64,000 nt of DNA from Streptomyces sp. LHD-70 (GTDB lineage: Bacteria > Actinomycetota > Actinomycetes > Streptomycetales > Streptomycetaceae). Of this stretch, positions 1-64,000 are shown one piece after another. The DNA lies in NCBI RefSeq assembly GCF_031157275.1, contig NZ_JAVIFW010000001.1:372001-436000 (forward strand), in the 5' to 3' direction. The number at the start of each line of letters is the position of its first letter. Position 1 is the first letter of the stretch. The notes under the pieces were generated by a model, which was not told the DNA's origin, did not search any database, and worked only from the letters and a program-made list of their open reading frames with translations. The position numbers and the translations under genes were made by a program.

Positions 1-1413
1 GTAGCGGACCGCGCGCGGGCGCTTGTGCGGGGCGAGCTGGGACGCCACGTGGTCCGTCAACTCCGCCGCGCTCGGCGGGCGTTCGGGGTCGTACGGGACG
101 ATCCAGGCGACGACGCGCTCGCCGAGGTCCGGATCGGGCTCGCCGGTCACCGCGGCCTCGCGGACGCCCGGGTGGTCGAGCAGCGCGTTCTCGATCTCGC
201 CCGCGCCGATCTTGTACCCGCCGCTCTTGATCAGGTCGGTGGCCTTGCGGCCGACGATGCGTACGTACCCGTCCGGGTCGCGCACCGCCATGTCGCCGGT
301 GCGGAACCACCCGTCGTCGGTGAACGCCTCGGCCGTGGCTTCGGGCCGGTTCAGATAACCGGTGAACAGGTTCGGGCCGCGCACCTGGATCTCGCCCACC
401 TCGTCCGGGTCGGCGGCCGGCGCGCCCGCCTCGCCTGCCTCGTTGACGATTCGCAGCTCGACGCCGCGCAGCGGCAGGCCCACGGAGCCGGGGCGCGGCT
501 CGGCGTCGGCCCGCACGCTGGTGTTCATCAGGGTCTCCGTCAGGCCGTACCGCTCGATGACGCGGCAGCCCGTCGCGGCCGTGATGCGGTCGTGGTCGTG
601 CACGGGCAGCGCAGCCGAACCGGAGACGAGCACGCGCGCGCCCGACAGTGCCTTGGCGAGGGCGCGGTCGCCCGGCAGGGCCTCGGCGATGCGGTGGTAC
701 ATCGTGGGCACGCCGAACAGCATGGTGGCCCCGGAGGCGAGTTCACGGGTCACACCCTCCGTCGAGAACCGGCCGAGGTGCCGCACCTCGCCCCCGCGCC
801 GCAGCGGGCCGAGCACGCCGAGGATCAGCCCGTGCACATGGAAGAGCGGCAGTCCGTGCACGAGGACGTCGTCGGCGGTCCACTGCCAGGCGTCGGCGAG
901 CGCGTCCAGGGTCGAGGCGAGCGCGCGCCGCGGCAGCACGGCGCCCTTCGGCGAGCCGGTGGTGCCGGAGGTGTAGACGACGAACGCGGCGGAGTCCGGG
1001 TCGGGTTCGGGCGGCAGCGGCGGCCCCGGTACGGGGGCTTCCGTGCGTACGTCGATACGGTCCAACTCGGCCAGCACGTCCGGGAGTTCGGCGTCCGGCT
1101 CGGCGAGGACGGCGACCGGCGCGCTGTCCTGGACGATGTGCTCCAGCTCCCGCCCGCCGGCCTTCGGGTTCAGCGGCACGGCGGGCACCCCGGCGAGCAG
1201 CGCCGCGAGCACGCCGACCGCGGTCTCCACCGTCGCCGTGGCCCACACCGCGACCCGCCCGCCCCGCTCGAGCCCGCCGGCCAGGGCCCCGGCGGCCGCG
1301 GCGAGCTCCGGGTACGTCATACACCGCTCGCCGAAGCGCAGCGCGGGCCGCTCGACGCCCGCGACGAGGTCCGGGATGAGCGCCGGGAAGAGCGCCGGAT
1401 GGGGAGAACTCAC
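1..1413 (-). CDS. matB: Malonyl-CoA synthetase / acyl-CoA ligase, C-terminus cut by window edge
   Basis: An ANL-superfamily adenylate-forming ligase expected to join malonate (or methylmalonate) to CoA with ATP, supplying extender units for fatty acid and polyketide synthesis. Translation on the minus strand shows the AMP-binding P-loop VVYTSGTTGSPKGA, the motif RYGLTETLMNTS, the GYLNRPEATAEAF and GWFRTGDMA stretches and the hinge-lysine region GRKATDLIKSGGYKIGAGEIE. The reading frame closely resembles S. coelicolor MatB as I remember it. About 471 residues are present, and the last residues lie beyond position 1. The GTG at 1413 is chosen because AAGGAG sits 9 nt upstream; an in-frame ATG at 1437 lacks such a site. 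Substrate choice (malonate versus another acid) is inferred from similarity. Confidence 0.82.
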   Translation of the reverse strand, partial: MSSPHPALFPALIPDLVAGVERPALRFGERCMTYPELAAAAGALAGGLERGGRVAVWATATVETAVGVLAALLAGVPAVPLNPKAGGRELEHIVQDSAPVAVLAEPDAELPDVLAELDRIDVRTEAPVPGPPLPPEPDPDSAAFVVYTSGTTGSPKGAVLPRRALASTLDALADAWQWTADDVLVHGLPLFHVHGLILGVLGPLRRGGEVRHLGRFSTEGVTRELASGATMLFGVPTMYHRIAEALPGDRALAKALSGARVLVSGSAALPVHDHDRITAATGCRVIERYGLTETLMNTSVRADAEPRPGSVGLPLRGVELRIVNEAGEAGAPAADPDEVGEIQVRGPNLFTGYLNRPEATAEAFTDDGWFRTGDMAVRDPDGYVRIVGRKATDLIKSGGYKIGAGEIENALLDHPGVREAAVTGEPDPDLGERVVAWIVPYDPERPPSAAELTDHVASQLAPHKRPRAVRY

Positions 1414-1575
1414 GCGTCCTGACTCCTTGTCGTTCATGGGTGGCACTGACGTTTGCTACCCGAGCCCGCTCAGCCCACGCAAGCCTCTTCTCAACCGCCT
1501 TCCGCGCAACGACCTGCGCGGCGACCGGACGGTGCCCCAGGGCGTAGGGGACCACGTCGCCCCGAAGCAACGCCG

Positions 1576-2160
1576 CTACGGGCGGGACACCCGCTGCAGC
1601 AACCCCCACGTGAACTCGGCCACCAGCGGCCGCGGTTCACCGCCCTCCTCCTCCGGTGCGGAGATGAGCAACCCCCAGCGGGTCGGCGCCGAGCCCTCCA
1701 GGGGGCGGGCCGGAGGGAAGGCGCGGGCGGCCTCGTCGACGGTGCAGGACCAGGGGGTGAGGTCTGTCAGGGTGTGCAGGGGCGGGGCGGGGGTGCCGGG
1801 GGCGCGGATCAGCCACTCGTTCCAGACCGCGCCCGTCGGGGCGAGCAGCACCTCGAACCGCAACTCGGGCCAGAGCGGCACCGGCCAGAGCAGCGCCTCG
1901 CACTCCAGGTCGCCGATGGTGCGGCGGATCGTCTGCGGCGTACCGAGGACCGAGCGGTAGCGGGCGGCGGCGGACCGGGAGCGCGGTGCCCGACACATCG
2001 CCTGCCAACGCCGGTTGGCCTCCCGCATCTCGCCGACGGACACACCGAGTTCCCGCCGTGCGTCTTCGACGAGACCGGGATTGTGGTCGGCCATGCGTCG
2101 GAGGAGGACGAGTTGGAAGTCGAGGGGGGCGAAGGGGGAGGGGGTGGGCATGAGGACCAT
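1576..2160 (-). CDS. Conserved hypothetical protein, about 194 residues
   Basis: I do not recognise this protein. It is soluble-looking, with no signal peptide or membrane helix. It has an acidic-aromatic middle (LLWPVPLWPELRFEVLL) and a Trp-containing C-terminal half, and it ends shortly before the matB promoter region. It could start at 2160 (MVLMPTPS) or at the second Met at 2151. A GGGAGG lies about 12 nt upstream of 2160 and further from 2151, so 2160 is kept. It runs in the same direction as matB with a gap of about 160 nt, so co-transcription is possible but not shown. Codon use is typical of a real high-GC gene. Confidence 0.6.
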   Translation of the reverse strand: MVLMPTPSPFAPLDFQLVLLRRMADHNPGLVEDARRELGVSVGEMREANRRWQAMCRAPRSRSAAARYRSVLGTPQTIRRTIGDLECEALLWPVPLWPELRFEVLLAPTGAVWNEWLIRAPGTPAPPLHTLTDLTPWSCTVDEAARAFPPARPLEGSAPTRWGLLISAPEEEGGEPRPLVAEFTWGLLQRVSRP

Positions 2161-2232
2161 CGTCGCCTACGGCCACCTCCCGGGGGCCTTGACCAGAGCG
2201 CTGGCTGACGTAGTCCCGCTGATGCCCGCGGC

Positions 2233-2979
2233 CTAGACCGGTCGGCCACGGCTCCACAGTTCTTCGGAGGATTCCGCGAAGCGGTCGAACATGCCGCCTG
2301 CGTCAGCCCTGCGCAGGTGCAGTAGTGGGGAGTCGTGGCCCACCAGGCGTGCCAGATGGGGCGTCACCAGGGCGTCATTGTCGAAGCGGAACGTCGAAAG
2401 CGAAACGTGATTGACAGCGTCTTCAGGGGCGCTGAACCGCACCTCGACATTATCCAGTGGGCCGAGTCGTGCCAGTTCATCCAGTGTCATACGGATACGG
2501 GTGGAGACGGTCAGCGCCACGGCTTCGATTGCTTCCCGGTCTCGCGTGGTCTGACACTCCGGGTCACCGAGCAGAACGCGGATACGGCAGCCGCCTGCGG
2601 CTTTCTCGCGAAGTGTGTCGTTGAAGTGCGGCTGTTGAGTCCAGAAGAAGTAGTTCGTGTAGCCCGCAAGGAAAGTATCCGATTTGGCGCCGGCTACCAG
2701 CTCGCCCCACAGCGTAGAGGGGGCTGCCGACCGATATGGGTACGTCCGGATGATCTCCCGATCCGCCCCCGTCTTGATGCGGTTGGTCACCGCTTGAGGC
2801 CACAGCATCTCTTCGTCCACTCCCAGTGCCCTCGCGGCGTCTATACGGCTCTGGCGGTGCGGCTGGGACTCATCGTCCAGCCAACGCTTCACCGTTTTCG
2901 GGGAAACATCGTCGCGTACGGTCGGCTCCCGAGAGGCCCCTGCCAGGACGGAGGATAACCAGACAGGCGCACGCGCCAT
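2233..2979 (-). CDS. XRE-type HTH regulator with DUF5919-like (phospholipase D-fold) C-terminal domain
   Basis: A 248-residue predicted DNA-binding protein. Residues about 1-60 (VSPKTVKRWLDDESQPHRQSRIDAARALG written in pieces: KTVKRWL, RIDAARALGV) form a helix-turn-helix. The rest (TYPYRSAAPSTLW, GCRIRVLLGDPECQ, VEVRFSAPEDAVNHVS) matches the pattern of the DUF5919 / PLD-like sensor domain found on actinobacterial regulators, without an HKD catalytic motif. The start at 2979 avoids overlap with the divergent HAD gene at 3001; an upstream in-frame start at 3096 would lie inside that gene. The region around 2580-2660 is visibly AT-richer than its neighbours. Function as a stress-linked regulator of the divergent gene is inferred. 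Confidence 0.65.
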   Translation of the reverse strand: MARAPVWLSSVLAGASREPTVRDDVSPKTVKRWLDDESQPHRQSRIDAARALGVDEEMLWPQAVTNRIKTGADREIIRTYPYRSAAPSTLWGELVAGAKSDTFLAGYTNYFFWTQQPHFNDTLREKAAGGCRIRVLLGDPECQTTRDREAIEAVALTVSTRIRMTLDELARLGPLDNVEVRFSAPEDAVNHVSLSTFRFDNDALVTPHLARLVGHDSPLLHLRRADAGGMFDRFAESSEELWSRGRPV

Positions 2980-2992
2980 GTGCCCGTAGGCT
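2962..2992 (+). promoter_or_regulatory. Candidate leaderless promoter of the HAD gene
   Basis: The -10 box TAGGCT (2987-2992) lies 8 nt before the ATG at 3001, and GACAGG at 2962-2967 is a poor -35 candidate 19 bp upstream. No Shine-Dalgarno sequence precedes the start, which fits a leaderless transcript. The divergent regulator starts only 21 nt away at 2979, so the two promoters must overlap. Confidence 0.4.
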
Positions 2993-3000
2993 GCTCCCCG

Positions 3001-3642
3001 ATGATTGAGACGATCGTGTTCGACATCGGTGAGACGCTGGTCCGGGACGACCGCTACTGGTCTCGCTGGGCAGACTGGCTCGGCGTCCCCAGGCACACGC
3101 TCGCCGCGCTCGTCGGTGCCGTCACCGCCCAGGGCCGAGACAATGCCGACGCCCTGAGGCTCGTACGTCCTGGCATCGACATCCGCGCCGAGTACGAGGC
3201 GCGTGAGGCGGCAGGGCGCGGGGAGATCCTCGAAGAGGTCGACCTGTACGACGACGTTCGGCCTGCCCTCTCGGCGCTCCGCACACTCGGCATTCGCGTC
3301 GTCGTCGCAGGAAACCAGACGCCCAGGGTCGGTGACTTGTTGCGGGCCCTCGACCTGCCCGTCGACCTGATCGCCACATCCGGCGAGTGGGGGTGCGCGA
3401 AGCCGTCGAAGCGGTTCTTCGATCGTGTACTAGACGTCTCTGCCGCGGCTCCGCACGAGACTCTCTATGTCGGCGATCACCCGGCCAACGACCTCTACCC
3501 CGCCAAGAAGGCAGGGCTCCGCGCGGCACACCTGCGACGCGGCCCATGGGGATACCTGTGGGCAGACGACCCCGAGGTGAACGCTGCGGCTGACTGGCGG
3601 ATCGACTCCCTCGATGAGCTCGCCGAGGTCTGCGCAGTCTGA
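3001..3642 (+). CDS. HAD-superfamily hydrolase-like protein with degenerate motifs I and II
   Basis: A 213-residue cytosolic HAD-fold protein. Motif I reads FDIGET (D8): the nucleophile Asp is present but the usual second Asp, the general acid/base, is Gly10. Motif II reads VVAGNQ where Ser/Thr is normally found. Motif III is the Lys in GCAKPSKRFF. Motif IV is VGDHPANDLYPAKKAG, with acidic residues intact. It may therefore be a weak phosphatase or a binding protein. The start at 3001 (MIETIVFD) is preferred over 2980 because HAD proteins begin right before motif I and a -10 box sits 8 nt upstream. It is divergent from the XRE/DUF5919 gene, with which it probably forms a unit. Confidence 0.75.
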   Translation: MIETIVFDIGETLVRDDRYWSRWADWLGVPRHTLAALVGAVTAQGRDNADALRLVRPGIDIRAEYEAREAAGRGEILEEVDLYDDVRPALSALRTLGIRVVVAGNQTPRVGDLLRALDLPVDLIATSGEWGCAKPSKRFFDRVLDVSAAAPHETLYVGDHPANDLYPAKKAGLRAAHLRRGPWGYLWADDPEVNAAADWRIDSLDELAEVCAV

Positions 3643-3695
3643 GTGTCAATGCGACCGCCACAACTGAGAGTTGGGGGTGGAGCGACCTATGAGTT

Positions 3696-3706
3696 CGGTG
3701 TGTCAC
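3696..3706. promoter_or_regulatory. Half-site CGGTGTGTCAC upstream of the XRE-TPR regulator
   Basis: These 11 bases are identical to the right arm of the perfect palindrome at 4949-4967. The site lies 44 nt before the regulator's start codon, so it is a candidate autoregulatory operator. Confidence 0.45.
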
Positions 3707-3750
3707 CGCGCCTGTACGGTTCGTGCAGGCCGCACCGAACGGAGTCCAGG

Positions 3751-4926
3751 ATGCCCGCTTCAACGATGCGCGAGGTGGGGGAGCGGGTTGCCGCTTTACG
3801 TCGTGCCCGCCGGATGACTCAGGCAGAACTCGCACGTGCTGCGTTCATGTCCCTCAGCATGCTCCGCAAGATCGAGCAAGGGAGCAGGATGCCGGGCGAT
3901 GACACCCTTGACGCCATCGCTGCCGCCTTCGGTATCGACCCGACACGCATTCTCACCGGGCAGTCACGACCCGACAGCCGGGTCCGTGACGCATTACCGG
4001 ATCTGTCCGCTGCCATCGCGGCCTACGACATGCCCGATGACGGGCCGGTCCGCTCTCCGGCCGAACTCCGAGTCGCCGTCGGGGAGGCCACAGGCTGGCG
4101 TCTGTCGGCCCAGTACACGTCCATTGCCCACCGGGTTCCAGCGCTCCTTGCCGAATTGGCCCGAGCCCTCCACATCGGCCAGGGCCACCCCGAGCCGGCA
4201 CGCCTCCTCACCACCGCCTACCGCTCCGCGGACGCTGTCGCGTACAAGTACGGGGCACACGACCTTTCCGCCCGTCTCGTCGAGCTCATGCGCTGGTCTG
4301 CCACGCAGGCCGAAGACCCTCTCTTGAACGCCACTGTTGCCTACGTGCGAGGCGAGACGTTCTTGGCCGCTCGCTCCTACCTCCCCGGGCTGCGCGCCAT
4401 GGAACGGGCACTCGACCAGATGCCGGCCCCCGTCGACGACATGGCAGCGGCTGCACGCGGCGCACTGCACATGCGTGCTGCCGTCATCGCGGGCCGAGCA
4501 GGTGATCCCGACGCCGCTGACACTCACATCGGCGAAGCGCGCACTCTTGGTGACCGGGTTCGTGAGGGCGTGTACGACGGGACTGCGTTCGGTCCGAACA
4601 GCGTCCGCATCCACCAGGTATCGGTCGCCGTAAGCCTCGGCGGCGACCACGTGCAGGGCGCACTCGACGTTGCCCGGTCATGGGTACCTCCCCGCTCCCT
4701 CCCCACCGAGCGAAGCAGCGGCTTCTACATCGAACTGGCACGTGCGCAGCTCTGGTCCGGTCTCGTAGATGACGCTTTCAAGTCACTGCAGGTAGCCCGC
4801 AGCATCGCCCCGCAGCACACCCGTGAACACCCCTGGGCACGTGAAGACGCGGCCACGCTCCGGCGGTTGAAACGAGCCGATGCCGAGTCTCTGACCAAGT
4901 TTGTCGAGTGGATCGGTGCCATCTGA
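3751..4926 (+). CDS. XRE-family transcriptional regulator with TPR-like C-terminus
   Basis: A 391-residue regulator. Residues about 5-60 are a Cro/C1-type helix-turn-helix (REVGERVAALRRARRMTQ, ELARAAFMSLSMLRKIEQG). The remaining 330 residues are alpha-helical and repetitive, as in TPR-bearing actinobacterial XRE proteins, where the repeat domain senses peptides or partner proteins. ATG 3751 is chosen because GGAG at 3741-3744 is correctly spaced and the HTH follows at once; upstream in-frame extension lacks homology-like content. The CGGTGTGTCAC half-site lies upstream of this gene and the full palindrome upstream of the following operon, so it probably controls both (inference). Confidence 0.75.
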   Translation: MPASTMREVGERVAALRRARRMTQAELARAAFMSLSMLRKIEQGSRMPGDDTLDAIAAAFGIDPTRILTGQSRPDSRVRDALPDLSAAIAAYDMPDDGPVRSPAELRVAVGEATGWRLSAQYTSIAHRVPALLAELARALHIGQGHPEPARLLTTAYRSADAVAYKYGAHDLSARLVELMRWSATQAEDPLLNATVAYVRGETFLAARSYLPGLRAMERALDQMPAPVDDMAAAARGALHMRAAVIAGRAGDPDAADTHIGEARTLGDRVREGVYDGTAFGPNSVRIHQVSVAVSLGGDHVQGALDVARSWVPPRSLPTERSSGFYIELARAQLWSGLVDDAFKSLQVARSIAPQHTREHPWAREDAATLRRLKRADAESLTKFVEWIGAI

Positions 4927-4948
4927 ACCGGGCTAGCAGGTCGAGCCG

Positions 4949-4967
4949 GTGACACACGGTGTGTCAC
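4949..4967. promoter_or_regulatory. Perfect 9-1-9 palindrome, candidate operator of the XRE-TPR regulator
   Basis: GTGACACACGGTGTGTCAC has 9-bp arms around one central base. It lies 23 nt past the regulator stop codon and 61 nt before the next gene's start at 5029. Its right arm recurs upstream of the regulator at 3696-3706. Confidence 0.55.
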
Positions 4968-5028
4968 TTGGGCCCCTCGAACGGGATCACCATCTGTCTG
5001 TCCGCACCGGCGACAGAGGGGGACGAGG

Positions 5029-5439
5029 ATGCCCGAAGCACCCGCATCATCAGCAATTCATTTCGACAGGCCTGGTGACAACGTCGACCGCGCGTCCGCG
5101 ACGACGCAGGCGTCTGCGCCGAGTCTCGTGGAGGTGCGCGCCCTCATCGGTGTCACCCAGGACGCCGGTCTTGGTGGGCGCGTACCGGCACGAGATGTGG
5201 TCCGTGCCCAGATTCGCGAGCTGTCCGGATACCTCAACGCCCTGCGTACGGCCATCGCGACGAGTGCTCGCGACCCTGCCGATCGACGACAGTTGCGGTG
5301 CGACGCCGTCGCGCTCGTGCTGCGTGCTCCGGAGCCAGACGATCCGACACTGAGACAGGTCGAGCACCTGCGGCAACTCTCCCGGATCACGGGTCAGTTC
5401 CTGGAGATCGCGCAGCGGCGAGAAGGGGAGGTTTTGTGA
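5029..5439 (+). CDS. Small hypothetical protein, possibly DUF6415-like
   Basis: A 136-residue protein of unknown function. After a low-complexity N-terminus, the body (VEVRALIGVTQDAG, AQIRELSGYLNALRTAI, LRQVEHLRQLSRITGQFLEIA) is helical and resembles the DUF6415 proteins often found beside XRE regulators and natural-product genes in Streptomyces; that match is from memory and uncertain. The start at 5029 has a purine-rich GAGGGGGACGAGG just upstream. The stop overlaps the next start by one base (TGATG at 5437-5441), which implies translational coupling. It is the first gene after the palindrome at 4949-4967. Confidence 0.55.
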   Translation: MPEAPASSAIHFDRPGDNVDRASATTQASAPSLVEVRALIGVTQDAGLGGRVPARDVVRAQIRELSGYLNALRTAIATSARDPADRRQLRCDAVALVLRAPEPDDPTLRQVEHLRQLSRITGQFLEIAQRREGEVL

Positions 5440-5621
5440 TGCCAGACCTATGCCGCCCCCGCCGAGGCCTCGCCCCGGTCCCGACCTCGATGTGGTGCCA
5501 GTTCGAGGTGCGTCTGGTCGACTATGAACCGATCGAGCACGTGCAGGCCTGCGCCCACTGCGACGACCCGGGGCACGCGCGATGCGTCTGCCCCGAGCTC
5601 CACACGGGCGGCAGCGGGTGA
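5439..5621 (+). CDS. Cysteine-rich 60-residue protein, putative zinc binder
   Basis: This short gene is translationally coupled to the preceding one (TGATG), with GGGGAGG 7 nt upstream. The protein contains a Cys near the N-terminus (PDLCRP), WCQFEV, and a C-terminal CAHCDDPGHARCVCPELH cluster. Four Cys and two His there could bind one zinc ion. No family is recognised. The 4-nt overlap with the next gene (GTGA at 5618-5621) keeps it in the same operon. A GTG directly before the ATG (5436) is an equivalent start. Confidence 0.5.
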   Translation: MPDLCRPRRGLAPVPTSMWCQFEVRLVDYEPIEHVQACAHCDDPGHARCVCPELHTGGSG

Positions 5622-5824
5622 AGGACTACCCTGCCGTGATGCTGCGGCAACTGCGGTCGCAGCGTCGCCGTCGAACCGCCCGGCGCGCCCTGCTATTGCG
5701 GGAAGCGTCCGTGGACCGCAACCGCCGCCGGAACCTCGGCGAAGCCCTCGTCACCGTCTTGCTCGTAGCCATGGTGATCGTCTCCTTCAGCGCGCTGATC
5801 TATCAGGTCGTCACACGGCCCTGA
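5618..5824 (+). CDS. Small single-pass membrane protein, 68 residues
   Basis: GTG start overlapping the previous stop by 4 nt. The N-terminal half is strongly basic (RSQRRRRTARRALLLRE, DRNRRRN). The C-terminal half is one hydrophobic helix (ALVTVLLVAMVIVSFSALIYQ) ending VVTRP, so the basic part should stay in the cytoplasm. An internal ATG at 5639 is an alternative start. No family is recognised. It closes the first sub-operon of the accessory block; the next gene begins 230 nt downstream after a hairpin. Confidence 0.5.
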   Translation: MKDYPAVMLRQLRSQRRRRTARRALLLREASVDRNRRRNLGEALVTVLLVAMVIVSFSALIYQVVTRP

Positions 5825-5927
5825 GCTCCCGGCCCGACGGCGCGTACGCCGACGTACGCCGCCCGGCCCCGGCCCCTCAACTCCCGCCTCTCCCGCCCTG
5901 AACCCGGCCGGGAAGGGAGCGGGCCCA

Positions 5928-5961
5928 ATCCCTCCGTTCCCTTGCGAGGCAACGGAGGGAT
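5928..5961 (+). terminator. Hairpin between the two halves of the accessory operon
   Basis: Arms ATCCCTCCGTT (5928-5938) and AACGGAGGGAT (5951-5961) pair perfectly over 11 bp around a 12-nt loop, with no following T-run. It could terminate the 5029-5824 transcript or act as a leader structure for the DUF397-like gene that begins 95 nt later. The rest of 5825-6056 shows no gene. Confidence 0.45.
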
Positions 5962-6056
5962 GTACCGCCGTCCGCGGGGCGGCAAACCCTCGAGGTGCCC
6001 GGCCGGCCCCTGCACGGGTGGTGCCGCGCACCGTTGACCAAAACAGGAGGAACCAC

Positions 6057-6290
6057 ATGACCGATCTGTACGCGCAGCCCCTCACGAACCTGGAGTTCCG
6101 CAAGCACTGCGGCGGCAACCTCCAGTCCGAGCACGAGTCCTGCGTCACCTACGCCCGCGCCGACGACATCGTCGTGATGCAGGACAGCAAGCCGCAGGAT
6201 GACGGCAAGGAGCTGCGCTTCACCACTCAGGAGGTTGACGACTTCGTCCTCGGCTACGCCCGCGAGCGCGGCCTGAACCTGTCCGCCTGA
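6057..6290 (+). CDS. DUF397-like small protein
   Basis: A 77-residue protein with the DUF397 pattern: LEFRKHCGGN, then an acidic ESCV stretch, VMQDSKPQDDGKELRFT and a C-terminal helix EVDDFVLGYARERG. DUF397 proteins usually sit next to XRE regulators in Streptomyces and are thought to modulate them. An XRE regulator is indeed about 1.1 kb upstream. The start at 6057 has a strong AGGAGG (6045-6050). It leads a three-gene run with the 160-residue protein at 6352 and the oxygenase at 6846. Confidence 0.7.
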   Translation: MTDLYAQPLTNLEFRKHCGGNLQSEHESCVTYARADDIVVMQDSKPQDDGKELRFTTQEVDDFVLGYARERGLNLSA

Positions 6291-6351
6291 TCGCTCGACC
6301 ATGCCCGGCCGTGCGGATGCGGCCGGGCACCCCTCAGGGGAGAACCCGCCC

Positions 6352-6834
6352 GTGAACAACACCTACGACCACCAGTCATGGCCCAACAACGCTCCATGGC
6401 AGGGGCACTGGCACGGCTTCGGCCCCTGGGTCGGCGACGGCAAGTCGTACGCGAACGAAGCCGTCCGCCGTCCTGCGGACCTGAGCGGGGCGCACGTCGA
6501 GTTCATCCAGTCCCGCGTCCCGCCACTGATGACGGGGCTCTGGCTGATGCGCCCGGCCCAGGCCGTCAGGGAGCGCACCTGGACCCACGTGGGCGATGCC
6601 ATCGCCTGGCTCACCGACACCTACAAGCAGCACCCGCCCCTCGAAAGCCCCGACGGCGCGACCGCCTACGTCGGCCACGAGGTGAAGACCGCCTACGCGC
6701 GGGACGCCCTGCCGCGCGGTGTCGACGTCGTGTGGGCCTACTGGCTGCGCGGGCAGACCATCGCGTCGTATGCCGTGGTCTGCTGCCCGAACTTCTTCCA
6801 CAAGTCCCTGCCCTGCCCCTGCCCGCCGAACTGA
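6352..6834 (+). CDS. Unrecognised 160-residue protein with C-terminal cysteine cluster
   Basis: I do not recognise a family. The N-terminus is rich in Trp, His and Gly (HQSWPNNAPWQGHWHGFGPW). The middle is an ordinary mixed helix/strand domain. The tail AVVCCPNFFHKSLPCPCPPN ends with four Cys and several Pro. The GTG at 6352 follows GGGGAG (6338-6343). The next gene, a JmjC-type oxygenase, starts 11 nt after this stop, so the two proteins are probably made together. Possible roles are a partner or substrate of the oxygenase, or a metal-binding protein; neither is shown by sequence. Confidence 0.55.
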   Translation: MNNTYDHQSWPNNAPWQGHWHGFGPWVGDGKSYANEAVRRPADLSGAHVEFIQSRVPPLMTGLWLMRPAQAVRERTWTHVGDAIAWLTDTYKQHPPLESPDGATAYVGHEVKTAYARDALPRGVDVVWAYWLRGQTIASYAVVCCPNFFHKSLPCPCPPN

Positions 6835-6845
6835 CGGAGGAACGA

Positions 6846-7751
6846 GTGTCGCTCGCTGTGATCCTGCCCGAACACGGGGCAACGGAGTTACGGACCCGAT
6901 GGCCCGACGAACCACGCCTGTACGAGCGCCGACCCGGCGAGCTGGAGGCAAACGTCAGCGCGGCCATGCTGAACGACCACATCACCACCGGGTGCCTTCC
7001 GGCCGCTGAACTCGCCGCCGTGAAAGCCCCGAACCCGTCGCTGAACCCCAAGGCGTTCATGGACGACTACGGACGCACCGACGCCGCCAAACTCCAGCGC
7101 CTGATGGAGCAGGGCTTCACCCTCCGGATCGGGAACCTCCAGCGCATCATCCCGTATCTGGCGAAGCTGTCGAAGGCCATCCAGTACGAGACTGGCTACT
7201 CGAACTACATCCACGCCTTCCTCACTCCGGGCGGGCAGCAAGGGCTGCGCCACCACTGGGATCAGCAGATGGCCGTGATCGTCCAGCTGGCCGGCGTCAA
7301 GCGCTGGCACCTCTGGCGTCCGACCGTCGAGGCCCCGATGCGCACGCACAACGAGTCCTTCCGCGTCTGGAAGAGCGGCTACATCGACAACTGGGAATCG
7401 GCCGGACCTGACCTGTCCTTCGACCTGAAGGCCGGCCAGTCACTCCTCGTCCCGCGTGGCTGGGTCCACAACCCTCACGTGCCGGAGGGGTTCGGGCCGA
7501 GCGTGCATCTCACGTTCGCCATCCGGGAGCGCACCCCGATCTGGCTCGCTGAACAACTCATCGCCTCCGCGATCGAGGACCCGGAGCTGCGGCGCATCGT
7601 CCGACCTGAGGAGCTCTGCGGACCGGCGCTCACCCGACAGCTCTCTGCCGTACGGCGGGTGCTCATTGCGTACCTCGAACGTCTCGATCCCAAGGTGCTC
7701 ACGGAAACGGTCAGGGAAGCGGCCCTGACCGACCTGGAATACGTCACCTGA
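6846..7751 (+). CDS. JmjC/cupin-type Fe(II)/2-oxoglutarate oxygenase
   Basis: A 301-residue protein related to the cupin_4 / ribosomal-oxygenase branch of JmjC enzymes, which hydroxylate protein side chains using iron and 2-oxoglutarate. The double-stranded beta-helix core shows the facial triad: H137 and D139 in LRHHWDQQMAVIVQLAG and H208 in LVPRGWVHNPHV. KRWHLWRP after the first motif is typical of the family. The C-terminus after about 230 is helical, as in dimerising or winged-helix tails. GTG 6846 has GGAGG 5 nt upstream and lies 11 nt past the preceding stop. The substrate is unknown; the adjacent small proteins are candidates. Confidence 0.75.
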   Translation: MSLAVILPEHGATELRTRWPDEPRLYERRPGELEANVSAAMLNDHITTGCLPAAELAAVKAPNPSLNPKAFMDDYGRTDAAKLQRLMEQGFTLRIGNLQRIIPYLAKLSKAIQYETGYSNYIHAFLTPGGQQGLRHHWDQQMAVIVQLAGVKRWHLWRPTVEAPMRTHNESFRVWKSGYIDNWESAGPDLSFDLKAGQSLLVPRGWVHNPHVPEGFGPSVHLTFAIRERTPIWLAEQLIASAIEDPELRRIVRPEELCGPALTRQLSAVRRVLIAYLERLDPKVLTETVREAALTDLEYVT

Positions 7752-7866
7752 GCACGCCGACTGTGGCACTCAACACGCCAAGTCTTCTACGCAGCAGGAG
7801 TCCGCCGCCCACATCGTGCCTGGCGGTGAGGAGGGGGGCGGATAAGGCCTTGAGGAAGCGGAGGCC

Positions 7867-8592
7867 TCAAGCATGCCAACGTTGGGTGTACCCCTCCCGC
7901 AGCGGTCCGCCGAGAACGTCGAGCACCTGCTGAGCGGCGGCCGTCAACAAAGCGGGGTCCGCGTGCTCGGCCATGGCCCGGTGACCGTCCAGCAGGGCCT
8001 TGCCGCGTTCCGGGTCAGCGGTCAGCAACCGGCGGGGCAGCCACTTCCCGATGCCCGTCCAGGCGCCGTGGTGGGCGAGGAGGAGGTCTGCGGCCTTGCG
8101 CAAGGTGAAGTCGGCCAGGGCGAGTTGTTCGTATCGGTCAGCGGGTGAGGCGTCGGCCAGGTCGTCCATGAAGCAGGTGAGGACGTAGCGATCTCGGTCC
8201 CACTCCGCGGGGGTGAGCGGCGGAGGACCGGCCGCAAGCACCGCTTGTGCCTGGTCACGGGTACGGGAGACATGGCCGTGGGGATCGGCCAAGGTCAAGC
8301 CCCGGTCGTAGATGAACAGGATCGTGCCCCGGCGCAGGGCCCGGTCCCTCTCGAAGTGTGCAGGTACGTCCGCGAGGGTGTGCAGGAAGAGCTCGACCAG
8401 GCGGCCGTCGTGGCGTATGACCTCGCGGCGGCTGGTGTCCCAGTCGGGGAGGAGGACCGCCACGTCCAAGTCGCTGGTCGGGGTGGCGCGGCCTTGGGCG
8501 GCCGAGCCTCCGAGGACCGAGCCCAGCGCGTGCGGGAAACGGTCCTCGAGCAGGTCCCGAGCTTGGGCTACCGGAGTTGCTTGATCGTTCAT
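7867..8592 (-). CDS. Nucleotidyltransferase-domain protein
   Basis: A predicted cytosolic nucleotidyltransferase of the polymerase-beta superfamily. The signature GGSAAQGRATPTSDLDVAVL gives the Gly-Ser and the DxD metal-binding pair of this fold. The C-terminal half is helical (FTLRKAADLLLAHHGAW), resembling kanamycin-nucleotidyltransferase or HEPN-associated forms. It could modify a small molecule, a protein or an RNA; the substrate cannot be told. The start at 8592 (MNDQAT) or 8601 (MPPMND) is undecided because neither has a clear ribosome binding site. It faces the oxygenase gene convergently, with a 115-nt gap that holds only a weak CTTGAGG/CCTCAAG inverted repeat. Confidence 0.7.
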   Translation of the reverse strand: MNDQATPVAQARDLLEDRFPHALGSVLGGSAAQGRATPTSDLDVAVLLPDWDTSRREVIRHDGRLVELFLHTLADVPAHFERDRALRRGTILFIYDRGLTLADPHGHVSRTRDQAQAVLAAGPPPLTPAEWDRDRYVLTCFMDDLADASPADRYEQLALADFTLRKAADLLLAHHGAWTGIGKWLPRRLLTADPERGKALLDGHRAMAEHADPALLTAAAQQVLDVLGGPLREGYTQRWHA

Positions 8593-8646
8593 GGGCGGCA
8601 TCGTGCCAGTCGTGCAGACTGCTCGCGGAAGGAACGGACCCGGTGG

Positions 8647-9462
8647 CTAATGGGCATGCGCCCCACGCCCCTGCGCCCCCGCCCCCGGCCCCCGCCCGCC
8701 CGCCAGGAACAGCACCGAGTTCACGTACCGCGGGCCCCGGAACGGGAGGACCCGTCGGAGGAGTCCCCGGCGTACCACGTGGGCCGTGTTGGCCTGGTGG
8801 GTGGTGAGGTCGAAGGTGTCCAGGGGGATCCAGGAGCGGCCCGGCAGGACCCAGCCGCGGTAGCCGTGGGCGGCGAGGAGGTCGACCACCGGGGCCGTGG
8901 GCTGGATGCGGGCCTCCAGCTCGACGAGCAGGGCCGGGTGGTCGCGGTCCAGGAGTTCGGCGGCGCCGCGCAGGACGGGGAGTTCATTGCCGTCGACGTC
9001 GATCTTCACGAAGTCGACGCGGCCCGTCCCCCGCAGGCCGAGGCCGTCCAGGGGCAGGCATGGCACGTCCAGGGCGCGGGCGTGGATGTCCCGGCGGACC
9101 AGGGAGGACACGCCCCGGTCGCCGCGCGCGGCCCGGTCGTTGTGCGGGAGCCAGAGGTGGGCCGTGCCCGAGTGGTCCGTTGCCGCCGCCTGGACCACCC
9201 GCACGTGGGCGGGCGTCGCCGCGTCCAGGGCGCGGGCCAGGTGCGGTACCGGCTCCACGGCGATCACCCGGCGGGCGCGCCCGGCGAGCCGACGCGACCA
9301 GGGGCCGTACCAGCCGCCGACGTCGAGGGCCGTGTCGCAGTCGGCGGGGCAGAAGTCGGCGAGCCGGGCCAGCTCGGGCTCGAAGCGCGGGTACACGGCG
9401 GCCGCGAGGGCGCCGACGAGCCGGGCGGGGAGGAGGGGGCCGATGCGGGCGGCGACGGTCAT
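8647..9462 (-). CDS. FkbM-family methyltransferase
   Basis: A 271-residue SAM-dependent methyltransferase. Motif I is TALDVGGWYGPWSRRLAG, followed by VIAVEPVPHLARAL, and the FkbM signature VDFVKIDVDGNELPVLRGA is clear. FkbM enzymes commonly O-methylate sugars. A Gly/Ala/His-rich tail follows residue 255. The start overlaps the preceding Trm112-like stop by 4 nt (ATGA). As the last gene of the long leftward surface-glycan run it probably methylates that product; this is inference from context. Confidence 0.78.
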   Translation of the reverse strand: MTVAARIGPLLPARLVGALAAAVYPRFEPELARLADFCPADCDTALDVGGWYGPWSRRLAGRARRVIAVEPVPHLARALDAATPAHVRVVQAAATDHSGTAHLWLPHNDRAARGDRGVSSLVRRDIHARALDVPCLPLDGLGLRGTGRVDFVKIDVDGNELPVLRGAAELLDRDHPALLVELEARIQPTAPVVDLLAAHGYRGWVLPGRSWIPLDTFDLTTHQANTAHVVRRGLLRRVLPFRGPRYVNSVLFLAGGRGPGAGAQGRGAHAH

Positions 9463-9719
9463 GAGGAGTCGCCCCTTTCCCCGTCGCCCGCGACCGGCAC
9501 AGCCGCGGGTTCCTCCGCTATCCGCTTCAGGAGCCGCTCGTGCTCCTCGTCCGTGACCTGCTCGCCGGAGGACGGCAGCAGTTGCGGGATGCCGTCGACC
9601 AGCGGATAGCGGCGGCGCAGCCGCGGGTTGTAGAGGGCCTCCTCCGCCACGAGCAGGTGCAGCGGGCCCTTGTCGAGGGGGCAGGCGAGGATCTTCAGCA
9701 GCGGGTCGTCGGGGGTCAT
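9459..9719 (-). CDS. Trm112-like zinc-ribbon protein
   Basis: An 86-residue protein of the Trm112/YcaR family: LLKILACPLDKGPLHLL, then YNPRLRRRYPLVDGIPQLLPSS. Only one Cys of the usual CP..C pair is present, so zinc binding is doubtful. Such proteins activate partner methyltransferases or lie beside glycosyltransferase genes. It starts 5 nt after the DMT transporter stop with AGGAG upstream and overlaps the FkbM methyltransferase by 4 nt. It may serve that enzyme or the one at 10770. Confidence 0.75.
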   Translation of the reverse strand: MTPDDPLLKILACPLDKGPLHLLVAEEALYNPRLRRRYPLVDGIPQLLPSSGEQVTDEEHERLLKRIAEEPAAVPVAGDGERGDSS

Positions 9720-9724
9720 ATCGG

Positions 9725-10768
9725 TCAACTCCTGCGTGTGGGTGGGGGGTTGGGGAGCGGAGTGGTGGTGGGGAACGGGCGATTGGGTACGGGCTCGGGT
9801 CGGGGCGGCGGCGGGGGAGCCAGGGCCCGAAGCGGGGGCCGAGGCCCAGGCGGCCCCGGGGCCGAGACTCCGGGCGGCGGCGTCGTCGGCGGCTGTTCGT
9901 CGTGGCGGGGCAGGGCGAGCAGGACCGTGACCGCGAGCAGCGTGCCCGCGAGCTGCAGCGCGAGCCGTACCGGGTCGTCGGGCAGCGTCTCGCCGAACGC
10001 GAGCGTCCCGAGTACGGCCGTGAACAGGCACGTCACCGTCGTGCACACCGGCACGATCAGTGAGGCCCGCGAACGCTGCAGCGCGGCCTGCGACATCACC
10101 AGGCCGAACGGGAACGTGACCAGGAGCAGATACGGATACGGGGACGTCAGCAGCTCCCGGATCGCGCCGCCGAGCCCCGTGGTCGTGAGATGGCTGGAGA
10201 CCCCCTTGATGGCGAGCGAACTCACGCCGTAGAGCAGACCCACCGCCACCCCGTACTCGGCGCCGTTGGTCGGCAGCCGGTGTGGCCGCCGGGCGCGCCG
10301 CTCGGCCGCCGCGTACAGCCACACGCCGAGCGCGAGGGACGGCACGCAGACCAGGAGCACCAGAGAGGCAGGGGCGTGCAGGCTGACGCGGTCGGCGCCC
10401 TCCTTCAGGGAGAGGACGACCATCAGCAGGGCCACGAGGATCGCGCCCAGCGCGTACTTCTCCCGGCCGGAGGTCTGTTCGCCGAGCAGGAGGGAGGAGA
10501 AGAGCACCAGCAGGACCAGACCCGAGACGAACAGGCCCTGCGCGGCCGCGATGGGCAGGGTCCGGTAGACCGCCAGCTGGGCGGCGAAGCCCGCGAGCAG
10601 GGCGAGCGCGCCGCCGATCCACAGCGGGCTGCCGAGCACGTGCCGCAGCAGCGCGAGGGGGCGGCGCGTGGACAGCGACGGCAGCCTGCCGAGGGCCCGC
10701 TTCTCCAGGACGAAGCCGAGGCTGGAGAGCGCGTTCGCGAGCAGGGCCGAGGCGACACCCCACCACAT
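9725..10768 (-). CDS. DMT-superfamily membrane transporter
   Basis: A 347-residue integral membrane protein. It has about nine or ten hydrophobic helices in its first 285 residues (EamA/DMT pattern, ending LALQLAGTLLAVTVLLALP), then a long Pro-rich cytoplasmic tail (TTPPPGVSAPGPPGPRPP). DMT carriers in glycan loci can act as small-molecule or lipid-linked sugar translocases, in the manner of ArnE/F. Start ATG 10768, 1 nt after the upstream methyltransferase stop, so the genes are coupled. The assignment as a flippase for the locus is inferred. Confidence 0.72.
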   Translation of the reverse strand: MWWGVASALLANALSSLGFVLEKRALGRLPSLSTRRPLALLRHVLGSPLWIGGALALLAGFAAQLAVYRTLPIAAAQGLFVSGLVLLVLFSSLLLGEQTSGREKYALGAILVALLMVVLSLKEGADRVSLHAPASLVLLVCVPSLALGVWLYAAAERRARRPHRLPTNGAEYGVAVGLLYGVSSLAIKGVSSHLTTTGLGGAIRELLTSPYPYLLLVTFPFGLVMSQAALQRSRASLIVPVCTTVTCLFTAVLGTLAFGETLPDDPVRLALQLAGTLLAVTVLLALPRHDEQPPTTPPPGVSAPGPPGPRPPLRALAPPPPPRPEPVPNRPFPTTTPLPNPPPTRRS

Positions 10769-10769
10769 G

Positions 10770-11498
10770 TCAGGTCCTGACGGCGTGGACGAGCAGGATC
10801 GACGCGACGCCCGGCCGGGCGCAGGCGAGCCGGTCGAGCGCCCGCAGCGGCCGCGGCACCCCGTGGAACGGCGCCCCCGCCATCCGTACGACGCGGAAGC
10901 CCGAGGCGGTGAGGAACTCCCGCAGGGCGCGTGCCGTGTAGAGCCGGAGATGGCCGACCACCTCGGTGCCGGGTCTGCCGTGGATGCCGCGCAGGCTCAC
11001 CTCGGAGAACACCGGCTGCACCCCGGCGAGCAGCAGGGCGCGGTTGTACCAGGCGGCCAGGTTCGGCGTGGACAGCATCAGGTGCCCGCCCGGCCTGAGC
11101 ACCCGGCGCAGCTCGTCCATCGCGCTGTCCGGGTCGACGAGATGCTCGACGACCTCGCTGAACAGCACCGCGTCCGCGCTGCCCGACGCCAACGGGAGCC
11201 CGCCGTCGGTGAGTTCACCGCGTACGACGTCCGACAGGTGGGTGCGGGCCCGGCGCAGCGCGTCCTGGGACCAGTCCACGCCGATCACCCGGTGCCCGGC
11301 GAGCAGCGGGGCCGCCGTGCGGGCCGCGGTGCCGTCGCCGCAGCCCACGTCCAGGACCACGGCGGGGGCGGCGCGGGCCGGGCCGAGGGCGGCGGCGAGC
11401 ATCCGGGCCTGGCGCAGGCTGCGGGCGTCCCCGGAGGCGACCGGCACGGCCGGGTCCTCGTAGAAGTCGCGGAGCCCGGCGGGCGGGGTGCCGGTCAC
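10770..11498 (-). CDS. Class I SAM-dependent methyltransferase
   Basis: A 242-residue methyltransferase (Methyltransf_11 type). Motif I VVLDVGCGDGTAARTA, acidic end of strand 2 VIGVDWSQDALRRAR, motif IV SADAVLFSEVVEHLVDPDSAM, then LRRVLRPGGHLMLSTPNL. The start is GTG 11498, overlapping the stop of the condensation-domain gene by 4 nt. Its position among glycosyltransferase and acyltransferase genes suggests methylation of a lipid-linked glycan, but the substrate is unknown. Confidence 0.78.
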   Translation of the reverse strand: MTGTPPAGLRDFYEDPAVPVASGDARSLRQARMLAAALGPARAAPAVVLDVGCGDGTAARTAAPLLAGHRVIGVDWSQDALRRARTHLSDVVRGELTDGGLPLASGSADAVLFSEVVEHLVDPDSAMDELRRVLRPGGHLMLSTPNLAAWYNRALLLAGVQPVFSEVSLRGIHGRPGTEVVGHLRLYTARALREFLTASGFRVVRMAGAPFHGVPRPLRALDRLACARPGVASILLVHAVRT

Positions 11499-12808
11499 GG
11501 GCCGACCCCCTCGGTGGTCTCGGTGGCGTGCAGGTACCGCGCGAACAGGTCCCGCAGCCGCACCCCGTCCGCCGGGCCGAGCAGCGTCCGCGACCAGCGC
11601 AGGGCGAGGTGCAGGCGTCCGGCGGTGGACGCGGTCGTCACGGTCAGGCCGCGCGGCAGCCGGGCCGGGGCGGAGAACCACACGGCGTCCGCCCGGCCCG
11701 CGTCCCCGAAGTCCAGGGCGTACGGGATGCGGCCGATGTTGCTGAGCAGCGTCGTCGACGTCCACGGCCCGGCCGCCCGGCGCAGCCCCCGCGTCAGCGC
11801 GGCCCGTACGCCTACGGGCAGCACGGGCGCGGTGAGCAGCGCCGCGCCGTGGCCGAGCTGCGGACGGTCCAGGGCCTTGAGGGCGCGGGTGCGCAGCGAG
11901 GTCGTACGGAGCAGTTCCGGTATGCGGTCGGGGTCCAACTCGGCGGCCGCGAAGGGGACTTCGACAAGCCGGGTGCCGTTGCCGATGGGCATCGACGCGT
12001 CCCTGGGCCGGTCGTCCACGGGCATGGTGATCCGCATCGGCCGGGGGGCCCGGCCGCGCTCCCGGTTCCAGTTCGCGATCATCAGCGCCGTCGCCACCAT
12101 CAGCTGGTCGTTGACGGTGTACGGGGCGCCCTTCGGCCGCTTCGGCACGGGCAGTTCGGCGACGAGCATGCCGTTGCCGGGCCGGGGCTCGGGGCTGCGG
12201 CCGGGCGCGACGTGGGCCGGCCGCGCGAGCCCGCCGGGCATGTCCACGGGGGCCACGGCCTCGTCCGCGCGCACCGGGGGAGCGGCCGGCGCGTTGTCCC
12301 GGCCGCCGTACAGCTCGGCGGCCGTGGCGAGCACCCGCAGGCAGGCCGGGCCGTCGAGTGCGGTGTGGTTGATGACCAGGAACAGCACGCAGCCGTCCGG
12401 CCGTTCGGGGTCCCGTACGACGTCGAGGCGGACCGGCGGCGAGGCGTGCAGGGGCGGTGCCTCGGTCAGGGCGCGGCGCCGGGCCCGGTCCAGGGCGTCC
12501 GGGCCGGGCTCCGCGGCGGAGACCACCGGCACGTCCGGCCCGGTGGTCAACTCCCAGGTGTAGCACCGCCGGTACCAGGGTCCGGGCGCCTCCCGCATCA
12601 GAATCCGCGGATGGCGCCCGAGCGCCTCGGTGAACGCCCGGGTCAGCCGCTCCAGGTCCACGCGCCCCGGCAGGTGCACCTCGATGTGGACGGTCTCCGG
12701 CTCCTCGTCCTGCAAACAGTGCCGGGCGATCTCGTCCACCACGGGGAACGGCACACGTGAGGTCTCGGTGTGCTGTCGCGGCGCCGAGGGGTGGTCGAGC
12801 GCGGTCAT
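11495..12808 (-). CDS. Condensation-domain / PapA-like acyltransferase
   Basis: A 437-residue stand-alone condensation-type (CoA-dependent acyltransferase superfamily) protein. The active motif is NHTALDG, equivalent to HHxxxDG with the catalytic second His kept. The N-terminal half has EVHLPGRVDLERLTRAFTEAL, as in these enzymes, and the C-terminal half has RITMPVDDRPRD and STTLLSNIGRIPY, the conserved bridging segments. Relatives include PapA trehalose or phthiocerol acyltransferases and wax-ester-type enzymes. ATG 12808 overlaps the AftD-like stop, with GGGAGG upstream. Acylation of the glycan or glycolipid made by this locus is a reasonable inference. Confidence 0.72.
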   Translation of the reverse strand: MTALDHPSAPRQHTETSRVPFPVVDEIARHCLQDEEPETVHIEVHLPGRVDLERLTRAFTEALGRHPRILMREAPGPWYRRCYTWELTTGPDVPVVSAAEPGPDALDRARRRALTEAPPLHASPPVRLDVVRDPERPDGCVLFLVINHTALDGPACLRVLATAAELYGGRDNAPAAPPVRADEAVAPVDMPGGLARPAHVAPGRSPEPRPGNGMLVAELPVPKRPKGAPYTVNDQLMVATALMIANWNRERGRAPRPMRITMPVDDRPRDASMPIGNGTRLVEVPFAAAELDPDRIPELLRTTSLRTRALKALDRPQLGHGAALLTAPVLPVGVRAALTRGLRRAAGPWTSTTLLSNIGRIPYALDFGDAGRADAVWFSAPARLPRGLTVTTASTAGRLHLALRWSRTLLGPADGVRLRDLFARYLHATETTEGVGP

Positions 12809-15800
12809 CGTCCCTCCCCGGACTCGGGTTCGGGCGGCGTGGCCCGCAGGCGTGGCTTGCGGGGCACGATCCGGGCCGTGGGAGGGTCGGCCTGTGCGGA
12901 GGCGGGGCCGCGGGCGGAGAGCGTGGGCCCTGCCGTGGGCGTGCCCATCGCCGGGGTGGCCGGGTCGGGGCGGTGCCGTTGGGGCAGGGGCGGCGGCGCG
13001 GGCATGGCCGTCGTGTCCGGTGGCTCCGCGGCCGGCTCCCGCCCGTCGCTCCGGTGCCGCCCGCCCCGCTTCCGTACGGACACGAGCGCCGCGAACAGGC
13101 CGGTCAGGGCGAGGAGTTGGGCCGTCGGCGAGAAGGCGCCCACGCCCGCGACCGGGGCCGAACCCGTGTCGAGTGCGGCCGTGACGCCCGCCGCGGCCAT
13201 CGCCAGGAACGAGATCGGCACGAGCAGCGTGTGCCGCCACCACGCGACCAGGGCGAGCACCGGCACGAGCACCGCGAACGGCCCGGCGATCACCACGCCC
13301 ACCAGGGTCAGCACGACCGTGCCGAGCAGCAGCCCGGGCGCGGGCGGCACGGGCGTGTCGCCCTGGCCGTCCCCGGCGGCCCGGCGCCGGAACAGCACGA
13401 GCCCGACGAGCAGCAGCACCCCGAAGGCGCCGCCGATCAGGCCCGCCCGGTAGCTGCCCGCGGGCTCGTACTCCAGCTCCACGGAACCCCCGGCGCCCTC
13501 CGGCACCAGCCATCCCTGCTGCCAGCCGTCGAGCCTGACCGAGGTCAGCTCCTCGCCGTTCAGGGTGGCCTTCCAGCCCTCGTTGACGTTCTCGTACGTC
13601 GTCAGATACGAGGCCTGGCCCGCGCCGACCGTCAGGGACCTGCGGTCGCCCGACCAGTGGCCGACCGACACGTCGCGGCTCGTCTCGGAGGGCGCGGCGA
13701 CCGTGCCGTGGGTGAGCGTCACATCGGTGATCGCGAGCGGACCGGCGTCCCCGGCCTCCACGCGATGCGTGCCGCTCTCCAGGTCGACGCTGCCGTCGTT
13801 CTCGTCGCCCGCGCAGAGTGCGACCTCGATCGGCCGGCGCTCGGTGAGGTCGCGGACCGTGCCCTTCGCGCTTGTCGCGTGGAACGTGCCGTCGACGGAG
13901 AGCACCGGGCCCTCGCCGCAGGCGAGTTCGAAGCGGCGGTCCGGGTCGGGCTGCTTCGTGCGGTACTCCTCCAGGGCCGGTACGTACACCTCGGTGAGGC
14001 CGACCGGCAGCTGCAGCTTCTCGTCGGCGACCGGGTTGTAGAGGGTCAGCGGGGCCGTCTCCGTGACCGTGATGTCGAGCCGGTCGGTGGTGATCGGATC
14101 GAAGCGGGCCTGGCCGTTCTCGTCGACCCCGGCGACCGTCGCCCCGTCCGGGGAGCTGATCTCCACCTTCGTGGGCCGCGACGACAGCCCGCCCGCCGCC
14201 GCGAGGACGAGACTGTCGACCGGCTGCTTGTCCGGCCAGTGCAGGTGGATCACCGCGTTCTTCCCGCTGCCGCCCGCGATCCAGGCCGTCGTCAGATCGC
14301 CGTCGGTGAGGTTGCGCGGCGAGATGTTCGCGCCCATCCGCGCGGTCGAGCCGGCGCTCGCCTTCAGCTGCTTCGGCTGCTTGCCCTTCTGCGGCGCCAC
14401 CTTGTAGAGCAGCTCGTCGAGTTCGCGCCCCGGGACCGCGATCGCGCTCGCCTTCACCTCGTACGCACCGGGCGTGCCCGTGGTGAAGCGGCGGTGCAGT
14501 CCGGGCTCGGTGCCGGACGGGTTGAGGCCGCCCGGGTCGGCCGCGCGGTGCAGCGAGAAGCGGGTGGCCTCCGCGTCGGAGTCCCGGGCGTCGGCGGGCA
14601 GGCTGAGCATCCGTGTGACCTGCACGTCCGGCACCGTGATCTCGGCGAAGCCGGCCCCGGACAGGCCGGGCCGCGAGCCCTGGGTGTCCAGGATGGTGAC
14701 CTTCAGCCAACTGCTGTCGCCCGCAGGGGCGTTGATGCGCTGCCGCTGCCCGTTCGGCTGCAACTGGCTGACGCGGCTGCCCTGTTCGGTCTCCACCCGC
14801 ACCTTCGTGGGCGCGGGCCGCACCCCGTTCTGCGGCAGCGGCGTCACGGAGATCCGCTCCGGTACGTCGGTGGCCTTGTCGAAGCCGATGCGCAGCCACT
14901 CGCCGTTCGGCGAACCGGCGCTGCCCTCGGCCCAGCCGGTGTCCGGCGAGCCGTCGAAGGCGTTCACCGGGTCGTACTGCGGCAGGTGGAACAGCCAGTT
15001 GCCGGACGAGGACGCGGTCACCGATTTCGCGCCGCGCAGCGCGGCCGTCGTCTGATGCTGCACGCCTTCGGTCGGCAGGATCTGCTTCGGCTCCTTGCCG
15101 GGGTCCTGAAGGCTCCCGCTGTGGTTCCGCTCCTCGGGCGTGTACGTGTACGACGTGTTGGCGTTGACGAGGCCGAACCGCGTGTCGGCGCGGCGCAGCC
15201 CGTCCCCGACCGCCTGCAGCGGGGCCTTGCCGAGGCCCGGGTGGTGGTCGCCGGTGAGCACCGCGGGCCGGTTCCGCATCGCCGGGTCGGCGGAGAGGGG
15301 CAGCAGCGACTCGGGGCCGCCGCTGACGACGGCCGTGTCCGCGACGGCCTTCAGGCCCGCCCGGCCGGGTTCCCGGACGTCGTCGGCGGGCCGGTAGATC
15401 TCCACGGCGCGGGAGCGCGGGTAGAGGCCCTCGACCTGGATCGGGGTGTCGTCGGCGATCCGCCCGCCGGTGGTCTGCGGGCCGAAGCCGGTGACGCGCT
15501 CGTACCCGGAAGCCTCCAGGGTCCGCTTCACCGTGGCCGTCGGCACGTACCCGACCTGGTCCGGGTCCAGGTCGTTGCGGACCACCACGTGGTGCAGCCC
15601 GGCACGCCCCAAGTAGTCCTGCAGCCCCGGGACTTCGCCGCCGGTCTGCAGGGCCTGCTCGACGGCGTCCATCGCGCGGCGGTTGCCGGGCGCGCCGAAC
15701 GGCACGTAGTCGCGCTGCGCCCAGCGGGACTCGGCGAGCACGTCGAGGGGCTGGTCGATGGGCGAGCCCCAGGTGTAGATGCCGTGCGCGGTGGCGGGCA

Positions 15801-17205
15801 CGACGAGGGCGCGCGAGTCGGGGGCGTGCTTCTTCAGCCAACTCGCCGTGGACGCCCAGTGACCCGGCAGTTCCTTGAACGCGCCCGGCTGGAGGATCGA
15901 CCCGTTCACGTACGGCAGCACGAGACCGGGCAGCACCAGGGCCGCGGCGATCAGCGGGGCGAAGCGGCGGGCGCGCACCGGCCGGGCGCCGCGGGCCTCG
16001 GCGGCGACGCCCACGAGGTGCGCGAGGCCGAGGGCGAGGGCGAGCGCGAGGCCCGTCTGGAACTTGTAGATGTTGCGGAACGGCACGAGCACCCCGTCGA
16101 GCAGGGACTGCACCGCCCCGTGGAAGGGCGCCCCGAACGCGCCGCCGTACCCGGCGAGGGTGATCAGCGCGACGCTCGCGACGGTCAGCACGAGCCAGCG
16201 CCGCTCGGGCAGATCGCGGCGGGCGAGCCCGGCGAGGCCGAGCGCCGCGGCGAACGCGGAGCCGAGGACGGCGAGCCAGGCCGTGGCGACGGTCCACCCG
16301 GCGGGCAGCCAGGCCTCGCCGAAGTGCAGATACGCCACCCAGTTGCCCGCGCCGCGCAGGGTCTCCGTCGCGGACATCGTGTCGGTGGTGGTCTGCGCGG
16401 ACTCCACGTACGCCAGGAAGTTCTCGCCGTACACGCCGAGAAGGAGCAGCGGCACCACCCACCAGGCGGTGGCGAGCAGCACGCCCGGCACCCACCAGGC
16501 GATCAGCTTCCGCTTGCGCGCGCCGCCGGGCCGGGACAGCAGATACAGGCCGACCGGCAGCAGCGAGGCAAGCACGGACGCCGCGTTGACGCCGCCCATG
16601 AACGGGATGACCAGCGCCGACCTGAGCGCCGCGACCCGCGCGCTCACCGCCTGGTTCGTCAGCGGAAGCAGCACCCACGGCAGTACGGCACCCGGCAGCG
16701 CCGCCGCCGAGGTCGAGCCCACGACCACGGTGTACGTCGGCCACAGCGCGAACGCCGCCGCCGCGAGCAGCCGGGACTTCGACGAGCCGATGCTGAGGCG
16801 CTCGGCCAAGCGGAGCGCACCCCAGAACGCGGTGGCGACGATCAGCGACATCCACAGCCGCTCCGCCAGCCACACCGGGAGCTGCACGAGGTCCGCGAGC
16901 CCGTAGAACGGCAGCGACGGGAACGCGTACCCCACGTACTGGTTGAAGATCCCGCCGAACCCGCCCTGGTCCTGCCAGAGTTCGCCGAGGTCGCCGAGGA
17001 ACCGCCACGGGTCCGTGGCCACGCCCAGCTTCGTCTCGAACGTCATCCGGCCCGGAGCCGCGGCGACGAAGAGCACGAACGCCACGGCCCAGAAGCCGAC
17101 CAGCCACCACCGTGACCGTGGCCCCGCGGGCGGCCCCGGCGGGGCACCCGGAGTGGGACGGGGCGCCTGGGGAGGCAGCTGTGGAGCCTGGACCGTGCTG
17201 GTCAT
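12805..17205 (-). CDS. Giant AftD-like alpha-(1->3)-arabinofuranosyltransferase family protein
   Basis: About 1,466 residues. The first 430 are a GT-C type membrane domain with some eleven helices. Early loops (GRMTFETKLGVATDPWRF, GGIFNQYVGYAFPSLPFYGL) match the DUF3367/AftD family of mycobacteria, which use decaprenyl-phosphoryl arabinose. The extracytoplasmic body holds discoidin-like carbohydrate-binding modules (around VNAFDGSPDTGWAEG and SPRNLTDGDLTTAWIAG), followed by four C-terminal helices and a Pro-rich tail. ATG 17205 overlaps the upstream methyltransferase stop (ATGA). A GTG at 17211 is also in frame. The donor sugar in this organism is not known. Confidence 0.78.
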   Translation of the reverse strand: MTSTVQAPQLPPQAPRPTPGAPPGPPAGPRSRWWLVGFWAVAFVLFVAAAPGRMTFETKLGVATDPWRFLGDLGELWQDQGGFGGIFNQYVGYAFPSLPFYGLADLVQLPVWLAERLWMSLIVATAFWGALRLAERLSIGSSKSRLLAAAAFALWPTYTVVVGSTSAAALPGAVLPWVLLPLTNQAVSARVAALRSALVIPFMGGVNAASVLASLLPVGLYLLSRPGGARKRKLIAWWVPGVLLATAWWVVPLLLLGVYGENFLAYVESAQTTTDTMSATETLRGAGNWVAYLHFGEAWLPAGWTVATAWLAVLGSAFAAALGLAGLARRDLPERRWLVLTVASVALITLAGYGGAFGAPFHGAVQSLLDGVLVPFRNIYKFQTGLALALALGLAHLVGVAAEARGARPVRARRFAPLIAAALVLPGLVLPYVNGSILQPGAFKELPGHWASTASWLKKHAPDSRALVVPATAHGIYTWGSPIDQPLDVLAESRWAQRDYVPFGAPGNRRAMDAVEQALQTGGEVPGLQDYLGRAGLHHVVVRNDLDPDQVGYVPTATVKRTLEASGYERVTGFGPQTTGGRIADDTPIQVEGLYPRSRAVEIYRPADDVREPGRAGLKAVADTAVVSGGPESLLPLSADPAMRNRPAVLTGDHHPGLGKAPLQAVGDGLRRADTRFGLVNANTSYTYTPEERNHSGSLQDPGKEPKQILPTEGVQHQTTAALRGAKSVTASSSGNWLFHLPQYDPVNAFDGSPDTGWAEGSAGSPNGEWLRIGFDKATDVPERISVTPLPQNGVRPAPTKVRVETEQGSRVSQLQPNGQRQRINAPAGDSSWLKVTILDTQGSRPGLSGAGFAEITVPDVQVTRMLSLPADARDSDAEATRFSLHRAADPGGLNPSGTEPGLHRRFTTGTPGAYEVKASAIAVPGRELDELLYKVAPQKGKQPKQLKASAGSTARMGANISPRNLTDGDLTTAWIAGGSGKNAVIHLHWPDKQPVDSLVLAAAGGLSSRPTKVEISSPDGATVAGVDENGQARFDPITTDRLDITVTETAPLTLYNPVADEKLQLPVGLTEVYVPALEEYRTKQPDPDRRFELACGEGPVLSVDGTFHATSAKGTVRDLTERRPIEVALCAGDENDGSVDLESGTHRVEAGDAGPLAITDVTLTHGTVAAPSETSRDVSVGHWSGDRRSLTVGAGQASYLTTYENVNEGWKATLNGEELTSVRLDGWQQGWLVPEGAGGSVELEYEPAGSYRAGLIGGAFGVLLLVGLVLFRRRAAGDGQGDTPVPPAPGLLLGTVVLTLVGVVIAGPFAVLVPVLALVAWWRHTLLVPISFLAMAAAGVTAALDTGSAPVAGVGAFSPTAQLLALTGLFAALVSVRKRGGRHRSDGREPAAEPPDTTAMPAPPPLPQRHRPDPATPAMGTPTAGPTLSARGPASAQADPPTARIVPRKPRLRATPPEPESGEGR

Positions 17206-18014
17206 GGACACCGCCGGAGAAGGAGAAGAAGGTTCCAGGTGGCGAACTCGCGGAGCACCGGCACCTTGGGCACCGTCTCCGCGAGGAACGGCCAGTACCG
17301 GGACCTGGCCGACAGGACACTCACGTCGTCACGGGCCCGCACCTGCCTGAGGGTGGGCCCCACGTGGATGGCGAACAGGTTCTCGCCGAGGGTGTGCTTG
17401 GCCCGCCTGCCGGTGCGCCGGCGGTAGCGGGCCACGGCGCGGTCGGCGCCCAGATAGTGCCAGGGCGCCCACTCGTGACCGCCCCAGGGCGAGTACCAGT
17501 TGGTGAACGACACATAGATGAGCCCGCCGGGCCGGGTGACGCGCACCATCTCGCTGAGGAACGTCGCCGGGTCGTCGACGTGCTCCAGGACGTTCGAGGA
17601 GAACGCGACATCCGCGACCCCGTCCGCGAGCGGCAGCAGATACCCGTCCGCGCGCACGGTCCCGGCGGCGGGCTCCGCGCCCAACTCCCCGGCGTCCGGC
17701 TCGAAGAGGTACGCCTGCGCCCCGCGCCGCCGGAACTCCTCGGTGAAGTACCCGGCCCCGCCCCCGACATCGACGACGGTACGCCCGGCGACCGGCCCGT
17801 ACGCCGCCTCGACCTGGTCGGCGGCGTCGCGGGCGAGGAGGGTGTAGGTGTGGGCGGGGTCGGTCTGCTCGCGCATGAACGCGCGGAACAGGGTGAGGGA
17901 CCTTCGGAACGAGGGGTCCTTCAGCTCGGCCGTGGTCGCCGCCGCTGGGGCTCCGCCCCCGGACCCCCGGTCCTCAAACGCCGGACAGGCTGAATTTGAC
18001 ACCGGGTTCCTCAC
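17202..18014 (-). CDS. Class I SAM-dependent methyltransferase with repeat-derived N-terminus
   Basis: A 270-residue methyltransferase: TVVDVGGGAGYFTEEFRRRG (motif I), AYLFEPDAGEL, ADVAFSSNVLEHVDDPATFL and VTRPGGLIYVSFTNWYSPWGG. Real homology seems to begin near TTAELKDPSFRRSLTLFRAF. The first 27 or so residues (NSACPAFEDRGSGGGAPAA) are encoded by a dispersed Streptomyces repeat at 17947-17992. No start codon exists between the repeat and the conserved part, so the GTG at 18014, which overlaps the glycosyltransferase stop by 4 nt, is used. It probably methylates a sugar of the same product. Confidence 0.75.
   Translation of the reverse strand: MRNPVSNSACPAFEDRGSGGGAPAAATTAELKDPSFRRSLTLFRAFMREQTDPAHTYTLLARDAADQVEAAYGPVAGRTVVDVGGGAGYFTEEFRRRGAQAYLFEPDAGELGAEPAAGTVRADGYLLPLADGVADVAFSSNVLEHVDDPATFLSEMVRVTRPGGLIYVSFTNWYSPWGGHEWAPWHYLGADRAVARYRRRTGRRAKHTLGENLFAIHVGPTLRQVRARDDVSVLSARSRYWPFLAETVPKVPVLREFATWNLLLLLRRCP
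17970..17992. repeat. Dispersed repeat copy inside the methyltransferase N-terminal codons
   Basis: Read on the minus strand it begins CAGCCTGTCCGGCGTTTGA and continues GGAC. It is a variant of the element at 41705 and 41748 and of the one at 33314. A GC-rich continuation with CCGGGGGCGGAGCCCC follows it. It supplies the extra N-terminal residues of the methyltransferase. Confidence 0.6.
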
Positions 18015-19180
18015 CGTTGCGCCGCCTGGACAGCCTCAACCGCCACCTCACGGAACCGGCGCACCGTATTCGCCCAGCGGTAGTCCGCCGCGCGGCTGGC
18101 AGCAGCCTTGCCCATGGTCTGGCGTCGCTCCGCGGACAGCGTCAGGGCGCACCACGCGGCGGCGAAGGATGATTCCCCGCGCGCCAACACCCCCGTAACA
18201 CCGTCCTCGACGGAGTCGCGCAGGCCCGGTACGTCGAAGCCGATCGCCGGGGTGCCGCGGGTGGCGGCCTCTGTGACGACCAGGCCCCAGCCCTCCACCG
18301 CGGACGGGTGGAGCAGCAGCCAGGACGCGCAGAGCAGCCGGTGCTTCTCGGCCTCCGAGACATGGCCCGCGAACTCCACGGAGGGGCCCGCGAGTTGTTC
18401 GAGCCGGCCGCGTTCGGGACCGTCGCCGACGATCACCAGACGGCCGCCGGTCACGGGCCGGACCCGCTCCCAGAGCCGCAGCAGCAGATCGATGCGCTTG
18501 TACTCGACGAGACGGCCCATCGCGAGGAACAGCGGTTCCTCGGAGCGTGGTTCGAGCGGCCCCGGGTCGTCGACGCCGTTGTGCACGACGCGTATCCGGT
18601 CGCCGGGCACGCCGATGTCGCGCAGCGCGTCGGCCGTGGACGGGGAGACGGCAACAAGCAGGTTGCCGCGCTGCGCCCCGGCGAGCGCCCAGTGCTCCAG
18701 GCGCCTGCCGAGCCGGGCGGCGGGGCCGGGATAGCGCATGCCCCACAGCTCGGTGTGGACGTGGTTGACGAGGCAGAGCGTGGGCCCGCGATGCCACAGC
18801 GGCGCCAGGTACGGCATGCCGTTGCAGACCTCGACGAGCAGATCACAGTCGCCCACCTGGCGGGTGAACGCGGAGCGCGCCCTCAGGTAGTGCCCGAGGT
18901 CGCCGCCCGCCGAGACCACGCGGTAGTCGCGGTACGCGGCCGGGCCGCCGCAGAGCAGCGTCACCTGGTGGCCGCTGCGGGTCAGTCCCCCGGCGAGCTG
19001 GTCGACGAGGAGTTCGGAGCCGCCCGCGGCCGGGTTGCCGAGGTCGCGGCGGGACAGGAACACGATCCGGCGCGGGTGCGGGGGACGGGCGCCGGACGGC
19101 GCGGGGGCGAGGGCCTGAGCGTCCTCGGGTTCAGCCTGGGGGTCCGGGGCGCGCAGCATGGGGGGTACGTGCTGGGGCAT
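18011..19180 (-). CDS. GT4-family glycosyltransferase
   Basis: A 389-residue retaining GT-B glycosyltransferase. After a 35-residue Pro-rich leader comes RRIVFLSRRDLGNPAAGGSE, the acceptor-site Gly-rich loop. The C-terminal donor domain shows FLAMGRLVEYKRIDLLLRLW, VIVGDGPERGRLEQL and the E-x7-E motif HPSAVEGWGLVVTEA. The start at 19180 (MPQHVPP) has GGAG 5 nt upstream; an in-frame start at 19237 has none. It heads the coupled run down to FkbM and probably adds the first sugars of the glycan from a nucleotide donor in the cytoplasm. Confidence 0.8.
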   Translation of the reverse strand: MPQHVPPMLRAPDPQAEPEDAQALAPAPSGARPPHPRRIVFLSRRDLGNPAAGGSELLVDQLAGGLTRSGHQVTLLCGGPAAYRDYRVVSAGGDLGHYLRARSAFTRQVGDCDLLVEVCNGMPYLAPLWHRGPTLCLVNHVHTELWGMRYPGPAARLGRRLEHWALAGAQRGNLLVAVSPSTADALRDIGVPGDRIRVVHNGVDDPGPLEPRSEEPLFLAMGRLVEYKRIDLLLRLWERVRPVTGGRLVIVGDGPERGRLEQLAGPSVEFAGHVSEAEKHRLLCASWLLLHPSAVEGWGLVVTEAATRGTPAIGFDVPGLRDSVEDGVTGVLARGESSFAAAWCALTLSAERRQTMGKAAASRAADYRWANTVRRFREVAVEAVQAAQR

Positions 19181-19276
19181 CCGTGCTCCAACTCGTCTCG
19201 GGGTGCGGAACTGATGTGGGGGTGAGCGGGACCGCACGGGGCGGGGTGGTGCGCGGTGCGTACGAAGGTGTGGGGG

Positions 19277-19381
19277 CGAAGGTGCCGGGACGGACGTTGT
19301 GGGGACGAAGGTGCCGGGACGGACGTGCGGGACTGTGCGGGGGCCGTGCGGGACTGTGCGGGACTGTGCGGGGGCCGTGCG
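19277..19381. repeat. Short tandem repeats between GT4 and DUF3068 genes
   Basis: CGAAGGTGCCGGGACGGACG occurs at 19277 and 19306 (29-bp period). It is followed by alternating GTGCGGGACT and GTGCGGGGGCC units from 19325 to 19381. The gene-free stretch 19181-19555 holds these repeats and presumably the promoter of the glycosyltransferase operon; no gene was seen there. Confidence 0.6.
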
Positions 19382-19555
19382 TAAGGGGTGGTGCCGATCG
19401 CCTGGTCTCTGTGGTGTCGCTGTGTGCGTTCGGTGTGATGAGTGGGTGGGGGTCGCCAGTTTTCGCCCCGGCGTTCGATGCGGCTACTCACCGAGGTGAC
19501 AATTTCGCGCCCAGTTCCCGCCGTCGACACATCACTTCGTGCGGTAATCCAGCGG

Positions 19556-20515
19556 TCACTGCGAGGATTCGGCCACGCCCTCCGGCCGGACTCGGCCCCG
19601 TACGACCAGGAACGTGCCGATGGCCGCGAGGACCAGGCCAAGGCCTGCGGCGCCGAGCGGGGCGGTCTCGCCGACCAGCTTCAGCCGGCTGCTGTCGTTG
19701 TCCGCGAGGGCCACCTGGGTCTTCTGCGTGGCCTCGGTGAACGCGATCTTCCGGCTGTCCAGGAGCACCACCGCGTCCTTCTCCGCGCCCGGCTTGCGCA
19801 GCGTCTTGCGGGGCCCGATCTGCGCGTACACGATCCGCCCGGTGCGCCGGTCGACGACCAGCTCCACGCCGTGGTTCGCGTACCACTCCTCGGCGAGGAC
19901 CTGGCTCGCCTTCGACCCGACGAGCCGCCCCGGCACCTGCCGCGTCCCGGTCTTCGTGGCCTTCACGGTGCCGGTGAAGCGCAGCCCCTCGTAGCCCTGG
20001 ACCTGCTTCATGCCGCTGAACTTCAGCGGCACGGTCGCGCCGAGGGTGTTGTCCCACCAGCGGTACGTGCGCTCCTGCACGTCGAACGGGAACTTCAGGT
20101 AGGCCTCGCCCTCGAAGTAGGGCTCCTCGTCGCAGCAGTGCACGGGGCGGTTGGTCTTCCGGTCGGTGACCCAGCGCTCGGTGGTCCACTGCAGCGAGTC
20201 GTGCGGGTCGGCCGCGGGCAGCGACTTGTCCGGGTCGACCGAGGTGGACACGTCCCAGACGGCGTGCTCGTCGCTGCTGTCGGCGACGTCGCCGCGCACC
20301 TGCCGGGTCACCGTCAGATCGGCGCCCTCGACGGTCTTGACCTTGTCCGTGTCGAAGTAGGCCCCCTTGCCCTCGAACACCGTGACCGTGTCGATGTCGA
20401 CGGGGCTGACCTTGGCCCGTGGCTCCACGTACCAGGCCAGCATCGGGGCGAGCACGAGCAGGAAGACGCCGGCCCCGAGGAGGACCAGCGAGAGAGGCGA
20501 GGCGGTACGGCGCAT
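19556..20515 (-). CDS. DUF3068 (PorA-like) secreted/membrane protein
   Basis: A 319-residue protein anchored at both ends. There is an N-terminal helix (SPLSLVLLGAGVFLLVLAPMLAWYV) and a C-terminal helix (LGAAGLGLVLAAIGTFLVV), with an extracytoplasmic beta-rich domain between. The order and motifs (YVEPRAKVSPVDIDTVTVFEGKG in pieces, GVELVVDRRTGRIVY) fit DUF3068, a family in actinobacterial envelope loci also called PorA-like. ATG 20515 has CTGGAG upstream. A consensus promoter lies at 20757-20786, giving a 5' UTR of about 235 nt. Its position upstream of the glycan run suggests an envelope role. Confidence 0.75.
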   Translation of the reverse strand: MRRTASPLSLVLLGAGVFLLVLAPMLAWYVEPRAKVSPVDIDTVTVFEGKGAYFDTDKVKTVEGADLTVTRQVRGDVADSSDEHAVWDVSTSVDPDKSLPAADPHDSLQWTTERWVTDRKTNRPVHCCDEEPYFEGEAYLKFPFDVQERTYRWWDNTLGATVPLKFSGMKQVQGYEGLRFTGTVKATKTGTRQVPGRLVGSKASQVLAEEWYANHGVELVVDRRTGRIVYAQIGPRKTLRKPGAEKDAVVLLDSRKIAFTEATQKTQVALADNDSSRLKLVGETAPLGAAGLGLVLAAIGTFLVVRGRVRPEGVAESSQ

Positions 20516-20641
20516 CCGGGCACTCCAGGGCGGGTGAGAGGCCGCTCGACCGGCGCGGACGCGGCGGGAGCGGTGGTGGATGAGAGCTGCGTGAACGGGA
20601 GCACGGCAGACGGAACCCGACCCCGCGGTCAACGGGGCCGG

Positions 20642-20662
20642 CCCTGCCGGAATGGCAGGGCG
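20642..20662. promoter_or_regulatory. Inverted repeat GCCCTGCC-N5-GGCAGGGC in the DUF3068 leader
   Basis: Eight-bp arms (20642-20649 and 20655-20662) with a 5-nt loop. A second copy of the core CCTGCC-N5-GGCAGG lies at 20846-20862, on the other side of the promoter. It could be a protein binding site or an attenuator hairpin. Confidence 0.45.
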
Positions 20663-20756
20663 GAGAGCACAGGCGGTCTCAGACCCCGCTCAGCTGGACC
20701 GGACGGTCGACGTCGACCGGATGCGACCTGATCCGCCGGACAGGGCCTGGGCCGGG

Positions 20757-20786
20757 ACCGTAGGCCCACTCTTGACGCGCTGTCAA
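20757..20786 (-). promoter_or_regulatory. Consensus housekeeping promoter for DUF3068
   Basis: On the minus strand TTGACA (20786-20781), an 18-bp spacer and TACGGT (20762-20757) match the HrdB consensus TTGACn-N18-TAnnnT. Further TTGAC elements at 20772-20776 and 20794-20799 on the plus strand create overlapping inverted repeats, for example TTGAC-N5-GTCAA at 20772-20786. Confidence 0.65.
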
Positions 20787-20845
20787 TGGACCCTTGACAC
20801 TGGCAGTCGCCGGACGGGGACCCCGGCGACGGGGCGGCCGTAGGC

Positions 20846-20862
20846 CCTGCCTTCATGGCAGG
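20846..20862. promoter_or_regulatory. Inverted repeat CCTGCC-N5-GGCAGG upstream of the small membrane peptide
   Basis: Six-bp arms around TTCAT, with the same core as 20642-20662. It ends 42 nt before the start at 20905. A regulator binding both copies could couple the two divergent units. Confidence 0.4.
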
Positions 20863-20904
20863 ACCTGGGCGGGGTGGTGTCGCCGACAGAGAGGCTGACC
20901 TGCC

Positions 20905-21057
20905 ATGCACCGACTTCTCGCCGCAGCACTCACCGCGCTCTGCGCCGCAGCACTCGCCGTCGGCGCCGCCCTCGGCATCGTCGCGATCCTGGGCGCCACA
21001 CCGGAGCAGCCCAACACACCCCTGATCAGCTACGAGCAGGCGCAGCAGGGACGTTGA
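20905..21057 (+). CDS. 50-residue single-pass membrane or exported peptide
   Basis: The peptide has MHRLL, then a 27-residue Ala-rich hydrophobic helix containing one Cys, then a short polar tail (PEQPNTPLISYEQAQQGR). It could be an uncleaved membrane anchor or a signal-peptide-bearing peptide. A weak AGAGG lies about 12 nt upstream. It ends 5 nt before the PucR-family regulator, so the two are probably co-transcribed. No family is recognised. It is short, so codon bias (G/C in nearly all third positions) is the main support for coding. Confidence 0.55.
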   Translation: MHRLLAAALTALCAAALAVGAALGIVAILGATPEQPNTPLISYEQAQQGR

Positions 21058-21062
21058 CCACC

Positions 21063-22325
21063 ATGAGCGCACGCTCCGCGTGGCGGACGGTGCCCCGGCT
21101 GAAGATGGCCCGGTTCGCCGAGATCGCCATGGACGAGGTGCCGCGCCTCGCCGACGACATCCTGCGCGAGATCCGCCGCGAGTACCCCCATCTGCCCGTC
21201 GTCCTCAACGACTCCGGCGAACCGATGGCGCTCGTCGGCATCCGCCGCGCCCTGGAGGTCTTCGTCCAGCAGGTCGCCCACACCGAGGACCGGCCCCGCT
21301 ATCACCCGGAGGTCTTCCAGGAGTTCGGCCGCGGCGAGGGGCTGCACGGCCGCAGCCTGGACTCGCTGCAGGCCATCTACCGGCTCGGCGTCCGCCTCGC
21401 CTGGCGCCGCCTCGCCGAGATCGGCCAGCTCGTCGAGATCCCGCCCCCGGCCATGTACGAACTCGCCGAAGCGGGCTTCGAGTATCTGGACGGCCTCGTC
21501 GACCAGTCCGTACGCGGCTACGCCGAAGCCGCGGCCCGACAGGCGGGTGAACGGCTGCGCCTGCAGCGGAAGTTGATGGAGCTGCTCCTTGTCGAGCACC
21601 GCACCGACCCCGCCGAGGCGATCGCCGAGCGTGCCGCCCGCGTCGGCTGGACACCGCCCGAGCGGGTGGCCGTCGGCGTCCTGCTCCGCCCGGCCCGCGA
21701 GGCCGTCGCCCCCGCCGTCGGCCAGGACGTCCTGCTCGACATGGAGACCGAACAGCCCCGCATGGTCGTCCCCGAACCGGACGCCGCCGGCCGGCCCGAA
21801 CTGCTGCGCCGAGCCATGACCGGCTGGGCCGGGGCGATCGGGCCGCCCGTGCCGCTCGTCGACGCCGCGAAGTCGCTGCGCTGGGCGGAGGCCGCGGTCC
21901 GGCTGATGGAGCGCGGACTGCTGCCCGGCGGCGAGGTGCTGTTCTGCGCCGAGCACACCGAGGCCCTCGTCCTGCTCCAGCCCGAGGAGCTGATCAACGA
22001 CCTGGCCCGCCGCACCCTCGCCCCGCTCGCCCACTGCGGCTCCGCCCACGGCCGCCGCCTGGCCGAGACCCTGCTCGCCTGGCTGGAGACCCGCGGCGGC
22101 GCCCCCGAGGTCGCCGCTCGCCTAGGCGTCCACCCGCAGACGGTCCGCTACCGGCTGCGGCAGATCCGGGAGCTGTGGGGCGACGAGATCGACAACCCGG
22201 ACCGCCGCTTCGAACTGGAACTGGTCCTTCGCGCACAACGCCTCAGAGGCGGCATTTCAAGCCCTCCGACGGACGGGGCCCCGGGGGCGTCTCCCGATCT
22301 TCGAGGGACGTCTCCTAGCCGCTGA
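21063..22325 (+). CDS. PucR/CdaR-family transcriptional regulator
   Basis: A 420-residue regulator. The N-terminal region (MARFAEIAMDEVPRLADDILREI onward) is the RsbRD-like sensor helical domain common in this family. The middle is a GGDEF-like CdaR domain. The C-terminal helix-turn-helix is GGAPEVAARLGVHPQTVRYRLRQIRELWG, the hallmark HTH_30. It is followed by a short repeat-like tail. The start at 21063 is 5 nt after the 50-residue peptide gene. Target genes are unknown; the paired CCTGCC-N5-GGCAGG repeats near 20.65 and 20.85 kb are candidate sites. Confidence 0.8.
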   Translation: MSARSAWRTVPRLKMARFAEIAMDEVPRLADDILREIRREYPHLPVVLNDSGEPMALVGIRRALEVFVQQVAHTEDRPRYHPEVFQEFGRGEGLHGRSLDSLQAIYRLGVRLAWRRLAEIGQLVEIPPPAMYELAEAGFEYLDGLVDQSVRGYAEAAARQAGERLRLQRKLMELLLVEHRTDPAEAIAERAARVGWTPPERVAVGVLLRPAREAVAPAVGQDVLLDMETEQPRMVVPEPDAAGRPELLRRAMTGWAGAIGPPVPLVDAAKSLRWAEAAVRLMERGLLPGGEVLFCAEHTEALVLLQPEELINDLARRTLAPLAHCGSAHGRRLAETLLAWLETRGGAPEVAARLGVHPQTVRYRLRQIRELWGDEIDNPDRRFELELVLRAQRLRGGISSPPTDGAPGASPDLRGTSPSR

Positions 22326-22406
22326 CCAGCCACGGCAGGACTTGGCACACAACCTTCACACCACCTACCTCAACCGTTACGGGAGCACCTCTAGCCTCCC
22401 GAATTC

Positions 22407-23066
22407 ATGGACTACTGCCACCCCTGCCGCCGCCACCTCAACGGCGCCCTCGCCTGCCCCGGCTGCGGCACACCCGCCGAGGCCTGCCGCAGGTACGCCG
22501 AGGAGATGGCGGCCGCCGAGGCGGCAGCGGGCGGCGCCGCGCACCGCGGGGACGAGCCGGACGAGCCGCGCCGCTCCCGCCGGGCCGACGGCCGAGCCCG
22601 TCGCCGGGACGCCGAGCGGCGCCGCCGTCGTACCCGCGCCCTCGTCGTCGGCGCCGGGTTCCTGCTGGTCGCGGGCGGTCTGGGCGCGGCCCAGCTGAGC
22701 GGCGACGCCGAGCCCGAGGACCGCGCGGCCCCCGCGCAGCCGGACGCCCCGGAAAGCACGGACGCGGTCCACCCCACCCAGACCGCGGCGGAGACCGGCC
22801 GGGCCGACCGCAGCGACCGCGCACCGTCGGGCACCACCTCCGCGACGCCCGGCACGCCGGAGGCGGACGCGACGACGAAGGCCCCGAAGAAGTCCGACAA
22901 GCCGGACAAAGCCACCAAGTCCCCGGACGGGAAGCCGAGTTCGACGCCACCCTCGCAGCGCCCGCCGACCCAGCGCCCCACCCCTCCGCCCACCACGCAG
23001 CAGCCCCCGGAGCCGGAGCCCGAACCGTCCCAGACCTGCGACCGGTTCCTGTGGTGGTGCACGTAG
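22407..23066 (+). CDS. SCO2400-family zinc-ribbon membrane protein
   Basis: A 219-residue protein. Residues 1-27 form a CxxC...CxxC zinc ribbon (DYCHPCRRHLNGALACPGCG). A charged segment with an Arg run (RRRDAERRRRRTR) precedes one transmembrane helix (ALVVGAGFLLVAGGLGAAQL). A long Pro/Thr/Lys-rich extracytoplasmic stalk ends in CDRFLWWCT, where the two Cys could form a disulfide loop. The N-terminus is characteristic of the Streptomyces family named after SCO2400. Function is unknown; a developmental or envelope role is speculation. It converges on the MarR gene across a repeat array. Confidence 0.72.
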   Translation: MDYCHPCRRHLNGALACPGCGTPAEACRRYAEEMAAAEAAAGGAAHRGDEPDEPRRSRRADGRARRRDAERRRRRTRALVVGAGFLLVAGGLGAAQLSGDAEPEDRAAPAQPDAPESTDAVHPTQTAAETGRADRSDRAPSGTTSATPGTPEADATTKAPKKSDKPDKATKSPDGKPSSTPPSQRPPTQRPTPPPTTQQPPEPEPEPSQTCDRFLWWCT

Positions 23067-23088
23067 GCGAGTGGCGACGCTCCCCTGC

Positions 23089-23195
23089 CCCCGAGCCGGG
23101 CGCTCATCTCCCCGAACAGGGCACTCACCTGCCCCCCGAGCCGGGCGCTCACCTGTCCCCGAGCCGGGCGCTCACGTCCCCGAGGTGGCCGCTCA
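23089..23195. repeat. Five-copy 18-bp tandem repeat between convergent genes
   Basis: Units begin at 23089, 23110, 23134, 23157 and 23178 (spacing 21-24 nt) with core CCCCGAGCCGGGCGCTCA. The last unit is diverged and contains the MarR stop codon (TGA on the minus strand). The spacing and lack of any cas gene argue against CRISPR. Confidence 0.7.
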
Positions 23196-23630
23196 CGCGT
23201 CCAGCATCAGCCTCAGCAGGTCCCGCAGTGCCACCCGCTGCTCCCTCGACAGCGTCCCCAGAGGCTCGCGCGCGAAGTCGTCCAGGCCGTCGCGGAGTTC
23301 GCGTGCCGTGCGCTTGCCGTCCTCCGTCGTGGCGGCCAGCTTCACGCGCCGGTCGGCCGGGTCGGGGCGGCGCTCGACGAGGCCGCGGGACTCCAGGCGG
23401 TCCACGATGCCCGTGACGTTGGACGGCTCGCACTTCAGCTTCTGCGCGATCCGCCGCATCGGCATCGGTTCGAGGGAGAGCAGCCCGAGGACCCGGGCCT
23501 GGGCTCCGGTCAGGGTGTGCTTGCTCGCGGCCCGCTCGTACTCGTCGTGGTAGCGGTTCACCACGGAGCCGATCAGCTCGACGACCTCCAGGGTCAGCGG
23601 GTCGGTGCGGGGCGTGCGGGATGTGGCCAT
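23193..23630 (-). CDS. MarR-family transcriptional regulator
   Basis: A 145-residue winged-helix regulator: LTGAQARVLGLLSLEPMPMRRIAQKL, recognition helix CEPSNVTGIVDRLESRGLVERRP, and the wing DPADRRVKLAATTEDG. A Cys just before the recognition helix could allow thiol-based sensing, though it is not the N-terminal Cys of OhrR. The start at 23630 (MATSRTP) is preferred to 23648 on family length. It is divergent from an NADP-dependent oxidoreductase and close to ohr, so control of a reactive-electrophile or peroxide response is likely. Confidence 0.8.
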   Translation of the reverse strand: MATSRTPRTDPLTLEVVELIGSVVNRYHDEYERAASKHTLTGAQARVLGLLSLEPMPMRRIAQKLKCEPSNVTGIVDRLESRGLVERRPDPADRRVKLAATTEDGKRTARELRDGLDDFAREPLGTLSREQRVALRDLLRLMLDA

Positions 23631-23652
23631 GCACACCAGCGTACCCATTTAC

Positions 23653-23687
23653 TTGACAACATGAAATATCCAGGAGCATGGTTGTTT
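23653..23687 (+). promoter_or_regulatory. Promoter and candidate MarR operator
   Basis: TTGACA (23653-23658), an 18-bp spacer and CATGGT (23677-23682) form a good promoter for the oxidoreductase. TGACAACATG and CATGGTTGTTTCA are imperfect inverted repeats lying over both boxes, in a short AT-rich stretch between the divergent genes. Confidence 0.5.
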
Positions 23688-23749
23688 CACGTTCTGAAGT
23701 AGTTTCCCGGCAATCCCCGGGGTTGCTACGTCTCAAGGAGGCCGCACCC

Positions 23750-24769
23750 ATGTCGTCACTGCCTTCCACCAGCCGCGCCTGGCACCTGGTCGCCCGCCCG
23801 CACGGCTGGCCCGAGGACTCCGACTTCGAACTCCGTGAGGTGCCCCTCGCCGCGCCCGCCGAGGGCCACATCCTCGTGAAGAACCTGCACTACTCGGTCG
23901 ACCCGTACATGCGCGGCCGGATGAACGACGTGAAGTCGTACGTCCCGCCCTTCCAGCTGGACCAGCCCCTGGACGGCGGCGCGGTCGGCGAGGTCGTCGC
24001 CTCGAACGACCCGGGCTTCGCGGTGGGCGACCACGTCCTGCACGGCCTGGGCTGGCGCGACTACGCCGACGTACCGGCGAAGCACGCCAAGAAGGTCGAC
24101 GCCTCGATCGCCCCGCTCTCCGCCTACCTGGGCGTCCTCGGCATGCCGGGCCTCACCGCGTACGCGGGCCTCCTGGAGGTCGCCTCGTTCAAGGAGGGCG
24201 ACGCGGTGTTCGTGTCCGGCGCCGCCGGTGCCGTGGGCAGCCAGGTCGGCCAGATCGCCCGGATCAAGGGCGCCTCGCGGGTCATCGGCTCGGCCGGCAC
24301 CGACGAGAAGGTCAAGCTCCTCACCGAGGAGTACGGCTTCGACGCGGCCTTCAACTACAAGAAGGGCCCGGTCGCCGAGCAGCTGAAGGAGGCCGCCCCG
24401 GACGGCATCGACGTCTACTTCGACAACGTCGGCGGCGACCACCTGGAGGCCGCCATCAGCCGCCTCAACGTGCACGGCCGCGTCACCGTCTGCGGCATGA
24501 TCGCCGGCTACAACGACGCCGAGCCGACTCCCGGCCCGCGCAACATGGCCATGATCATCGGCAAGCGGCTGCGGCTCCAGGGCCTGATCGTCACCGACCA
24601 CCAGGCCCTTCAGCCCCAGTTCGTCCAGGACGTCGCCTCCTGGATCGCGTCCGGCGAGCTCAAGTTCAACGAGACGTTCGTCGACGGCATCGAGAACGGC
24701 GTGGACGCCTTCCTCGGCGTCCTGCGCGGTGACAACACCGGAAAGATGGTCGTCAACCCGACCCGTTAA
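23750..24769 (+). CDS. NADP-dependent alkenal/quinone oxidoreductase (CurA/LTB4DH type)
   Basis: A 339-residue zinc-free medium-chain reductase that reduces alpha,beta-unsaturated carbonyls or quinones with NADPH. DPYMRGRM near residue 57 is a family signature. The nucleotide-binding loop is VFVSGAAGAVGSQVGQIAR. The C-terminal part has FDNVGGDHLEAAI and GLIVTDHQAL, also family-typical. The start at 23750 has AAGGAGG 8 nt upstream. The divergent MarR gene probably represses it. With ohr immediately downstream it forms an electrophile/peroxide defence pair. Confidence 0.82.
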   Translation: MSSLPSTSRAWHLVARPHGWPEDSDFELREVPLAAPAEGHILVKNLHYSVDPYMRGRMNDVKSYVPPFQLDQPLDGGAVGEVVASNDPGFAVGDHVLHGLGWRDYADVPAKHAKKVDASIAPLSAYLGVLGMPGLTAYAGLLEVASFKEGDAVFVSGAAGAVGSQVGQIARIKGASRVIGSAGTDEKVKLLTEEYGFDAAFNYKKGPVAEQLKEAAPDGIDVYFDNVGGDHLEAAISRLNVHGRVTVCGMIAGYNDAEPTPGPRNMAMIIGKRLRLQGLIVTDHQALQPQFVQDVASWIASGELKFNETFVDGIENGVDAFLGVLRGDNTGKMVVNPTR

Positions 24770-24841
24770 GGTCTCACCAGTGACCGTTCCCGGGTCGTGG
24801 GCGCGAGCCCGGGGCGGCGCAACCATGGAGGAAAGCAGCAA

Positions 24842-25267
<426 letters not shown>

Positions 25268-25282
25268 TGACCCCCGCACGAC

Positions 25283-25320
25283 CCGAGGGCCGCACTCCGT
25301 CCGTGGAGTGCGGCCCTCGG
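25283..25320. terminator. Strong bidirectional hairpin terminator
   Basis: Perfect 16-bp stem (25283-25298 with 25305-25320) and 6-nt loop GTCCGT between convergent ohr and the M14 peptidase gene. There is no T-run, as is usual for Streptomyces. Confidence 0.85.
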
Positions 25321-25346
25321 TGTGTTCCCGGGCGCGTATCCCGGGG

Positions 25347-27704
25347 TCAGCCGATGAGCGCCCGCCCGACCTGCGGGAACAGGCCCTTCGGGTGCGCCCG
25401 GAACAGCGGCTCCGTGCCGAAGAGCACGACCTGAGCGCCGCCCGCACGCCCGCTGACCACGGACGCCTTCCCCGCCGCGTCCCGCGGACCGCCCTTGCCG
25501 TCGTCCGTCACCCGCCAGTGCCCGGCGACCAGCGGATTCCCGGTCGCGTACGACTGCTCGACGCGGACCCCCGAGCCGAGGCCCGTGAACCACAGCGGCG
25601 AGTACACGAAGCTGTGCGCCGGGGCTCCCTTCGTGAGCGAGCCCTCGTTCCGCACCCGCACCACGCCGTTGGCCGCCTCGTTGCCCTCGACCGCCGTCAC
25701 GTCGAGCAGCTTCGCCGACGCGTTGAACGCGGCACCCTCCGCTCCCCGCGCCACGACCCGGCCGCCGTCCGCGAGGAAGCCGTCGAGGGCCTTCCTCGCG
25801 GCGGCGTCCAGCTTGTCGTGGGCGAGCCCGGAGGAGACGAAGAGCACATCGGTGTTCTTCCAGTCGAAGCCGTCGTTGAGGGCCGCCGTCGACACCGGCG
25901 TCACGTCGAACTTCATCTCCCGCAGCGCGAACAGCTCACCCGGTGTGACGGCCGCCGCGACCTTCGTCCGGTGCCGCCCGTTGGCCGCCGCGACCGCCTC
26001 GGCCGAGTCGAGGCTCCGCCCCGGATCAGCGGCCGCCGCGCTCCGTACCGCCGTGCGCCGCACATCCAGGTCCGTGCCCTCCGGCACCGCCCGTACGTCC
26101 GCGCCCCACAGCAGGCCGAGGCTCCAGCCGGAGATGTCGTACATCGTCGACACCTTGTCGCTGATGTCCCGGCCGTCGGCGAGCAGCACATTCGCCATGC
26201 CGCGCTTCGACTGGTGCAGGTCCACCACGTACGAACCCGCCGGGTGGGAACGGCCCGCGAGCCGGAACGCGTGGCTCGCGCGCTCCACCCGTACGTCGTT
26301 GGCGAGCAGATGGTTCACCAGCCGGGCCGCGGCCGCGCCCCTCGCCGGGATGACGTACGCCCGCGGGAACTCGGTGGTGTAGACGTCCTCCGGGCCGATC
26401 CCCGGAACCCCCGGCACGGTCTCCTCGGAGACCTCCACCTGCTTCTCGCCCGCGTCCGCCCGCCGGAACGTCTCGATCTGGTCGGCGATCAGCGAACTCC
26501 GCTTTGAGCGCGCGAAGTCGAGGGTCGCGCGCATCGCCGCGCCCGCGATGTCCACGTTGATCGCGGAGCGGCGGCGCAGCTCGGCCACCGGCAGCTCGTC
26601 GTAGGCGTCGTTGTTCACCCGCATCGGGAACTCGATGGTGTGCGAGGCGACCGCGCCGTGGAACGGCATGTACTGCGGCGTGAAGATCGGCGGCCAGTCG
26701 TCCCAGCCCTCCTCCTGGTCCCGGAACGGGATCACGGCGGGCTTCACGCCGTCCCTCTCCTCGGTGTAGCCGAGGCCGTTGACGGACTTCTCCATCCCGA
26801 GGGCGTTGGCGTACGTGTTCTTCAGGAAGAGGTCGTACTCGTAGTTCTCGCCGTGCGGGGGAGTGGTCGGCTCGATCAGGGTGCCGTTGACGTACCCGTG
26901 CAGATCGATCATCACGGCGGGCTGCTTGTCGATGGCGATCTGCCGCATGGCGCGCGTCTCCGGCTGGGACGCGGTGACGAAGTCGCGGTTCAGGTCGAAG
27001 CCGTTGCCGTTGGCGCGGGTCCCGGCGATCCGGCCGTCCGGGTTGGCCGTGACGTTGAAGTACACCCGCGACCGGTCGAGCAGCCGCTCGGTCTTCTCGC
27101 TCTTCGACGTGGCGAGTTCCTCGATGAGTCCGAGGGCGGCGTCGGTGCCCTCCCACTCGTTGCCGTGGATGTTGTTGTTGACGAAGACGGGCGTCTTGTA
27201 ACGGGCCTTGATGCGCGGGTCCTTCGCGGCCCGCGCGGGCGCGCGCTCGATCAGCTCCCGCATCCGCTCCTGCTCCCGCGCCGTACGCGCCGACTCGGGC
27301 GAGGTCACGGTGACCAGATACAGCGGGTGCCCCTTCGAGGACCGCCCGGCGATCTCCACGCTGACCCGGTCGCCCAGCTCCTGCAGCTCGTTGAGGGCCG
27401 GTGCGATCGCGTGGTACGGGGTCAGGCCCAGCTTGACCGACTTGTCGCCGGGGTTCTCCGGCTGGGCGGGAAGGACCTGCTCGCGCGGGTAGCCGCCGGT
27501 GGCCGCCGACAGCGCCGACGGTGTGTCCCGCAGGGCCCGTTCGGCTGCGGCGGCCGGGGACGTGGCCGCGCGGCCGTCCGCGCGCGCCCCGCTGTCCCGG
27601 ACCGGGCTCGGCCCACCGGCGTCGGCGCTCGCGCCCAGCGGTGCGAGCAGGGCCGCGCTCGTCGCGGCGGCCAGGGTGATGGCTACGGGTCTGGGCATGC
27701 CCAC
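25347..27704 (-). CDS. Secreted M14-family zinc metallopeptidase
   Basis: A 785-residue exported carboxypeptidase-like enzyme. Residues 1-28 are a signal peptide ([23 protein letters not shown]). The M14 domain shows zinc ligands H180 and E183 in [12 protein letters not shown]269 in [11 protein letters not shown], and catalytic Glu358 in [10 protein letters not shown]. The 370-residue C-terminal part is a large beta-rich and glutamine-amidotransferase-like region ([20 protein letters not shown]). GTG 27704 has GGAGG 5 nt upstream; ATG 27698 is an alternative. Likely a peptide-scavenging or cell-wall peptide enzyme outside the cell. Confidence 0.83.
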
Positions 27705-27824
27705 ACGTACCTCCGGGAGATCGATACCGGAGGTCTACCGGACCAACTCCGCGCCAACAAGAGGGACTTGACTGTCGTGACAGCACCGTTGCCCCGCGCC
27801 GACAGGGCGCCGACACGCTCCAGT

Positions 27825-27830
27825 TAGGGT
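27825..27830 (+). promoter_or_regulatory. -10 box TAGGGT, leaderless EI24 gene
   Basis: TAGGGT ends 7 nt before ATG 27838 and no ribosome binding site is present. GACAGG at 27801-27806, 18 bp upstream, resembles the element before the HAD gene at 2962. Confidence 0.45.
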
Positions 27831-27837
27831 GTCGCCC

Positions 27838-28746
27838 ATGGCCATGCGTGATCTGGGAACCGGTTTTGGATATCTCGCGAAGGGTCAGCGCTGGGCCGCG
27901 GGCCACGGGCGCTGGCTCGGCTTCGGCCTGATCCCGGGCCTGATCACCCTCCTCCTGTACGCGGCGGCCCTGACCGGCCTCGCCCTCGGCGCCGACGACC
28001 TGATCGCCTGGGCCACGCCGTTCGCCGACGACTGGTCGTCCCCCTGGATCGGCCTCTTCCGCGGCTTCCTCACGGTGCTGCTCTTCGTCCTCGGCCTGTT
28101 CCTCGCGGTGATCACGTTCACCGCGGTGACGCTCCTGGTCGGCCAGCCCTTCTACGAGTCGCTGTCCGAGCAGGTCGACAAGTCCGAGTCGCCCGACGGC
28201 ACCGCGCCCGAGTCGGGCCTGCCGCTCCTGCGCGAGCTGTGGATCTCGGCCCGCGACAGCCTGCGCATCCTGGTCCGCGCCGTGCTCTGGGCCGTCCTGC
28301 TGTTCTTCCTCGGCTTCATCCCGGTGATCGGCCAGACCGTCGTCCCGGCGATCGGCTTCTGCGTGACGGGCTTCTTCCTCGCCCAGGAACTCACCTCGGT
28401 CGCCCTGCAGCGCCGCCGCGTCGAAGTCCGCGAACAGCTCGCCCTGCTGCGCGCCAACCGCATGATGACCTGGGGCTTCGGCGTGCCGCTCGCGCTGTCG
28501 TTCCTGATCCCGTTCGTGGCGGTCTTCCTGATGCCGGGCGCGGTCGCGGGCGCCACGCTGATGGTGCGCGACCTGCGCGGCGAGAACGAACTCCCGCCGC
28601 AGCAGCCGGGCCCGCAGGGCGGCCAGGTCCAGGGCCAGGTCCAGGCCCCCGGCCCGTACGGACAGCCGCACCAGCCGGGGCAGCCGCCTCAGGCCCAGCA
28701 CCCGCAGCAGCCGCAGCCCCTCCAGAACAACCCGTACGCGAAGTAG
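27838..28746 (+). CDS. EI24/CysZ-like integral membrane protein
   Basis: A 302-residue protein with about five or six membrane helices in the first 235 residues (for example FGLIPGLITLLLYAAALTGLAL, GFLTVLLFVLGLFLAVITF, VLLFFLGFIPVIGQTVVPAIG). The order matches the EI24 domain family that includes the sulfate permease-like CysZ. QPFYESLSEQVD after the second helix pair is family-typical. The C-terminal 60 residues are a Pro/Gln-rich cytoplasmic tail. The start at 27838 is favoured by the -10 box 7 nt upstream. The substrate is not known. Confidence 0.75.
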   Translation: MAMRDLGTGFGYLAKGQRWAAGHGRWLGFGLIPGLITLLLYAAALTGLALGADDLIAWATPFADDWSSPWIGLFRGFLTVLLFVLGLFLAVITFTAVTLLVGQPFYESLSEQVDKSESPDGTAPESGLPLLRELWISARDSLRILVRAVLWAVLLFFLGFIPVIGQTVVPAIGFCVTGFFLAQELTSVALQRRRVEVREQLALLRANRMMTWGFGVPLALSFLIPFVAVFLMPGAVAGATLMVRDLRGENELPPQQPGPQGGQVQGQVQAPGPYGQPHQPGQPPQAQHPQQPQPLQNNPYAK

Positions 28747-28771
28747 CGCCGACGCCGGGCCCGCGCGGGGC

Positions 28772-30013
28772 TCAGCCCTCGGACGCCACCACGCCCACGA
28801 TCGCCCGTACCTGCGCCACGATCGCGAGCCGGTTGCGTACGAACTCCGGGTCCGTGACCGTGCCGTTCGCCGGGTCCGTGTTGCCCGCGCCGAACTGCAG
28901 GACCGGCGTGTGCACATGGCCGCCCGGCAGCTTGTCGCGCAGGCCGAGCCGGTCGCGCAGCAGCGTCGCTCGGTACGCGATCTCGTTCGAGAGGTAGTCA
29001 CCGCCTCCGCCCGCGCGGGCCGTCGACCCCTCCGTCGGCCCGTCCGGCCGCTCCACCGGCTCGCTCGCCCCGGCCGGGATCTCCGTCACCTCGGTGTTGT
29101 CGTACACGGGGAACGGCCCGGTGTCCGCGGCCACGATCCGCTCGTACGGCAGGGTCGTACGGGTCCACTGCGGCTGTGTGTCCGGGTCGGTGACCGGCAC
29201 CGTCTCCGTGCGCGACACGTTCAGGTTGTCCGGGAAGCCGCCCCGCCAGGCCCCGTTGAACCGCTCCACGTCGAAGCGGCCCACCCGGCCCTGGCTCACC
29301 GTCGTGAAGGCGTCCACGCGCGGCAGGTGCGGGCGCAGGGCGCGCTCCACCGCGCCGTCCGCGAAGTCCTGCCAGCGCACGGGGAACACGACCACCTCGA
29401 CCCGCGCCCGCCGCCCATCCGTAGTCCGCACATACGTACCGTCGAGCGCGAGCGCCGCCGCGCCCGAGGGGTTGCTGATGCGGACGTCCCGGTCGAGCGT
29501 GAACGGGTCGAAGCCGGTCAGCAGCACCCGCTTCTCGCCCTTGGCGCGCGCGGGGTAGCGGATGTCGTCCTGGCCGCGCGAGGTCCGTTCGAGGGCCGCG
29601 AGCAGCTCGGCGCGGCGAGCCGGGGACAGCTCGAACTCGGCTTCCAGGGCGCGCAGTTCACGCGTCATGCCGAGCCGCGCCCAGTACAGCGGCCGGTCGT
29701 CGCCCCGGCTCAACTCCCCGTCCGCCACGGGCGCCCGCCCCTGCACCCGGTCGACGGCCCGCTCCCACAGCCGCGCTCCATGGCGTACGACGACGCTCCG
29801 GGCCTCGGCGTACGAGTCCGCCTCGCGCAGGGCGCGCGCGAAGTCCGGCGCGGCGTCGTCGAATCCGCTGCGGCGCAGGATCTCCTGCGGTGCCGTGCGG
29901 TCCAGGCGCTGCTCCTCGACGGTCGCGGGCTGCGCCGCGGGGGCGGCGCCGAGGGTGAGGGACGAGCAGAGAGTGAGTATCGCGGCACCGAGCCGCACGC
30001 GTGCCAGGGTCAC
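28772..30013 (-). CDS. Secreted pyroglutamyl-peptidase-I-like protein with Cys-to-Ser active site
   Basis: A 413-residue protein with a signal peptide (LGAAILTLCSSLTLGAAPAAQ). A helical 130-residue N-terminal region is followed by a C15/Pcp-like fold beginning KRVLLTGFDPF at residue 161. Of the catalytic triad known for pyroglutamyl peptidase I, Glu250 (GRFDVERFN) and His368 (GGHVHTP) align. The nucleophile Cys is replaced by Ser342 in GDYLSNEIAY, where Pcp has VCNHLFY. The protein is about twice the length of Pcp and exported, unlike cytosolic Pcp. GTG 30013 has AAGGA upstream. It may be inactive, a serine variant, or a binding protein. Confidence 0.72.
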   Translation of the reverse strand: MTLARVRLGAAILTLCSSLTLGAAPAAQPATVEEQRLDRTAPQEILRRSGFDDAAPDFARALREADSYAEARSVVVRHGARLWERAVDRVQGRAPVADGELSRGDDRPLYWARLGMTRELRALEAEFELSPARRAELLAALERTSRGQDDIRYPARAKGEKRVLLTGFDPFTLDRDVRISNPSGAAALALDGTYVRTTDGRRARVEVVVFPVRWQDFADGAVERALRPHLPRVDAFTTVSQGRVGRFDVERFNGAWRGGFPDNLNVSRTETVPVTDPDTQPQWTRTTLPYERIVAADTGPFPVYDNTEVTEIPAGASEPVERPDGPTEGSTARAGGGGDYLSNEIAYRATLLRDRLGLRDKLPGGHVHTPVLQFGAGNTDPANGTVTDPEFVRNRLAIVAQVRAIVGVVASEG

Positions 30014-30072
30014 AGGGGTCCTTCCGTGAGCCGCCGTCGCCGGTGACGGACGGTGCCGGAAGTATGGCCCAA

Positions 30073-30666
30073 CTAACCGTTCGCGGACGGCTGTTCGGGC
30101 CCTTCGCCCACTCCACCTTCGAGCAGCGTCAGGAAGTGCCCGAACGCCGCCCCCATGTCCACCGCGTCCGGGTCCAGGAGCCACTGGAACTGCAGGCCGT
30201 CCATCACCGCGACCAGGAGCGGCGCCGCCTGTGCGGGGGTGAGGCCGCTCGGCAGGCACGCGCCGTACTCGGCGCGCAGCACCGTCTCCATCGACGGGCG
30301 CACCGCCGCGTACCGCTCCGTGAAGTAGGCGCGCGCCGGGTGGCCCTCCGTGACGCTCTCGCCGAGCAGCGCCGAGAAGGTCTGCACGATGCCCGGCCGC
30401 ATCGCGTTGTACTCGACCAGGGACTGCAGGAGTTCGAGGCGCCAGGAGCGCGCGGGCACCGCGTCCCACTGGTCGCGCTCCGCGAGGACGGCGACGAGCA
30501 GCGCCTCCTTGGTGGAGAAGTAGTGCAGCAGCCCCTGCTGGGTGAGGCCGACGCGCTCCGCGACCGCGCCGAGCGTCGCACCCCGGTAACCGCGCTCCGC
30601 GATGACCTCGAGGGCGGCCCGCACGATCTCCGCGCGCCGCTCCTCGCTCCTGGCTCTCGCCGCCAT
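30073..30666 (-). CDS. TetR-family transcriptional regulator
   Basis: A 197-residue regulator. N-terminal HTH: RAEIVRAALEVIAERGYRGATLGAVAERVGLTQQGLLHYFSTKEALL. The remainder is the usual helical ligand-binding and dimer domain (VVAVMDGLQFQWLLDPDAVDM is typical of TetR_C_6-like domains). It is divergent from the GH3 glycosidase across 170 nt that include an AT-rich inverted repeat, so it probably represses that gene and itself in response to a sugar or aglycone ligand (inference). Confidence 0.8.
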   Translation of the reverse strand: MAARARSEERRAEIVRAALEVIAERGYRGATLGAVAERVGLTQQGLLHYFSTKEALLVAVLAERDQWDAVPARSWRLELLQSLVEYNAMRPGIVQTFSALLGESVTEGHPARAYFTERYAAVRPSMETVLRAEYGACLPSGLTPAQAAPLLVAVMDGLQFQWLLDPDAVDMGAAFGHFLTLLEGGVGEGPEQPSANG

Positions 30667-30749
30667 GCCGCCCCACCTCTCGCCGGCCCCGTACGCCTGC
30701 CTGCCGGACCGACTTGCCGGACCTGCCAGTTGGACGGTACGGCATGGAA

Positions 30750-30790
30750 GGTAACGCTCAGGTAACGAAACCTACTGAATTACAGGTTCC
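30750..30790. promoter_or_regulatory. Candidate TetR operator between TetR and GH3
   Basis: Direct repeats GGTAACG at 30750 and 30761 (11-bp, one-turn spacing) lead into an inverted repeat GAAACCT (30767-30773) / AGGTTCC (30784-30790). The stretch is AT-rich compared with its surroundings. Confidence 0.45.
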
Positions 30791-30836
30791 GGGTGCAGGA
30801 TGAGATCCACACGTTGGTGGACGAGGAGGTAGGGCG

Positions 30837-33308
30837 ATGGCGCAGGGTGCTCCCGGGATGCTCGTTCCGCAGGCCGAGCAGGAGCGGGAGGTGGCCGTCG
30901 AGGCGGCGCTCGCCCGGCTCGACCTCGACTCCAAGGCCCGGCTGCTCGCCGGTCAGGACATGTGGACGCTGCCCGCGCTCCCGGAGATCGGCCTGGCCTC
31001 CCTGGTGCTGTCGGACGGTCCGGTCGGCGTGCGCGGGGTGCGCTGGACCGCCGCCGACCCGTCCGTCGCGCTGCCCTCGCCCACCGCGCTCGCCGCCGCC
31101 TGGGACCCGGAGCTCGCCCGCCGCGCCGGACACGTCCTCGCCCAGGAGGCCCGCCGCAAGGGTGTGCACGTCCTCCTCGCGCCGACGGTCAACCTGCACC
31201 GCTCCCCGCGCGGCGGCCGCCACTTCGAGGCGTACTCCGAGGATCCGTACCTGACGGGCGAGATCGGCACGGGATACGTGCGCGGCCTGCAGGAGGGCGG
31301 CGTCGGTGCGACGGTCAAGCACTTCGTGGCCAACGACGCCGAGACCGACCGCTTCACCGTCAACAACACCGTCGGCCCGCGCCCGCTGCGCGAGCTCTAC
31401 CTCGCCCCCTTCGAGGCCATCGTCAAGAACGCCCGCCCCTGGGGCATCATGACCGCCTACAACCAGGTCAACGGCACCACGATGACCGAACACGGCCCGC
31501 TCGTGAACGACGTCCTGCGCGGCGAGTGGGGCTTCGACGGCGCCAATGTCTCCGACTGGCTGGCCGCCCGCTCCACCCGCGCCGCCATCGAGGGCGGCCT
31601 GGACCTCGCGATGCCCGGCCCGCGCACCGTGTACGGCCCGGCGCTCGCCGCCGCCGTCCGCGCGGGCGAGGTCGCGGAGTCCACCGTCGACGGCGCCGTC
31701 CGCAACGTCCTGCGGCTCGCCGCCCGCGTCGGCGCCCTCGCCGGGGCCCCGCCCGTCGTCACCGAACCGCCCGCTCCCGTGGACGGCCAGTCCCTGGCCC
31801 GCGAGATCGCCCGCCGCGCCTTCGTCCTGGTACGCAACGAGCCACGCGGCGGGAAGGCCGCCCTTCCTCTCCCGTCCGGCCACACCGTCGCCCTGATCGG
31901 CGCTGCCGCGCGTGACGCCCGGGTGCTCGGCGGCGGCTCCGCCACCGTCTTCCCCGAGCGCGTCGTCCCGCCCCTCGACGGCCTCCGCGCGGCCCTCCCC
32001 GAAGGTGCGCTCACGTACGCCGTCGGCGCCGATCCGAACAGCCAACTCACCGCGGCGGGACCGGGGTTCAGCCTGCGTGCCGTCTGCCGCGACGCCGTCG
32101 GCGACGAGCTGGCCACGTTCGATGTGCCCGGCGGGCGGATCCAGTGGTTCGGCGCCGACCTGCCCGCGGGCGTCGCCATGGCCGACGTGCACAGCGTGGA
32201 ACTCACCGGCACGTTCACCCCGCGCGTCACCGGCACCCACACCTTCGGCACCCGCGGGTTCGGCCGCTTCCGCCTCACCGTCGACGGCGAGCGGCACTCC
32301 GACGAGACCCGGCTGCTCGGCCCCGACACCGACCCCTTCGACGCGTTCTTCGGCACGCCCGCCGAGGCCGCCCGCATCGACCTCGCGGCGGGCCGGGACG
32401 TGCCGGTCAGCCTCTCCCACGAGGTCAACCGGATCCCCGGCGCCCCGGTCGAGACCATCGGCTTCACCCTCGCGCACCGCGAACCCCAGCGCGACGAGGA
32501 CGAGTTGATCGCCGAGGCCGTCGCCGCCGCCCGCGCCGCCGACACCGCCGTCGTCGTGGTCGCCACCACCGAACTCGTCGAGTCCGAGGGATTCGACCGC
32601 GGCGATCTGCGCCTGCCGGGCCGCCAGGACGACCTTGTCCGCGCCGTCGCCGCGGCCAACCCCCGCACCGTGGTCGTCGTCAACTCCGGCTCCCCGGTGG
32701 AGCTCCCGTGGCGGGACGAGGTCGCCGCGATCCTCCTCGGCTGGTTCCCCGGCCAGGAGGGCGGCGCCGCCCTCGCCGACGTCCTCCTCGGCACGGCAGA
32801 ACCCGGCGGCCGCCTCCCCACCACCTGGGGCGCCCTCGCCGACGCCCCGGTCACCCAAGTCACCCCCACCAACGGCGAACTCCCTTACGCAGAAGGCCTG
32901 TTCATCGGCTACCGAGCCTGGGAGCGGACCGGCGCAACCCCCTCGTACCCCTTCGGCCACGGTCTCGGCTACACCGACTGGGAGTACGCATCCCTCAAGG
33001 CGAGCCCCGACTCCGCCACGGTCCGCCTGCGCAACACCGGCACCCGCCCCGGCCGCGAGGTCGTCCAGCTCTACCTCGCCCCCACCGCCGACCAGATCGA
33101 ACGTCCGACCCGCTGGCTCGCCGCTTTCGCGGGAGTCGAGGCCGGACCGGGCGAGAGCGTCGAGATCACGGTCCAACTCCCGCGCCGGGCCTACGAGATA
33201 TGGGATGAGGAGCAGGGGACGTGGGCCTTGGCGGAGGGCGAGTACGAGATCCAGGCGTCCCGCTCACTCACGGACACCTGCCTGACGGCGAAGGTCGACA
33301 TCAGCTGA
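30837..33308 (+). CDS. Glycoside hydrolase family 3 beta-glucosidase with PA14-like insert
   Basis: An 823-residue cytoplasmic (no signal peptide) GH3 enzyme. The (beta/alpha)8 domain has KHFVAND at 161 and nucleophile Asp240 in GANVSDWLAARS. A PA14-like carbohydrate-binding insert lies roughly at residues 410-545 (TGTFTPRVTGTHTFGTRGFGRFRL). The second domain gives the likely acid/base Glu near 582-584 (ESEGFDRGDLRLPG). A fibronectin-III-like domain ends the protein. It should release glucose or a related sugar from imported oligosaccharides. ATG 30837 has GAGGAGG 7 nt upstream. It is controlled by the divergent TetR protein, as judged by context. Confidence 0.88.
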   Translation: MAQGAPGMLVPQAEQEREVAVEAALARLDLDSKARLLAGQDMWTLPALPEIGLASLVLSDGPVGVRGVRWTAADPSVALPSPTALAAAWDPELARRAGHVLAQEARRKGVHVLLAPTVNLHRSPRGGRHFEAYSEDPYLTGEIGTGYVRGLQEGGVGATVKHFVANDAETDRFTVNNTVGPRPLRELYLAPFEAIVKNARPWGIMTAYNQVNGTTMTEHGPLVNDVLRGEWGFDGANVSDWLAARSTRAAIEGGLDLAMPGPRTVYGPALAAAVRAGEVAESTVDGAVRNVLRLAARVGALAGAPPVVTEPPAPVDGQSLAREIARRAFVLVRNEPRGGKAALPLPSGHTVALIGAAARDARVLGGGSATVFPERVVPPLDGLRAALPEGALTYAVGADPNSQLTAAGPGFSLRAVCRDAVGDELATFDVPGGRIQWFGADLPAGVAMADVHSVELTGTFTPRVTGTHTFGTRGFGRFRLTVDGERHSDETRLLGPDTDPFDAFFGTPAEAARIDLAAGRDVPVSLSHEVNRIPGAPVETIGFTLAHREPQRDEDELIAEAVAAARAADTAVVVVATTELVESEGFDRGDLRLPGRQDDLVRAVAAANPRTVVVVNSGSPVELPWRDEVAAILLGWFPGQEGGAALADVLLGTAEPGGRLPTTWGALADAPVTQVTPTNGELPYAEGLFIGYRAWERTGATPSYPFGHGLGYTDWEYASLKASPDSATVRLRNTGTRPGREVVQLYLAPTADQIERPTRWLAAFAGVEAGPGESVEITVQLPRRAYEIWDEEQGTWALAEGEYEIQASRSLTDTCLTAKVDIS

Positions 33309-34238
33309 TCAATCAGCCCCTCCGGCGTTCGAGGAGCCCGCAGTGACCCGCGTGAACGCCAGCTCCGCCAGCCGAGCCTGCCCACTCTTGCCCGGATGGA
33401 AGAAGTCCCAGCGGCTCAACTGCCCCGTACCGAAGCGGTAGTCGAAGACCGCCCCGCCGTCGTACCGGCACAGCTCGTCCTTGGCGCAGACCTCCGCCAG
33501 CGCCTCGTTGTACGCCATGACCCGCTCGTACGCAGAGTCCCGGCGCTCCGTCGACCGCGAGTCGACGGCGTCCGGCTCGCCCAGCATCGTCGGGCAGATG
33601 CCCAGGCTCCACACCTTCTTGGCCATCGCGCTGCCCCGACCCTGCGACCACAGCCGCTTCAGATCGGGCAAGCTCGCCACGTACACCTGCGCCTTCGGCC
33701 GCTCCGCGCGCAACGTACGCAGCGCCTCCGCGAAGTCCGCGCGGAACTCCGCGACCGGCGTCATCGCGTCCACCGAGGCCCGGCACACATCGTTCGCGCC
33801 CACCAGTACCGTCACCAGGTCCGGGGACTCGGCGGCCGCCTGCTCCATCTGCGCGGGCAGATCGGCCATCCTGGCGCCGCTGCTCGCGAAGTTCCAACTG
33901 CGCTTCGCCGCAGCCTCCTTGCCGAGCAGCCGTACCGCGAGGGAACGCACCTCGGGGTCGGTGCCGGTCGCCCACGACGACTCCGGGCAGTCCGAGAGCA
34001 CCGAACAGGCGTCGAAGGCCCGCGTGATGGAATCACCCACCGCGGCAAGGGACTTCGGCGAGGTGTCCCAGGCGGGCTCGGGACTCGGGGACGCCTTCGG
34101 GCTCGCCTTCGCGGCCTCGGGCGCGGACGCGGCGCCCCCGGAGCCGGAACAGCCGGCCAGCACGGACACACCCAGCACCGCCGCGGCAGCGAACGCGGCC
34201 CCGCGACGAAGGGGGCGGATGAAACCGAACTCCCGCAT
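33309..34238 (-). CDS. GDSL/SGNH-family lipoprotein hydrolase
   Basis: A 309-residue exported esterase-like protein. The signal peptide ends in a lipobox VLAGC (Cys30), so it should be membrane-anchored. After a Ser/Pro linker come the SGNH blocks: Ser70 in LAAVGDSITRAF, the Gly and Asn blocks (FASSGARM, VLVGANDVC), and Asp278/His281 in WDFFHPGKSG. Paired Cys suggest disulfides. ATG 34238 has GGGGA upstream. The last ten residues (GSSNAGGAD) are encoded by a dispersed repeat at 33314-33335. It converges with GH3 with no gap between stop codons. Confidence 0.83.
   Translation of the reverse strand: MREFGFIRPLRRGAAFAAAAVLGVSVLAGCSGSGGAASAPEAAKASPKASPSPEPAWDTSPKSLAAVGDSITRAFDACSVLSDCPESSWATGTDPEVRSLAVRLLGKEAAAKRSWNFASSGARMADLPAQMEQAAAESPDLVTVLVGANDVCRASVDAMTPVAEFRADFAEALRTLRAERPKAQVYVASLPDLKRLWSQGRGSAMAKKVWSLGICPTMLGEPDAVDSRSTERRDSAYERVMAYNEALAEVCAKDELCRYDGGAVFDYRFGTGQLSRWDFFHPGKSGQARLAELAFTRVTAGSSNAGGAD
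33314..33335. repeat. Dispersed repeat copy forming the GDSL protein C-terminus
   Basis: Begins CAGCCCCTCCGGCGTTCGA, a variant of the element at 41705, 41748 and 17970. It lies between the two convergent stop codons and inside the GDSL reading frame. Confidence 0.55.
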
Positions 34239-34524
34239 CTGCACGTCCCCGTTCCCGTCCCCTCTGCAACAGCTGTGGCGCCCTGCCGGGTGAATGCTGA
34301 ACGATTCCCAGCGCTGGGACCGACGGTACGTCACACTCGGGCCGCTGCCGCACGGTAGTTTTGCCACAGTCGAACCCAGAGGCAGGCCGCTGTCTCGGTT
34401 CCGGTAAATTACATCACGTCAGATCTGTCCGAATTGGTCATCATTGGCTCCGTTCGGTCAGCATTGCTCGGCACGGGCGCGAGGCCGCTGAGGAAGGCGA
34501 ACCTCGACCCACACTGGAGGTCCG

Positions 34525-35019
34525 GTGACGACACGTGGAGTTCTGTACGTGCACTCCGCTCCGCGCGCGCTGTGCCCGCACATCGAATGGGCAGTCGCGG
34601 GCGTACTCGGCGGGCGGGTGAACCTCGACTGGATCCGGCAGCCCGCCGCCCCCGGCACGTGGAGATCCGAGTTCTCCTGGCAGGCCGAGCCCGGCACGGC
34701 CGCCAAGCTGGCCTCCGCGCTGCGCGGTTGGCAGATGCTGCGCTTCGAGGTCACCGCGGAACCCAGCGCGAGCACGGAGGGCGAGCGGTACAGCGCCACC
34801 CCCGACCTCGGCATCTTCCACGCCGTCACCGGCATCCACGGCGACATCCTGATCCCCGAGGACCGGCTGCGCGCCGCCCTCGCCCGCTCGCAGCGCGGCG
34901 AGAGCGACCTGGAGTCCGAACTCTCCGGCCTCCTCGGCAAGCCCTGGGACGACGAGTTGGAGCCCTTCCGGTACGCGGGCGAGGGCGCGCCGGTGCGGTG
35001 GTTGCACCAGGTGGTGTGA
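34525..35019 (+). CDS. DUF3145-family protein
   Basis: A 164-residue conserved actinobacterial protein of unknown function: TRGVLYVHSAPRALCPHIEWA, VNLDWIRQPAAPGTWRSEF and LGIFHAVTGIHGDILIPEDRLR are diagnostic. It is normally found close to the fatty acid synthase operon, as here. The GTG start follows GGAGG by 4 nt. The upstream region (34370-34500) is unusually AT-rich and probably holds its promoter. A 21-bp-stem terminator separates it from the convergent fabF. Confidence 0.82.
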   Translation: MTTRGVLYVHSAPRALCPHIEWAVAGVLGGRVNLDWIRQPAAPGTWRSEFSWQAEPGTAAKLASALRGWQMLRFEVTAEPSASTEGERYSATPDLGIFHAVTGIHGDILIPEDRLRAALARSQRGESDLESELSGLLGKPWDDELEPFRYAGEGAPVRWLHQVV

Positions 35020-35034
35020 CCGACCGCGTAGCGG

Positions 35035-35081
35035 GTACGCCGAAGCCCCGCCCGGAACTCCCGGGCGGGGCTTCGGCGTAC
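35035..35081. terminator. Very strong bidirectional terminator
   Basis: Perfect 21-bp stem (35035-35055 with 35061-35081) and 5-nt loop AACTC, placed between the convergent DUF3145 and fabF genes. Confidence 0.9.
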
Positions 35082-35091
35082 TTACCGAAAC

Positions 35092-36354
35092 TCAGACGGT
35101 GCGGAACGCCAGCACGACGTTGTGGCCGCCGAACCCGAACGAGTCGTTCAGGGCAGCGATCGTGCCCTCGGGAAGAGGACGCGACTCGCCGCGGACGATG
35201 TCCGCCTCCGCCTCCGGGTCGAGGTTCTCGATGTTGATCGTCGGCGGGGCGACACGGTTCTTCAGCGCGAGGACCGTGGCCACGGTCTCCACGCCGCCCG
35301 CGCCACCGAGCAGGTGACCGGTCATCGACTTCGTCGCCGAGACGGCCACGTGGTCCAGGTCGTCGCCGAGGACCTTGCGCAGCGCGCGCAGCTCGCCGAT
35401 GTCGCCCTGCGGGGTCGACGTGGCGTGCGCGTTGGCGTGCACGATCTCGGCGGGCTTCAGGCCCGTGGAGTCGAGCAGGTTCTGCACCGCCTGCGCGATA
35501 CCCGTGCCGGACGGCTCGGGCTGCGTGATGTGGTGGGCGTCGGCGGAGATGCCCTGGCCGACGGCCTCGACGTAGATCTTCGCGCCGCGGGCCTTGGCGT
35601 GCTCCTCGGACTCCAGGACGACGACGCCGGAGCCCTCGCCGAGCACGAAGCCGTTGCGGTCGACGTCGTAGGGACGGGAGGCGCCCTGCGGGTCGTCGTT
35701 GCTCTTGGACATCGCCATCATGTTGCCGAACGCCACCATGGGCAGCGGGTGGATGGCGGCCTCGGTGCCACCGGCGATGACGATGTCGGCACGGCCGGTA
35801 CGGATCATCTCGATGGCGTAGCCGATGGCCTCGGCGCCGGACGCGCACGCGGAGACCGGGGTGTGCACACCGGCGCGGGCGTTCAGCTCGATACCGACGT
35901 TGGCCGCCGGGGAGTTGGGCATCAGCATCGGCACGGTGTGCGGGGAGACGCGGCGTACGCCCTTCTCCTTGAGCACGTCGTACTGGTCGAGCAGCGTCGT
36001 GACGCCGCCGATACCGGAGGCGATGACCGCGCCCAGGCGGCTCGGGTCGACGCCGGACTCCTCACCGGCGGCGCCGGTGAGGCCCGCGTCCTGCCAGGCC
36101 TCGCGGGCGGCGATCAGCGCGAACTGCGCCGAGCGGTCCAGCTTGCGGGCCTGTGGGCGAGGGATGATCTCGGTCGGTTCCACGGCGATCTGTCCGGCGA
36201 TCCGGACCGGAAGCTCTGCGGCCCACTCCTGCTCGAGCAGGGAGACACCGGAACGGCCCGCGAGCAGGCCCTCCCAGGTAGAAGCCGCATCGCCACCCAG
36301 CGGTGTGGTTGCGCCGATACCGGTGACGACCACGGTGCGATTGGTCGAGTTCAC
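35092..36354 (-). CDS. fabF: Beta-ketoacyl-ACP synthase II
   Basis: A 420-residue condensing enzyme that elongates acyl-ACP with malonyl-ACP in type II fatty acid synthesis. Catalytic residues are visible: Cys170 in TPVSACASG, His310 in VHANAHATSTPQGD and His347 with Lys342 in SATKSMTGHLLGGAG. The GTG start at 36354 follows a GGAGAAAG. It is the last gene of the fabD-fabH-acpP-fabF operon, 71 nt after acpP, and ends at a strong terminator. NAHATSTP has Ala where many KAS enzymes have Gly. Confidence 0.95.
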   Translation of the reverse strand: MNSTNRTVVVTGIGATTPLGGDAASTWEGLLAGRSGVSLLEQEWAAELPVRIAGQIAVEPTEIIPRPQARKLDRSAQFALIAAREAWQDAGLTGAAGEESGVDPSRLGAVIASGIGGVTTLLDQYDVLKEKGVRRVSPHTVPMLMPNSPAANVGIELNARAGVHTPVSACASGAEAIGYAIEMIRTGRADIVIAGGTEAAIHPLPMVAFGNMMAMSKSNDDPQGASRPYDVDRNGFVLGEGSGVVVLESEEHAKARGAKIYVEAVGQGISADAHHITQPEPSGTGIAQAVQNLLDSTGLKPAEIVHANAHATSTPQGDIGELRALRKVLGDDLDHVAVSATKSMTGHLLGGAGGVETVATVLALKNRVAPPTINIENLDPEAEADIVRGESRPLPEGTIAALNDSFGFGGHNVVLAFRTV

Positions 36355-36425
36355 AGGGATTCTTTCTCCACGTAATAGGGATACAACGGCGCCACCGCCG
36401 GGTGGCGTTACCGACTGGCAGAGGG

Positions 36426-36674
36426 TCAGCTCTGGTGGTCGGCGATGTACTTCGCGGCGTCGCCGACCGTCTTGAGGTTCTTGACGTCGTCGTCCGGGAT
36501 CTTCACGTCGAAGCGCTCTTCGGCGGCGACGACGACCTCGACCATGGACAGCGAGTCGACGTCCAGGTCATCCGTGAAGGACTTGTCCAGCTGGACGTCC
36601 TCGGTGGGGATGCCGGCGATCTCGTTCACGATCTCCGCGAGACCGGCAACGATCTCTTCCTGAGTGGCGGCCAT
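36426..36674 (-). CDS. acpP: Acyl carrier protein
   Basis: An 82-residue acidic carrier protein. Ser41 in DLDVDSLSMVE is the phosphopantetheine attachment site. The sequence pattern (EIVAGLAEIVNEIAGI, VVVAAEERFDVKIPDDD) is that of primary fatty acid ACP rather than a polyketide ACP. AAGGAG lies 7 nt before ATG 36674. It shuttles intermediates between FabD, FabH and FabF encoded on either side. Confidence 0.95.
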   Translation of the reverse strand: MAATQEEIVAGLAEIVNEIAGIPTEDVQLDKSFTDDLDVDSLSMVEVVVAAEERFDVKIPDDDVKNLKTVGDAAKYIADHQS

Positions 36675-36765
36675 GTGGCGCTCCTTCGTATGTATCAGAT
36701 GGTTTGCGGCATCGACCGGGATCCTTCGCGCAGACGGGAAATCTTCGCGAAGGTCCGTACGGTGC

Positions 36766-37797
36766 CTAGGGGAGGGTAACGACCGTGGCGGCGTACACGA
36801 GACCCGCCCCGAAGCCGATGACCAGCGCGGTGTCGCCGCTCTTCGCTTCGCCGGTCGCCAGGAGCCGCTCCATCGCGAGCGGGATCGAGGCGGCCGAGGT
36901 GTTGCCGGTGGTTTCCACGTCACGGGCGACCGTGACGTGCTCCGGCAGTTTCAGAGTCTTCACCATCGAGTCGATGATCCGCATGTTCGCCTGGTGCGGA
37001 ATGAAGACGTCCAGGTCGTCCGGGCTCAGGCCGGCGGCGTCGAGCGCCTCCTTGGCGACCTTCGCCATCTCGAACACGGCCCAGCGGAACACCGCTTGGC
37101 CCTCCTGCGTGATCGCAGGGAACTTGATGTTGCCGTCGCTGTCCAGGGGCAGCTTCGACACGTCGCCGAGGCGGAAGTCCGTCCACGGCACGGTCTGCTT
37201 GATCGTCTCGGACTTGTCGCCCTCCGAGCCCCAGACCGTCGGGCCGATCTCCGGCTCGTCGGACGGGCCGACGACGACCGCGCCCGCGCCGTCACCGAAC
37301 AGGAAGGCCGTCGCCCGGTCGGTCAGGTCGGTCAGGTCGCTGAGCCGCTCCACGCCGATGACCAGCACGTACGTGGCGGAGCCCTCGGTCACCAGGCCCT
37401 TGGCGAGGGTCAGTCCGTAGCCGAAGCCGGCGCAGCCCGCGGAGATGTCGAACGCGGCGGCCTTCTCGGTGCCGAGCTTGTCGGCGATCTCCGTGGCCAC
37501 GGCCGGGGTCTGCTTGAAGTGCGAGACGGTCGAGACGATCACGGCGCCGATCTTGTCGGCGGTGATCCCGGCGTCGGCGATCGCCTTGCCGGACGCCTCG
37601 ATCGACATGGCGGCGACGGTCTCCTCGTCGCTCGCCCAGTGCCGCGTGGCGATGCCGGAGCGGGAGCGGATCCACTCGTCGGAGGAGTCGATCGTCTCGA
37701 GGATCACCTCGTTGGGCACGACCCTGGTCGGACGGTAGCCGCCGACACCGAGGATGCGCGCGTACGGTGAGCCCTTGCTTGGCTTGATCTTCGACAT
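36766..37797 (-). CDS. fabH: Beta-ketoacyl-ACP synthase III
   Basis: A 343-residue initiating condensing enzyme that joins an acyl-CoA starter (acetyl- or branched-chain in Streptomyces) to malonyl-ACP. The catalytic triad is Cys122 in DISAGCAGF, His268 in FIPHQANMR and Asn299 in ETTGNTSAAS. It starts 17 nt after fabD. GGAG lies 10 nt before ATG 37797. Branched-chain starter use is known for Streptomyces FabH and would fit iso/anteiso lipids. Confidence 0.95.
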   Translation of the reverse strand: MSKIKPSKGSPYARILGVGGYRPTRVVPNEVILETIDSSDEWIRSRSGIATRHWASDEETVAAMSIEASGKAIADAGITADKIGAVIVSTVSHFKQTPAVATEIADKLGTEKAAAFDISAGCAGFGYGLTLAKGLVTEGSATYVLVIGVERLSDLTDLTDRATAFLFGDGAGAVVVGPSDEPEIGPTVWGSEGDKSETIKQTVPWTDFRLGDVSKLPLDSDGNIKFPAITQEGQAVFRWAVFEMAKVAKEALDAAGLSPDDLDVFIPHQANMRIIDSMVKTLKLPEHVTVARDVETTGNTSAASIPLAMERLLATGEAKSGDTALVIGFGAGLVYAATVVTLP

Positions 37798-37814
37798 GCT
37801 CTCGGGGCTCCTAC

Positions 37815-38744
37815 TCAGGCCGTCTGCGAATGTTCGGCGATCAGGGCGCGGGCCGCGTCGAGGTCGTCGGGGGTCTTCAGGGCGAGCGTCTTCACACCCG
37901 GCAGAGCGCGCTTGGCCAGGCCCGTGAGGGTGCCGCCGGGGCAGAGCTCGACGAGCGCGGTCACGCCGAGCTCCTTGAAGGTCTCCATGCACAGGTCCCA
38001 GCGGACCGGGTTGGCGACCTGGCCGACCAGGCGCGCGATCACCTCGGCGCCGGAGTCGACGGCCGCGCCGTCCTTGTTCGAGACGTACCGGACCTTCGGG
38101 TCGGCCGGGGACAGCTGCTTCGCGGCCTCGTCCAGGACGGCGACCGCGGGCCCCATGTGCTCGGTGTGGAACGCGCCGGCGACCTGCAGCGGGACCACCC
38201 GGCGGGTGCCCTCGGGCTTGTCCTCGGCGAGCGCGGCGAGCTGCTCCATGGTGCCGGCGGCGACGATCTGACCGGCGCCGTTGACGTTCGCCGGGGTCAG
38301 GCCGAGCTTCTCCAGGTGCGGCAGGACGGCGTCGGGCTCGCCGCCGAGCAGCGCCGACATGCCGGTCTGCGTGATGGCCGCGGCGTCCGCCATGGCCAGA
38401 CCGCGCTTGCGGACCAGCTGCAGGGCCGCCGTGTCGTCGAGGACACCCGCGAGCGCGGCGGCGGTGATCTCGCCGACGCTGTGACCGGCGACCGCGCCCG
38501 GCGCGAGCTCATCGGCCGAGCCGAGAGCCGAGGCGGAGAGCAGCCCGGCGGCCACGAGCAGCGGCTGCGCGACCGCGGTGTCACGGATGGCGTCGGCGTC
38601 GGCCTGCGTGCCGTAGTGGGCGAGGTCGAGACCGATGGCGTCGGACCAGGCGGCGAGCCGGTCGGCGGCGCCGGGGAGTTCGAGCCAGGGAGTCAGGAAG
38701 CCGGGCGTCTGGGCGCCTTGGCCGGGAGCGACGAGTACGAGCAC
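37815..38744 (-). CDS. fabD: Malonyl-CoA:ACP transacylase
   Basis: A 309-residue transacylase that loads malonate onto ACP. Active Ser89 sits in GAVAGHSVGEI and the partner His193 in VAGAFHTEHM; the start VLVLVAPGQGAQTPG is typical. GTG 38744 is chosen because AAGAGAGAG lies 7 nt upstream and S. coelicolor FabD begins MLVLVAPGQG (from memory). A GTG at 38750 is too close to that site. It is the first gene of the fab operon, directly downstream of fasR. Confidence 0.93.
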   Translation of the reverse strand: MLVLVAPGQGAQTPGFLTPWLELPGAADRLAAWSDAIGLDLAHYGTQADADAIRDTAVAQPLLVAAGLLSASALGSADELAPGAVAGHSVGEITAAALAGVLDDTAALQLVRKRGLAMADAAAITQTGMSALLGGEPDAVLPHLEKLGLTPANVNGAGQIVAAGTMEQLAALAEDKPEGTRRVVPLQVAGAFHTEHMGPAVAVLDEAAKQLSPADPKVRYVSNKDGAAVDSGAEVIARLVGQVANPVRWDLCMETFKELGVTALVELCPGGTLTGLAKRALPGVKTLALKTPDDLDAARALIAEHSQTA

Positions 38745-38750
38745 TCTCAC

Positions 38751-38833
38751 ACTCTCTCTTGTGGACGGCGGCAACCGCCCGTGGGGACAGGGACGAAGAA
38801 CAGTCAGGGGAATTGTGGACCCCCGACAAAAGT
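38751..38833 (-). promoter_or_regulatory. fabD promoter region, expected FasR target
   Basis: The 83 nt between fasR and fabD must carry the fab operon promoter. On the minus strand CTTTTGTCGGGGGTCCACAA is a conspicuous AT/GC-mixed stretch. FasR is known to bind and activate the fabD promoter in S. coelicolor. The exact site is not assigned here. Confidence 0.45.
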
Positions 38834-40033
38834 CTAGGACTGGGGATCCCCGTCGACCAGACGCCCCAGGATCAGCGCGATCCGCAGGGTGAACGCGGAC
38901 CGTACATCGGAGGGCGACCAGCCGGTGACGTCAGTCACACGTCGCAGCCGGTAGCGCACGGTGTTGGGGTGAACGAACAACATTCGCGCGGCGCCTTCGA
39001 GGCTGCTCGCCTGTTCCAGGTAGACGCTCAGGGTCTCCAGGAGTGCGGAGCCGGCCTCCTCCAGCGGTCTGTAGATCTCCTCCACCAGCTGCTCGCGCGC
39101 GGCCGGGTCTCCGGCGATCGCGCGCTCCGGCAGGAGATCGTCCGCGAGAACCGGGCGCGGGGCGTCCTGCCAGGCCGAGCAGGCCTTCAGCCCGGCGGCC
39201 GCGTTCTGTGCGGACCGGGTGGCGGCGAGCAGGTCGGGGACCACGGGCCCGGCGACGACGGGGCCCGCGGCGTACGGGCCGATCAGGGCCTTGGCGACGG
39301 CGAGCGGGTTGTCGCTGCCGCCCGCGATCACCACGAGCCGGTCGCCGAGCACCCCGGTCAGGACCTGCAGCTTGGCGTGGCGCGAGGCCCGGCGGATCGC
39401 CTCGACGGTCAGTTCGCTGTCCCCGTCCGGCGCGGTGCCGAGCACGACGCACACATGCTCCGGGGAGTTCCAGCCGAGGGCGGCGGCCCGGCTGACGGCG
39501 CCCTCGTCGGCCTCGCCGGAGAGGACCGCGTTCACGACGAGCGATTCGAGCCGGGCGTCCCAGGCGCCGCGGGCCTCGGCGGCCTGCGCGTACACCTGCG
39601 CGGTGGCGAAGGCGATCTCGCGGGCGTAGACGAGGAGCGCCTCGCGCAGGATCGACTCGTCGCCGGGCGCCGCGACCTCGTCGATCGCGGACTCCATCAC
39701 CTCGATCGTCGTACGCACCATCTCGACGGTCTGGCGCAGCGTGATCGCCCGCGTCAGCTCGCGCGGGGCGGTGCCGAAGACGTCGGTGGAGATGGCCTGC
39801 GGGGCGTCGGGGTGCCGGAACCACTCGGTGAACGCGGCGATACCGGCCTGCGCGACAAGACCGATCCAGGACCGGTTCTCCGGCGGCATCGCGCGGTACC
39901 ACGGCAGCGTCTCGTCCATGCGCGCGATCGCCTGTGCGGCGAGGCTCCCGGAGGACTGCTCAAGTCGCTTGAGGGTCGCGGCATGCGAGTGCGGGGCGGG
40001 CGGCTTCGGAGATTCGTCTACGGGTTCGGGCAC
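38834..40033 (-). CDS. fasR: Fatty acid synthesis regulator, PucR/CdaR type
   Basis: A 399-residue activator with a C-terminal HTH_30 helix-turn-helix (ASSLEGAARMLFVHPNTVRYRLRRVTDVTGW) and a GGDEF-like CdaR middle domain. Its place immediately upstream of fabD, on the same strand, identifies it as the orthologue of S. coelicolor FasR, which binds the fabD promoter and activates the operon. The GTG at 40033 (VPEPVDES) is chosen because the longer frame would run into the divergent pirin gene; the ribosome site is weak. Confidence 0.86.
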   Translation of the reverse strand: MPEPVDESPKPPAPHSHAATLKRLEQSSGSLAAQAIARMDETLPWYRAMPPENRSWIGLVAQAGIAAFTEWFRHPDAPQAISTDVFGTAPRELTRAITLRQTVEMVRTTIEVMESAIDEVAAPGDESILREALLVYAREIAFATAQVYAQAAEARGAWDARLESLVVNAVLSGEADEGAVSRAAALGWNSPEHVCVVLGTAPDGDSELTVEAIRRASRHAKLQVLTGVLGDRLVVIAGGSDNPLAVAKALIGPYAAGPVVAGPVVPDLLAATRSAQNAAAGLKACSAWQDAPRPVLADDLLPERAIAGDPAAREQLVEEIYRPLEEAGSALLETLSVYLEQASSLEGAARMLFVHPNTVRYRLRRVTDVTGWSPSDVRSAFTLRIALILGRLVDGDPQS

Positions 40034-40078
40034 GGGACAAGACTGCCTTATCGGGGCGGGTCGGCGGAGTGCCGGGTC

Positions 40079-40084
40079 TACCGT
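40079..40084 (+). promoter_or_regulatory. -10 box TACCGT of the pirin gene
   Basis: TACCGT ends 7 nt before GTG 40092 and 10 nt before ATG 40095. No ribosome binding site is visible, suggesting leaderless translation. Confidence 0.4.
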
Positions 40085-40091
40085 GGGGGGC

Positions 40092-40769
40092 GTGATGGAT
40101 GTACGGCGCGCCACTGAGCGCTACCCCGGAGGCGACCCGCAGGCCGGCATCGAGTCGTGGCACGCGTTCTCCTTCGGCCCGCACTACGACCCCGACAACC
40201 TGCGCTTCGGCGCGATCATCGCCTGCAACGAGGAGCGGCTCGCGCCCGGCGCGGGCTTCGACGAGCACCCGCACAGCCACACCGAGATCGTCACGTGGGT
40301 CGTCGAGGGCGAGCTGACGCACCGGGACACGACGGGCCACGAGTCGGTGGTCCGCCCCGGCGACGTCCAGCGGCTCAGCGCGGGCGGCGGCGTCCGGCAC
40401 GTGGAGCGGAACGCGGGCCCGGACCCGCTGGTCTTCGTCCAGATGTGGCTGGCCCCGCTGCGGCCCGGCGGCGACCCGTCGTACGAGGTGGTCCACGGCA
40501 TAGCCGACTCCACGCCGTACGAGGTCGCCGAGGCGGGCGCGATGCTGCATGTACGGCGCCTCGGGGCGGGGGAGCGGACGGCGGTGCCGGATGCCGAGCA
40601 CGCGTACGTCCATGTCACGCGCGGGGAAGTCGCCCTCGGGGACGCCGAGTTGGGGCCGGGGGACGCGGCGCGGCTGACGGGGGAGTCGGGCCTGGAGATG
40701 GTGGGGCGGTCGGGGGCGGAGGTGCTGGTGTGGGAGTTGCCCGCGCCGTGGACTCCGCCCGCGCCCTGA
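40092..40769 (+). CDS. Pirin-family bicupin protein
   Basis: A 225-residue protein of the pirin family (nuclear/quercetinase-like cupins). The metal-binding motif is clear in the N-terminal cupin: FDEHPHSHTEIVTWVVEGELTHRD, with His and Glu ligands, then a His in GGGVRHVERN. Roles proposed for bacterial pirins include quercetin dioxygenase activity and modulation of pyruvate dehydrogenase or redox state. The start is GTG 40092 or ATG 40095. It is divergent from fasR and convergent with a serine hydrolase across a short direct repeat. Confidence 0.8.
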   Translation: MMDVRRATERYPGGDPQAGIESWHAFSFGPHYDPDNLRFGAIIACNEERLAPGAGFDEHPHSHTEIVTWVVEGELTHRDTTGHESVVRPGDVQRLSAGGGVRHVERNAGPDPLVFVQMWLAPLRPGGDPSYEVVHGIADSTPYEVAEAGAMLHVRRLGAGERTAVPDAEHAYVHVTRGEVALGDAELGPGDAARLTGESGLEMVGRSGAEVLVWELPAPWTPPAP

Positions 40770-40803
40770 GCCCTGGTCCCTGCCCCCTGAGCCCTGGTCC
40801 CTG
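40764..40803. repeat. 19-bp direct repeat starting at the pirin stop codon
   Basis: CCCTGAGCCCTGGTCCCTG occurs at 40764-40782 and 40785-40803. The first copy contains the pirin TGA stop. It lies in the short convergent gap before the serine hydrolase stop. Confidence 0.7.
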
Positions 40804-40805
40804 AG

Positions 40806-41630
40806 CTACTGCTGCTTCAGGTCGGCGAGCACCGCGTCCGTGAGCGGGGGCCAGGCGTCGATCGCCCACTGGCCGAAGGCGCGGTCGGCGAGGGCGACGC
40901 AGGCGGCGCCCGCCTCGGGGTCGATCCACAGGAACGTGCCCGACTGGCCGAAGTGGCCGAACGTACGCGGCGAGGACGAACCGCCCGTCCAGTGCGGGGA
41001 CTTGGAGTCGCGGATCTCGAAGCCGAGGCCCCAGTCGTTGGGCTTCTGGTGGCCGTACCCGGGCAGGATCCCGGAGAGCCCGGGGTGCACGACGGACATC
41101 GCCTCCACGACCGTACGGGCGTCGAGCAGCCGCGGCGCCTGCACCTCGGCGGCGAACCGCACCAGGTCGTCCACCGTGGACACGCCGTCCTTGGCGGGCG
41201 AGCCGTCGAGCGTGGTGGCGGTCATGCCGAGCGGTTCGAGCACGGCCTGCCGGGCGTACTCGGCGAACGGCATGTCGGCGGCCTTCGCGATGTGGTCGCC
41301 GAGCACCTCGAAGCCGGCGTTGGAGTAGAGGCGCCGGGTGCCCGCGGGGGCCATCACCTTGTGCTCGTCGAAGGCCAGACCGCTGGTGTGCGCGAGCAGA
41401 TGCCGCACCGTGGACCCCTCGGGCCCGGCGGGCTCGTCCAGCTCGATCGCCCCTTCCTCGTACGCGACGAGCGCCGCGTAGGCCGCGATCGGCTTCGTCA
41501 CGGAGGCCAGCGGGAAGCGGTGCGATGTGGGGCCGTACGTGCCGACGACGGTCCCGTCCGCGCGGACGACGGCCGCTGCCGCGGTGGTGACCGGCCAGTT
41601 CTCGATCTGGGCGAGGGGCTGCATGTGCAT
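40806..41630 (-). CDS. Beta-lactamase-family serine hydrolase
   Basis: A 274-residue penicillin-binding-protein-like or esterase-type hydrolase. The SxxK motif is SVTK in FPLASVTKPIAAY, followed by HTSGLAFDEH and the YxN motif LYSNAGFEVLG. A HFGQSGTFLWID segment corresponds to the third motif region. No signal peptide, so it is probably cytoplasmic (EstB-like) rather than a beta-lactamase. It could start at 41630 or at the second Met, 41624; neither has a clear ribosome site. Confidence 0.8.
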   Translation of the reverse strand: MHMQPLAQIENWPVTTAAAAVVRADGTVVGTYGPTSHRFPLASVTKPIAAYAALVAYEEGAIELDEPAGPEGSTVRHLLAHTSGLAFDEHKVMAPAGTRRLYSNAGFEVLGDHIAKAADMPFAEYARQAVLEPLGMTATTLDGSPAKDGVSTVDDLVRFAAEVQAPRLLDARTVVEAMSVVHPGLSGILPGYGHQKPNDWGLGFEIRDSKSPHWTGGSSSPRTFGHFGQSGTFLWIDPEAGAACVALADRAFGQWAIDAWPPLTDAVLADLKQQ

Positions 41631-41704
41631 GAGCGTACGGGGTGCTTCTTACGTCGACGGATCCGCACCCTTGACTCGGACACCCCGACCGGCCTGGCGC
41701 CCTC

Positions 41705-41771
41705 GTCCTCAAGCGCCGGACGGGCTGGATCACCGGCCTCCGGCCTTGTCCTCAAGCGCCGGACGGGCTGG
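41705..41771. repeat. Two copies of the dispersed 24-bp repeat
   Basis: Copies at 41705-41728 and 41748-41771 begin GTCCTCAAGCGCCGGACGGG and end CTGG, with a 43-bp period. Variants occur at 17970 and 33314. They fill most of the gap between the serine hydrolase and the next gene. Confidence 0.75.
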
Positions 41772-41783
41772 GGTTTGAGCGGG

Positions 41784-42128
41784 TCAGTGCCGCAGCACCA
41801 GCTTCCGCACCACCTCCACCCGGTCCGCCACGACCAGGCAGTCGACGGTGGAGCGGCCGCCCGCGTCTGCCGTGAAGGCGACCAGTACGCCCGGCCGCTC
41901 ACCGAACTGCCCGGCCGCCTCGGCCAGTTCAGTGGCCGTCGGGGAGCGGAACACCGGATCCTGGAAGGCCGTCGGGCAGCGTACGAACAGTGGGTCGTGG
42001 AAGATCAGCTCCAGGCCATGGTGGTACGTGAGGTCGCTGTCGGCGGCGAGGTGGAACCGGCCCGCGTCCCAGCCGAGCACCTCCCAGTCCCACCAGGAAC
42101 CCTCCGGCAACCGGAACGCCCCCGTCAC
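41784..42128 (-). CDS. Conserved hypothetical protein, 114 residues
   Basis: A small soluble protein I cannot assign. It begins VTGAFRLPEGSWWDWEVLGWDAGRF (split here: EGSWWDWEV, GWDAGRFHLA), has LELIFHDPLFVRCPTAFQDPVF in the middle and ends VVRKLVLRH. The GTG start overlaps the GNAT stop by 4 nt, so the two are translationally coupled and may act together. No membrane segment or signal peptide is visible. Confidence 0.6.
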   Translation of the reverse strand: MTGAFRLPEGSWWDWEVLGWDAGRFHLAADSDLTYHHGLELIFHDPLFVRCPTAFQDPVFRSPTATELAEAAGQFGERPGVLVAFTADAGGRSTVDCLVVADRVEVVRKLVLRH

Positions 42129-42613
42129 GCCCCGCCCCCCTCCGGCAGGAGCAACCGCATAGCGGGTTCCGGGATCCTGCGGAAGCCCAGGGACGCGTAG
42201 AGCTGTTCCGCCTCGGGGGACGAGGTCAGGTCGATCTTGCGGATGCCGCGTTCGCGGTACCCGTCGAGGAGGGTCTCCATGCAGGACCGGGAGTGGCCCC
42301 TGCGGCGCTGGGACGGGTCGGTGCAGACGTTGAAGACGTAGCCGATCCGGCCGTTGGGGTTCTCCGGGGAGCCGAGGCGGTGTTCGATCTTGCCGGTCGC
42401 GCAGGCGGCGAGGCGGCCGGGGAGTGCCGGGTCGTCGACGACCGTGGCCATCAGATCGCCGTCCGGATCCGCGAGGGCCGCGCGCAACCGCCGTACGGAC
42501 AGCGGTCGCCAGCCCGCGTGGTCGTCGCTCGGGCGCAGCGAGTCCAGCATGATCCTGCGGAGCCTGACCAGCTCCTCCGCGTCCCGCGGGGTGGCACGGC
42601 GTGCGTCGCTCAT
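42125..42613 (-). CDS. GNAT-family N-acetyltransferase
   Basis: A 162-residue acetyltransferase. The acetyl-CoA-binding motif A is in GYVFNVCTDPSQRRRGHSRSCMETLLDGYRERG (key part RRRGHSRSCM), followed by KIDLTSSPEAEQLYASLGFRRI, the standard motif B. It transfers acetyl from acetyl-CoA to an amine; the substrate is unknown. It is divergent from the MerR gene with 84 nt between starts and is coupled to the 114-residue protein downstream. Confidence 0.8.
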   Translation of the reverse strand: MSDARRATPRDAEELVRLRRIMLDSLRPSDDHAGWRPLSVRRLRAALADPDGDLMATVVDDPALPGRLAACATGKIEHRLGSPENPNGRIGYVFNVCTDPSQRRRGHSRSCMETLLDGYRERGIRKIDLTSSPEAEQLYASLGFRRIPEPAMRLLLPEGGGA

Positions 42614-42660
42614 GGGCGGAGGCTAGCGAGGACACCCGGTGCTTCTCCTCCCGGTTTCGC

Positions 42661-42691
42661 TTGCTTGGAGTGCGCTCCAAGGTTCTAGCGT
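42661..42691 (+). promoter_or_regulatory. MerR-type promoter with palindromic operator
   Basis: TTGCTT (-35, 42661-42666) and TAGCGT (-10, 42686-42691) are separated by 19 bp, the long spacer typical of MerR-controlled promoters. The spacer carries CTTGGAG-N4-CTCCAAG (42664-42681). ATG 42698 follows the -10 box by 6 nt, so the transcript is probably leaderless. Confidence 0.7.
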
Positions 42692-42697
42692 GGGGGC

Positions 42698-43165
42698 ATG
42701 ACGGTGATGGAGAGCACTCCCCCCACCCCCGAAGACACGGTCGAGCGGTGTGCCGGCGCGGCCCCTGGGCATCCGCGGCCGGACGGACAGGACCGGTACA
42801 CGATCAGCGAGGTCGCGGCCCACACCGGGCTCAGCGCGCACACCCTGCGCTGGTACGAGCGGATCGGCCTGATGCCGCACGTGGACCGCTCGCACACGGG
42901 CCAACGCCGGTTCACCAACCGGGACTTGGACTGGCTCTCCCTCGTCGGAAAGCTGCGCCTCACCGGCATGCCGGTCGCGGACATGGTCCGCTACGCCGAG
43001 CTGGTGCGGCAGGGCGAGCACACCTTCGAGGAGCGGCAGGAACTCCTGGAGCAGACACGGCGCGACGTCCTCGGGCGCATCGCCGAACTCCAGGGCACCC
43101 TCGCCGTACTCAACTACAAGATCGACTTTTACGCGGGCGCCAGGCGGGCGTCGGAGAGGGCTTGA
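42698..43165 (+). CDS. MerR-family transcriptional regulator
   Basis: A 155-residue regulator with the MerR winged helix at residues about 34-75 (YTISEVAAHTGLSAHTLRWYERIGL) and a dimerisation coiled coil (EERQELLEQTRRDVLGRIAEL). No metal-binding Cys pattern is evident. The CTTGGAG/CTCCAAG operator is that of the AdhR/NmlR-type subgroup that responds to aldehydes or electrophiles. It is followed after 5 nt by an aldo/keto reductase, the usual partner, and probably activates the shared promoter. Confidence 0.85.
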   Translation: MTVMESTPPTPEDTVERCAGAAPGHPRPDGQDRYTISEVAAHTGLSAHTLRWYERIGLMPHVDRSHTGQRRFTNRDLDWLSLVGKLRLTGMPVADMVRYAELVRQGEHTFEERQELLEQTRRDVLGRIAELQGTLAVLNYKIDFYAGARRASERA

Positions 43166-43170
43166 GCCTG

Positions 43171-44223
43171 ATGAGCACGGAGCACGGCACGGAGCACGGC
43201 ACGGAGCACGGCACGGAGAAGATCCCGACCACCCGACTCGGCACCGACGGACCCGAGGTGGGCGTCCAGGGCCTCGGCTGCATGGGCATGAGCTTCGGGT
43301 ACGGGCCGACGGACGGGGACGAGGCGCGGGCCACCCTGGAGCGGGCCCTGGAGCTCGGCGTCACGCTGTACGACACGGCGGACATGTACGGGTGGGGCGA
43401 GAACGAGAAGTTCATCGCGCCGTTCGTGCAGGCGCACCGGGACGAGATCGTCGTCGCCACCAAGTTCGGCATCGTCCTCGACAAGGACGACCCGGCGAAG
43501 CGCGGCGTCAACAACGACCCGGCGTACATCCGCAGTTGTGTCGAGGGCAGCCTGCGGCGCCTGGGCGTCGACGTCATCGACCTCTACTACATGCACCGGC
43601 GCGACGTGAACGTCCCGATCGAGGAGGCCGTCGGCGCGATGGCCGAGCTGGTCGCCGAGGGCAAGGTCAAGCAGCTGGGCCTCAGCGAGGTCACCGGGCC
43701 CGAGCTGCGCGCCGCGCACGCCGTGCACCCGATCGCGGCCGTGCAGTCGGAGTGGTCGGTGTTCAGCCGGGACGTGGAGGCCGGTGTGGTGCCCGCGGTG
43801 AAGGAGCTCGGCGTGACGTTCGTGCCGTACTCGCCGCTCGGCCGCGGCTTCCTGACCGGCGCGTTCACCAACGCCACGAACGAGCTCACCGAGGGCGACA
43901 ACCGCCGCGCGATGCCCCGCTTCACCGGCGAGAACGCCGCCACCAACGCCGCGCTGCTCGAACCCGTGCGCAAGCTCGCCGAGTCCCGCGGCGTGAGCCT
44001 CGGCCAGGTCGCGCTCGCGTGGGTGCAGCAGCAGGCCGATGTGCACGGCCTCCCCGTGGTGCCGATCCCGGGCACCCGCAAGCGCAGCCGTATCGAGGAG
44101 AACACGGCGGCGACCCGACTCGTCCTGACCGACGGCGAGTTGGAGCTGCTCGACCCGATCGCCGGGCAGGTCGCCGGCGGCCGCTACGCCGACATGAACT
44201 TCACGTCGGCCGGCCGGGAGTAA
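43171..44223 (+). CDS. Aldo/keto reductase
   Basis: A 350-residue NADPH-dependent reductase with the complete catalytic tetrad: Asp68 and Tyr73 in TLYDTADMYG, Lys98 in VVATKFG, His142 in LYYMHRRD. The C-terminal VVPIPGTRKRSRIEEN binds NADPH. It lies 5 nt after merR and is expected to detoxify aldehydes or methylglyoxal-like compounds. The first 16 residues contain the repeat EHGTEHGTEHGT, encoded by three exact 12-bp DNA repeats (near 43180-43218). This extension is probably not part of the fold. Confidence 0.87.
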   Translation: MSTEHGTEHGTEHGTEKIPTTRLGTDGPEVGVQGLGCMGMSFGYGPTDGDEARATLERALELGVTLYDTADMYGWGENEKFIAPFVQAHRDEIVVATKFGIVLDKDDPAKRGVNNDPAYIRSCVEGSLRRLGVDVIDLYYMHRRDVNVPIEEAVGAMAELVAEGKVKQLGLSEVTGPELRAAHAVHPIAAVQSEWSVFSRDVEAGVVPAVKELGVTFVPYSPLGRGFLTGAFTNATNELTEGDNRRAMPRFTGENAATNAALLEPVRKLAESRGVSLGQVALAWVQQQADVHGLPVVPIPGTRKRSRIEENTAATRLVLTDGELELLDPIAGQVAGGRYADMNFTSAGRE

Positions 44224-44266
44224 CCGCTCCCGTACGGGCCGGCCGGGCGCCGCGACGCCCACCCGG

Positions 44267-44369
44267 CCCGTACGGACAGGCCCCCCTCACTCCCACCCGT
44301 ACGGACAGGGCGGCCCCGCACGCCCGCCTGTACGGGCAGGACCCCTCACGCCCAGCCCGTACGGACAGG
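44267..44369. repeat. Four-copy repeat CCCGTACGGACAGG between convergent genes
   Basis: Copies begin at 44267, 44296, 44327 (two mismatches) and 44356, with spacing 29, 31 and 29 nt. Each has the palindromic core CCGTACGG or a variant. The array fills the gap between the aldo/keto reductase and acyltransferase stop codons. Confidence 0.7.
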
Positions 44370-44373
44370 CCCC

Positions 44374-45675
44374 TCAAGCCCAGCCGAGCGCGAACGCCGC
44401 GAACCCCACCGCGAGCAACCCGGCTGCCGCGCGCCGGAGCCCGGAGGAACGCGCGCCCGTGCCCCAGGGCCGCTCGAAGCGGTGCGCGTACCGGCCGATC
44501 GCCACCAGGAGCAGCGCGAACAGCGGCAGCCAGGCCGCCCGCGCGGCGATCCAGGCGAACGAGTCGGGCGCCGTGGTCAGGCCCGCCAGCTCGCCGAACG
44601 GCGCGCCGGTCGCGGCCGCGGCGAACATCGCCGTCTGGTGCCAGCACAGGATCGTCATCGCCGACAGGTTGATCACCACCACCGGCGCCCACAGCGCGGG
44701 CCTGCGAAGCAGCGCGCCGATCCGGTCCCGGAGCAGGATCGCCGCACCGCTCTGCGCGGCGGCGAGCGCGAGGACGAGCAGCGACGGCGGATGCGAGTTG
44801 GTGCGCGCCTCGCCGGGCACGCCCACCATCGACGCCGGGTAGTGGAAGGCCAGGAGCAGCACCGCGAACAGCGCGGTGCCGCCGACGAGCAGCAGCCACG
44901 CCCCGCGCCTGCCGAGCCTCTTCTCGCCCCAGGAGACGCCCAGTTGGTACGCGAACATCCACCCCGGCAGGATGTTCAGGACGCTCAGCCAGGACGGCGC
45001 GGCCTCCGCGTACGGCCCGTAGCGCAGGAAGTCGACGGCGGCGACGGCCGCGAGGAGCGGTGCCGCGGACCAGGCGCCGAGGCGTTCGGCGGCGCGGACG
45101 CAGAGCGGGGTGAGCGCGGTGATCACCGTGTAGACGCCCACGAACCACAGGGGCTGGATCACCAGGGTCGAGCCGGTGCGCAGCGAGTCGCCGGGCACGC
45201 CGAGCGCGGAGAGCAGCGGGATCAGCAGGGCCCACACGGCCGTCACGCCGAGCACGGGCCGCCCGAGCCGCGCCACCCGCCCCCGCAGCCAGCCCGCCGT
45301 GGACCCGCCGCGCTCGCGGGCCCGCCGGTAGGAGAGCGCCGAGGCGTACCCGCCGACCAGGAAGAAGATCCCGAGCAACTGCAGGAACCAGCTCAGCGGC
45401 GCGAGAAAGCCGAGCGCGGACAGCGGGCTGGCGTTGTGCAGCCCGCCGTCCGCGTCGAGCGTGAACCCGCCGAGCAGCCAGTGCCCGGTCGGCACGGCGA
45501 GCAGGGCCAGGGCCCGCAGCCCGTCGATGCCACGGTCGCGGTGCGCGGGCGTACGGGCCTCGATGGACGCGACCGTACGGTGCAGGGCTCGCCGCGCGGA
45601 CTGCGGGGGAGCGGCCGGGCGATGCCGGGAAGGGTTCAAGTGCCGGGGCGGAGGGGCGAGTTCGGCGTAGGTCAT
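44374..45675 (-). CDS. Acyltransferase-3-family membrane protein
   Basis: A 433-residue integral membrane O-acyltransferase. The N-terminal 45 residues are cytoplasmic and Pro/Arg-rich. Then RDRGIDGLRALALLAVPTGHW carries the conserved Arg and His of the family, and about ten membrane helices follow. ILCWHQTAMFA near the C-terminus is another family feature. Such enzymes acetylate sugars or peptidoglycan at the membrane. ATG 45675 has AAGGA upstream. It follows a DUF1023 hydrolase gene by 52 nt on the same strand. Confidence 0.8.
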   Translation of the reverse strand: MTYAELAPPPRHLNPSRHRPAAPPQSARRALHRTVASIEARTPAHRDRGIDGLRALALLAVPTGHWLLGGFTLDADGGLHNASPLSALGFLAPLSWFLQLLGIFFLVGGYASALSYRRARERGGSTAGWLRGRVARLGRPVLGVTAVWALLIPLLSALGVPGDSLRTGSTLVIQPLWFVGVYTVITALTPLCVRAAERLGAWSAAPLLAAVAAVDFLRYGPYAEAAPSWLSVLNILPGWMFAYQLGVSWGEKRLGRRGAWLLLVGGTALFAVLLLAFHYPASMVGVPGEARTNSHPPSLLVLALAAAQSGAAILLRDRIGALLRRPALWAPVVVINLSAMTILCWHQTAMFAAAATGAPFGELAGLTTAPDSFAWIAARAAWLPLFALLLVAIGRYAHRFERPWGTGARSSGLRRAAAGLLAVGFAAFALGWA

Positions 45676-45727
45676 GGCTGGTCCTTCGGGGAAGGCCGGG
45701 AGGCGGGCTGCCGGGGCAGCCGGAGGC

Positions 45728-46879
45728 TCAGTGGGAGGTGCCGAGGGCGATGTCGGCGAAGGCGCGCAGGGAGTCCGTGCCGGGCGCGAAGTAGCCGGTG
45801 TGGCCGTCGGCCTCGGCGGAGGGCACGGGGCGGGCGCCGAAGGCCGGGTCGGCCGGGTCGGTGCCGTGGCCGAGGCCGAGCACCTGGACGTGCGGGACGT
45901 TGTCGATCCAGTCGCCCGGGTCCTTCGCGGCCCAGACGCGGGCCTCGGTGCGCAGGTCGGCGGCGCGCTCCACGCGCATGCCGGGGGAGCCCGCCACGAC
46001 CAGGTCGGAGGCGGGCGCCTGCGGCGCGGCGAGGCCGCACACCACCGAGCCGTAGCTGTGGCAGAACAGCGCCGGACGCGGGCCGCCCGCCGCGACCACG
46101 CCCTGCGCGAGCCGGGCCAGGTGCGGCGCCCCGGCCTCCGCGAGCCGGCCGGTGGCGGCATCGGGGCCGAGCCCGACGGGCGTGGTGTACCCGGCCCAGG
46201 CGATCACGGCCGTGCGGTGCCCTGTCGCGGCGTACAGGGAGCGCCCCATGCCGGTCGGGGTGCCGTACCGGTCCTTCGTACGGTCGAAGGTGTCCAGGTC
46301 GATGTCCGAGCCCGGCACGATCACGGAGACGTGCTCGGCTGCGTCCAAGTCCCCGTAGACCTCGGCCACTTGGCCCCGGCCGCGCGGGTCGAAGGCGAGG
46401 ATCTGCCGTCCGGGAGCGAGGAGTTCGGCGTAGCGCTCGGCGCGGGCGCGGGCGGCGGCGCGGTCCTGCGCGGGCAGCTGCGCGTCGGCGGCGCGGTCCA
46501 GTTGCTTCGACCGTTCCTCCCGCAGCGCACGGGAGTTGGCCGCGTACCGCAGCTTCGGCGGGGCGCCGTCGAGGTTGCCCACGACCAGGGCGTGCCGTTC
46601 GGTGAGGGTCCGGCGCTGCTGCCCGGTCAGCCCGGTGAAGAAGTCGGCGATCCGGGCCGGGGACGCGGTCGCCGGGTCGGGCAGCGGGCGGCCGTGCGGG
46701 TCGGCGGTGCGGTCGGCGCGCCAGGAGCTGACGCCGGGCACCGGGCCGGTGACGGCCTGCTGCTCGGAGCCGACGGCCCAGCCGGCGCTGCCCGCCACGA
46801 CCACCGCCGTGAGCGCGCCCGCGACCAGCGTCCGCAGGCCCCGCCCCTTGCGCTCCTTCGCCCGCCGCTGCTCGGCCAT
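45728..46879 (-). CDS. Exported alpha/beta hydrolase, DUF1023 family (copy 1)
   Basis: A 383-residue protein with an N-terminal membrane anchor or signal segment (LRTLVAGALTAVVVAGSAGWAVG). The DUF1023 core includes RQILAFDPRGRGQVAEVYGDL, VSVIVPGSDIDLDTF, AWAGYTTPVGL and the nucleophile elbow FCHSYGSVVCG. The family is common in actinobacteria and its substrates are unknown. An inverted repeat related to a site upstream of the histidine kinase lies 100-135 nt upstream (46982-47014). A paralogue is encoded at 50130-51341. Confidence 0.8.
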   Translation of the reverse strand: MAEQRRAKERKGRGLRTLVAGALTAVVVAGSAGWAVGSEQQAVTGPVPGVSSWRADRTADPHGRPLPDPATASPARIADFFTGLTGQQRRTLTERHALVVGNLDGAPPKLRYAANSRALREERSKQLDRAADAQLPAQDRAAARARAERYAELLAPGRQILAFDPRGRGQVAEVYGDLDAAEHVSVIVPGSDIDLDTFDRTKDRYGTPTGMGRSLYAATGHRTAVIAWAGYTTPVGLGPDAATGRLAEAGAPHLARLAQGVVAAGGPRPALFCHSYGSVVCGLAAPQAPASDLVVAGSPGMRVERAADLRTEARVWAAKDPGDWIDNVPHVQVLGLGHGTDPADPAFGARPVPSAEADGHTGYFAPGTDSLRAFADIALGTSH

Positions 46880-46981
46880 GGCCGTCTCCTCTGCTTCCCG
46901 TACGTCCGTCTCGCTGACGGGAGGGAAGGTAGGAAGACGGCCGGGCCCGGCACGTCACACCGGGGAGCCAACTCCTGGGTG

Positions 46982-47014
46982 CTACTGGGGTCTTGGGGCG
47001 TGCTACCCCAGTAG
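46982..47014. promoter_or_regulatory. Inverted repeat CTACTGGGGT-N13-ACCCCAGTAG, candidate response-regulator site
   Basis: Perfect 10-bp arms (46982-46991, 47005-47014). It lies between the response regulator stop and the DUF1023 start. CTACTGGAGT, a one-mismatch copy, occurs upstream of the cognate histidine kinase at 49085. Confidence 0.55.
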
Positions 47015-47037
47015 GGGGTGCACGCGGCCGGGCGGCC

Positions 47038-47718
47038 CTACGGGGCGTCGCCGGGCGACACGAGGCCCGACTCGTACGCGAAGATCACGGCCTGGGCGCG
47101 GTCGCGGAGGTCGAGCTTGGCGAGGACGCGGCCGATGTGGGTCTTCACGGTCTGCTCGGCGAGCACGAGCCGTTCGGCGATCTCCTGGTTGGACAGGCCG
47201 CGGGCGATCAGTTCGAGCACTTCGGTCTCGCGCGGCGTCAGCCCGTTCAGGCGCAGCGAGGGGTCCTTGGCGCGGCTCGGCTTCTGCCGGGCGAAGTCCG
47301 CGATCAGGCGCCGGGTCACGGACGGTGCGAGCAGCGCGTCCCCCGAGGCGACCACGCGGACCGCGGCGATCAGGTCGGCCGGCGGCGCGTCCTTGAGCAG
47401 GAACCCTGAGGCGCCGGCGCGCAGCGCCTCGTACACGTAGTCGTCCACGTCGAAGGTGGTCAGCATCAGGACCTTCGGCCGGTGCACCACGCCGGGCGGG
47501 GGTTCGAGGAGGGCGCGGGCCGCGGCGAGGCCGTCCATCTCCGGCATCCGCACGTCCATCAGGACCACGTCGGGATGGGCGGAGCGGCTCACCTCCACGC
47601 CCTGCCGGCCGTCGCTCGCCTCGCCCACCACGTCGATGTCGCTCTGCGCGGCGAGCAGCGCGGCGAAGCCCGCCCGCACCATGGCCTGGTCGTCGACGAT
47701 GAGCACACGGATCGTCAC
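47038..47718 (-). CDS. NarL/LuxR-family response regulator
   Basis: A 226-residue two-component regulator. The receiver domain has acidic residues Asp9/Asp10 (LIVDDQAM), phosphorylation site Asp55 in VVLMDVRMPEMD, and Lys in GFLLKDAPP. The C-terminal LuxR helix-turn-helix is LTPRETEVLELIARGLSNQEIAERL. Its GTG start overlaps the histidine kinase stop by 4 nt, so the pair is co-translated. Candidate binding sites are at 46982-47014 and 49085-49094. Confidence 0.9.
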   Translation of the reverse strand: MTIRVLIVDDQAMVRAGFAALLAAQSDIDVVGEASDGRQGVEVSRSAHPDVVLMDVRMPEMDGLAAARALLEPPPGVVHRPKVLMLTTFDVDDYVYEALRAGASGFLLKDAPPADLIAAVRVVASGDALLAPSVTRRLIADFARQKPSRAKDPSLRLNGLTPRETEVLELIARGLSNQEIAERLVLAEQTVKTHIGRVLAKLDLRDRAQAVIFAYESGLVSPGDAP

Positions 47719-49019
47719 GGGCTGTCTGTGCCTTTCGTACGCAGCGGAAGCCGGGCCGCGACGCGGAATCCGCCGTCGGGCAGCGACCCGACGTCGAGCG
47801 AGCCGCCGGTCAACCGTACGCGCTCGCGCATGCCGACCAGCCCGTGCCCGGTACCGCTGTGTTCGAGGGGCGTCATCGGCTCGGCGGCGGGGCCGTTGAC
47901 GACGAGGACCAGCAGATCCTCGCCGTCCCCGCGCACCGCGACCTCCGTACGGGCGCCTGGCGCGTGCCGCACGACATTGGCCAGGGCCTCCTGCACGATC
48001 CGGTACGCGGACAGCTGCACGGCCTGCCGCACCTCACCGAGCTCGGCTTCGAGCGCCAACTCGGCGGGCACACCGGCCCGTACGGTCGCCTCGACCAGCT
48101 GCTGCAGCCGGTCGAGGCCGGGCTGCGGGGCGCGCTCGCCCGGCGCGTCCTCGCTGCGCAGCACCGCGAGCAGCCGGCGCATCTCGGCGAGCGACTCCCG
48201 GGCGCTGCCCGCGATGGTCGCGAACTCCTCCTGCGCCTCGGGCGGCAGGCCCTGGATGCGGTACGGCGCGGAGTCCGCCTGGACCGTGATCACCGACATG
48301 TGGTGGGCGACCACATCGTGCAACTCCCGTGCGATCCGCGCCCGTTCCTCAAGCAGCGTCCGCTGCGCCCGCTCGGCCTCGCTGATCGTCTCCTGCACGA
48401 CGAGCCGCCGCTGCGCCTCACCGCGGGCCCGCAGCGCGTATGTGACGACGAGGATGACGCCGCTGAGCACGAACAGCAGGACGTGCACGCCGTCGCTCTT
48501 GTTCTGCGAGACCAGCTCGAAGAGGAACCCGGCGAGACCGGTGGCCAGCCAGACGGCGACCAGGGTGCGCCGCGACTCGCGAAGGCCGAGCAGCGCCATC
48601 AGGAGCAGATAGCCGACGACGACCATGGGCGTCCACGGCCAGCTGCGGCCCGGGGTGCCGTCGGCCCCGAGCAGCGCGAGCGCACCGAGCACGTCCGCGG
48701 TGCCGACGATCCACCAGGCGGGCAGCGGCCGGGTGATGGCGAGCAGCAGCGGCGCGGTCTGCGCGGTGGCGAGCGCACCGGCGAGGGCACCGCCGAGCTG
48801 GTAGTCGCCCACGAGCACGGTGATGGTGACGGGCAGCAGCGAGGCGACGACGCCGAGGACGATGACGTACGGCAGCAACCGCACCCACGCCTTGCCCGCC
48901 CGGGCGAGCGGGGCGTCGCCGGACGCGGCGGGCGTGGTGAGCGCGAGCCCGAGCTCCCGCAGCCCGTCGCGAAGGCCGTCGCGCAGGTTGTCCCGCAGCT
49001 TGTTGGGTGAGGTTTCCAT
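47715..49019 (-). CDS. Sensor histidine kinase (HisKA_3 type)
   Basis: A 434-residue membrane kinase. An N-terminal cytoplasmic stretch has the repeat LRDNLRDGLRDGLREL. About six membrane helices follow, with only short extracellular loops, suggesting intramembrane sensing. The phosphoacceptor His is in RARIARELHDVVAHHMSV. The ATPase domain has a G-box GTGHGLVGMRERV. ATG 49019 (METSPN) is chosen; an in-frame ATG at 49061 would extend it and cannot be excluded. It phosphorylates the coupled LuxR-type regulator. Confidence 0.88.
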   Translation of the reverse strand: METSPNKLRDNLRDGLRDGLRELGLALTTPAASGDAPLARAGKAWVRLLPYVIVLGVVASLLPVTITVLVGDYQLGGALAGALATAQTAPLLLAITRPLPAWWIVGTADVLGALALLGADGTPGRSWPWTPMVVVGYLLLMALLGLRESRRTLVAVWLATGLAGFLFELVSQNKSDGVHVLLFVLSGVILVVTYALRARGEAQRRLVVQETISEAERAQRTLLEERARIARELHDVVAHHMSVITVQADSAPYRIQGLPPEAQEEFATIAGSARESLAEMRRLLAVLRSEDAPGERAPQPGLDRLQQLVEATVRAGVPAELALEAELGEVRQAVQLSAYRIVQEALANVVRHAPGARTEVAVRGDGEDLLVLVVNGPAAEPMTPLEHSGTGHGLVGMRERVRLTGGSLDVGSLPDGGFRVAARLPLRTKGTDSP

Positions 49020-49084
49020 GACGGCTTCAGCGTAGGCAGGCGCGGGCGCCGATGCCGTCATACCTGGGTCTTCAGGGTGGGGTG

Positions 49085-49094
49085 CTACTGGAGT
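49085..49094. promoter_or_regulatory. CTACTGGAGT site upstream of the two-component operon
   Basis: It differs by one base from the arm of the inverted repeat at 46982-47014 and is preceded by the same GGGTG. Location upstream of the kinase start fits autoregulation. Confidence 0.4.
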
Positions 49095-49133
49095 ATGAGT
49101 CCGGGGTCCAGGGGCGGATCCCCCGGAAGGGCC

Positions 49134-49988
49134 TCACAGCTCCGCCAGCAACTCGGCCTTCTTCGACGTGAATTCCGTATCCGTCAGCAGCCCCGCCTGG
49201 TGCAACTCCCCGAGGTGCCGGATCCGGTCCGCGATATCGGCCGGGTCACGCCGGGCCGGTGGGCGCGGGGCCTCGGCCGGAGAGGGCCCGCTACTGCGCA
49301 CCGCCTCCAGGACCGCCGCCGCGAACGGCAGGGACTCGTGCACCGGCCCGTACCCGAGACCGAAGACCACCGCTGCCGGGTCCTGGTCCGCCTGCGCGGG
49401 CTGCGCAGCCGCCGGGCCGCGGTGCAGCAGCCGCAGATGGCCGTCGAACACCTCGGGGGAGCGCCACTCGACGTCCGCGAGGTCACCGACCGCGAAACTC
49501 TGGTCGCCCGCCTTCCACTTCGCCGACGAGGCGCCCGTCCAGAACCAGCGGTACGACACGGTCCTGCCGTCGAAGGACGCCTTGCCGTCGTACGCCTTGA
49601 ACTGCAGGGGGCCTTCCGGCGCCGGTACGAGGAACTCGTCCGCGTCGAACGCGGGGCCGACGAGGGCGCGGAGCTCGTCCGCGTAGTACTCGGCGAGGAC
49701 CTCGCGCTCGGCGGGCAGCACCAGGCGGTAGGGGTCGCTGCTGTCCTTCAACTGCCCGGCGGCGGCCGCCATCAGCGGATCCGCGCCGGGTCTCGGAACG
49801 GCATGCAGCACCACCGTCCCGCGCTTTCCCGGGGTCAGGGTCACCGCCGCCAACGCCTCGTGGGGAATGCGTCGTTCACCGAGCGCCTGGAACAGCTTCG
49901 GCGTCCTGATCCCCCGTTCGAAGCGGATGAGCACGGAGTCCGAGTCGAACTCCCAGGCGGCATGAAATCCGGCCAGTACGTCACCCAT
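49134..49988 (-). CDS. DUF4429 protein with C-terminal SHOCT domain
   Basis: A 284-residue cytosolic protein. Two PH-like DUF4429 repeats are suggested by GFHAAWEFDSDSVLIRFERG and LQFKAYDGKASFDGRTVSYRWFW. The last 35 residues (ADRIRHLGELHQAGLLTDTEF) are a SHOCT short C-terminal domain. Function of both modules is unknown; they are frequent in Streptomyces. The start at 49988 (MGDVLAGF) is preferred over 50009. It sits between the kinase and the second DUF1023 gene, in the same orientation. Confidence 0.78.
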   Translation of the reverse strand: MGDVLAGFHAAWEFDSDSVLIRFERGIRTPKLFQALGERRIPHEALAAVTLTPGKRGTVVLHAVPRPGADPLMAAAAGQLKDSSDPYRLVLPAEREVLAEYYADELRALVGPAFDADEFLVPAPEGPLQFKAYDGKASFDGRTVSYRWFWTGASSAKWKAGDQSFAVGDLADVEWRSPEVFDGHLRLLHRGPAAAQPAQADQDPAAVVFGLGYGPVHESLPFAAAVLEAVRSSGPSPAEAPRPPARRDPADIADRIRHLGELHQAGLLTDTEFTSKKAELLAEL

Positions 49989-50129
49989 GCGGCTCATCGT
50001 ATGCGCCATGGGAGCCTAAGCCCACCCGTCTCCCGAGGGCCGCGGGCCGAACAAGCCGCGGTATCCGGCCCTTTGCCGCTCGCCCCAAGCCCTCCCGCGC
50101 TCCGCCAGGTGAACGGATTTCTACGCGCG

Positions 50130-51341
50130 TCAGGCCGAAGCGGAACCGGAAGGCGTGTTCCGGCACTCCTCGCCGCCGCCCGCACAGCTCACCGAGCCGT
50201 ACTGGCCGACGCCGATCCGGGCGAAGTTGCGGAGGCTCTCGGTGCCCGGCTGAAAGTAGCCCGTATGGCCGACGGCGCCCTCCGCGGAGACGACGCGTGC
50301 GCCGAAACCCTTCGAGACCGGGTCGGCGCCGTGGCCGAGACCGCCGACCTCCATGTGCGGGATGTCCTGGATCCAGTCGTCGGAGTCCCGCATGGCCCAG
50401 ACCCGGGCGCCGGTGTGCAGACCGCCGACGCTTTCGGCGCGCATCCCGGGGCTGCCCGCCACCGCGATGTCGGTGACCCGCGACGGCAACTCGGACGCGG
50501 CGACCCCGCAGACCACCGAGCCGTAGCTGTGGCAGTACAGGGCGACCTTCGACGAGCCGGGCAGCGTACGCACCAGGGAGTTCAGGCGGACCGAGCCGTC
50601 CTCGGCGCGCTTCGCGGTGGCCGCGTCCATGCCGAGGCCGACGGGGGCCGTGTAGTCGGCCCAGGCGATGACCGCGCTGCGGGTCTCCGGGCTGCGCTCC
50701 TGCTGCTCGCGGTGGAGCGCGTTGGCCATGCCGCGCGGGGCGGTGTAGCGGCCGTGCGTCTTCTGGAACGTGAGCAGGTTGGTGTCGACGCCGGGCACGA
50801 CGACCGAGACCCGCTGGGCGCGGTTCAGGTCGCCGAGCACCTCGGCGACGCGTCCCGGGCCGATCGGGTCGAAGGCGAGGATCTGCCGCTCGGGCCGCAT
50901 CAGCGACTCGAAGCGGTTCATCCGGCGCCCCGCCTGGTACCGGCCGGAGTCGGAGAGCCGTTTGTCGTGCATGCGCCGCTGCTCGACCTCGCGCGCCCGG
51001 TCGATGGCGACGCGGTTGGCCGCGTACCGGAGGGACACGGGCGCCCCCGTCATGTTGCCGACGGCGAGCGGATGGCTGCGGGCGAGCCGGAGCTTCTGGG
51101 ACCCGGTGAGGGTGTCGAAGAAGTGCGCTATCCGGGCGGCGGGGGCGTGCGGGTCGGGCAGCCGATGGCCGTCGATGCCGCTGTGCTTCCAGGCGGAGAG
51201 TGCCCGGTCGAGCGGGGTCGACGCGCCCTTGTCGTGACGCACGGCGCTCCAGCCGGTGGTCGCCAGCATGACGAAGACGACCGCGAGAGCGAGGAGCGCG
51301 CGCCAGACGTTCAAGGTGGGGGACGAGTCGAAGGAAGTCAC
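50130..51341 (-). CDS. Exported alpha/beta hydrolase, DUF1023 family (copy 2)
   Basis: A 403-residue paralogue of the protein at 45728-46879, sharing ILAFDPIGPGRVAEVLGDLN, VSVVVPGVDTNLLTF, AWADYTAPVGLGMDAATAKR and the elbow YCHSYGSVVCG. The N-terminal helix (WRALLALAVVFVMLATTGWSAV) anchors or exports it. The C-terminus has an extra Cys pair (SCAGGGEEC). A TAGGGT -10 box lies 8 nt before GTG 51341, so it is probably leaderless. The two copies bracket a two-component system, suggesting a local duplication. Confidence 0.8.
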   Translation of the reverse strand: MTSFDSSPTLNVWRALLALAVVFVMLATTGWSAVRHDKGASTPLDRALSAWKHSGIDGHRLPDPHAPAARIAHFFDTLTGSQKLRLARSHPLAVGNMTGAPVSLRYAANRVAIDRAREVEQRRMHDKRLSDSGRYQAGRRMNRFESLMRPERQILAFDPIGPGRVAEVLGDLNRAQRVSVVVPGVDTNLLTFQKTHGRYTAPRGMANALHREQQERSPETRSAVIAWADYTAPVGLGMDAATAKRAEDGSVRLNSLVRTLPGSSKVALYCHSYGSVVCGVAASELPSRVTDIAVAGSPGMRAESVGGLHTGARVWAMRDSDDWIQDIPHMEVGGLGHGADPVSKGFGARVVSAEGAVGHTGYFQPGTESLRNFARIGVGQYGSVSCAGGGEECRNTPSGSASA

Positions 51342-51349
51342 TCCGGACC

Positions 51350-51355
51350 ACCCTA
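51350..51355 (-). promoter_or_regulatory. -10 box TAGGGT of DUF1023 copy 2
   Basis: On the minus strand TAGGGT (51355-51350) is followed by 8 nt and the GTG start at 51341, with no ribosome binding site. The 51356-51546 stretch otherwise shows no gene. Confidence 0.4.
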
Positions 51356-51546
51356 GGAGAACCGCTGCTCAGACCGGGAAGGGGGTGGGACAGATCACCT
51401 TTCACCCGGGGCGATTCCGGCAAATCGGACGTAGGGGGTACGAGATGGCTACGCTCCGTACTCACTTGTGGGGTACGGCAGTTCACCCTCTGCCGATGTG
51501 TTCGTACGCTCCGTCGGACTCCGGCGTACGGCAGCGCCAGAAGCGC

Positions 51547-52239
51547 TCAGCCCGCGCGCCAGTCGCCCGCGAGCGCCGGCACCAGCTGGTCGAGCTGCGC
51601 GGCCGTGACCACGCGCATCGACTCGACGCTGAGGTCCTCGCCCGCGCCCCACAGCCGCCCGGTCATCCGCATCACGCCGCTGAACGCGGCCACGGCCACG
51701 CGCGGGCGCGGGTCGGCGTCCACGTCGAGGCCCTCGCGCCGGGCGATGATCCGCGCGACCTCCTCCTCCATCTCGATGGAGCGGCGCATCTGCACGGCGA
51801 GCAGCGTCGGCGTCGACTCGATCAACTGGAAGGTGCGCATGTGGAGTTCGACCGGCACGACCTGCTCGATGCTGTCGCCGATGGTGTTCCACGCGTCCAG
51901 GACGGCCGCCCGCAGCGCCCTGAGCGGCGGCTCGTGCGCGGGCCGGGCGCGCAGCTGCTCCACGAACTGCGCCTCGACCATCTCCTGTACGGCGAAGATC
52001 GCCTCCTCCTTCCCGGCGAAGTAGCGGAAGAAGGTGCGCTGCGAGACATCGACGGCGTCCACGATCTCGTCGACGGTGGTCTCGTCGTACCCCTGTGACG
52101 TGAAGAGTTCGAGGGCGGCGCGCAGCAGGGCGTCGCGGGTGCGGCGCTTCTTGCGCTCACGCAGGCCCGCGGGCGGCGCTGGGGCAGCGCTCGGCGCCGG
52201 CGTGAGCTCTGGCTGCGGCTCGGGCTTGCGCGGGGTCAA
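51547..52239 (-). CDS. TetR-family regulator of the adjacent exporter
   Basis: A 230-residue repressor-type protein. After a Pro/Ala-rich leader, the HTH is RTRDALLRAALELFTSQGYDETTVDEIVDAVDVSQRTFFRYF (key part DVSQRTFFRYFAGKEE). The ligand domain is of the MftR/AcrR_C17 type. The only usable start appears to be TTG at 52239, with AAGAGG upstream. It is divergent from an EmrB/QacA-type exporter, and overlapping promoters with an 8-bp inverted repeat lie between, so ligand-relieved repression of the exporter is very likely. Confidence 0.83.
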   Translation of the reverse strand: MTPRKPEPQPELTPAPSAAPAPPAGLRERKKRRTRDALLRAALELFTSQGYDETTVDEIVDAVDVSQRTFFRYFAGKEEAIFAVQEMVEAQFVEQLRARPAHEPPLRALRAAVLDAWNTIGDSIEQVVPVELHMRTFQLIESTPTLLAVQMRRSIEMEEEVARIIARREGLDVDADPRPRVAVAAFSGVMRMTGRLWGAGEDLSVESMRVVTAAQLDQLVPALAGDWRAG

Positions 52240-52291
52240 TCAGAGGCCTCTTTCCGCTGGTTTATGCAGCTCACCCTACCTGTGAGCAACG

Positions 52292-52347
52292 TGACAGTTA
52301 CCGACTTGTGAACTCGTTTGTCAACTGTCAGTCGCTGTCATTAGCCT
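52292..52347. promoter_or_regulatory. Face-to-face promoters with TGACAGTT/AACTGTCA operator
   Basis: Rightward: TTGTCA (52318-52323), 18 bp, TAGCCT (52342-52347), 7 nt, ATG. Leftward: TTGACA (52324-52319), 18 bp, TAACTG (52300-52295). The -35 boxes overlap. TGACAGTT (52292-52299) and AACTGTCA (52323-52330) are perfect inverted repeats, and CTGTCA recurs at 52335. Confidence 0.7.
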
Positions 52348-52354
52348 CGAACGC

Positions 52355-53980
52355 ATGACTAGTCAGACCACCGTCGACAAGGCGGACAAGGCGCCGGAGC
52401 AGCCTGCGGGCGCTCCCGCTCCGGCCCAGGCCAAGGGCTTGCGGGGCCACCCCTGGCTGACGCTGTTCGCCGTCGCGATCGGCGTGATGATGGTGGCCCT
52501 CGACGGCACCATCGTGGCCATTGCCAACCCGGCCATCCAGAAGGACCTGGGCGCCTCCCTCGCGGACGTCCAGTGGATCACCAACGGCTATCTGCTGGCG
52601 CTCGCCGTCGCCCTGATCACGGCGGGCAAGCTCGGTGACCGCTTCGGCCACCGCCAGACCTTCCTCATCGGCGTCGTCGGCTTCGCCGCCGCGTCCGGCG
52701 CGATCGGCCTGTCCGAGAGCGTCACGTTCGTCGTCGTCTTCCGCGTGCTGCAGGGACTCTTCGGCGCCCTGCTGATGCCGGCGGCGCTCGGCCTGCTGCG
52801 CGCCACCTTCCCGGCTGAGAAGCTCAACATGGCCATCGGCATCTGGGGCATGGTCATCGGCGCCTCCACCGCGGGCGGCCCGATCCTCGGCGGCTTCCTC
52901 GTCGAGAACGTCAGCTGGCAGTCGGTGTTCTACATCAACGTGCCGGTCGGTGTGATCGCGCTCGTCTTCGGGCTGTGGGTCCTCAAGGACCACCGCGCCG
53001 CGAACGCCCCGCGCTCCTTCGACATCCCCGGCATCGCGCTGCTGTCCGGCGCGATGTTCTTCCTGATCTGGGCGATCATCAAGGCCGGTGAGTCCTGGGG
53101 CTGGGGCGGCGCCAAGACCTGGATCTTCCTGGGCGCGGCCGTCCTGTGCTTCGTCGTCTTCGCGGTCTGGGAGACCAAGGTCAAGGAGCCGCTCGTCCCG
53201 CTCGGGATGTTCCGCTCCATACCGCTCTCCGCGGGCACTGTCCTCATGGTGCTCATGGCCTTCGCCTTCATGGGCGGCCTGTTCTTCGTGACGTTCTACC
53301 TCCAGGGCGTGCACCGCATGACCCCGGTCGAGAGCGGCCTGCACCTGCTGCCGCTGACGGCCATGATGATCGTGTCCTCGCCGATCGCGGGCGCCCTCAT
53401 CACCAAGTTCGGCCCGCGCGTCCCGCTGGTCGGCGGCATGGTGCTCACCGCGGCCGCGATGTTCGGCATGACCACGCTGTCCACCGGGACCGGTACGTGG
53501 ACGATGTCGCTGTGGTTCGCCCTCCTCGGCCTGGGCCTCGCCCCGGTGATGGTCGGCGCCACCGAGGTCATCGTCGGCAACGCCCCGATGGAGCTCTCCG
53601 GCGTCGCGGGCGGTCTGCAGCAGGCCGCCATGCAGGTCGGCGGCGCGCTCGGCACGGCCGTGCTCGGCGCCGTCATGTCCAGCAAGACCGCCTCCGTACT
53701 GCCCGAGAAGTGGACGGAGGCCGGGCTGCCCGGCGAGCCCGCGCCCGGCCTGGACGCGGCCGCCGAGGTCGGATACCTGCCGACCGAGGCCCTGGAGAAG
53801 GCGCACACCCCGCAGCCGGTCATCGAGCAGATCGGCGGCGTCGTGCAGGACACCTTCATGTCCGGCATGCACCTGGCCTTCCTCACGGCCGGTGTCGTCG
53901 CGGCCGTGGCCGCCGTGGTGGCCGTCTTCACCAAGCGCGGCGCCAACGCGGAGGCAGGCGGCGGAGCCGTCCACATCTGA
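52355..53980 (+). CDS. DHA2-type MFS drug exporter (EmrB/QacA family)
   Basis: A 541-residue proton-driven exporter with about 14 membrane helices. Motif A is GKLGDRFGHRQTF, helix 1 carries the DHA2 signature ALDGTIVAIANPAI, and helix 5 motif C is GIWGMVIGASTAGGPILGG. The region between helices 13 and 14 is a long loop. ATG 52355 sits 7 nt past a -10 box, so it is leaderless. The divergent TetR protein controls it. A hairpin terminator follows at 54063-54100. Confidence 0.9.
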   Translation: MTSQTTVDKADKAPEQPAGAPAPAQAKGLRGHPWLTLFAVAIGVMMVALDGTIVAIANPAIQKDLGASLADVQWITNGYLLALAVALITAGKLGDRFGHRQTFLIGVVGFAAASGAIGLSESVTFVVVFRVLQGLFGALLMPAALGLLRATFPAEKLNMAIGIWGMVIGASTAGGPILGGFLVENVSWQSVFYINVPVGVIALVFGLWVLKDHRAANAPRSFDIPGIALLSGAMFFLIWAIIKAGESWGWGGAKTWIFLGAAVLCFVVFAVWETKVKEPLVPLGMFRSIPLSAGTVLMVLMAFAFMGGLFFVTFYLQGVHRMTPVESGLHLLPLTAMMIVSSPIAGALITKFGPRVPLVGGMVLTAAAMFGMTTLSTGTGTWTMSLWFALLGLGLAPVMVGATEVIVGNAPMELSGVAGGLQQAAMQVGGALGTAVLGAVMSSKTASVLPEKWTEAGLPGEPAPGLDAAAEVGYLPTEALEKAHTPQPVIEQIGGVVQDTFMSGMHLAFLTAGVVAAVAAVVAVFTKRGANAEAGGGAVHI

Positions 53981-54062
53981 CGCCCACGTCATCCGAGGGC
54001 TCACACCCTCGCGCACCCGCGCGCGTGCGGGTACGCGCGCCGTCGCCCGCGCCGTACGCATC

Positions 54063-54100
54063 GGAAAGTCCCGCCGAAGAGCCCTTCGGCGGGACTTTCC
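54063..54100 (+). terminator. Hairpin terminator after the exporter
   Basis: Perfect 16-bp stem (54063-54078 with 54085-54100), loop GAGCCC. Confidence 0.8.
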
Positions 54101-54197
54101 CCTATCAGGGTGGCTGACCCCGAACCCCCTTCCGGCGGACGGCAGTTGCGGGCCAGAGTGCGGATCACGGATTCGTACGACACGGGGGTTCACCACC

Positions 54198-54572
54198 ATG
54201 CGCACCACCAGCACGCTGCCCGCCCTGACCACCTCACTGCTCGCCCTGGCGCTGCTCGCGGCACCCGCGGCGAGCGCGTCCCCGCCCACCCTCGCCGACT
54301 GCGGGCCCGGCGAGCTGTGCCTGTGGAAGGACGCCGAGTTCCAGGGGAAGCGCCAGGTCCACGAGCTGGCCGGAACCGACATCGAGAGCTGCGTCGCCCT
54401 CCCCGGGGGCACCTCGGCCCAGTCCCTCGCCAACCGCACCGGCCGCCCGGTGACGGTCTACCAGTCCGCCCACTGCGCGGAGACCGGCGAGTTCCAGACC
54501 TACCCGGGCGACGGCACGTACGCGCCCCGATCGCCTTATCGCGTACGGGCGTTCAAGATCTGGGAGCACTGA
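54198..54572 (+). CDS. Secreted peptidase inhibitor family I36-like protein
   Basis: A 124-residue exported protein with signal peptide STLPALTTSLLALALLAAPAASA. The mature part (DCGPGELCLWKDAEFQGKRQVHEL, SLANRTGRPVTVYQSAHCAETG) has the crystallin-like repeat and Cys pattern of I36 inhibitors such as SMPI. It probably blocks an extracellular metallo- or serine peptidase, or is structural. A G-rich sequence 9 nt before ATG 54198 is a weak ribosome site. It ends at a hairpin shared with the convergent channel gene. Confidence 0.78.
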   Translation: MRTTSTLPALTTSLLALALLAAPAASASPPTLADCGPGELCLWKDAEFQGKRQVHELAGTDIESCVALPGGTSAQSLANRTGRPVTVYQSAHCAETGEFQTYPGDGTYAPRSPYRVRAFKIWEH

Positions 54573-54588
54573 GCGCACCCACCGGACA

Positions 54589-54621
54589 GGCCCGCCGCCC
54601 CCGACGCCAGGGCGGCGGGCC
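54589..54621. terminator. Bidirectional hairpin between I36 gene and potassium channel
   Basis: Perfect 12-bp stem (54589-54600 with 54610-54621), 9-nt loop, in the convergent gap. Confidence 0.75.
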
Positions 54622-54629
54622 GCCCGACC

Positions 54630-55394
54630 TCAGCTCAGCGGGTCGCTTCGGCGCGCCGGGACCGGCGCCGCCGCCGCGGACAGCTCGGCCACCTGCGCCC
54701 GCAGCGCGGTGACCTCCTGGGTCAGGGCCTCGATGGCGGCGGTACGGCGCCGCTCCTCGGCGTCGTCCTGGTCGAAGCGGGCGATGAACCAGGCGGCGAT
54801 GTTCGCGGTCACCACACCGAGCAGCGCGATACCGGACAGCATCAGGCCGACGGCGAGGACCCGGCCGAGGCCCGTCGTCGGCGAGTGGTCGCCGTAGCCG
54901 ACCGTCGTCATCGTGGTGAACGACCACCACAGGGCGTCGCCCAGGGTCTTGATGTTCCCGTCCGGCGCGTCGCGCTCCACCGCGAGCACCGCGAGCGAGC
55001 CGAACATCAGCAGCCCCGCCACCGCCCCGCCCACATACGTCGTCAGCCTGATCTGCGAGGCCATCCGGGCCCGCCGTCCGACCAGCATCAGCGTCGCGAC
55101 GACCCGCAGCAGCTGGAGCGGCCGCAGCAGCGGCAACAGGACCGCGCACAGGTCGAGCCAGTGCCTGCGCACGAAGCGCTTCCGGTCCTCGCTCAGGACG
55201 AGCCGCACCAGATAGTCGACGGCGAACGCGCCCCACACCGCCCACTCCACGACGGAGCAGGCCCGCCGCACCCCGGAGCCCGCGCCGGGCAGCACGATGG
55301 GCACCGCGTACGCCACGGCGAAGAGCACCGCGAGCGCGAGCAGGGGGCGCTGGGTGCCGTTCTCCCAGCGGATCTGGGGCGGCTGTTCCTTCAT
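54630..55394 (-). CDS. Voltage-gated-type potassium channel
   Basis: A 254-residue membrane protein. It has four N-terminal helices, including an S4-like basic helix (RPLQLLRVVATLMLVGRRARM, residues 91-111, shown here with its Arg spacing). A pore loop with selectivity filter TTVGYGD at 163-169 and a final pore helix follow. The C-terminal 40 residues form a coiled coil (RRRTAAIEALTQEVTALRAQVAEL in part) for tetramer assembly. ATG 55394 has AAGGAACGACC upstream; ATGAAGGAAC is repeated three times around the start. Confidence 0.85.
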   Translation of the reverse strand: MKEQPPQIRWENGTQRPLLALAVLFAVAYAVPIVLPGAGSGVRRACSVVEWAVWGAFAVDYLVRLVLSEDRKRFVRRHWLDLCAVLLPLLRPLQLLRVVATLMLVGRRARMASQIRLTTYVGGAVAGLLMFGSLAVLAVERDAPDGNIKTLGDALWWSFTTMTTVGYGDHSPTTGLGRVLAVGLMLSGIALLGVVTANIAAWFIARFDQDDAEERRRTAAIEALTQEVTALRAQVAELSAAAAPVPARRSDPLS

Positions 55395-55443
55395 GGTCGT
55401 TCCTTCATGCGTGTTCCTTCATGCGCCGCATCGTAAGGAACGC

Positions 55444-55479
55444 ACAAGGCGGCGGGACCAGCCGGTCCCGCCGCCTTGT
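55444..55479 (-). terminator. aceE terminator
   Basis: Perfect 16-bp stem (55444-55459 with 55464-55479), loop AGCC, 17 nt after the aceE stop codon. Confidence 0.85.
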
Positions 55480-55495
55480 CAGCCCTGCGTGAAAG

Positions 55496-58228
55496 CTATG
55501 CGTCGCCGCCCGCCGCGCCCGGGTCGGCCGCCGACACGTCGAGCAGCTGGTAGCGGTCCACCGCCTGCTTCAGGACCGAGCGGTCCACCTTGCCGTCCCT
55601 GGCGAGCTCGGTGAGCACCGCGAGGACGATCGACTGCGCGTCGATGTGGAAGTACCGGCGGGCCGCGCCCCGGGTGTCCGCGAAGCCGAAGCCGTCCGCG
55701 CCGAGCGAGGTGTACTGCCCCGGCACCCAGCGCGAGATCTGGTCCGGCACCGACCGCATCCAGTCCGAGACCGCCACGAACGGCCCCTCGGCGGACTGCA
55801 GCTTCTGCGTCACGTACGGCGTGCGCTGCTCCTCCTCCGGGTGCAGCAGGTTGTGCCGGTCCACCTCGACGGCCTCGCGCCGCAGCTCGTTCCAGGACGT
55901 CGCCGACCAGACATCGGCCTTGACGTTCCAGTCCTGCGCGAGGATCTGCTGCGCCTCGACCGCCCACGGCACCGCGACACCGGACGCCATGATCTGCGCC
56001 GGGATCGTGCCGGACTCGCCGCGCTGGTAGAGGTGGATGCCCTTGAGGATGCCGTCGACGTCCACGTCGTCCGGCTCTGCCGGGTGCTGGATCGGCTCGT
56101 TGTAGACCGTCAGGTAGTAGAAGACGTCCTCGGCCTCCGGGCCGTACATCCGGCGCAGGCCGTCCTTCACGATGTGCGCGATCTCGTACCCGAACGCCGG
56201 GTCGTACGCGACACAGCCCGGGTTGGTCGAGGCGAGCAACTGCGAGTGCCCGTCCGCGTGTTGGAGGCCCTCGCCGGTCAGCGTCGTACGTCCCGCGGTG
56301 GCGCCGAGGACGAAGCCGCGGGCCAGCTGGTCGGCCATCTGCCAGAACTGGTCGCCGGTCCGCTGGAAGCCGAACATCGAGTAGAAGACGTACACCGGGA
56401 TCAGCGGCTCGCCGTGCGTCGCGTACGCCGAGCCCGCGGCGATCAGCGAGGCCGTGCAGCCCGCCTCCGAGATGCCGTCGTGCAGCATCTGACCGGTCGG
56501 CGACTCCTTGTACGCGAGCAGGAGTTCACGGTCGACCGCCTCGTACTGCTGGCCGAGCGGGTTGTAGATCTTCGCGCTCGGGAAGAACGCGTCCATGCCG
56601 AACGTGCGGTACTCGTCCGGCGCGATCAGCACGAAGCGCTTGCCGATCTCCTTGTCCCGCATGAGGTCCTTCAGGATGCGGACGAACGCCATGGTGGTGG
56701 CGATCGACTGCTGACCCGAGCCCTTCTTCGCGGCCGCGTACGTCTTGTCCTCGGGCAGCTGCAGCGGCTTCGCGCGGACGACACGGGTCGGGACGTACCC
56801 GCCCAGGCCGTGCCGCCGGTCGTGCATGTACTGGATCTCCTCGGAGTCCCGGCCCGGGTGGTAGTAGGGCGGAACGCCGTCCTCCAGCTGCTTGTCCGTG
56901 ATCGGCAGGTGCAGCCGGTCCCGGAAGCCCTTGAGGTCGTCGACCGTCAGCTTCTTCATCTGGTGCGTGGCGTTGCGGCCCTCGAAGTTCGGGCCGAGCG
57001 TCCAGCCCTTGACCGTCTGCGCCAGGATCACCGTCGGCTGGCCCTTGTGCGCCTTGGCCGCCGAGAACGCCGCGAAGATCTTCTTGTGGTCGTGACCGCC
57101 ACGGCCCAGGTGCAGGACCTGGTCGTCGGTCATGTTCTCGACCATGGCGCGCAGCCGGTGGTCACCGCCGAAGAAGTGGTCGCGGATGTACGCACCGGTC
57201 TCGGTCGCGTACGTCTGGAACTGTCCGTCGGGCGTGGTGTTGAGCTTGTTGACCAGGATGCCGTCCCGGTCCTGCGCGAGCAGCGGGTCCCAACTCCGGT
57301 CCCACACCAGCTTGATGACGTTCCATCCGGCGCCCCGGAACTGCGACTCCAGCTCCTGGATGATCTTCCCGTTGCCGCGCACCGGACCGTCGAGCCGCTG
57401 CAGGTTGCAGTTGACGACGAAGGTCAGGTTGTCCAGGCCCTCACGCGCGGCGATCGACAGCTGCCCGAGCGACTCCGGCTCGTCCATCTCACCGTCGCCG
57501 AGGAACGCCCACACGTGCGACTTGGAGGTGTCGGCGATGTCACGCGCCTCCATGTACCGGTTCATCCGCGCCTGGAAGATCGCGCCGAGCGGGCCGAGGC
57601 CCATCGACACGGTCGGGAACTCCCAGAAGTCCGGCATCAGCCGCGGATGCGGGTACGAGGAAAGGCCGTTGGGCGCCTTGGACTTCTCCTGCCGGAAGCC
57701 GTCCAACTGCTGCTCGCTCAGCCGGTCCAGGAGGAACGCGCGGGCGTAGATGCCCGGCGATGCGTGGCCCTGGAAGAAGATCTGGTCGCCGCCGTCGCCC
57801 TCGTCCTTGCCGCGGAAGAAGTGGTTGAAGCCCACGTCGTACAGCGAGGCGGAGGACGCGAACGTGGCGATGTGGCCGCCGACGCCGATGCCGGGGCGCT
57901 GCGCGCGCGAGACCATGACCGCCGCGTTCCAGCGGGTCGCGTTCAGGACCTTGCGCTCGATCTCCTCGTTGCCGGGGAAGAACGGCTCGTCCTTGGTGGC
58001 GATGGTGTTGACGTAGTCCGTGCTGCGCATCTCGGGTACGGCGACGCGCTTCTCACGGGCCCGCTCGATGAGCCGGAGCATCAGGTAGCGGGCGCGCTCG
58101 CGGCCGCGCTCGTCGACCGCCGCGTCAAGGGAGGCGAGCCACTCCTGAGTCTCTTCGGGATCGAAGTCCGGGACCTGGCTGGGCAGGCCGCCAATGATGA
58201 TCGGGTTGCGATCGGATCCGGAAGCCAC
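55496..58228 (-). CDS. aceE: Pyruvate dehydrogenase E1 component, homodimeric type
   Basis: A 910-residue thiamine-diphosphate enzyme that decarboxylates pyruvate and passes the acetyl group to E2 lipoyl domains, making acetyl-CoA. The ThDP/Mg motif is [10 protein letters not shown] (244-253) with [12 protein letters not shown] (275-286). Other hallmarks are [17 protein letters not shown] and [13 protein letters not shown]. Length and layout are those of the E. coli-type single-chain E1. GTG 58228 (VASGSDRN) has AAGGA 7 nt upstream; a longer in-frame extension lacks homology. E2 and E3 are not in the window. Confidence 0.95.
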
Positions 58229-58606
58229 GCTGTTCCTTCGCTGTCGGTCTTGCTCGATGTCGGGAGCTGTGGGGGCTGTGGGGCTGTCTTTGCACCGTCG
58301 ATTGTGGTCCCCATCGTCCACCTCGGTCGCGCAAACGTCATCTGTACCGTTAGGTAACCAGTGCGCGGTCACCAGGGCCGCGATTACCACAGGACTGGCA
58401 AAACAGGCCAGAATGGCTTGGGGTGAACAACGGATACCCGGCAAAGCGCTGACAGCGCTGCGACGGCGCCGCCAGGAACGTCACCGTTTCGGCGGTCTCG
58501 ACGGCCGGGTACTTGCGCGATCCGCCCCGCACGTGTGGACTACGGCCAGTGGCCCACGTATGCGTGCGGCCGAGAACAACTTCCAAACATGATCAGGAGG
58601 CAATCC
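58229..58606. other. 378-nt divergent intergenic region
   Basis: Contains the aceE and DUF3052 promoters. A short direct repeat GGCTGTGGGGGCTGTGGGGC (58262-58285 region) and an AT-richer segment around 58330-58400 are visible. No gene or confident promoter boxes were assigned. Confidence 0.5.
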
Positions 58607-59047
58607 GTGAGCGCGACCGCGGACCACGCGGAGACGAGCCTGGCCGAGAGGCTGGGCTTCCAGTCCGGGCAGGTGGTCCAGGAGATCGGCTACGACGATG
58701 ACGTCGACATGGAGCTCCGCGAGGCCATTGAACAGACCATCGGCGACGATGGCGAACTCGTCGACGAGGACTACGACGATGTGGCCGACGCCGTGGTGCT
58801 CTGGTTCCGCGACGACGACGGGGACCTGACGGATTCCCTGGTGGACGCCATCGCGTACATCGAGGAAGGCGGCCCGATCCTGCTGCTGACCCCGAAGACC
58901 GGACGCGACGGATATGTCGAGCCGAGCGAGATCAGCGACGCGGCCACCACCGCCGGCCTGACGGCGAGCAAGAGCGTCAGCGTGGGCAAGGACTGGTCGG
59001 GCAGCCGACTCGCCACCCCCAAGGCGGCGAAGTCCGGCAAGCGCTGA
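58607..59047 (+). CDS. DUF3052-family protein
   Basis: A 146-residue very acidic cytosolic protein: LAERLGFQSGQVVQEIGYDDDVD, ADAVVLWFRDDDGDL and the Lys-rich tail PKAAKSGKR. The pattern is that of DUF3052, a conserved actinobacterial family of unknown function, often near aceE. GTG 58607 is chosen for the AGGAGG 6 nt upstream, over an in-frame ATG at 58589. A hairpin follows its stop codon. Confidence 0.8.
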   Translation: MSATADHAETSLAERLGFQSGQVVQEIGYDDDVDMELREAIEQTIGDDGELVDEDYDDVADAVVLWFRDDDGDLTDSLVDAIAYIEEGGPILLLTPKTGRDGYVEPSEISDAATTAGLTASKSVSVGKDWSGSRLATPKAAKSGKR

Positions 59048-59065
59048 ACCTTTCACGCAGCCTTC

Positions 59066-59098
59066 GAACCCCCGTCGGCCATCGGTCGGCGGGGGTTC
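59066..59098 (+). terminator. Hairpin terminator after DUF3052
   Basis: GAACCCCCGTCG (59066-59077) pairs with CGGCGGGGGTTC (59087-59098), with one G-U pair in 12 bp. Confidence 0.7.
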
Positions 59099-59120
59099 AC
59101 GCATGCCCTGCCGCCCTCGC

Positions 59121-59126
59121 TAGGGT
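59121..59126 (+). promoter_or_regulatory. -10 box TAGGGT of the peroxiredoxin gene
   Basis: TAGGGT would start transcription about 32 nt before ATG 59166; TTCACG at 59096-59101 is a weak -35. A GGAGGG ribosome site lies at 59150-59155, so this gene is not leaderless. Confidence 0.4.
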
Positions 59127-59165
59127 GGCACCCACCTGAACAGCTCTACGGAGGGATCCGTCCTC

Positions 59166-59633
59166 ATGGCACTCGCTGGCCTCGCGACCGGCACCAAGGC
59201 CCCGGACTTCGAGCTCAAGAACCAGCACGGGGAGACCGTCCGGCTCTCGGACTTCCGCGGTGAGAAGAACGTCGTCCTGCTCTTCTACCCCTTCGCCTTC
59301 ACCGGCGTCTGCACCGGCGAGCTGTGCGCCCTGCGGGACGAGCTGCCGAAGTTCGTCAACGACGACGTGCAGCTGCTCGCCGTCTCCAACGACTCGCCCT
59401 TCACGCTCCGCGTCTTCGCCGAGCAGGAGGGCCTCGAGTACCCGCTGCTCTCCGACTTCTGGCCGCACGGCGAGGCCTCGCGTGCGTACGACGTCTTCGA
59501 CGAGGAGAAGGGCTGCGCCGTGCGCGGCACCTTCATCATCGACAAGGAGGGCGTGATCCGCTGGAGCGTCGTCAACGCGCTGCCCGACGCACGTGACCTG
59601 AACGAGTACGTCACGGCCCTCGGCAGCCTCTGA
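59166..59633 (+). CDS. ahpE: AhpE-type peroxiredoxin
   Basis: A 155-residue thioredoxin-fold peroxidase. The peroxidatic Cys49 lies in [15 protein letters not shown], with Cys54 nearby. The family FP block [19 protein letters not shown] and the C-terminal [22 protein letters not shown] fit the AhpE one-cysteine group. It should reduce hydrogen peroxide, peroxynitrite or lipid peroxides. GGAGGG precedes ATG by 10 nt. It sits between DUF3052 and the TerD cluster, a stress-linked region. Confidence 0.88.
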
Positions 59634-59764
59634 ACAACTCGACGACCTCGTGATCCCGGGACGAATAGCCTGTTGATGCGGGAACCGGTCACTAGGATCC
59701 AGTCGTTGATCCGATGCCAACGCACTACGGGGGCGCTGCCCCTGGACACCATTTGGGAGGACTC

Positions 59765-60340
59765 ATGGGAGTCAGCCTCAGCAAGGGCGGCAACGTCTCG
59801 CTGTCCAAGGAGGCCCCCGGCCTGACCGACATCACGGTCGGCCTCGGCTGGGACATCCGTACCACCACCGGTACGGACTTCGACCTCGACGCCAGCGCCA
59901 TCCTGACGCAGGAGGACGGCAAGGTCTCCAGCGACGCCAACTTCGTCTTCTTCAACAACCTCAAGAGCCCCGACGGCTCGGTCGAGCACACCGGTGACAA
60001 CACCACCGGTGAGGGCGAGGGCGACGACGAGCAGATCAAGGTCAACCTCACGGGCGTCCCCGCCGAGGTCACCAAGATCGTGTTCCCGGTCTCGATCTAC
60101 GACGCCGAGAACCGCCAGCAGTCCTTCGGCCAGGTCCGCAACGCGTTCATCCGCGTCGTGAACCAGGCCGGCGGAGCCGAGATCGCGCGGTACGACCTCT
60201 CCGAGGACGCCTCGACGGAGACCGCGATGGTCTTCGGCGAGCTGTACCGCCACGGCGCGGAGTGGAAGTTCCGCGCCATCGGCCAGGGTTACGCCTCGGG
60301 CCTGCGCGGCATCGCGCAGGACTTCGGCGTCAACGTCTGA
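59765..60340 (+). CDS. terD: TerD-family protein (copy 1)
   Basis: A 191-residue calcium-binding stress protein. [20 protein letters not shown], the metal-site stretches [10 protein letters not shown] and [22 protein letters not shown], and the C-terminal [26 protein letters not shown] are diagnostic. Ter proteins confer tellurite or oxidative-stress resistance and affect development in Streptomyces. GGAGG lies 5 nt before ATG 59765. A 15-bp-stem hairpin separates it from a second, similar copy. Confidence 0.92.
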
Positions 60341-60363
60341 GCCACGCACCGCCACGCATGACC

Positions 60364-60398
60364 CGTCCGGCGCCGCACTCTCCGTGCGGCGCCGGACG
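60364..60398 (+). terminator. Hairpin between the two terD copies
   Basis: Perfect 15-bp stem (60364-60378 with 60384-60398), loop TCTCC. Confidence 0.8.
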
Positions 60399-60439
60399 CG
60401 CTGGACAACCGCACCACCACCTCGGGGAGGACCACGAAC

Positions 60440-61015
60440 ATGGGCGTCACGCTCGCCAAGGGGGGCAATGTCTCCCTCTCCAAAGCCGCACCGAACCTGA
60501 CGCAGGTCCTTGTCGGACTCGGCTGGGACGCACGTTCCACCACCGGCGCCCCCTTCGACCTGGACGCCAGCGCGCTGCTCTGCAAGTCCGGGCGGGTGCT
60601 TGGCGACGAATGGTTCATCTTCTACAACCAGCTCACGAGCCCCGACGGCTCCGTCGAGCACACCGGCGACAACCTCACCGGTGAGGGTGACGGCGACGAC
60701 GAGTCCCTGCTCGTGGACCTCTCCAAGGTCCCCACCGAGGTGGACAAGATCGTCTTTCCCGTCTCCATCCACGACGCGGACAACAGAGGCCAGACCTTCG
60801 GACAGGTCAGCAACGCGTTCATCCGCGTCGTGAACCAGGCCGACGGTCAGGAGCTCGCGCGGTACGACCTCTCCGAGGACGCGTCCACGGAGACGGCGAT
60901 GATCTTCGGCGAGGTGTACCGGTACGGCGAGGAATGGAAGTTCCGCGCCGTAGGCCAGGGGTACGCGTCAGGGCTGCGGGGCATCGCTCTAGACTTCGGG
61001 GTCAACGTTTCGTAA
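60440..61015 (+). CDS. terD: TerD-family protein (copy 2)
   Basis: A 191-residue paralogue of the preceding protein, with the same length and all acidic calcium-site motifs ([31 protein letters not shown]) and an almost identical C-terminal 60 residues. Differences concentrate in the first 80 residues ([18 protein letters not shown] replaces the copy-1 segment). It arose by tandem duplication. ATG 60440 follows GGGGAGG. The stop is 76 nt before the DUF475 gene, with no clear terminator. Confidence 0.9.
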
Positions 61016-61091
61016 AGCCGCGCACGGCTCGGGGGAGTCCCCTTCTCGTCGCGGGCGCGGGGACGCCCCGTAAACAACGATTGGGTAGCCA

Positions 61092-62243
61092 GTGGTATTG
61101 AGAACCTTCGGCTGGTCGTTCGCGGTCACCGCGGCCGGCCTGGTCGCAGCGGTGTTCATCGGGGGGTGGCAGGCGTTCGGGATCGTGGCGATCCTGTCGA
61201 TCCTCGAGATCTCGCTGTCCTTCGACAACGCGGTGGTCAACGCCGGGATCCTGAAGAAGATGAATGCCTTCTGGCAGAAAATCTTCCTCACGGTCGGCAT
61301 TCTGATCGCCGTCTTCGGCATGCGCCTTGTCTTCCCCGTCGTCATCGTCGCCATCAGCGCCAAGATCGGGCCCATCGAGGCCGTCGACCTGGCGATGACG
61401 GACAAGGACATGTACCAGCAGCTGGTGACCGACGCTCACCCGTCGATCGCCGCGTTCGGTGGCATGTTCCTGCTGATGATCTTCCTCGACTTCATCTTCG
61501 AGGACCGCGACATCAAGTGGCTCGGCTGGCTGGAGCGTCCGCTCGCCAAGCTGGGCAAGGTCGACATGCTGTCGGTCTGCATCGCGCTCATCATCCTGAT
61601 GGTCACCGCGATGACCTTCGCGACCCAGGCCCACCAGCACGGCGGCGCCCACGTCGACAAGTCGCAGACGGTGCTGCTCTCCGGCGTCGCCGGTCTGATC
61701 ACGTACCTCGTGGTCGGCGGTCTCTCCGGCTTCTTCGAGAACAAGCTGGAGGAAGAGGAGGAGCGCGAGCACGAGGAGGAGGAGCGCGCCGCACGCGAGG
61801 GCAAGCCCAAGTCGGCCGTCGTCCTCGCCGGCAAGGCCGCGTTCTTCATGTTCCTCTACCTCGAGGTCCTGGACGCGTCCTTCTCCTTCGACGGTGTGAT
61901 CGGCGCCTTCGCCGTCACCAACGACATCGTCCTGATGGCCCTCGGCCTCGGCATCGGCGCCATGTACGTCCGTTCGCTGACGGTCTACCTGGTCCGCGAG
62001 GGCACCCTCGACGACTACGTCTACCTGGAGCACGGCGCGCACTACGCGATCGGTGCCCTCGCCCTGATCCTGCTCGTCACCATCCAGCACGAGATCCCCG
62101 AGGTCATCACCGGCTCCATCGGCGTGATCCTGATCGCCTGGTCGTTCTGGTCCTCGGTGCGGCGCAACAAGCGCCTGGCCGCGGCCGGAGGCGGCGGTGG
62201 ACCGAGTTCGGACGAGAAGACCGAGGTCTCCTCCGGGGTGTGA
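61092..62243 (+). CDS. DUF475 / TerC-like membrane protein
   Basis: A 383-residue integral membrane protein related to TerC. Acidic intramembrane motifs ILEISLSFDNAVVNAGIL and YLEVLDASFSFDGVIGAF are two inverted copies of the E...FDN/FDG metal-ion motif. About nine helices are present, with a charged cytoplasmic loop (LEEEEEREHEEEERAAREGK). It probably exports metal ions or forms a membrane platform with TerD proteins. The start is GTG 61092 (VVLRTF), without a good ribosome site. Confidence 0.85.
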   Translation: MVLRTFGWSFAVTAAGLVAAVFIGGWQAFGIVAILSILEISLSFDNAVVNAGILKKMNAFWQKIFLTVGILIAVFGMRLVFPVVIVAISAKIGPIEAVDLAMTDKDMYQQLVTDAHPSIAAFGGMFLLMIFLDFIFEDRDIKWLGWLERPLAKLGKVDMLSVCIALIILMVTAMTFATQAHQHGGAHVDKSQTVLLSGVAGLITYLVVGGLSGFFENKLEEEEEREHEEEERAAREGKPKSAVVLAGKAAFFMFLYLEVLDASFSFDGVIGAFAVTNDIVLMALGLGIGAMYVRSLTVYLVREGTLDDYVYLEHGAHYAIGALALILLVTIQHEIPEVITGSIGVILIAWSFWSSVRRNKRLAAAGGGGGPSSDEKTEVSSGV

Positions 62244-62271
62244 TCCGCGGGTAGTTGAGGGAACGCTCTGA

Positions 62272-62313
62272 AGCGGGGCGGTCACGAGGGCATGACCCTC
62301 TGACCGCCCCGCT
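62272..62313 (+). terminator. Long two-part hairpin after DUF475
   Basis: AGCGGGGCGGTCA (62272-62284) pairs with TGACCGCCCCGCT (62301-62313). Inside it GAGGG/CCCTC extends the stem with one bulged C. Confidence 0.8.
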
Positions 62314-62349
62314 GTCACGTATGCAGGCATTTGAGAAGTTGGGGGCGGG

Positions 62350-63093
62350 ATGTCCTTCTGGGAAGGGCTGTGGCGGGGTCGCGCATCGCAGTTCGAGTCG
62401 GGGAACGCGGCGACCAACTCCATCGAGCTCACCAAGCGCCGTCCGTCGGTGTCCCTGACCAAGCAGGGCGCGGCCACCGGCAATCTGCGCGTCAACCTGT
62501 CCTGGCGGATGCGTACTTCGGACATCGAGGGACAGTCGAAGCGGAGGGGCGGGCTGTTGCGGCAGCCGTGGAAGATGTTCCAGCCCGATGTGGTGCAGGC
62601 CCACACCCAGGGTGTGGTCAATGTGGACCTGGACCTGGGCTGCCTGTACGAGATGACCGACGGCGCCAAGGGCGTAGTACAGCCCCTCGGCAGCTTCTTC
62701 GGCGATCTGAACGCCCCGCCGTATGTGAAGCTCAGCGGGGACGACCGCTTCGGCTCGGCCTCCGGCGAGACGCTGTATGTGAATCTGGACCACCGCGAAG
62801 AGATCAAGCGGCTGCTGTTCTTCGTCTACATCTACGACCAGACCCCGGCCTTCGACCGTACGCACGCGAAGGTCACGCTCTATCCGAGCAACGGCCCGCG
62901 GATCGAGATCGAGATCGACGAGCGCGCCCCGCAGGCGCGTTCCTGCGCGGTGATCTCCGTCGAGAACGTCAAGGGCGAGCTGGTCGTGCGCCGCGAGGTG
63001 AAGTTCGTGTACGGCTTCCAGGCCGAGCTGGACCGGCTGTACGGCTGGGGCCTGCAGTGGGGCCGGGGCTACAAGGCGAAGGCGGACAAGTAG
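62350..63093 (+). CDS. TerA-like tellurium resistance protein
   Basis: A 247-residue member of the TerD superfamily of the TerA or divergent type. It has IELTKRRPSVSLTKQG at the start, LSWRMRTS, VVNVDLDLGCLYEMTDGAKG and LFFVYIYDQTPAFDRTHAKVTLYP (split motif: FVYIYDQTP). Calcium-site acidic residues are fewer than in the TerD copies. G-rich sequence before ATG 62350 serves as the ribosome site. It lies 36 nt after the DUF475 hairpin and converges on another TerD gene. Confidence 0.78.
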   Translation: MSFWEGLWRGRASQFESGNAATNSIELTKRRPSVSLTKQGAATGNLRVNLSWRMRTSDIEGQSKRRGGLLRQPWKMFQPDVVQAHTQGVVNVDLDLGCLYEMTDGAKGVVQPLGSFFGDLNAPPYVKLSGDDRFGSASGETLYVNLDHREEIKRLLFFVYIYDQTPAFDRTHAKVTLYPSNGPRIEIEIDERAPQARSCAVISVENVKGELVVRREVKFVYGFQAELDRLYGWGLQWGRGYKAKADK

Positions 63094-63108
63094 TGCGGGT
63101 CGCGGCCA

Positions 63109-63167
63109 TCCGTATCGCGCCCGTCCGTTCCGGGACCGTCCGTGTCGCGCCCGTCCGTTTCGGGACC
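63109..63167. repeat. 29-bp direct repeat between convergent Ter genes
   Basis: Units at 63109-63137 and 63139-63167 share CGCGCCCGTCCGTT and differ at two positions. They fill the gap between the TerA-like and TerD stop codons. Confidence 0.65.
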
Positions 63168-63177
63168 CGCTCGCCGG

Positions 63178-64000
63178 TCAGCGGGCCAGGAACTGCGGTC
63201 CCTGCGGCGGCAGTTTGAAGTGCGGGTCGGGGCCCGGGACGGCTGCGGCGGCGGGCTGCGGGTAGCCGTAACCGCCCTGCGGTGCCGAGACGGGCTGCGG
63301 GTAGCCGTACCCGGGCGGGGCCGCGGGCGGGGGCTGGCTGGGCGGCTGCGGGTAGCCGTAGCCGGGGGCCGCCGTCGGCGCGGGCGGGGCGACGGTCGGC
63401 GGGAGCGCGGTGTGCTGCGTCGCGGCCTCGGAGTCCGGCTCGGGCTGCCGCGGCTCGGGATGCTGGGCCTCGGCCCCGGACTGAGCCTCGGACTCGTCGA
63501 CGGAGATCCCGAAGTCCGTGGCCAGGCCGACGAGGCCGTTCGAGTAGCCCTCGCCGAGCGCGCGGAACTTCCAGGTGTCGCCGCGGCGGTACAACTCGCC
63601 GCAGATCAGAGCGGTTTCGGCGCCCGTCTCGGGCTTCACGTCGAAGTACGCGTACGGGTCGCCCTCCGCTCCGGCCGCCGCGTCGTACAGCGAGATGCGC
63701 AGTCCGCGTACGTGCTCGAAGGGGACGCCGTCCGCCGATGCCACCACCAGGATGCGGTCGACTTCGGCGTCCATTCCGGCGAGGTCGGCCTGGACGGAAT
63801 CGCTCAGTCCGTCGGCGACGCGCTTCTTGCCGAGCCGCCGGACCGTGCCGGAGGGGTGCCGGGGCTGGTTGTAGAAGACGAAGTCCTCGTCGGAGCGGAC
63901 CCGGCCCTCGGGGGAGAGCAGCAGTGCCGAGACGTCGATGTCCGGGGCTCCCGACCCTGCGGGCCCCGGGGTCCAGCGCAGCACGGCGTGTACGGCCATG
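63178..64000 (-). CDS. TerD-family protein with GYGYPQP-repeat tail, N-terminus cut by window edge
   Basis: At least 273 residues. The TerD domain ([58 protein letters not shown]) is followed by a 100-residue Pro-rich tail with three GYGYPQP repeats, suggesting binding to other proteins or a membrane-associated scaffold. An in-frame ATG is at 63999, but the usual TerD opening strand (about 14-18 residues) is missing, so the true start is probably just beyond the window. It is convergent with the TerA-like gene. Confidence 0.8.

Follow-up and report, generated by a model that had tools for sequence, protein, structure and literature searches.

A recurrent three-gene core links a JmjC-type oxygenase to a DUF397-like protein and an unnamed small protein in Streptomyces and relatives

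Gene organization of the locus

The window is a 64,000-nucleotide stretch of the Streptomyces sp. LHD-70 genome in which an XRE-TPR regulator gene, five small genes and a JmjC-type oxygenase gene had been proposed to form one rightward cassette. The ORF listing and translations confirm that all seven frames are present on the + strand. The first gene (3751-4926; a longer GTG frame begins at 3643) encodes a protein that matches Pfam HTH_3 (4.2e-11) and, over nearly its full length, the transcriptional regulator PHROG 5823 (8.7e-81). The TPR label of its C-terminal part comes from the original proposal; no Pfam TPR family was matched. A Pfam match to DUF5753 was likewise not found, so the regulator does not classify as WhiJ-type.

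Three small genes follow: one encodes a DUF6415-like protein (5029-5439; Pfam E 0.018, below the cut-off), another a Cys-rich protein of 60 residues (5439-5621) and the third a 68-residue protein with one hydrophobic stretch (5618-5824), called single-pass membrane by eye. Between the membrane gene and the DUF397-like gene (6057-6290) lies a 232-nt gap that contains an inverted repeat (5928-5961, with 15-nt arms at 5928-5942 and 5947-5961), and this layout does not require the single transcript that the proposed seven-gene unit implied. Next come the gene for an unnamed 160-residue protein with an HxH motif and a Cys pair (p160; 6352-6834) and, after 11 nt, the gene for a 301-residue JmjC_2 oxygenase (6846-7751), which starts with GTG behind GGAGG. 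The tight core unit at this locus is the DUF397-like, p160 and oxygenase genes.

Conservation of the three-gene core

The predicted linkage of the JmjC, 160-residue and DUF397-like genes holds across species and families. In 31 of 32 related loci the oxygenase gene is immediately preceded by both small genes, and the single exception is a locus on a truncated contig. An oxygenase that nearly always occurs without the small genes, which the original prediction had named as the pattern that would count against it, is thus not what we observe for the DUF397-like and p160 genes. Further occurrences of the three genes are in Micromonosporaceae and on a plasmid, and the LHD-70 genome, which has 25 DUF397 matches altogether, contains a second copy. 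The distribution is patchy. The oxygenase profile (E<=1e-30) matched 4 of 394 genomes of the class, three of them from the same genus with LHD-70 itself included, and the p160 profile (1e-8) matched 3 of 296 genomes of the phylum, all from the same genus.

In a survey of 200 Streptomycetaceae genomes, distant oxygenases included, 31 of 52 JmjC matches had a same-strand DUF397-like gene no more than 1.3 kb upstream, and none was detected upstream of the other 21; among the best matches (E<=3.1e-47) the gene was present in 16 of 16. Three JmjC loci without a detected p160 (L042, L043 and L045) retain the DUF397-like gene, as do most loci in which a small CxxC gene replaces p160, and the DUF397-like protein is therefore the common partner. 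The occurrence of p160 without a detected oxygenase leads to the same conclusion, and inspection of 20 loci around p160 matches that lack an adjacent oxygenase match revealed no oxygenase in any of them. The distance matrices of the three core proteins correlate (r 0.65-0.80 across 29 loci; Mantel 0/2000 for each pair), a pattern that shared descent alone may explain.

The neighborhood of the core is more variable. In profile searches, 30 of 34 loci had an XRE regulator of one class or the other in the 4.5 kb upstream, which agrees with the predicted proximity of such a regulator to the core genes; the window type was found in 10 loci and the DUF5753 type in 21, with both in one locus. The XRE regulator beside the core is thus interchangeable. 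The same upstream interval contains a DUF6879-type gene in 17 loci and a standard DUF397 gene in 17, with all of these types, the DUF5753-type XRE included, assigned by our own profiles and confirmed by Pfam for one relative, L008. Cassette membership of the DUF6415-like gene is not supported: a gene of this type was seen in just some of the related loci, with clear DUF6415 matches (1.1e-11 to 7.4e-23) ahead of the DUF397-like gene in L022, L023, L024 and L076. The Cys-rich and membrane proteins, which had been put forward as coupled members, have no homologues in related loci at E<=0.01 (best at looser settings, E 0.073 and 0.41, respectively), and we therefore reject the entire seven-gene cassette as a conserved unit.

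Properties of the core proteins

The oxygenase scores 54.8 bits against JmjC_2 (Pfam accession PF08007; 8.5e-15), for which the gathering cut-off is 22. Residues H137, D139 and H208 (HxD...H), which we take to be the iron-binding triad, are invariant in all 21 aligned oxygenases, the window copy among them, and align with those of NO66. By sequence, the closest solved structures are NO66 (6.6e-15) and MINA (8.3e-14), two enzymes that hydroxylate ribosomal protein. Similarity to NO66, MINA and the further JmjC_2 hydroxylase YxbC extends across the catalytic core, but the window enzyme, at 301 residues, is shorter than the listed NO66 and MINA chains (442-489 residues) and, unlike them, is gene-linked to a DUF397-like protein. 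Ribosomal oxygenases of the NO66/MINA type carry C-terminal dimerization and winged-helix domains, for which the only candidate in the window enzyme is a SelB-wing match below its cut-off (E 0.039).

The DUF397-like protein is probably a divergent member of the DUF397 family. The window copy scores 23.7 bits (5.4e-05) against a gathering cut-off of 24 for Pfam accession PF04149, relative L008 scores 35.4 bits, and 23 of 24 aligned members, including the window copy, match DUF397 at E<=0.01. The predicted model (pLDDT 88.4) consists of four strands followed by a helix at residues 57-71, in agreement with the four strands and C-terminal helix described for the DUF397 fold (PMC7159879, in part). 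The same source names CxE and RDS as DUF397 motifs. At the corresponding positions C29 and D43 are invariant in the 24 aligned proteins, with E at +2 in 10 and R before D in 15; the window copy has CVT and QDS. Searches of the PDB returned no structure match to the model at E<=0.001 and no sequence match to the alignment at E<=1.

Among the DUF397-like proteins no residue stands out as a target specific to oxygenase pairing: most invariant residues are retained in those paired with p160 alone, and three unpaired copies closest to this type (L056-L058) also resemble the paired ones. The C-terminal segment, which is ELDAAGIDPARF-like in nine copies without a detected oxygenase versus ELDxFA.GW-like in paired copies, was considered as a marker of a hydroxylation site. 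This was not upheld, as the nine copies may be one lineage and L056-L058, which were left out of that comparison, resemble paired proteins.

Pfam and NCBIfam gave no family above cut-off for p160, and PHROGs and PADLOC listed none. The protein is conserved, with a length of about 140-190 residues and conserved ends, and its H19, H21, C145 and C155 are invariant apart from alignment gaps; these residues suggest that p160 is possibly metal-binding. The predicted model is fairly confident (pLDDT 79.9). Foldseek yielded no match at E<=0.001 and VIA-align over 628 chains reached a best Z of 2.1, results that show neither a new fold nor the absence of one, and a PDB sequence search with the alignment gave one match (E 0.28). 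That p160 is an obligate substrate of the oxygenase is disfavored because each occurs where the other is undetected, and its HxH motif is disfavored as a hydroxylation site because both histidines are also kept in relatives without a detected oxygenase.

A candidate leader RNA in related loci

Of 34 loci, 23 have a conserved two-hairpin leader 5' of the DUF397-like gene, and a structured leader RNA may also gate the operon in many relatives. Initial consensus folding of the leader alignments gave weak results. The covariance model (R1) did not include helix 1, so that pair counts for that helix are not model-fitted and those for helix 2 may be. One of the pair-count controls gave a weaker outcome: further pair types numbered 10 versus 8.4, a value reached in 34 of 500 shuffles. 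The window itself contains no convincing match to the model (best 7.6 bits), and its inverted repeat differs from the leader of the relatives. Rfam had no match in the window stretch and only RNase P in four relative loci.

Functional interpretation

The window locus is a variant of the XRE(DUF5753)-DUF397 loci exemplified by WhiJ-BldB and Scr1/Scr2. It shares with them an XRE regulator next to small DUF397 proteins and differs in that p160, a JmjC oxygenase and an additional, divergent DUF397-like protein are encoded together in an operon-like array, and in that the window XRE has no DUF5753 match. BldB has a key role in the regulation of development, and its biochemical function has been described as obscure; it hetero-oligomerizes, and its loss affects iosA in a manner that requires the XRE protein WhiJ9 (PMC10294661, in part).

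We propose that the three genes are co-transcribed, under the probable control of the exchangeable XRE regulator nearby, and encode a DUF397-like adaptor or regulator, p160 and the oxygenase. The oxygenase would most likely hydroxylate a product of its own operon, with the DUF397-like protein as first candidate, and thereby tune an XRE/BldB-type switch; we assign this reading a probability of roughly 40%. Hydroxylation would alter the association of the BldB-type protein with further DUF397 proteins or with XRE proteins, making a developmental or antibiotic switch responsive to O2, Fe(II) and 2-oxoglutarate status. The linkage of the genes, the catalytic-site residues, the nearby XRE genes and the invariant p160 residues are observed; co-transcription, XRE control, hydroxylation and its target, metal binding and the regulatory outcome are inferred. 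The linkage, the constancy of the DUF397-like partner, the correlated distance matrices, the HxD...H residues and the BldB findings speak for this reading. The JmjC ornithine hydroxylase BipG of biphenomycin biosynthesis offers a precedent, by description, for a JmjC enzyme of a streptomycete cluster that acts on a genetically linked peptide (PMC12707348, in part); the annotated neighbors of the plasmid relative, in an incomplete gene table, include no precursor peptide, MNIO or radical SAM gene by name. Against the reading stand the lack of a residue specific to oxygenase-paired DUF397-like proteins, the window XRE without a DUF5753 match and the 21 of 52 JmjC matches with no DUF397-like gene detected. 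The full scheme, a bacterial counterpart of oxygen-sensing hydroxylase switches in which p160 is a metal-binding third component, development or antibiotic production under XRE control follows oxygen, iron or 2-oxoglutarate status and a leader RNA possibly adds gating in many relatives, is more speculative and rather doubtful as a whole.

Other roles for the oxygenase can be envisioned. A RiPP-like pathway, in which p160 or a peptide released from it is modified by the oxygenase, with the DUF397-like protein as adaptor, to give a secreted or signaling product, would fit the conserved ends of p160, the bacterial homologues of RRE-fused JmjC (PF08007) proteins in RiPP-like contexts (PMC12710340, in part) and the possible co-occurrence of DUF397 and DUF5753 genes with some graspetide clusters (PMC13097080, in part). 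We consider it unlikely, given that p160 is conserved and has a fairly confident model, unlike a short variable precursor, that p160 and the oxygenase each occur where the other goes undetected and that the 17 annotated features of the plasmid relative, from that incomplete gene table, include neither a protease nor a transporter by name.

The proximity to NO66 and MINA raises the alternative of a specialized ribosomal oxygenase, with the small genes serving merely in regulation. Other JmjC genes could serve the ribosome, because 21 of the 52 matches have no detected upstream DUF397-like gene; for the enzyme studied here this role seems quite unlikely, as tight linkage to DUF397-like and p160 genes would be unexpected of a housekeeping ribosomal enzyme. 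XRE-DUF397 pairs have also been predicted to be toxin-antitoxin systems (PMC2701414, in part), and the patchy distribution and plasmid copy could suit a toxin-antitoxin or phage-defense unit on mobile DNA. This is very unlikely in light of the lack of clear toxicity when 14 DUF397 proteins were overexpressed (PMC10364602, in part) and of any PADLOC match at E<=0.01 for the non-XRE proteins queried, a set that left out the Cys-rich one.

Hydroxylation of a product of the core operon thus remains our preferred reading, and a literature search found no paper with both DUF397 and JmjC. The core suggests an undescribed tie between oxygen-dependent protein modification and bacterial development or antibiotic control. 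Streptomyces has many DUF397/BldB proteins, and the recurrent pairing of a dedicated hydroxylase-type enzyme with them would make control by hydroxylation testable. The core also points to a candidate leader RNA and to p160 as a recurrent orphan protein family. In the latter respect p160 resembles, by description, IosA, a 15-kDa sporulation inhibitor encoded beside whiJ9-bldB9 (PMC10294661, in part): IosA is a small uncharacterized protein of no known fold whose gene adjoins WhiJ/BldB genes, a position in which p160 is often found too.

The oxygenase lies in a conserved three-gene core

The original prediction grouped seven genes, from an XRE regulator to a JmjC oxygenase, in one rightward cassette, and frame inspection recovered all seven where they had been placed. 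These encode an XRE helix-turn-helix regulator (3751-4926), a DUF6415-like protein (5029-5439; score well below the Pfam cut-off), a Cys-rich protein (5439-5621), a single-pass membrane protein (5618-5824), a DUF397-like protein (6057-6290; marginally below the Pfam cut-off), an unnamed 160-residue protein that we call p160 (6352-6834), and a JmjC_2 oxygenase (6846-7751; GTG start, with GGAGG ahead of it). The oxygenase matches Pfam JmjC_2 (8.5e-15) and PHROG 8014, a family of unknown function (1.7e-13), and p160, the Cys-rich protein and the membrane protein gave nothing above cut-off in the libraries tried (PADLOC for p160 and the membrane protein only). A 232-nt gap containing an inverted repeat precedes the DUF397-like gene, which suggests that the last three genes may form a separate transcript. 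On the far side of the regulator, a HAD-family hydrolase gene (3001-3642; Pfam) adjoins a long minus-strand frame (2233-3096) that may encode a helix-turn-helix and phospholipase-D-like protein.

A contig search of genomes with the oxygenase as query yielded 32 loci, from Streptomyces, Micromonospora (three) and one further Micromonosporaceae record, with 51-68% identity over the best segment. The proposed association of the JmjC, p160 and DUF397-like genes is borne out in 31 of these, where both small genes immediately precede the oxygenase, arranged as in the window; in the remaining one (L031) the contig starts 68 bases ahead of the oxygenase. The core is also found on a Streptomyces plasmid, where the annotation reads DUF6415, DUF397, hypothetical, cupin, and as a second copy in the window's own genome, with an oxygenase 63% identical. 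Pairwise distances of the three core proteins correlate across 29 of 33 loci (r 0.65, 0.76 and 0.80; L027, L033, L034 and L035 dropped), a pattern that could arise from shared descent alone. In L027, L033, L034 and L035 (4 of the 32 loci) the oxygenase reading frame is disrupted or frameshifted, through either assembly error or decay.

Genes further upstream are more variable. We compared 34 loci: the window, the plasmid, the second genomic copy and 31 contigs (L031 excluded). An XRE gene occurs within 4.5 kb upstream in 30 of them (10 with the window's type and 21 with the DUF5753 type, one locus having both), and none was found in that interval at L021, L030, L033 and L035. The same search placed a DUF6879-type gene and a standard DUF397 gene in 17/34 loci each; all these counts rely on profiles built from the loci themselves, with a Pfam check of L008 only. 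DUF6415-type genes occur in some of the related loci, with a clear Pfam match for 4 of 10 tested upstream genes and a weak one for 2 more. The Cys-rich and membrane genes drop out of the proposed cassette, as related loci lack homologues. Because the XRE class varies and these two genes are without homologues, the conserved unit is the DUF397-like, p160 and JmjC genes with an exchangeable XRE neighbor. The RNase P RNA gene is a near neighbor of the operon in two relatives, a few hundred bases away (L008:7183-7587 and L010:7286-7686), hinting at a shared insertion neighborhood.

Oxygenases and p160 occur in other arrangements

Searching 200 Streptomycetaceae genomes with an oxygenase profile (E<=1e-20) yielded 52 matches, spread over 43 genomes. 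The best matches (E<=3.1e-47) have a DUF397-like gene on the same strand within 1.3 kb upstream in 16/16 cases, as judged with a DUF397 profile made from these loci. An iterated profile detected such a gene upstream of 31 of the 52 matches and none upstream of the other 21, one of the 52 having less than 600 bases of sequence available. Since Pfam DUF397 has at least 25 matches in the window's 8.5-Mb genome, we estimate the chance of such a neighbor in a given 1.3-kb upstream stretch at well under 1%.

Three layouts were seen. Type I is the DUF397-like, p160, JmjC order. In type II the DUF397-like gene is followed by JmjC; a weaker p160 match lies downstream at L044, L046, L047 and L049, and no p160 was detected at L042, L043 and L045. 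Type III pairs JmjC with a divergent DUF397-like gene. Three of four type III copies tested pass the Pfam DUF397 cut-off; the fourth and one type II copy have no Pfam DUF397 match and rest on the iterated profile. Among 18 loci inspected by eye for this layout, a small CxxC/CxxC protein is encoded downstream in eight and a 101-104 residue protein in six, one of which was put to Pfam and matched DUF6087 (2.9e-31). This recurrent cluster of divergent DUF397-like gene, JmjC and CxxC/CxxC protein, sometimes with the DUF6087-type protein, is represented by L051, L053 and L112-L122; at L122 the CxxC gene is present and no DUF397-like gene was detected.

Matches to p160 (E<=0.001) occur in 47 of the 200 genomes. 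We fetched 20 p160 loci (L056-L075) where the oxygenase search gave no adjacent match: inspection revealed an oxygenase in none of them, one contig stopping at p160, and no remnant was picked up by tblastn. Upstream of p160, a DUF397-like gene stands in 13 of these loci and a standard DUF397 gene in one; neither was detected in the other six. XRE-DUF5753 and DUF6879 genes are often nearby.

In an alignment of 51 p160 proteins, from loci where an oxygenase was detected and loci where none was, four positions are invariant apart from gaps: H19 (50/50), H21 (50/50), C145 (51/51) and C155 (50/50; window numbering). This pattern would suit a putative two-His two-Cys metal site. An AlphaFold model of fair confidence (pLDDT 79.9) gave no convincing fold match among solved structures. 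A p160-like stretch with 40% identity lies outside the two main families, in Nonomuraea gerenzanensis (L077:6001-6381), where no gene is annotated.

The DUF397-like protein is a candidate oxygenase partner

By sequence, the closest PDB relatives of the oxygenase are NO66, MINA and YxbC. H137, D139 and H208 are invariant in 21/21 aligned oxygenases and line up with an identical set in NO66, where these residues bind iron.

The original prediction put forward, tentatively, that the oxygenase modifies a small protein of the cassette. The DUF397-like protein is common to all three layouts and is thus, from gene content, the likeliest candidate substrate or docking partner. In our best reading, the oxygenase would hydroxylate the DUF397-like protein and thereby change pairings of the BldB/XRE kind. 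Excerpts of one study indicate that BldB, a DUF397 protein, apparently does not bind DNA, that it hetero-oligomerizes, and that the effect of BldB loss on iosA depends on the XRE protein WhiJ9 (PMC10294661). Excerpts of another describe XRE-DUF397 pairs as regulators and overexpressed DUF397 as not clearly toxic (PMC10364602). Among open-licence full texts, where absence does not mean absence from print, we found no paper joining DUF397 and JmjC; the sole cupin mention alongside XRE and DUF397 is a title in a reference list. PMC13097080 is among the papers that mention both DUF397 and oxygenase.

A two-hairpin leader precedes the core in many relatives

Ahead of the DUF397-like start, two hairpins and then a ribosome-binding site recur in many relatives (for example L016:5021-5149, L010:5035-5165 and L028:5058-5173). 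A covariance model seeded by 12 leaders and run on 80 sources (958 kb) gave 29 matches at E<=0.5. Of these, 28 lie directly before a DUF397-like gene; the other (L073) precedes a p160 gene, with no DUF397-like gene detected there. Seventeen of the 29 are non-seeds, some being near-copies of seeds. The leader is present in 23/34 type I loci and was not found in the window, and Rfam returned nothing corresponding to it in four relative loci. Pairing is kept in 95.0% of alignment cells, versus 43.5-63.1% when slid, and 14 double changes are observed versus 4.2 in shuffles. The element may be a leader RNA, or else paired operator sites in the DNA; its variable loop length favors RNA.
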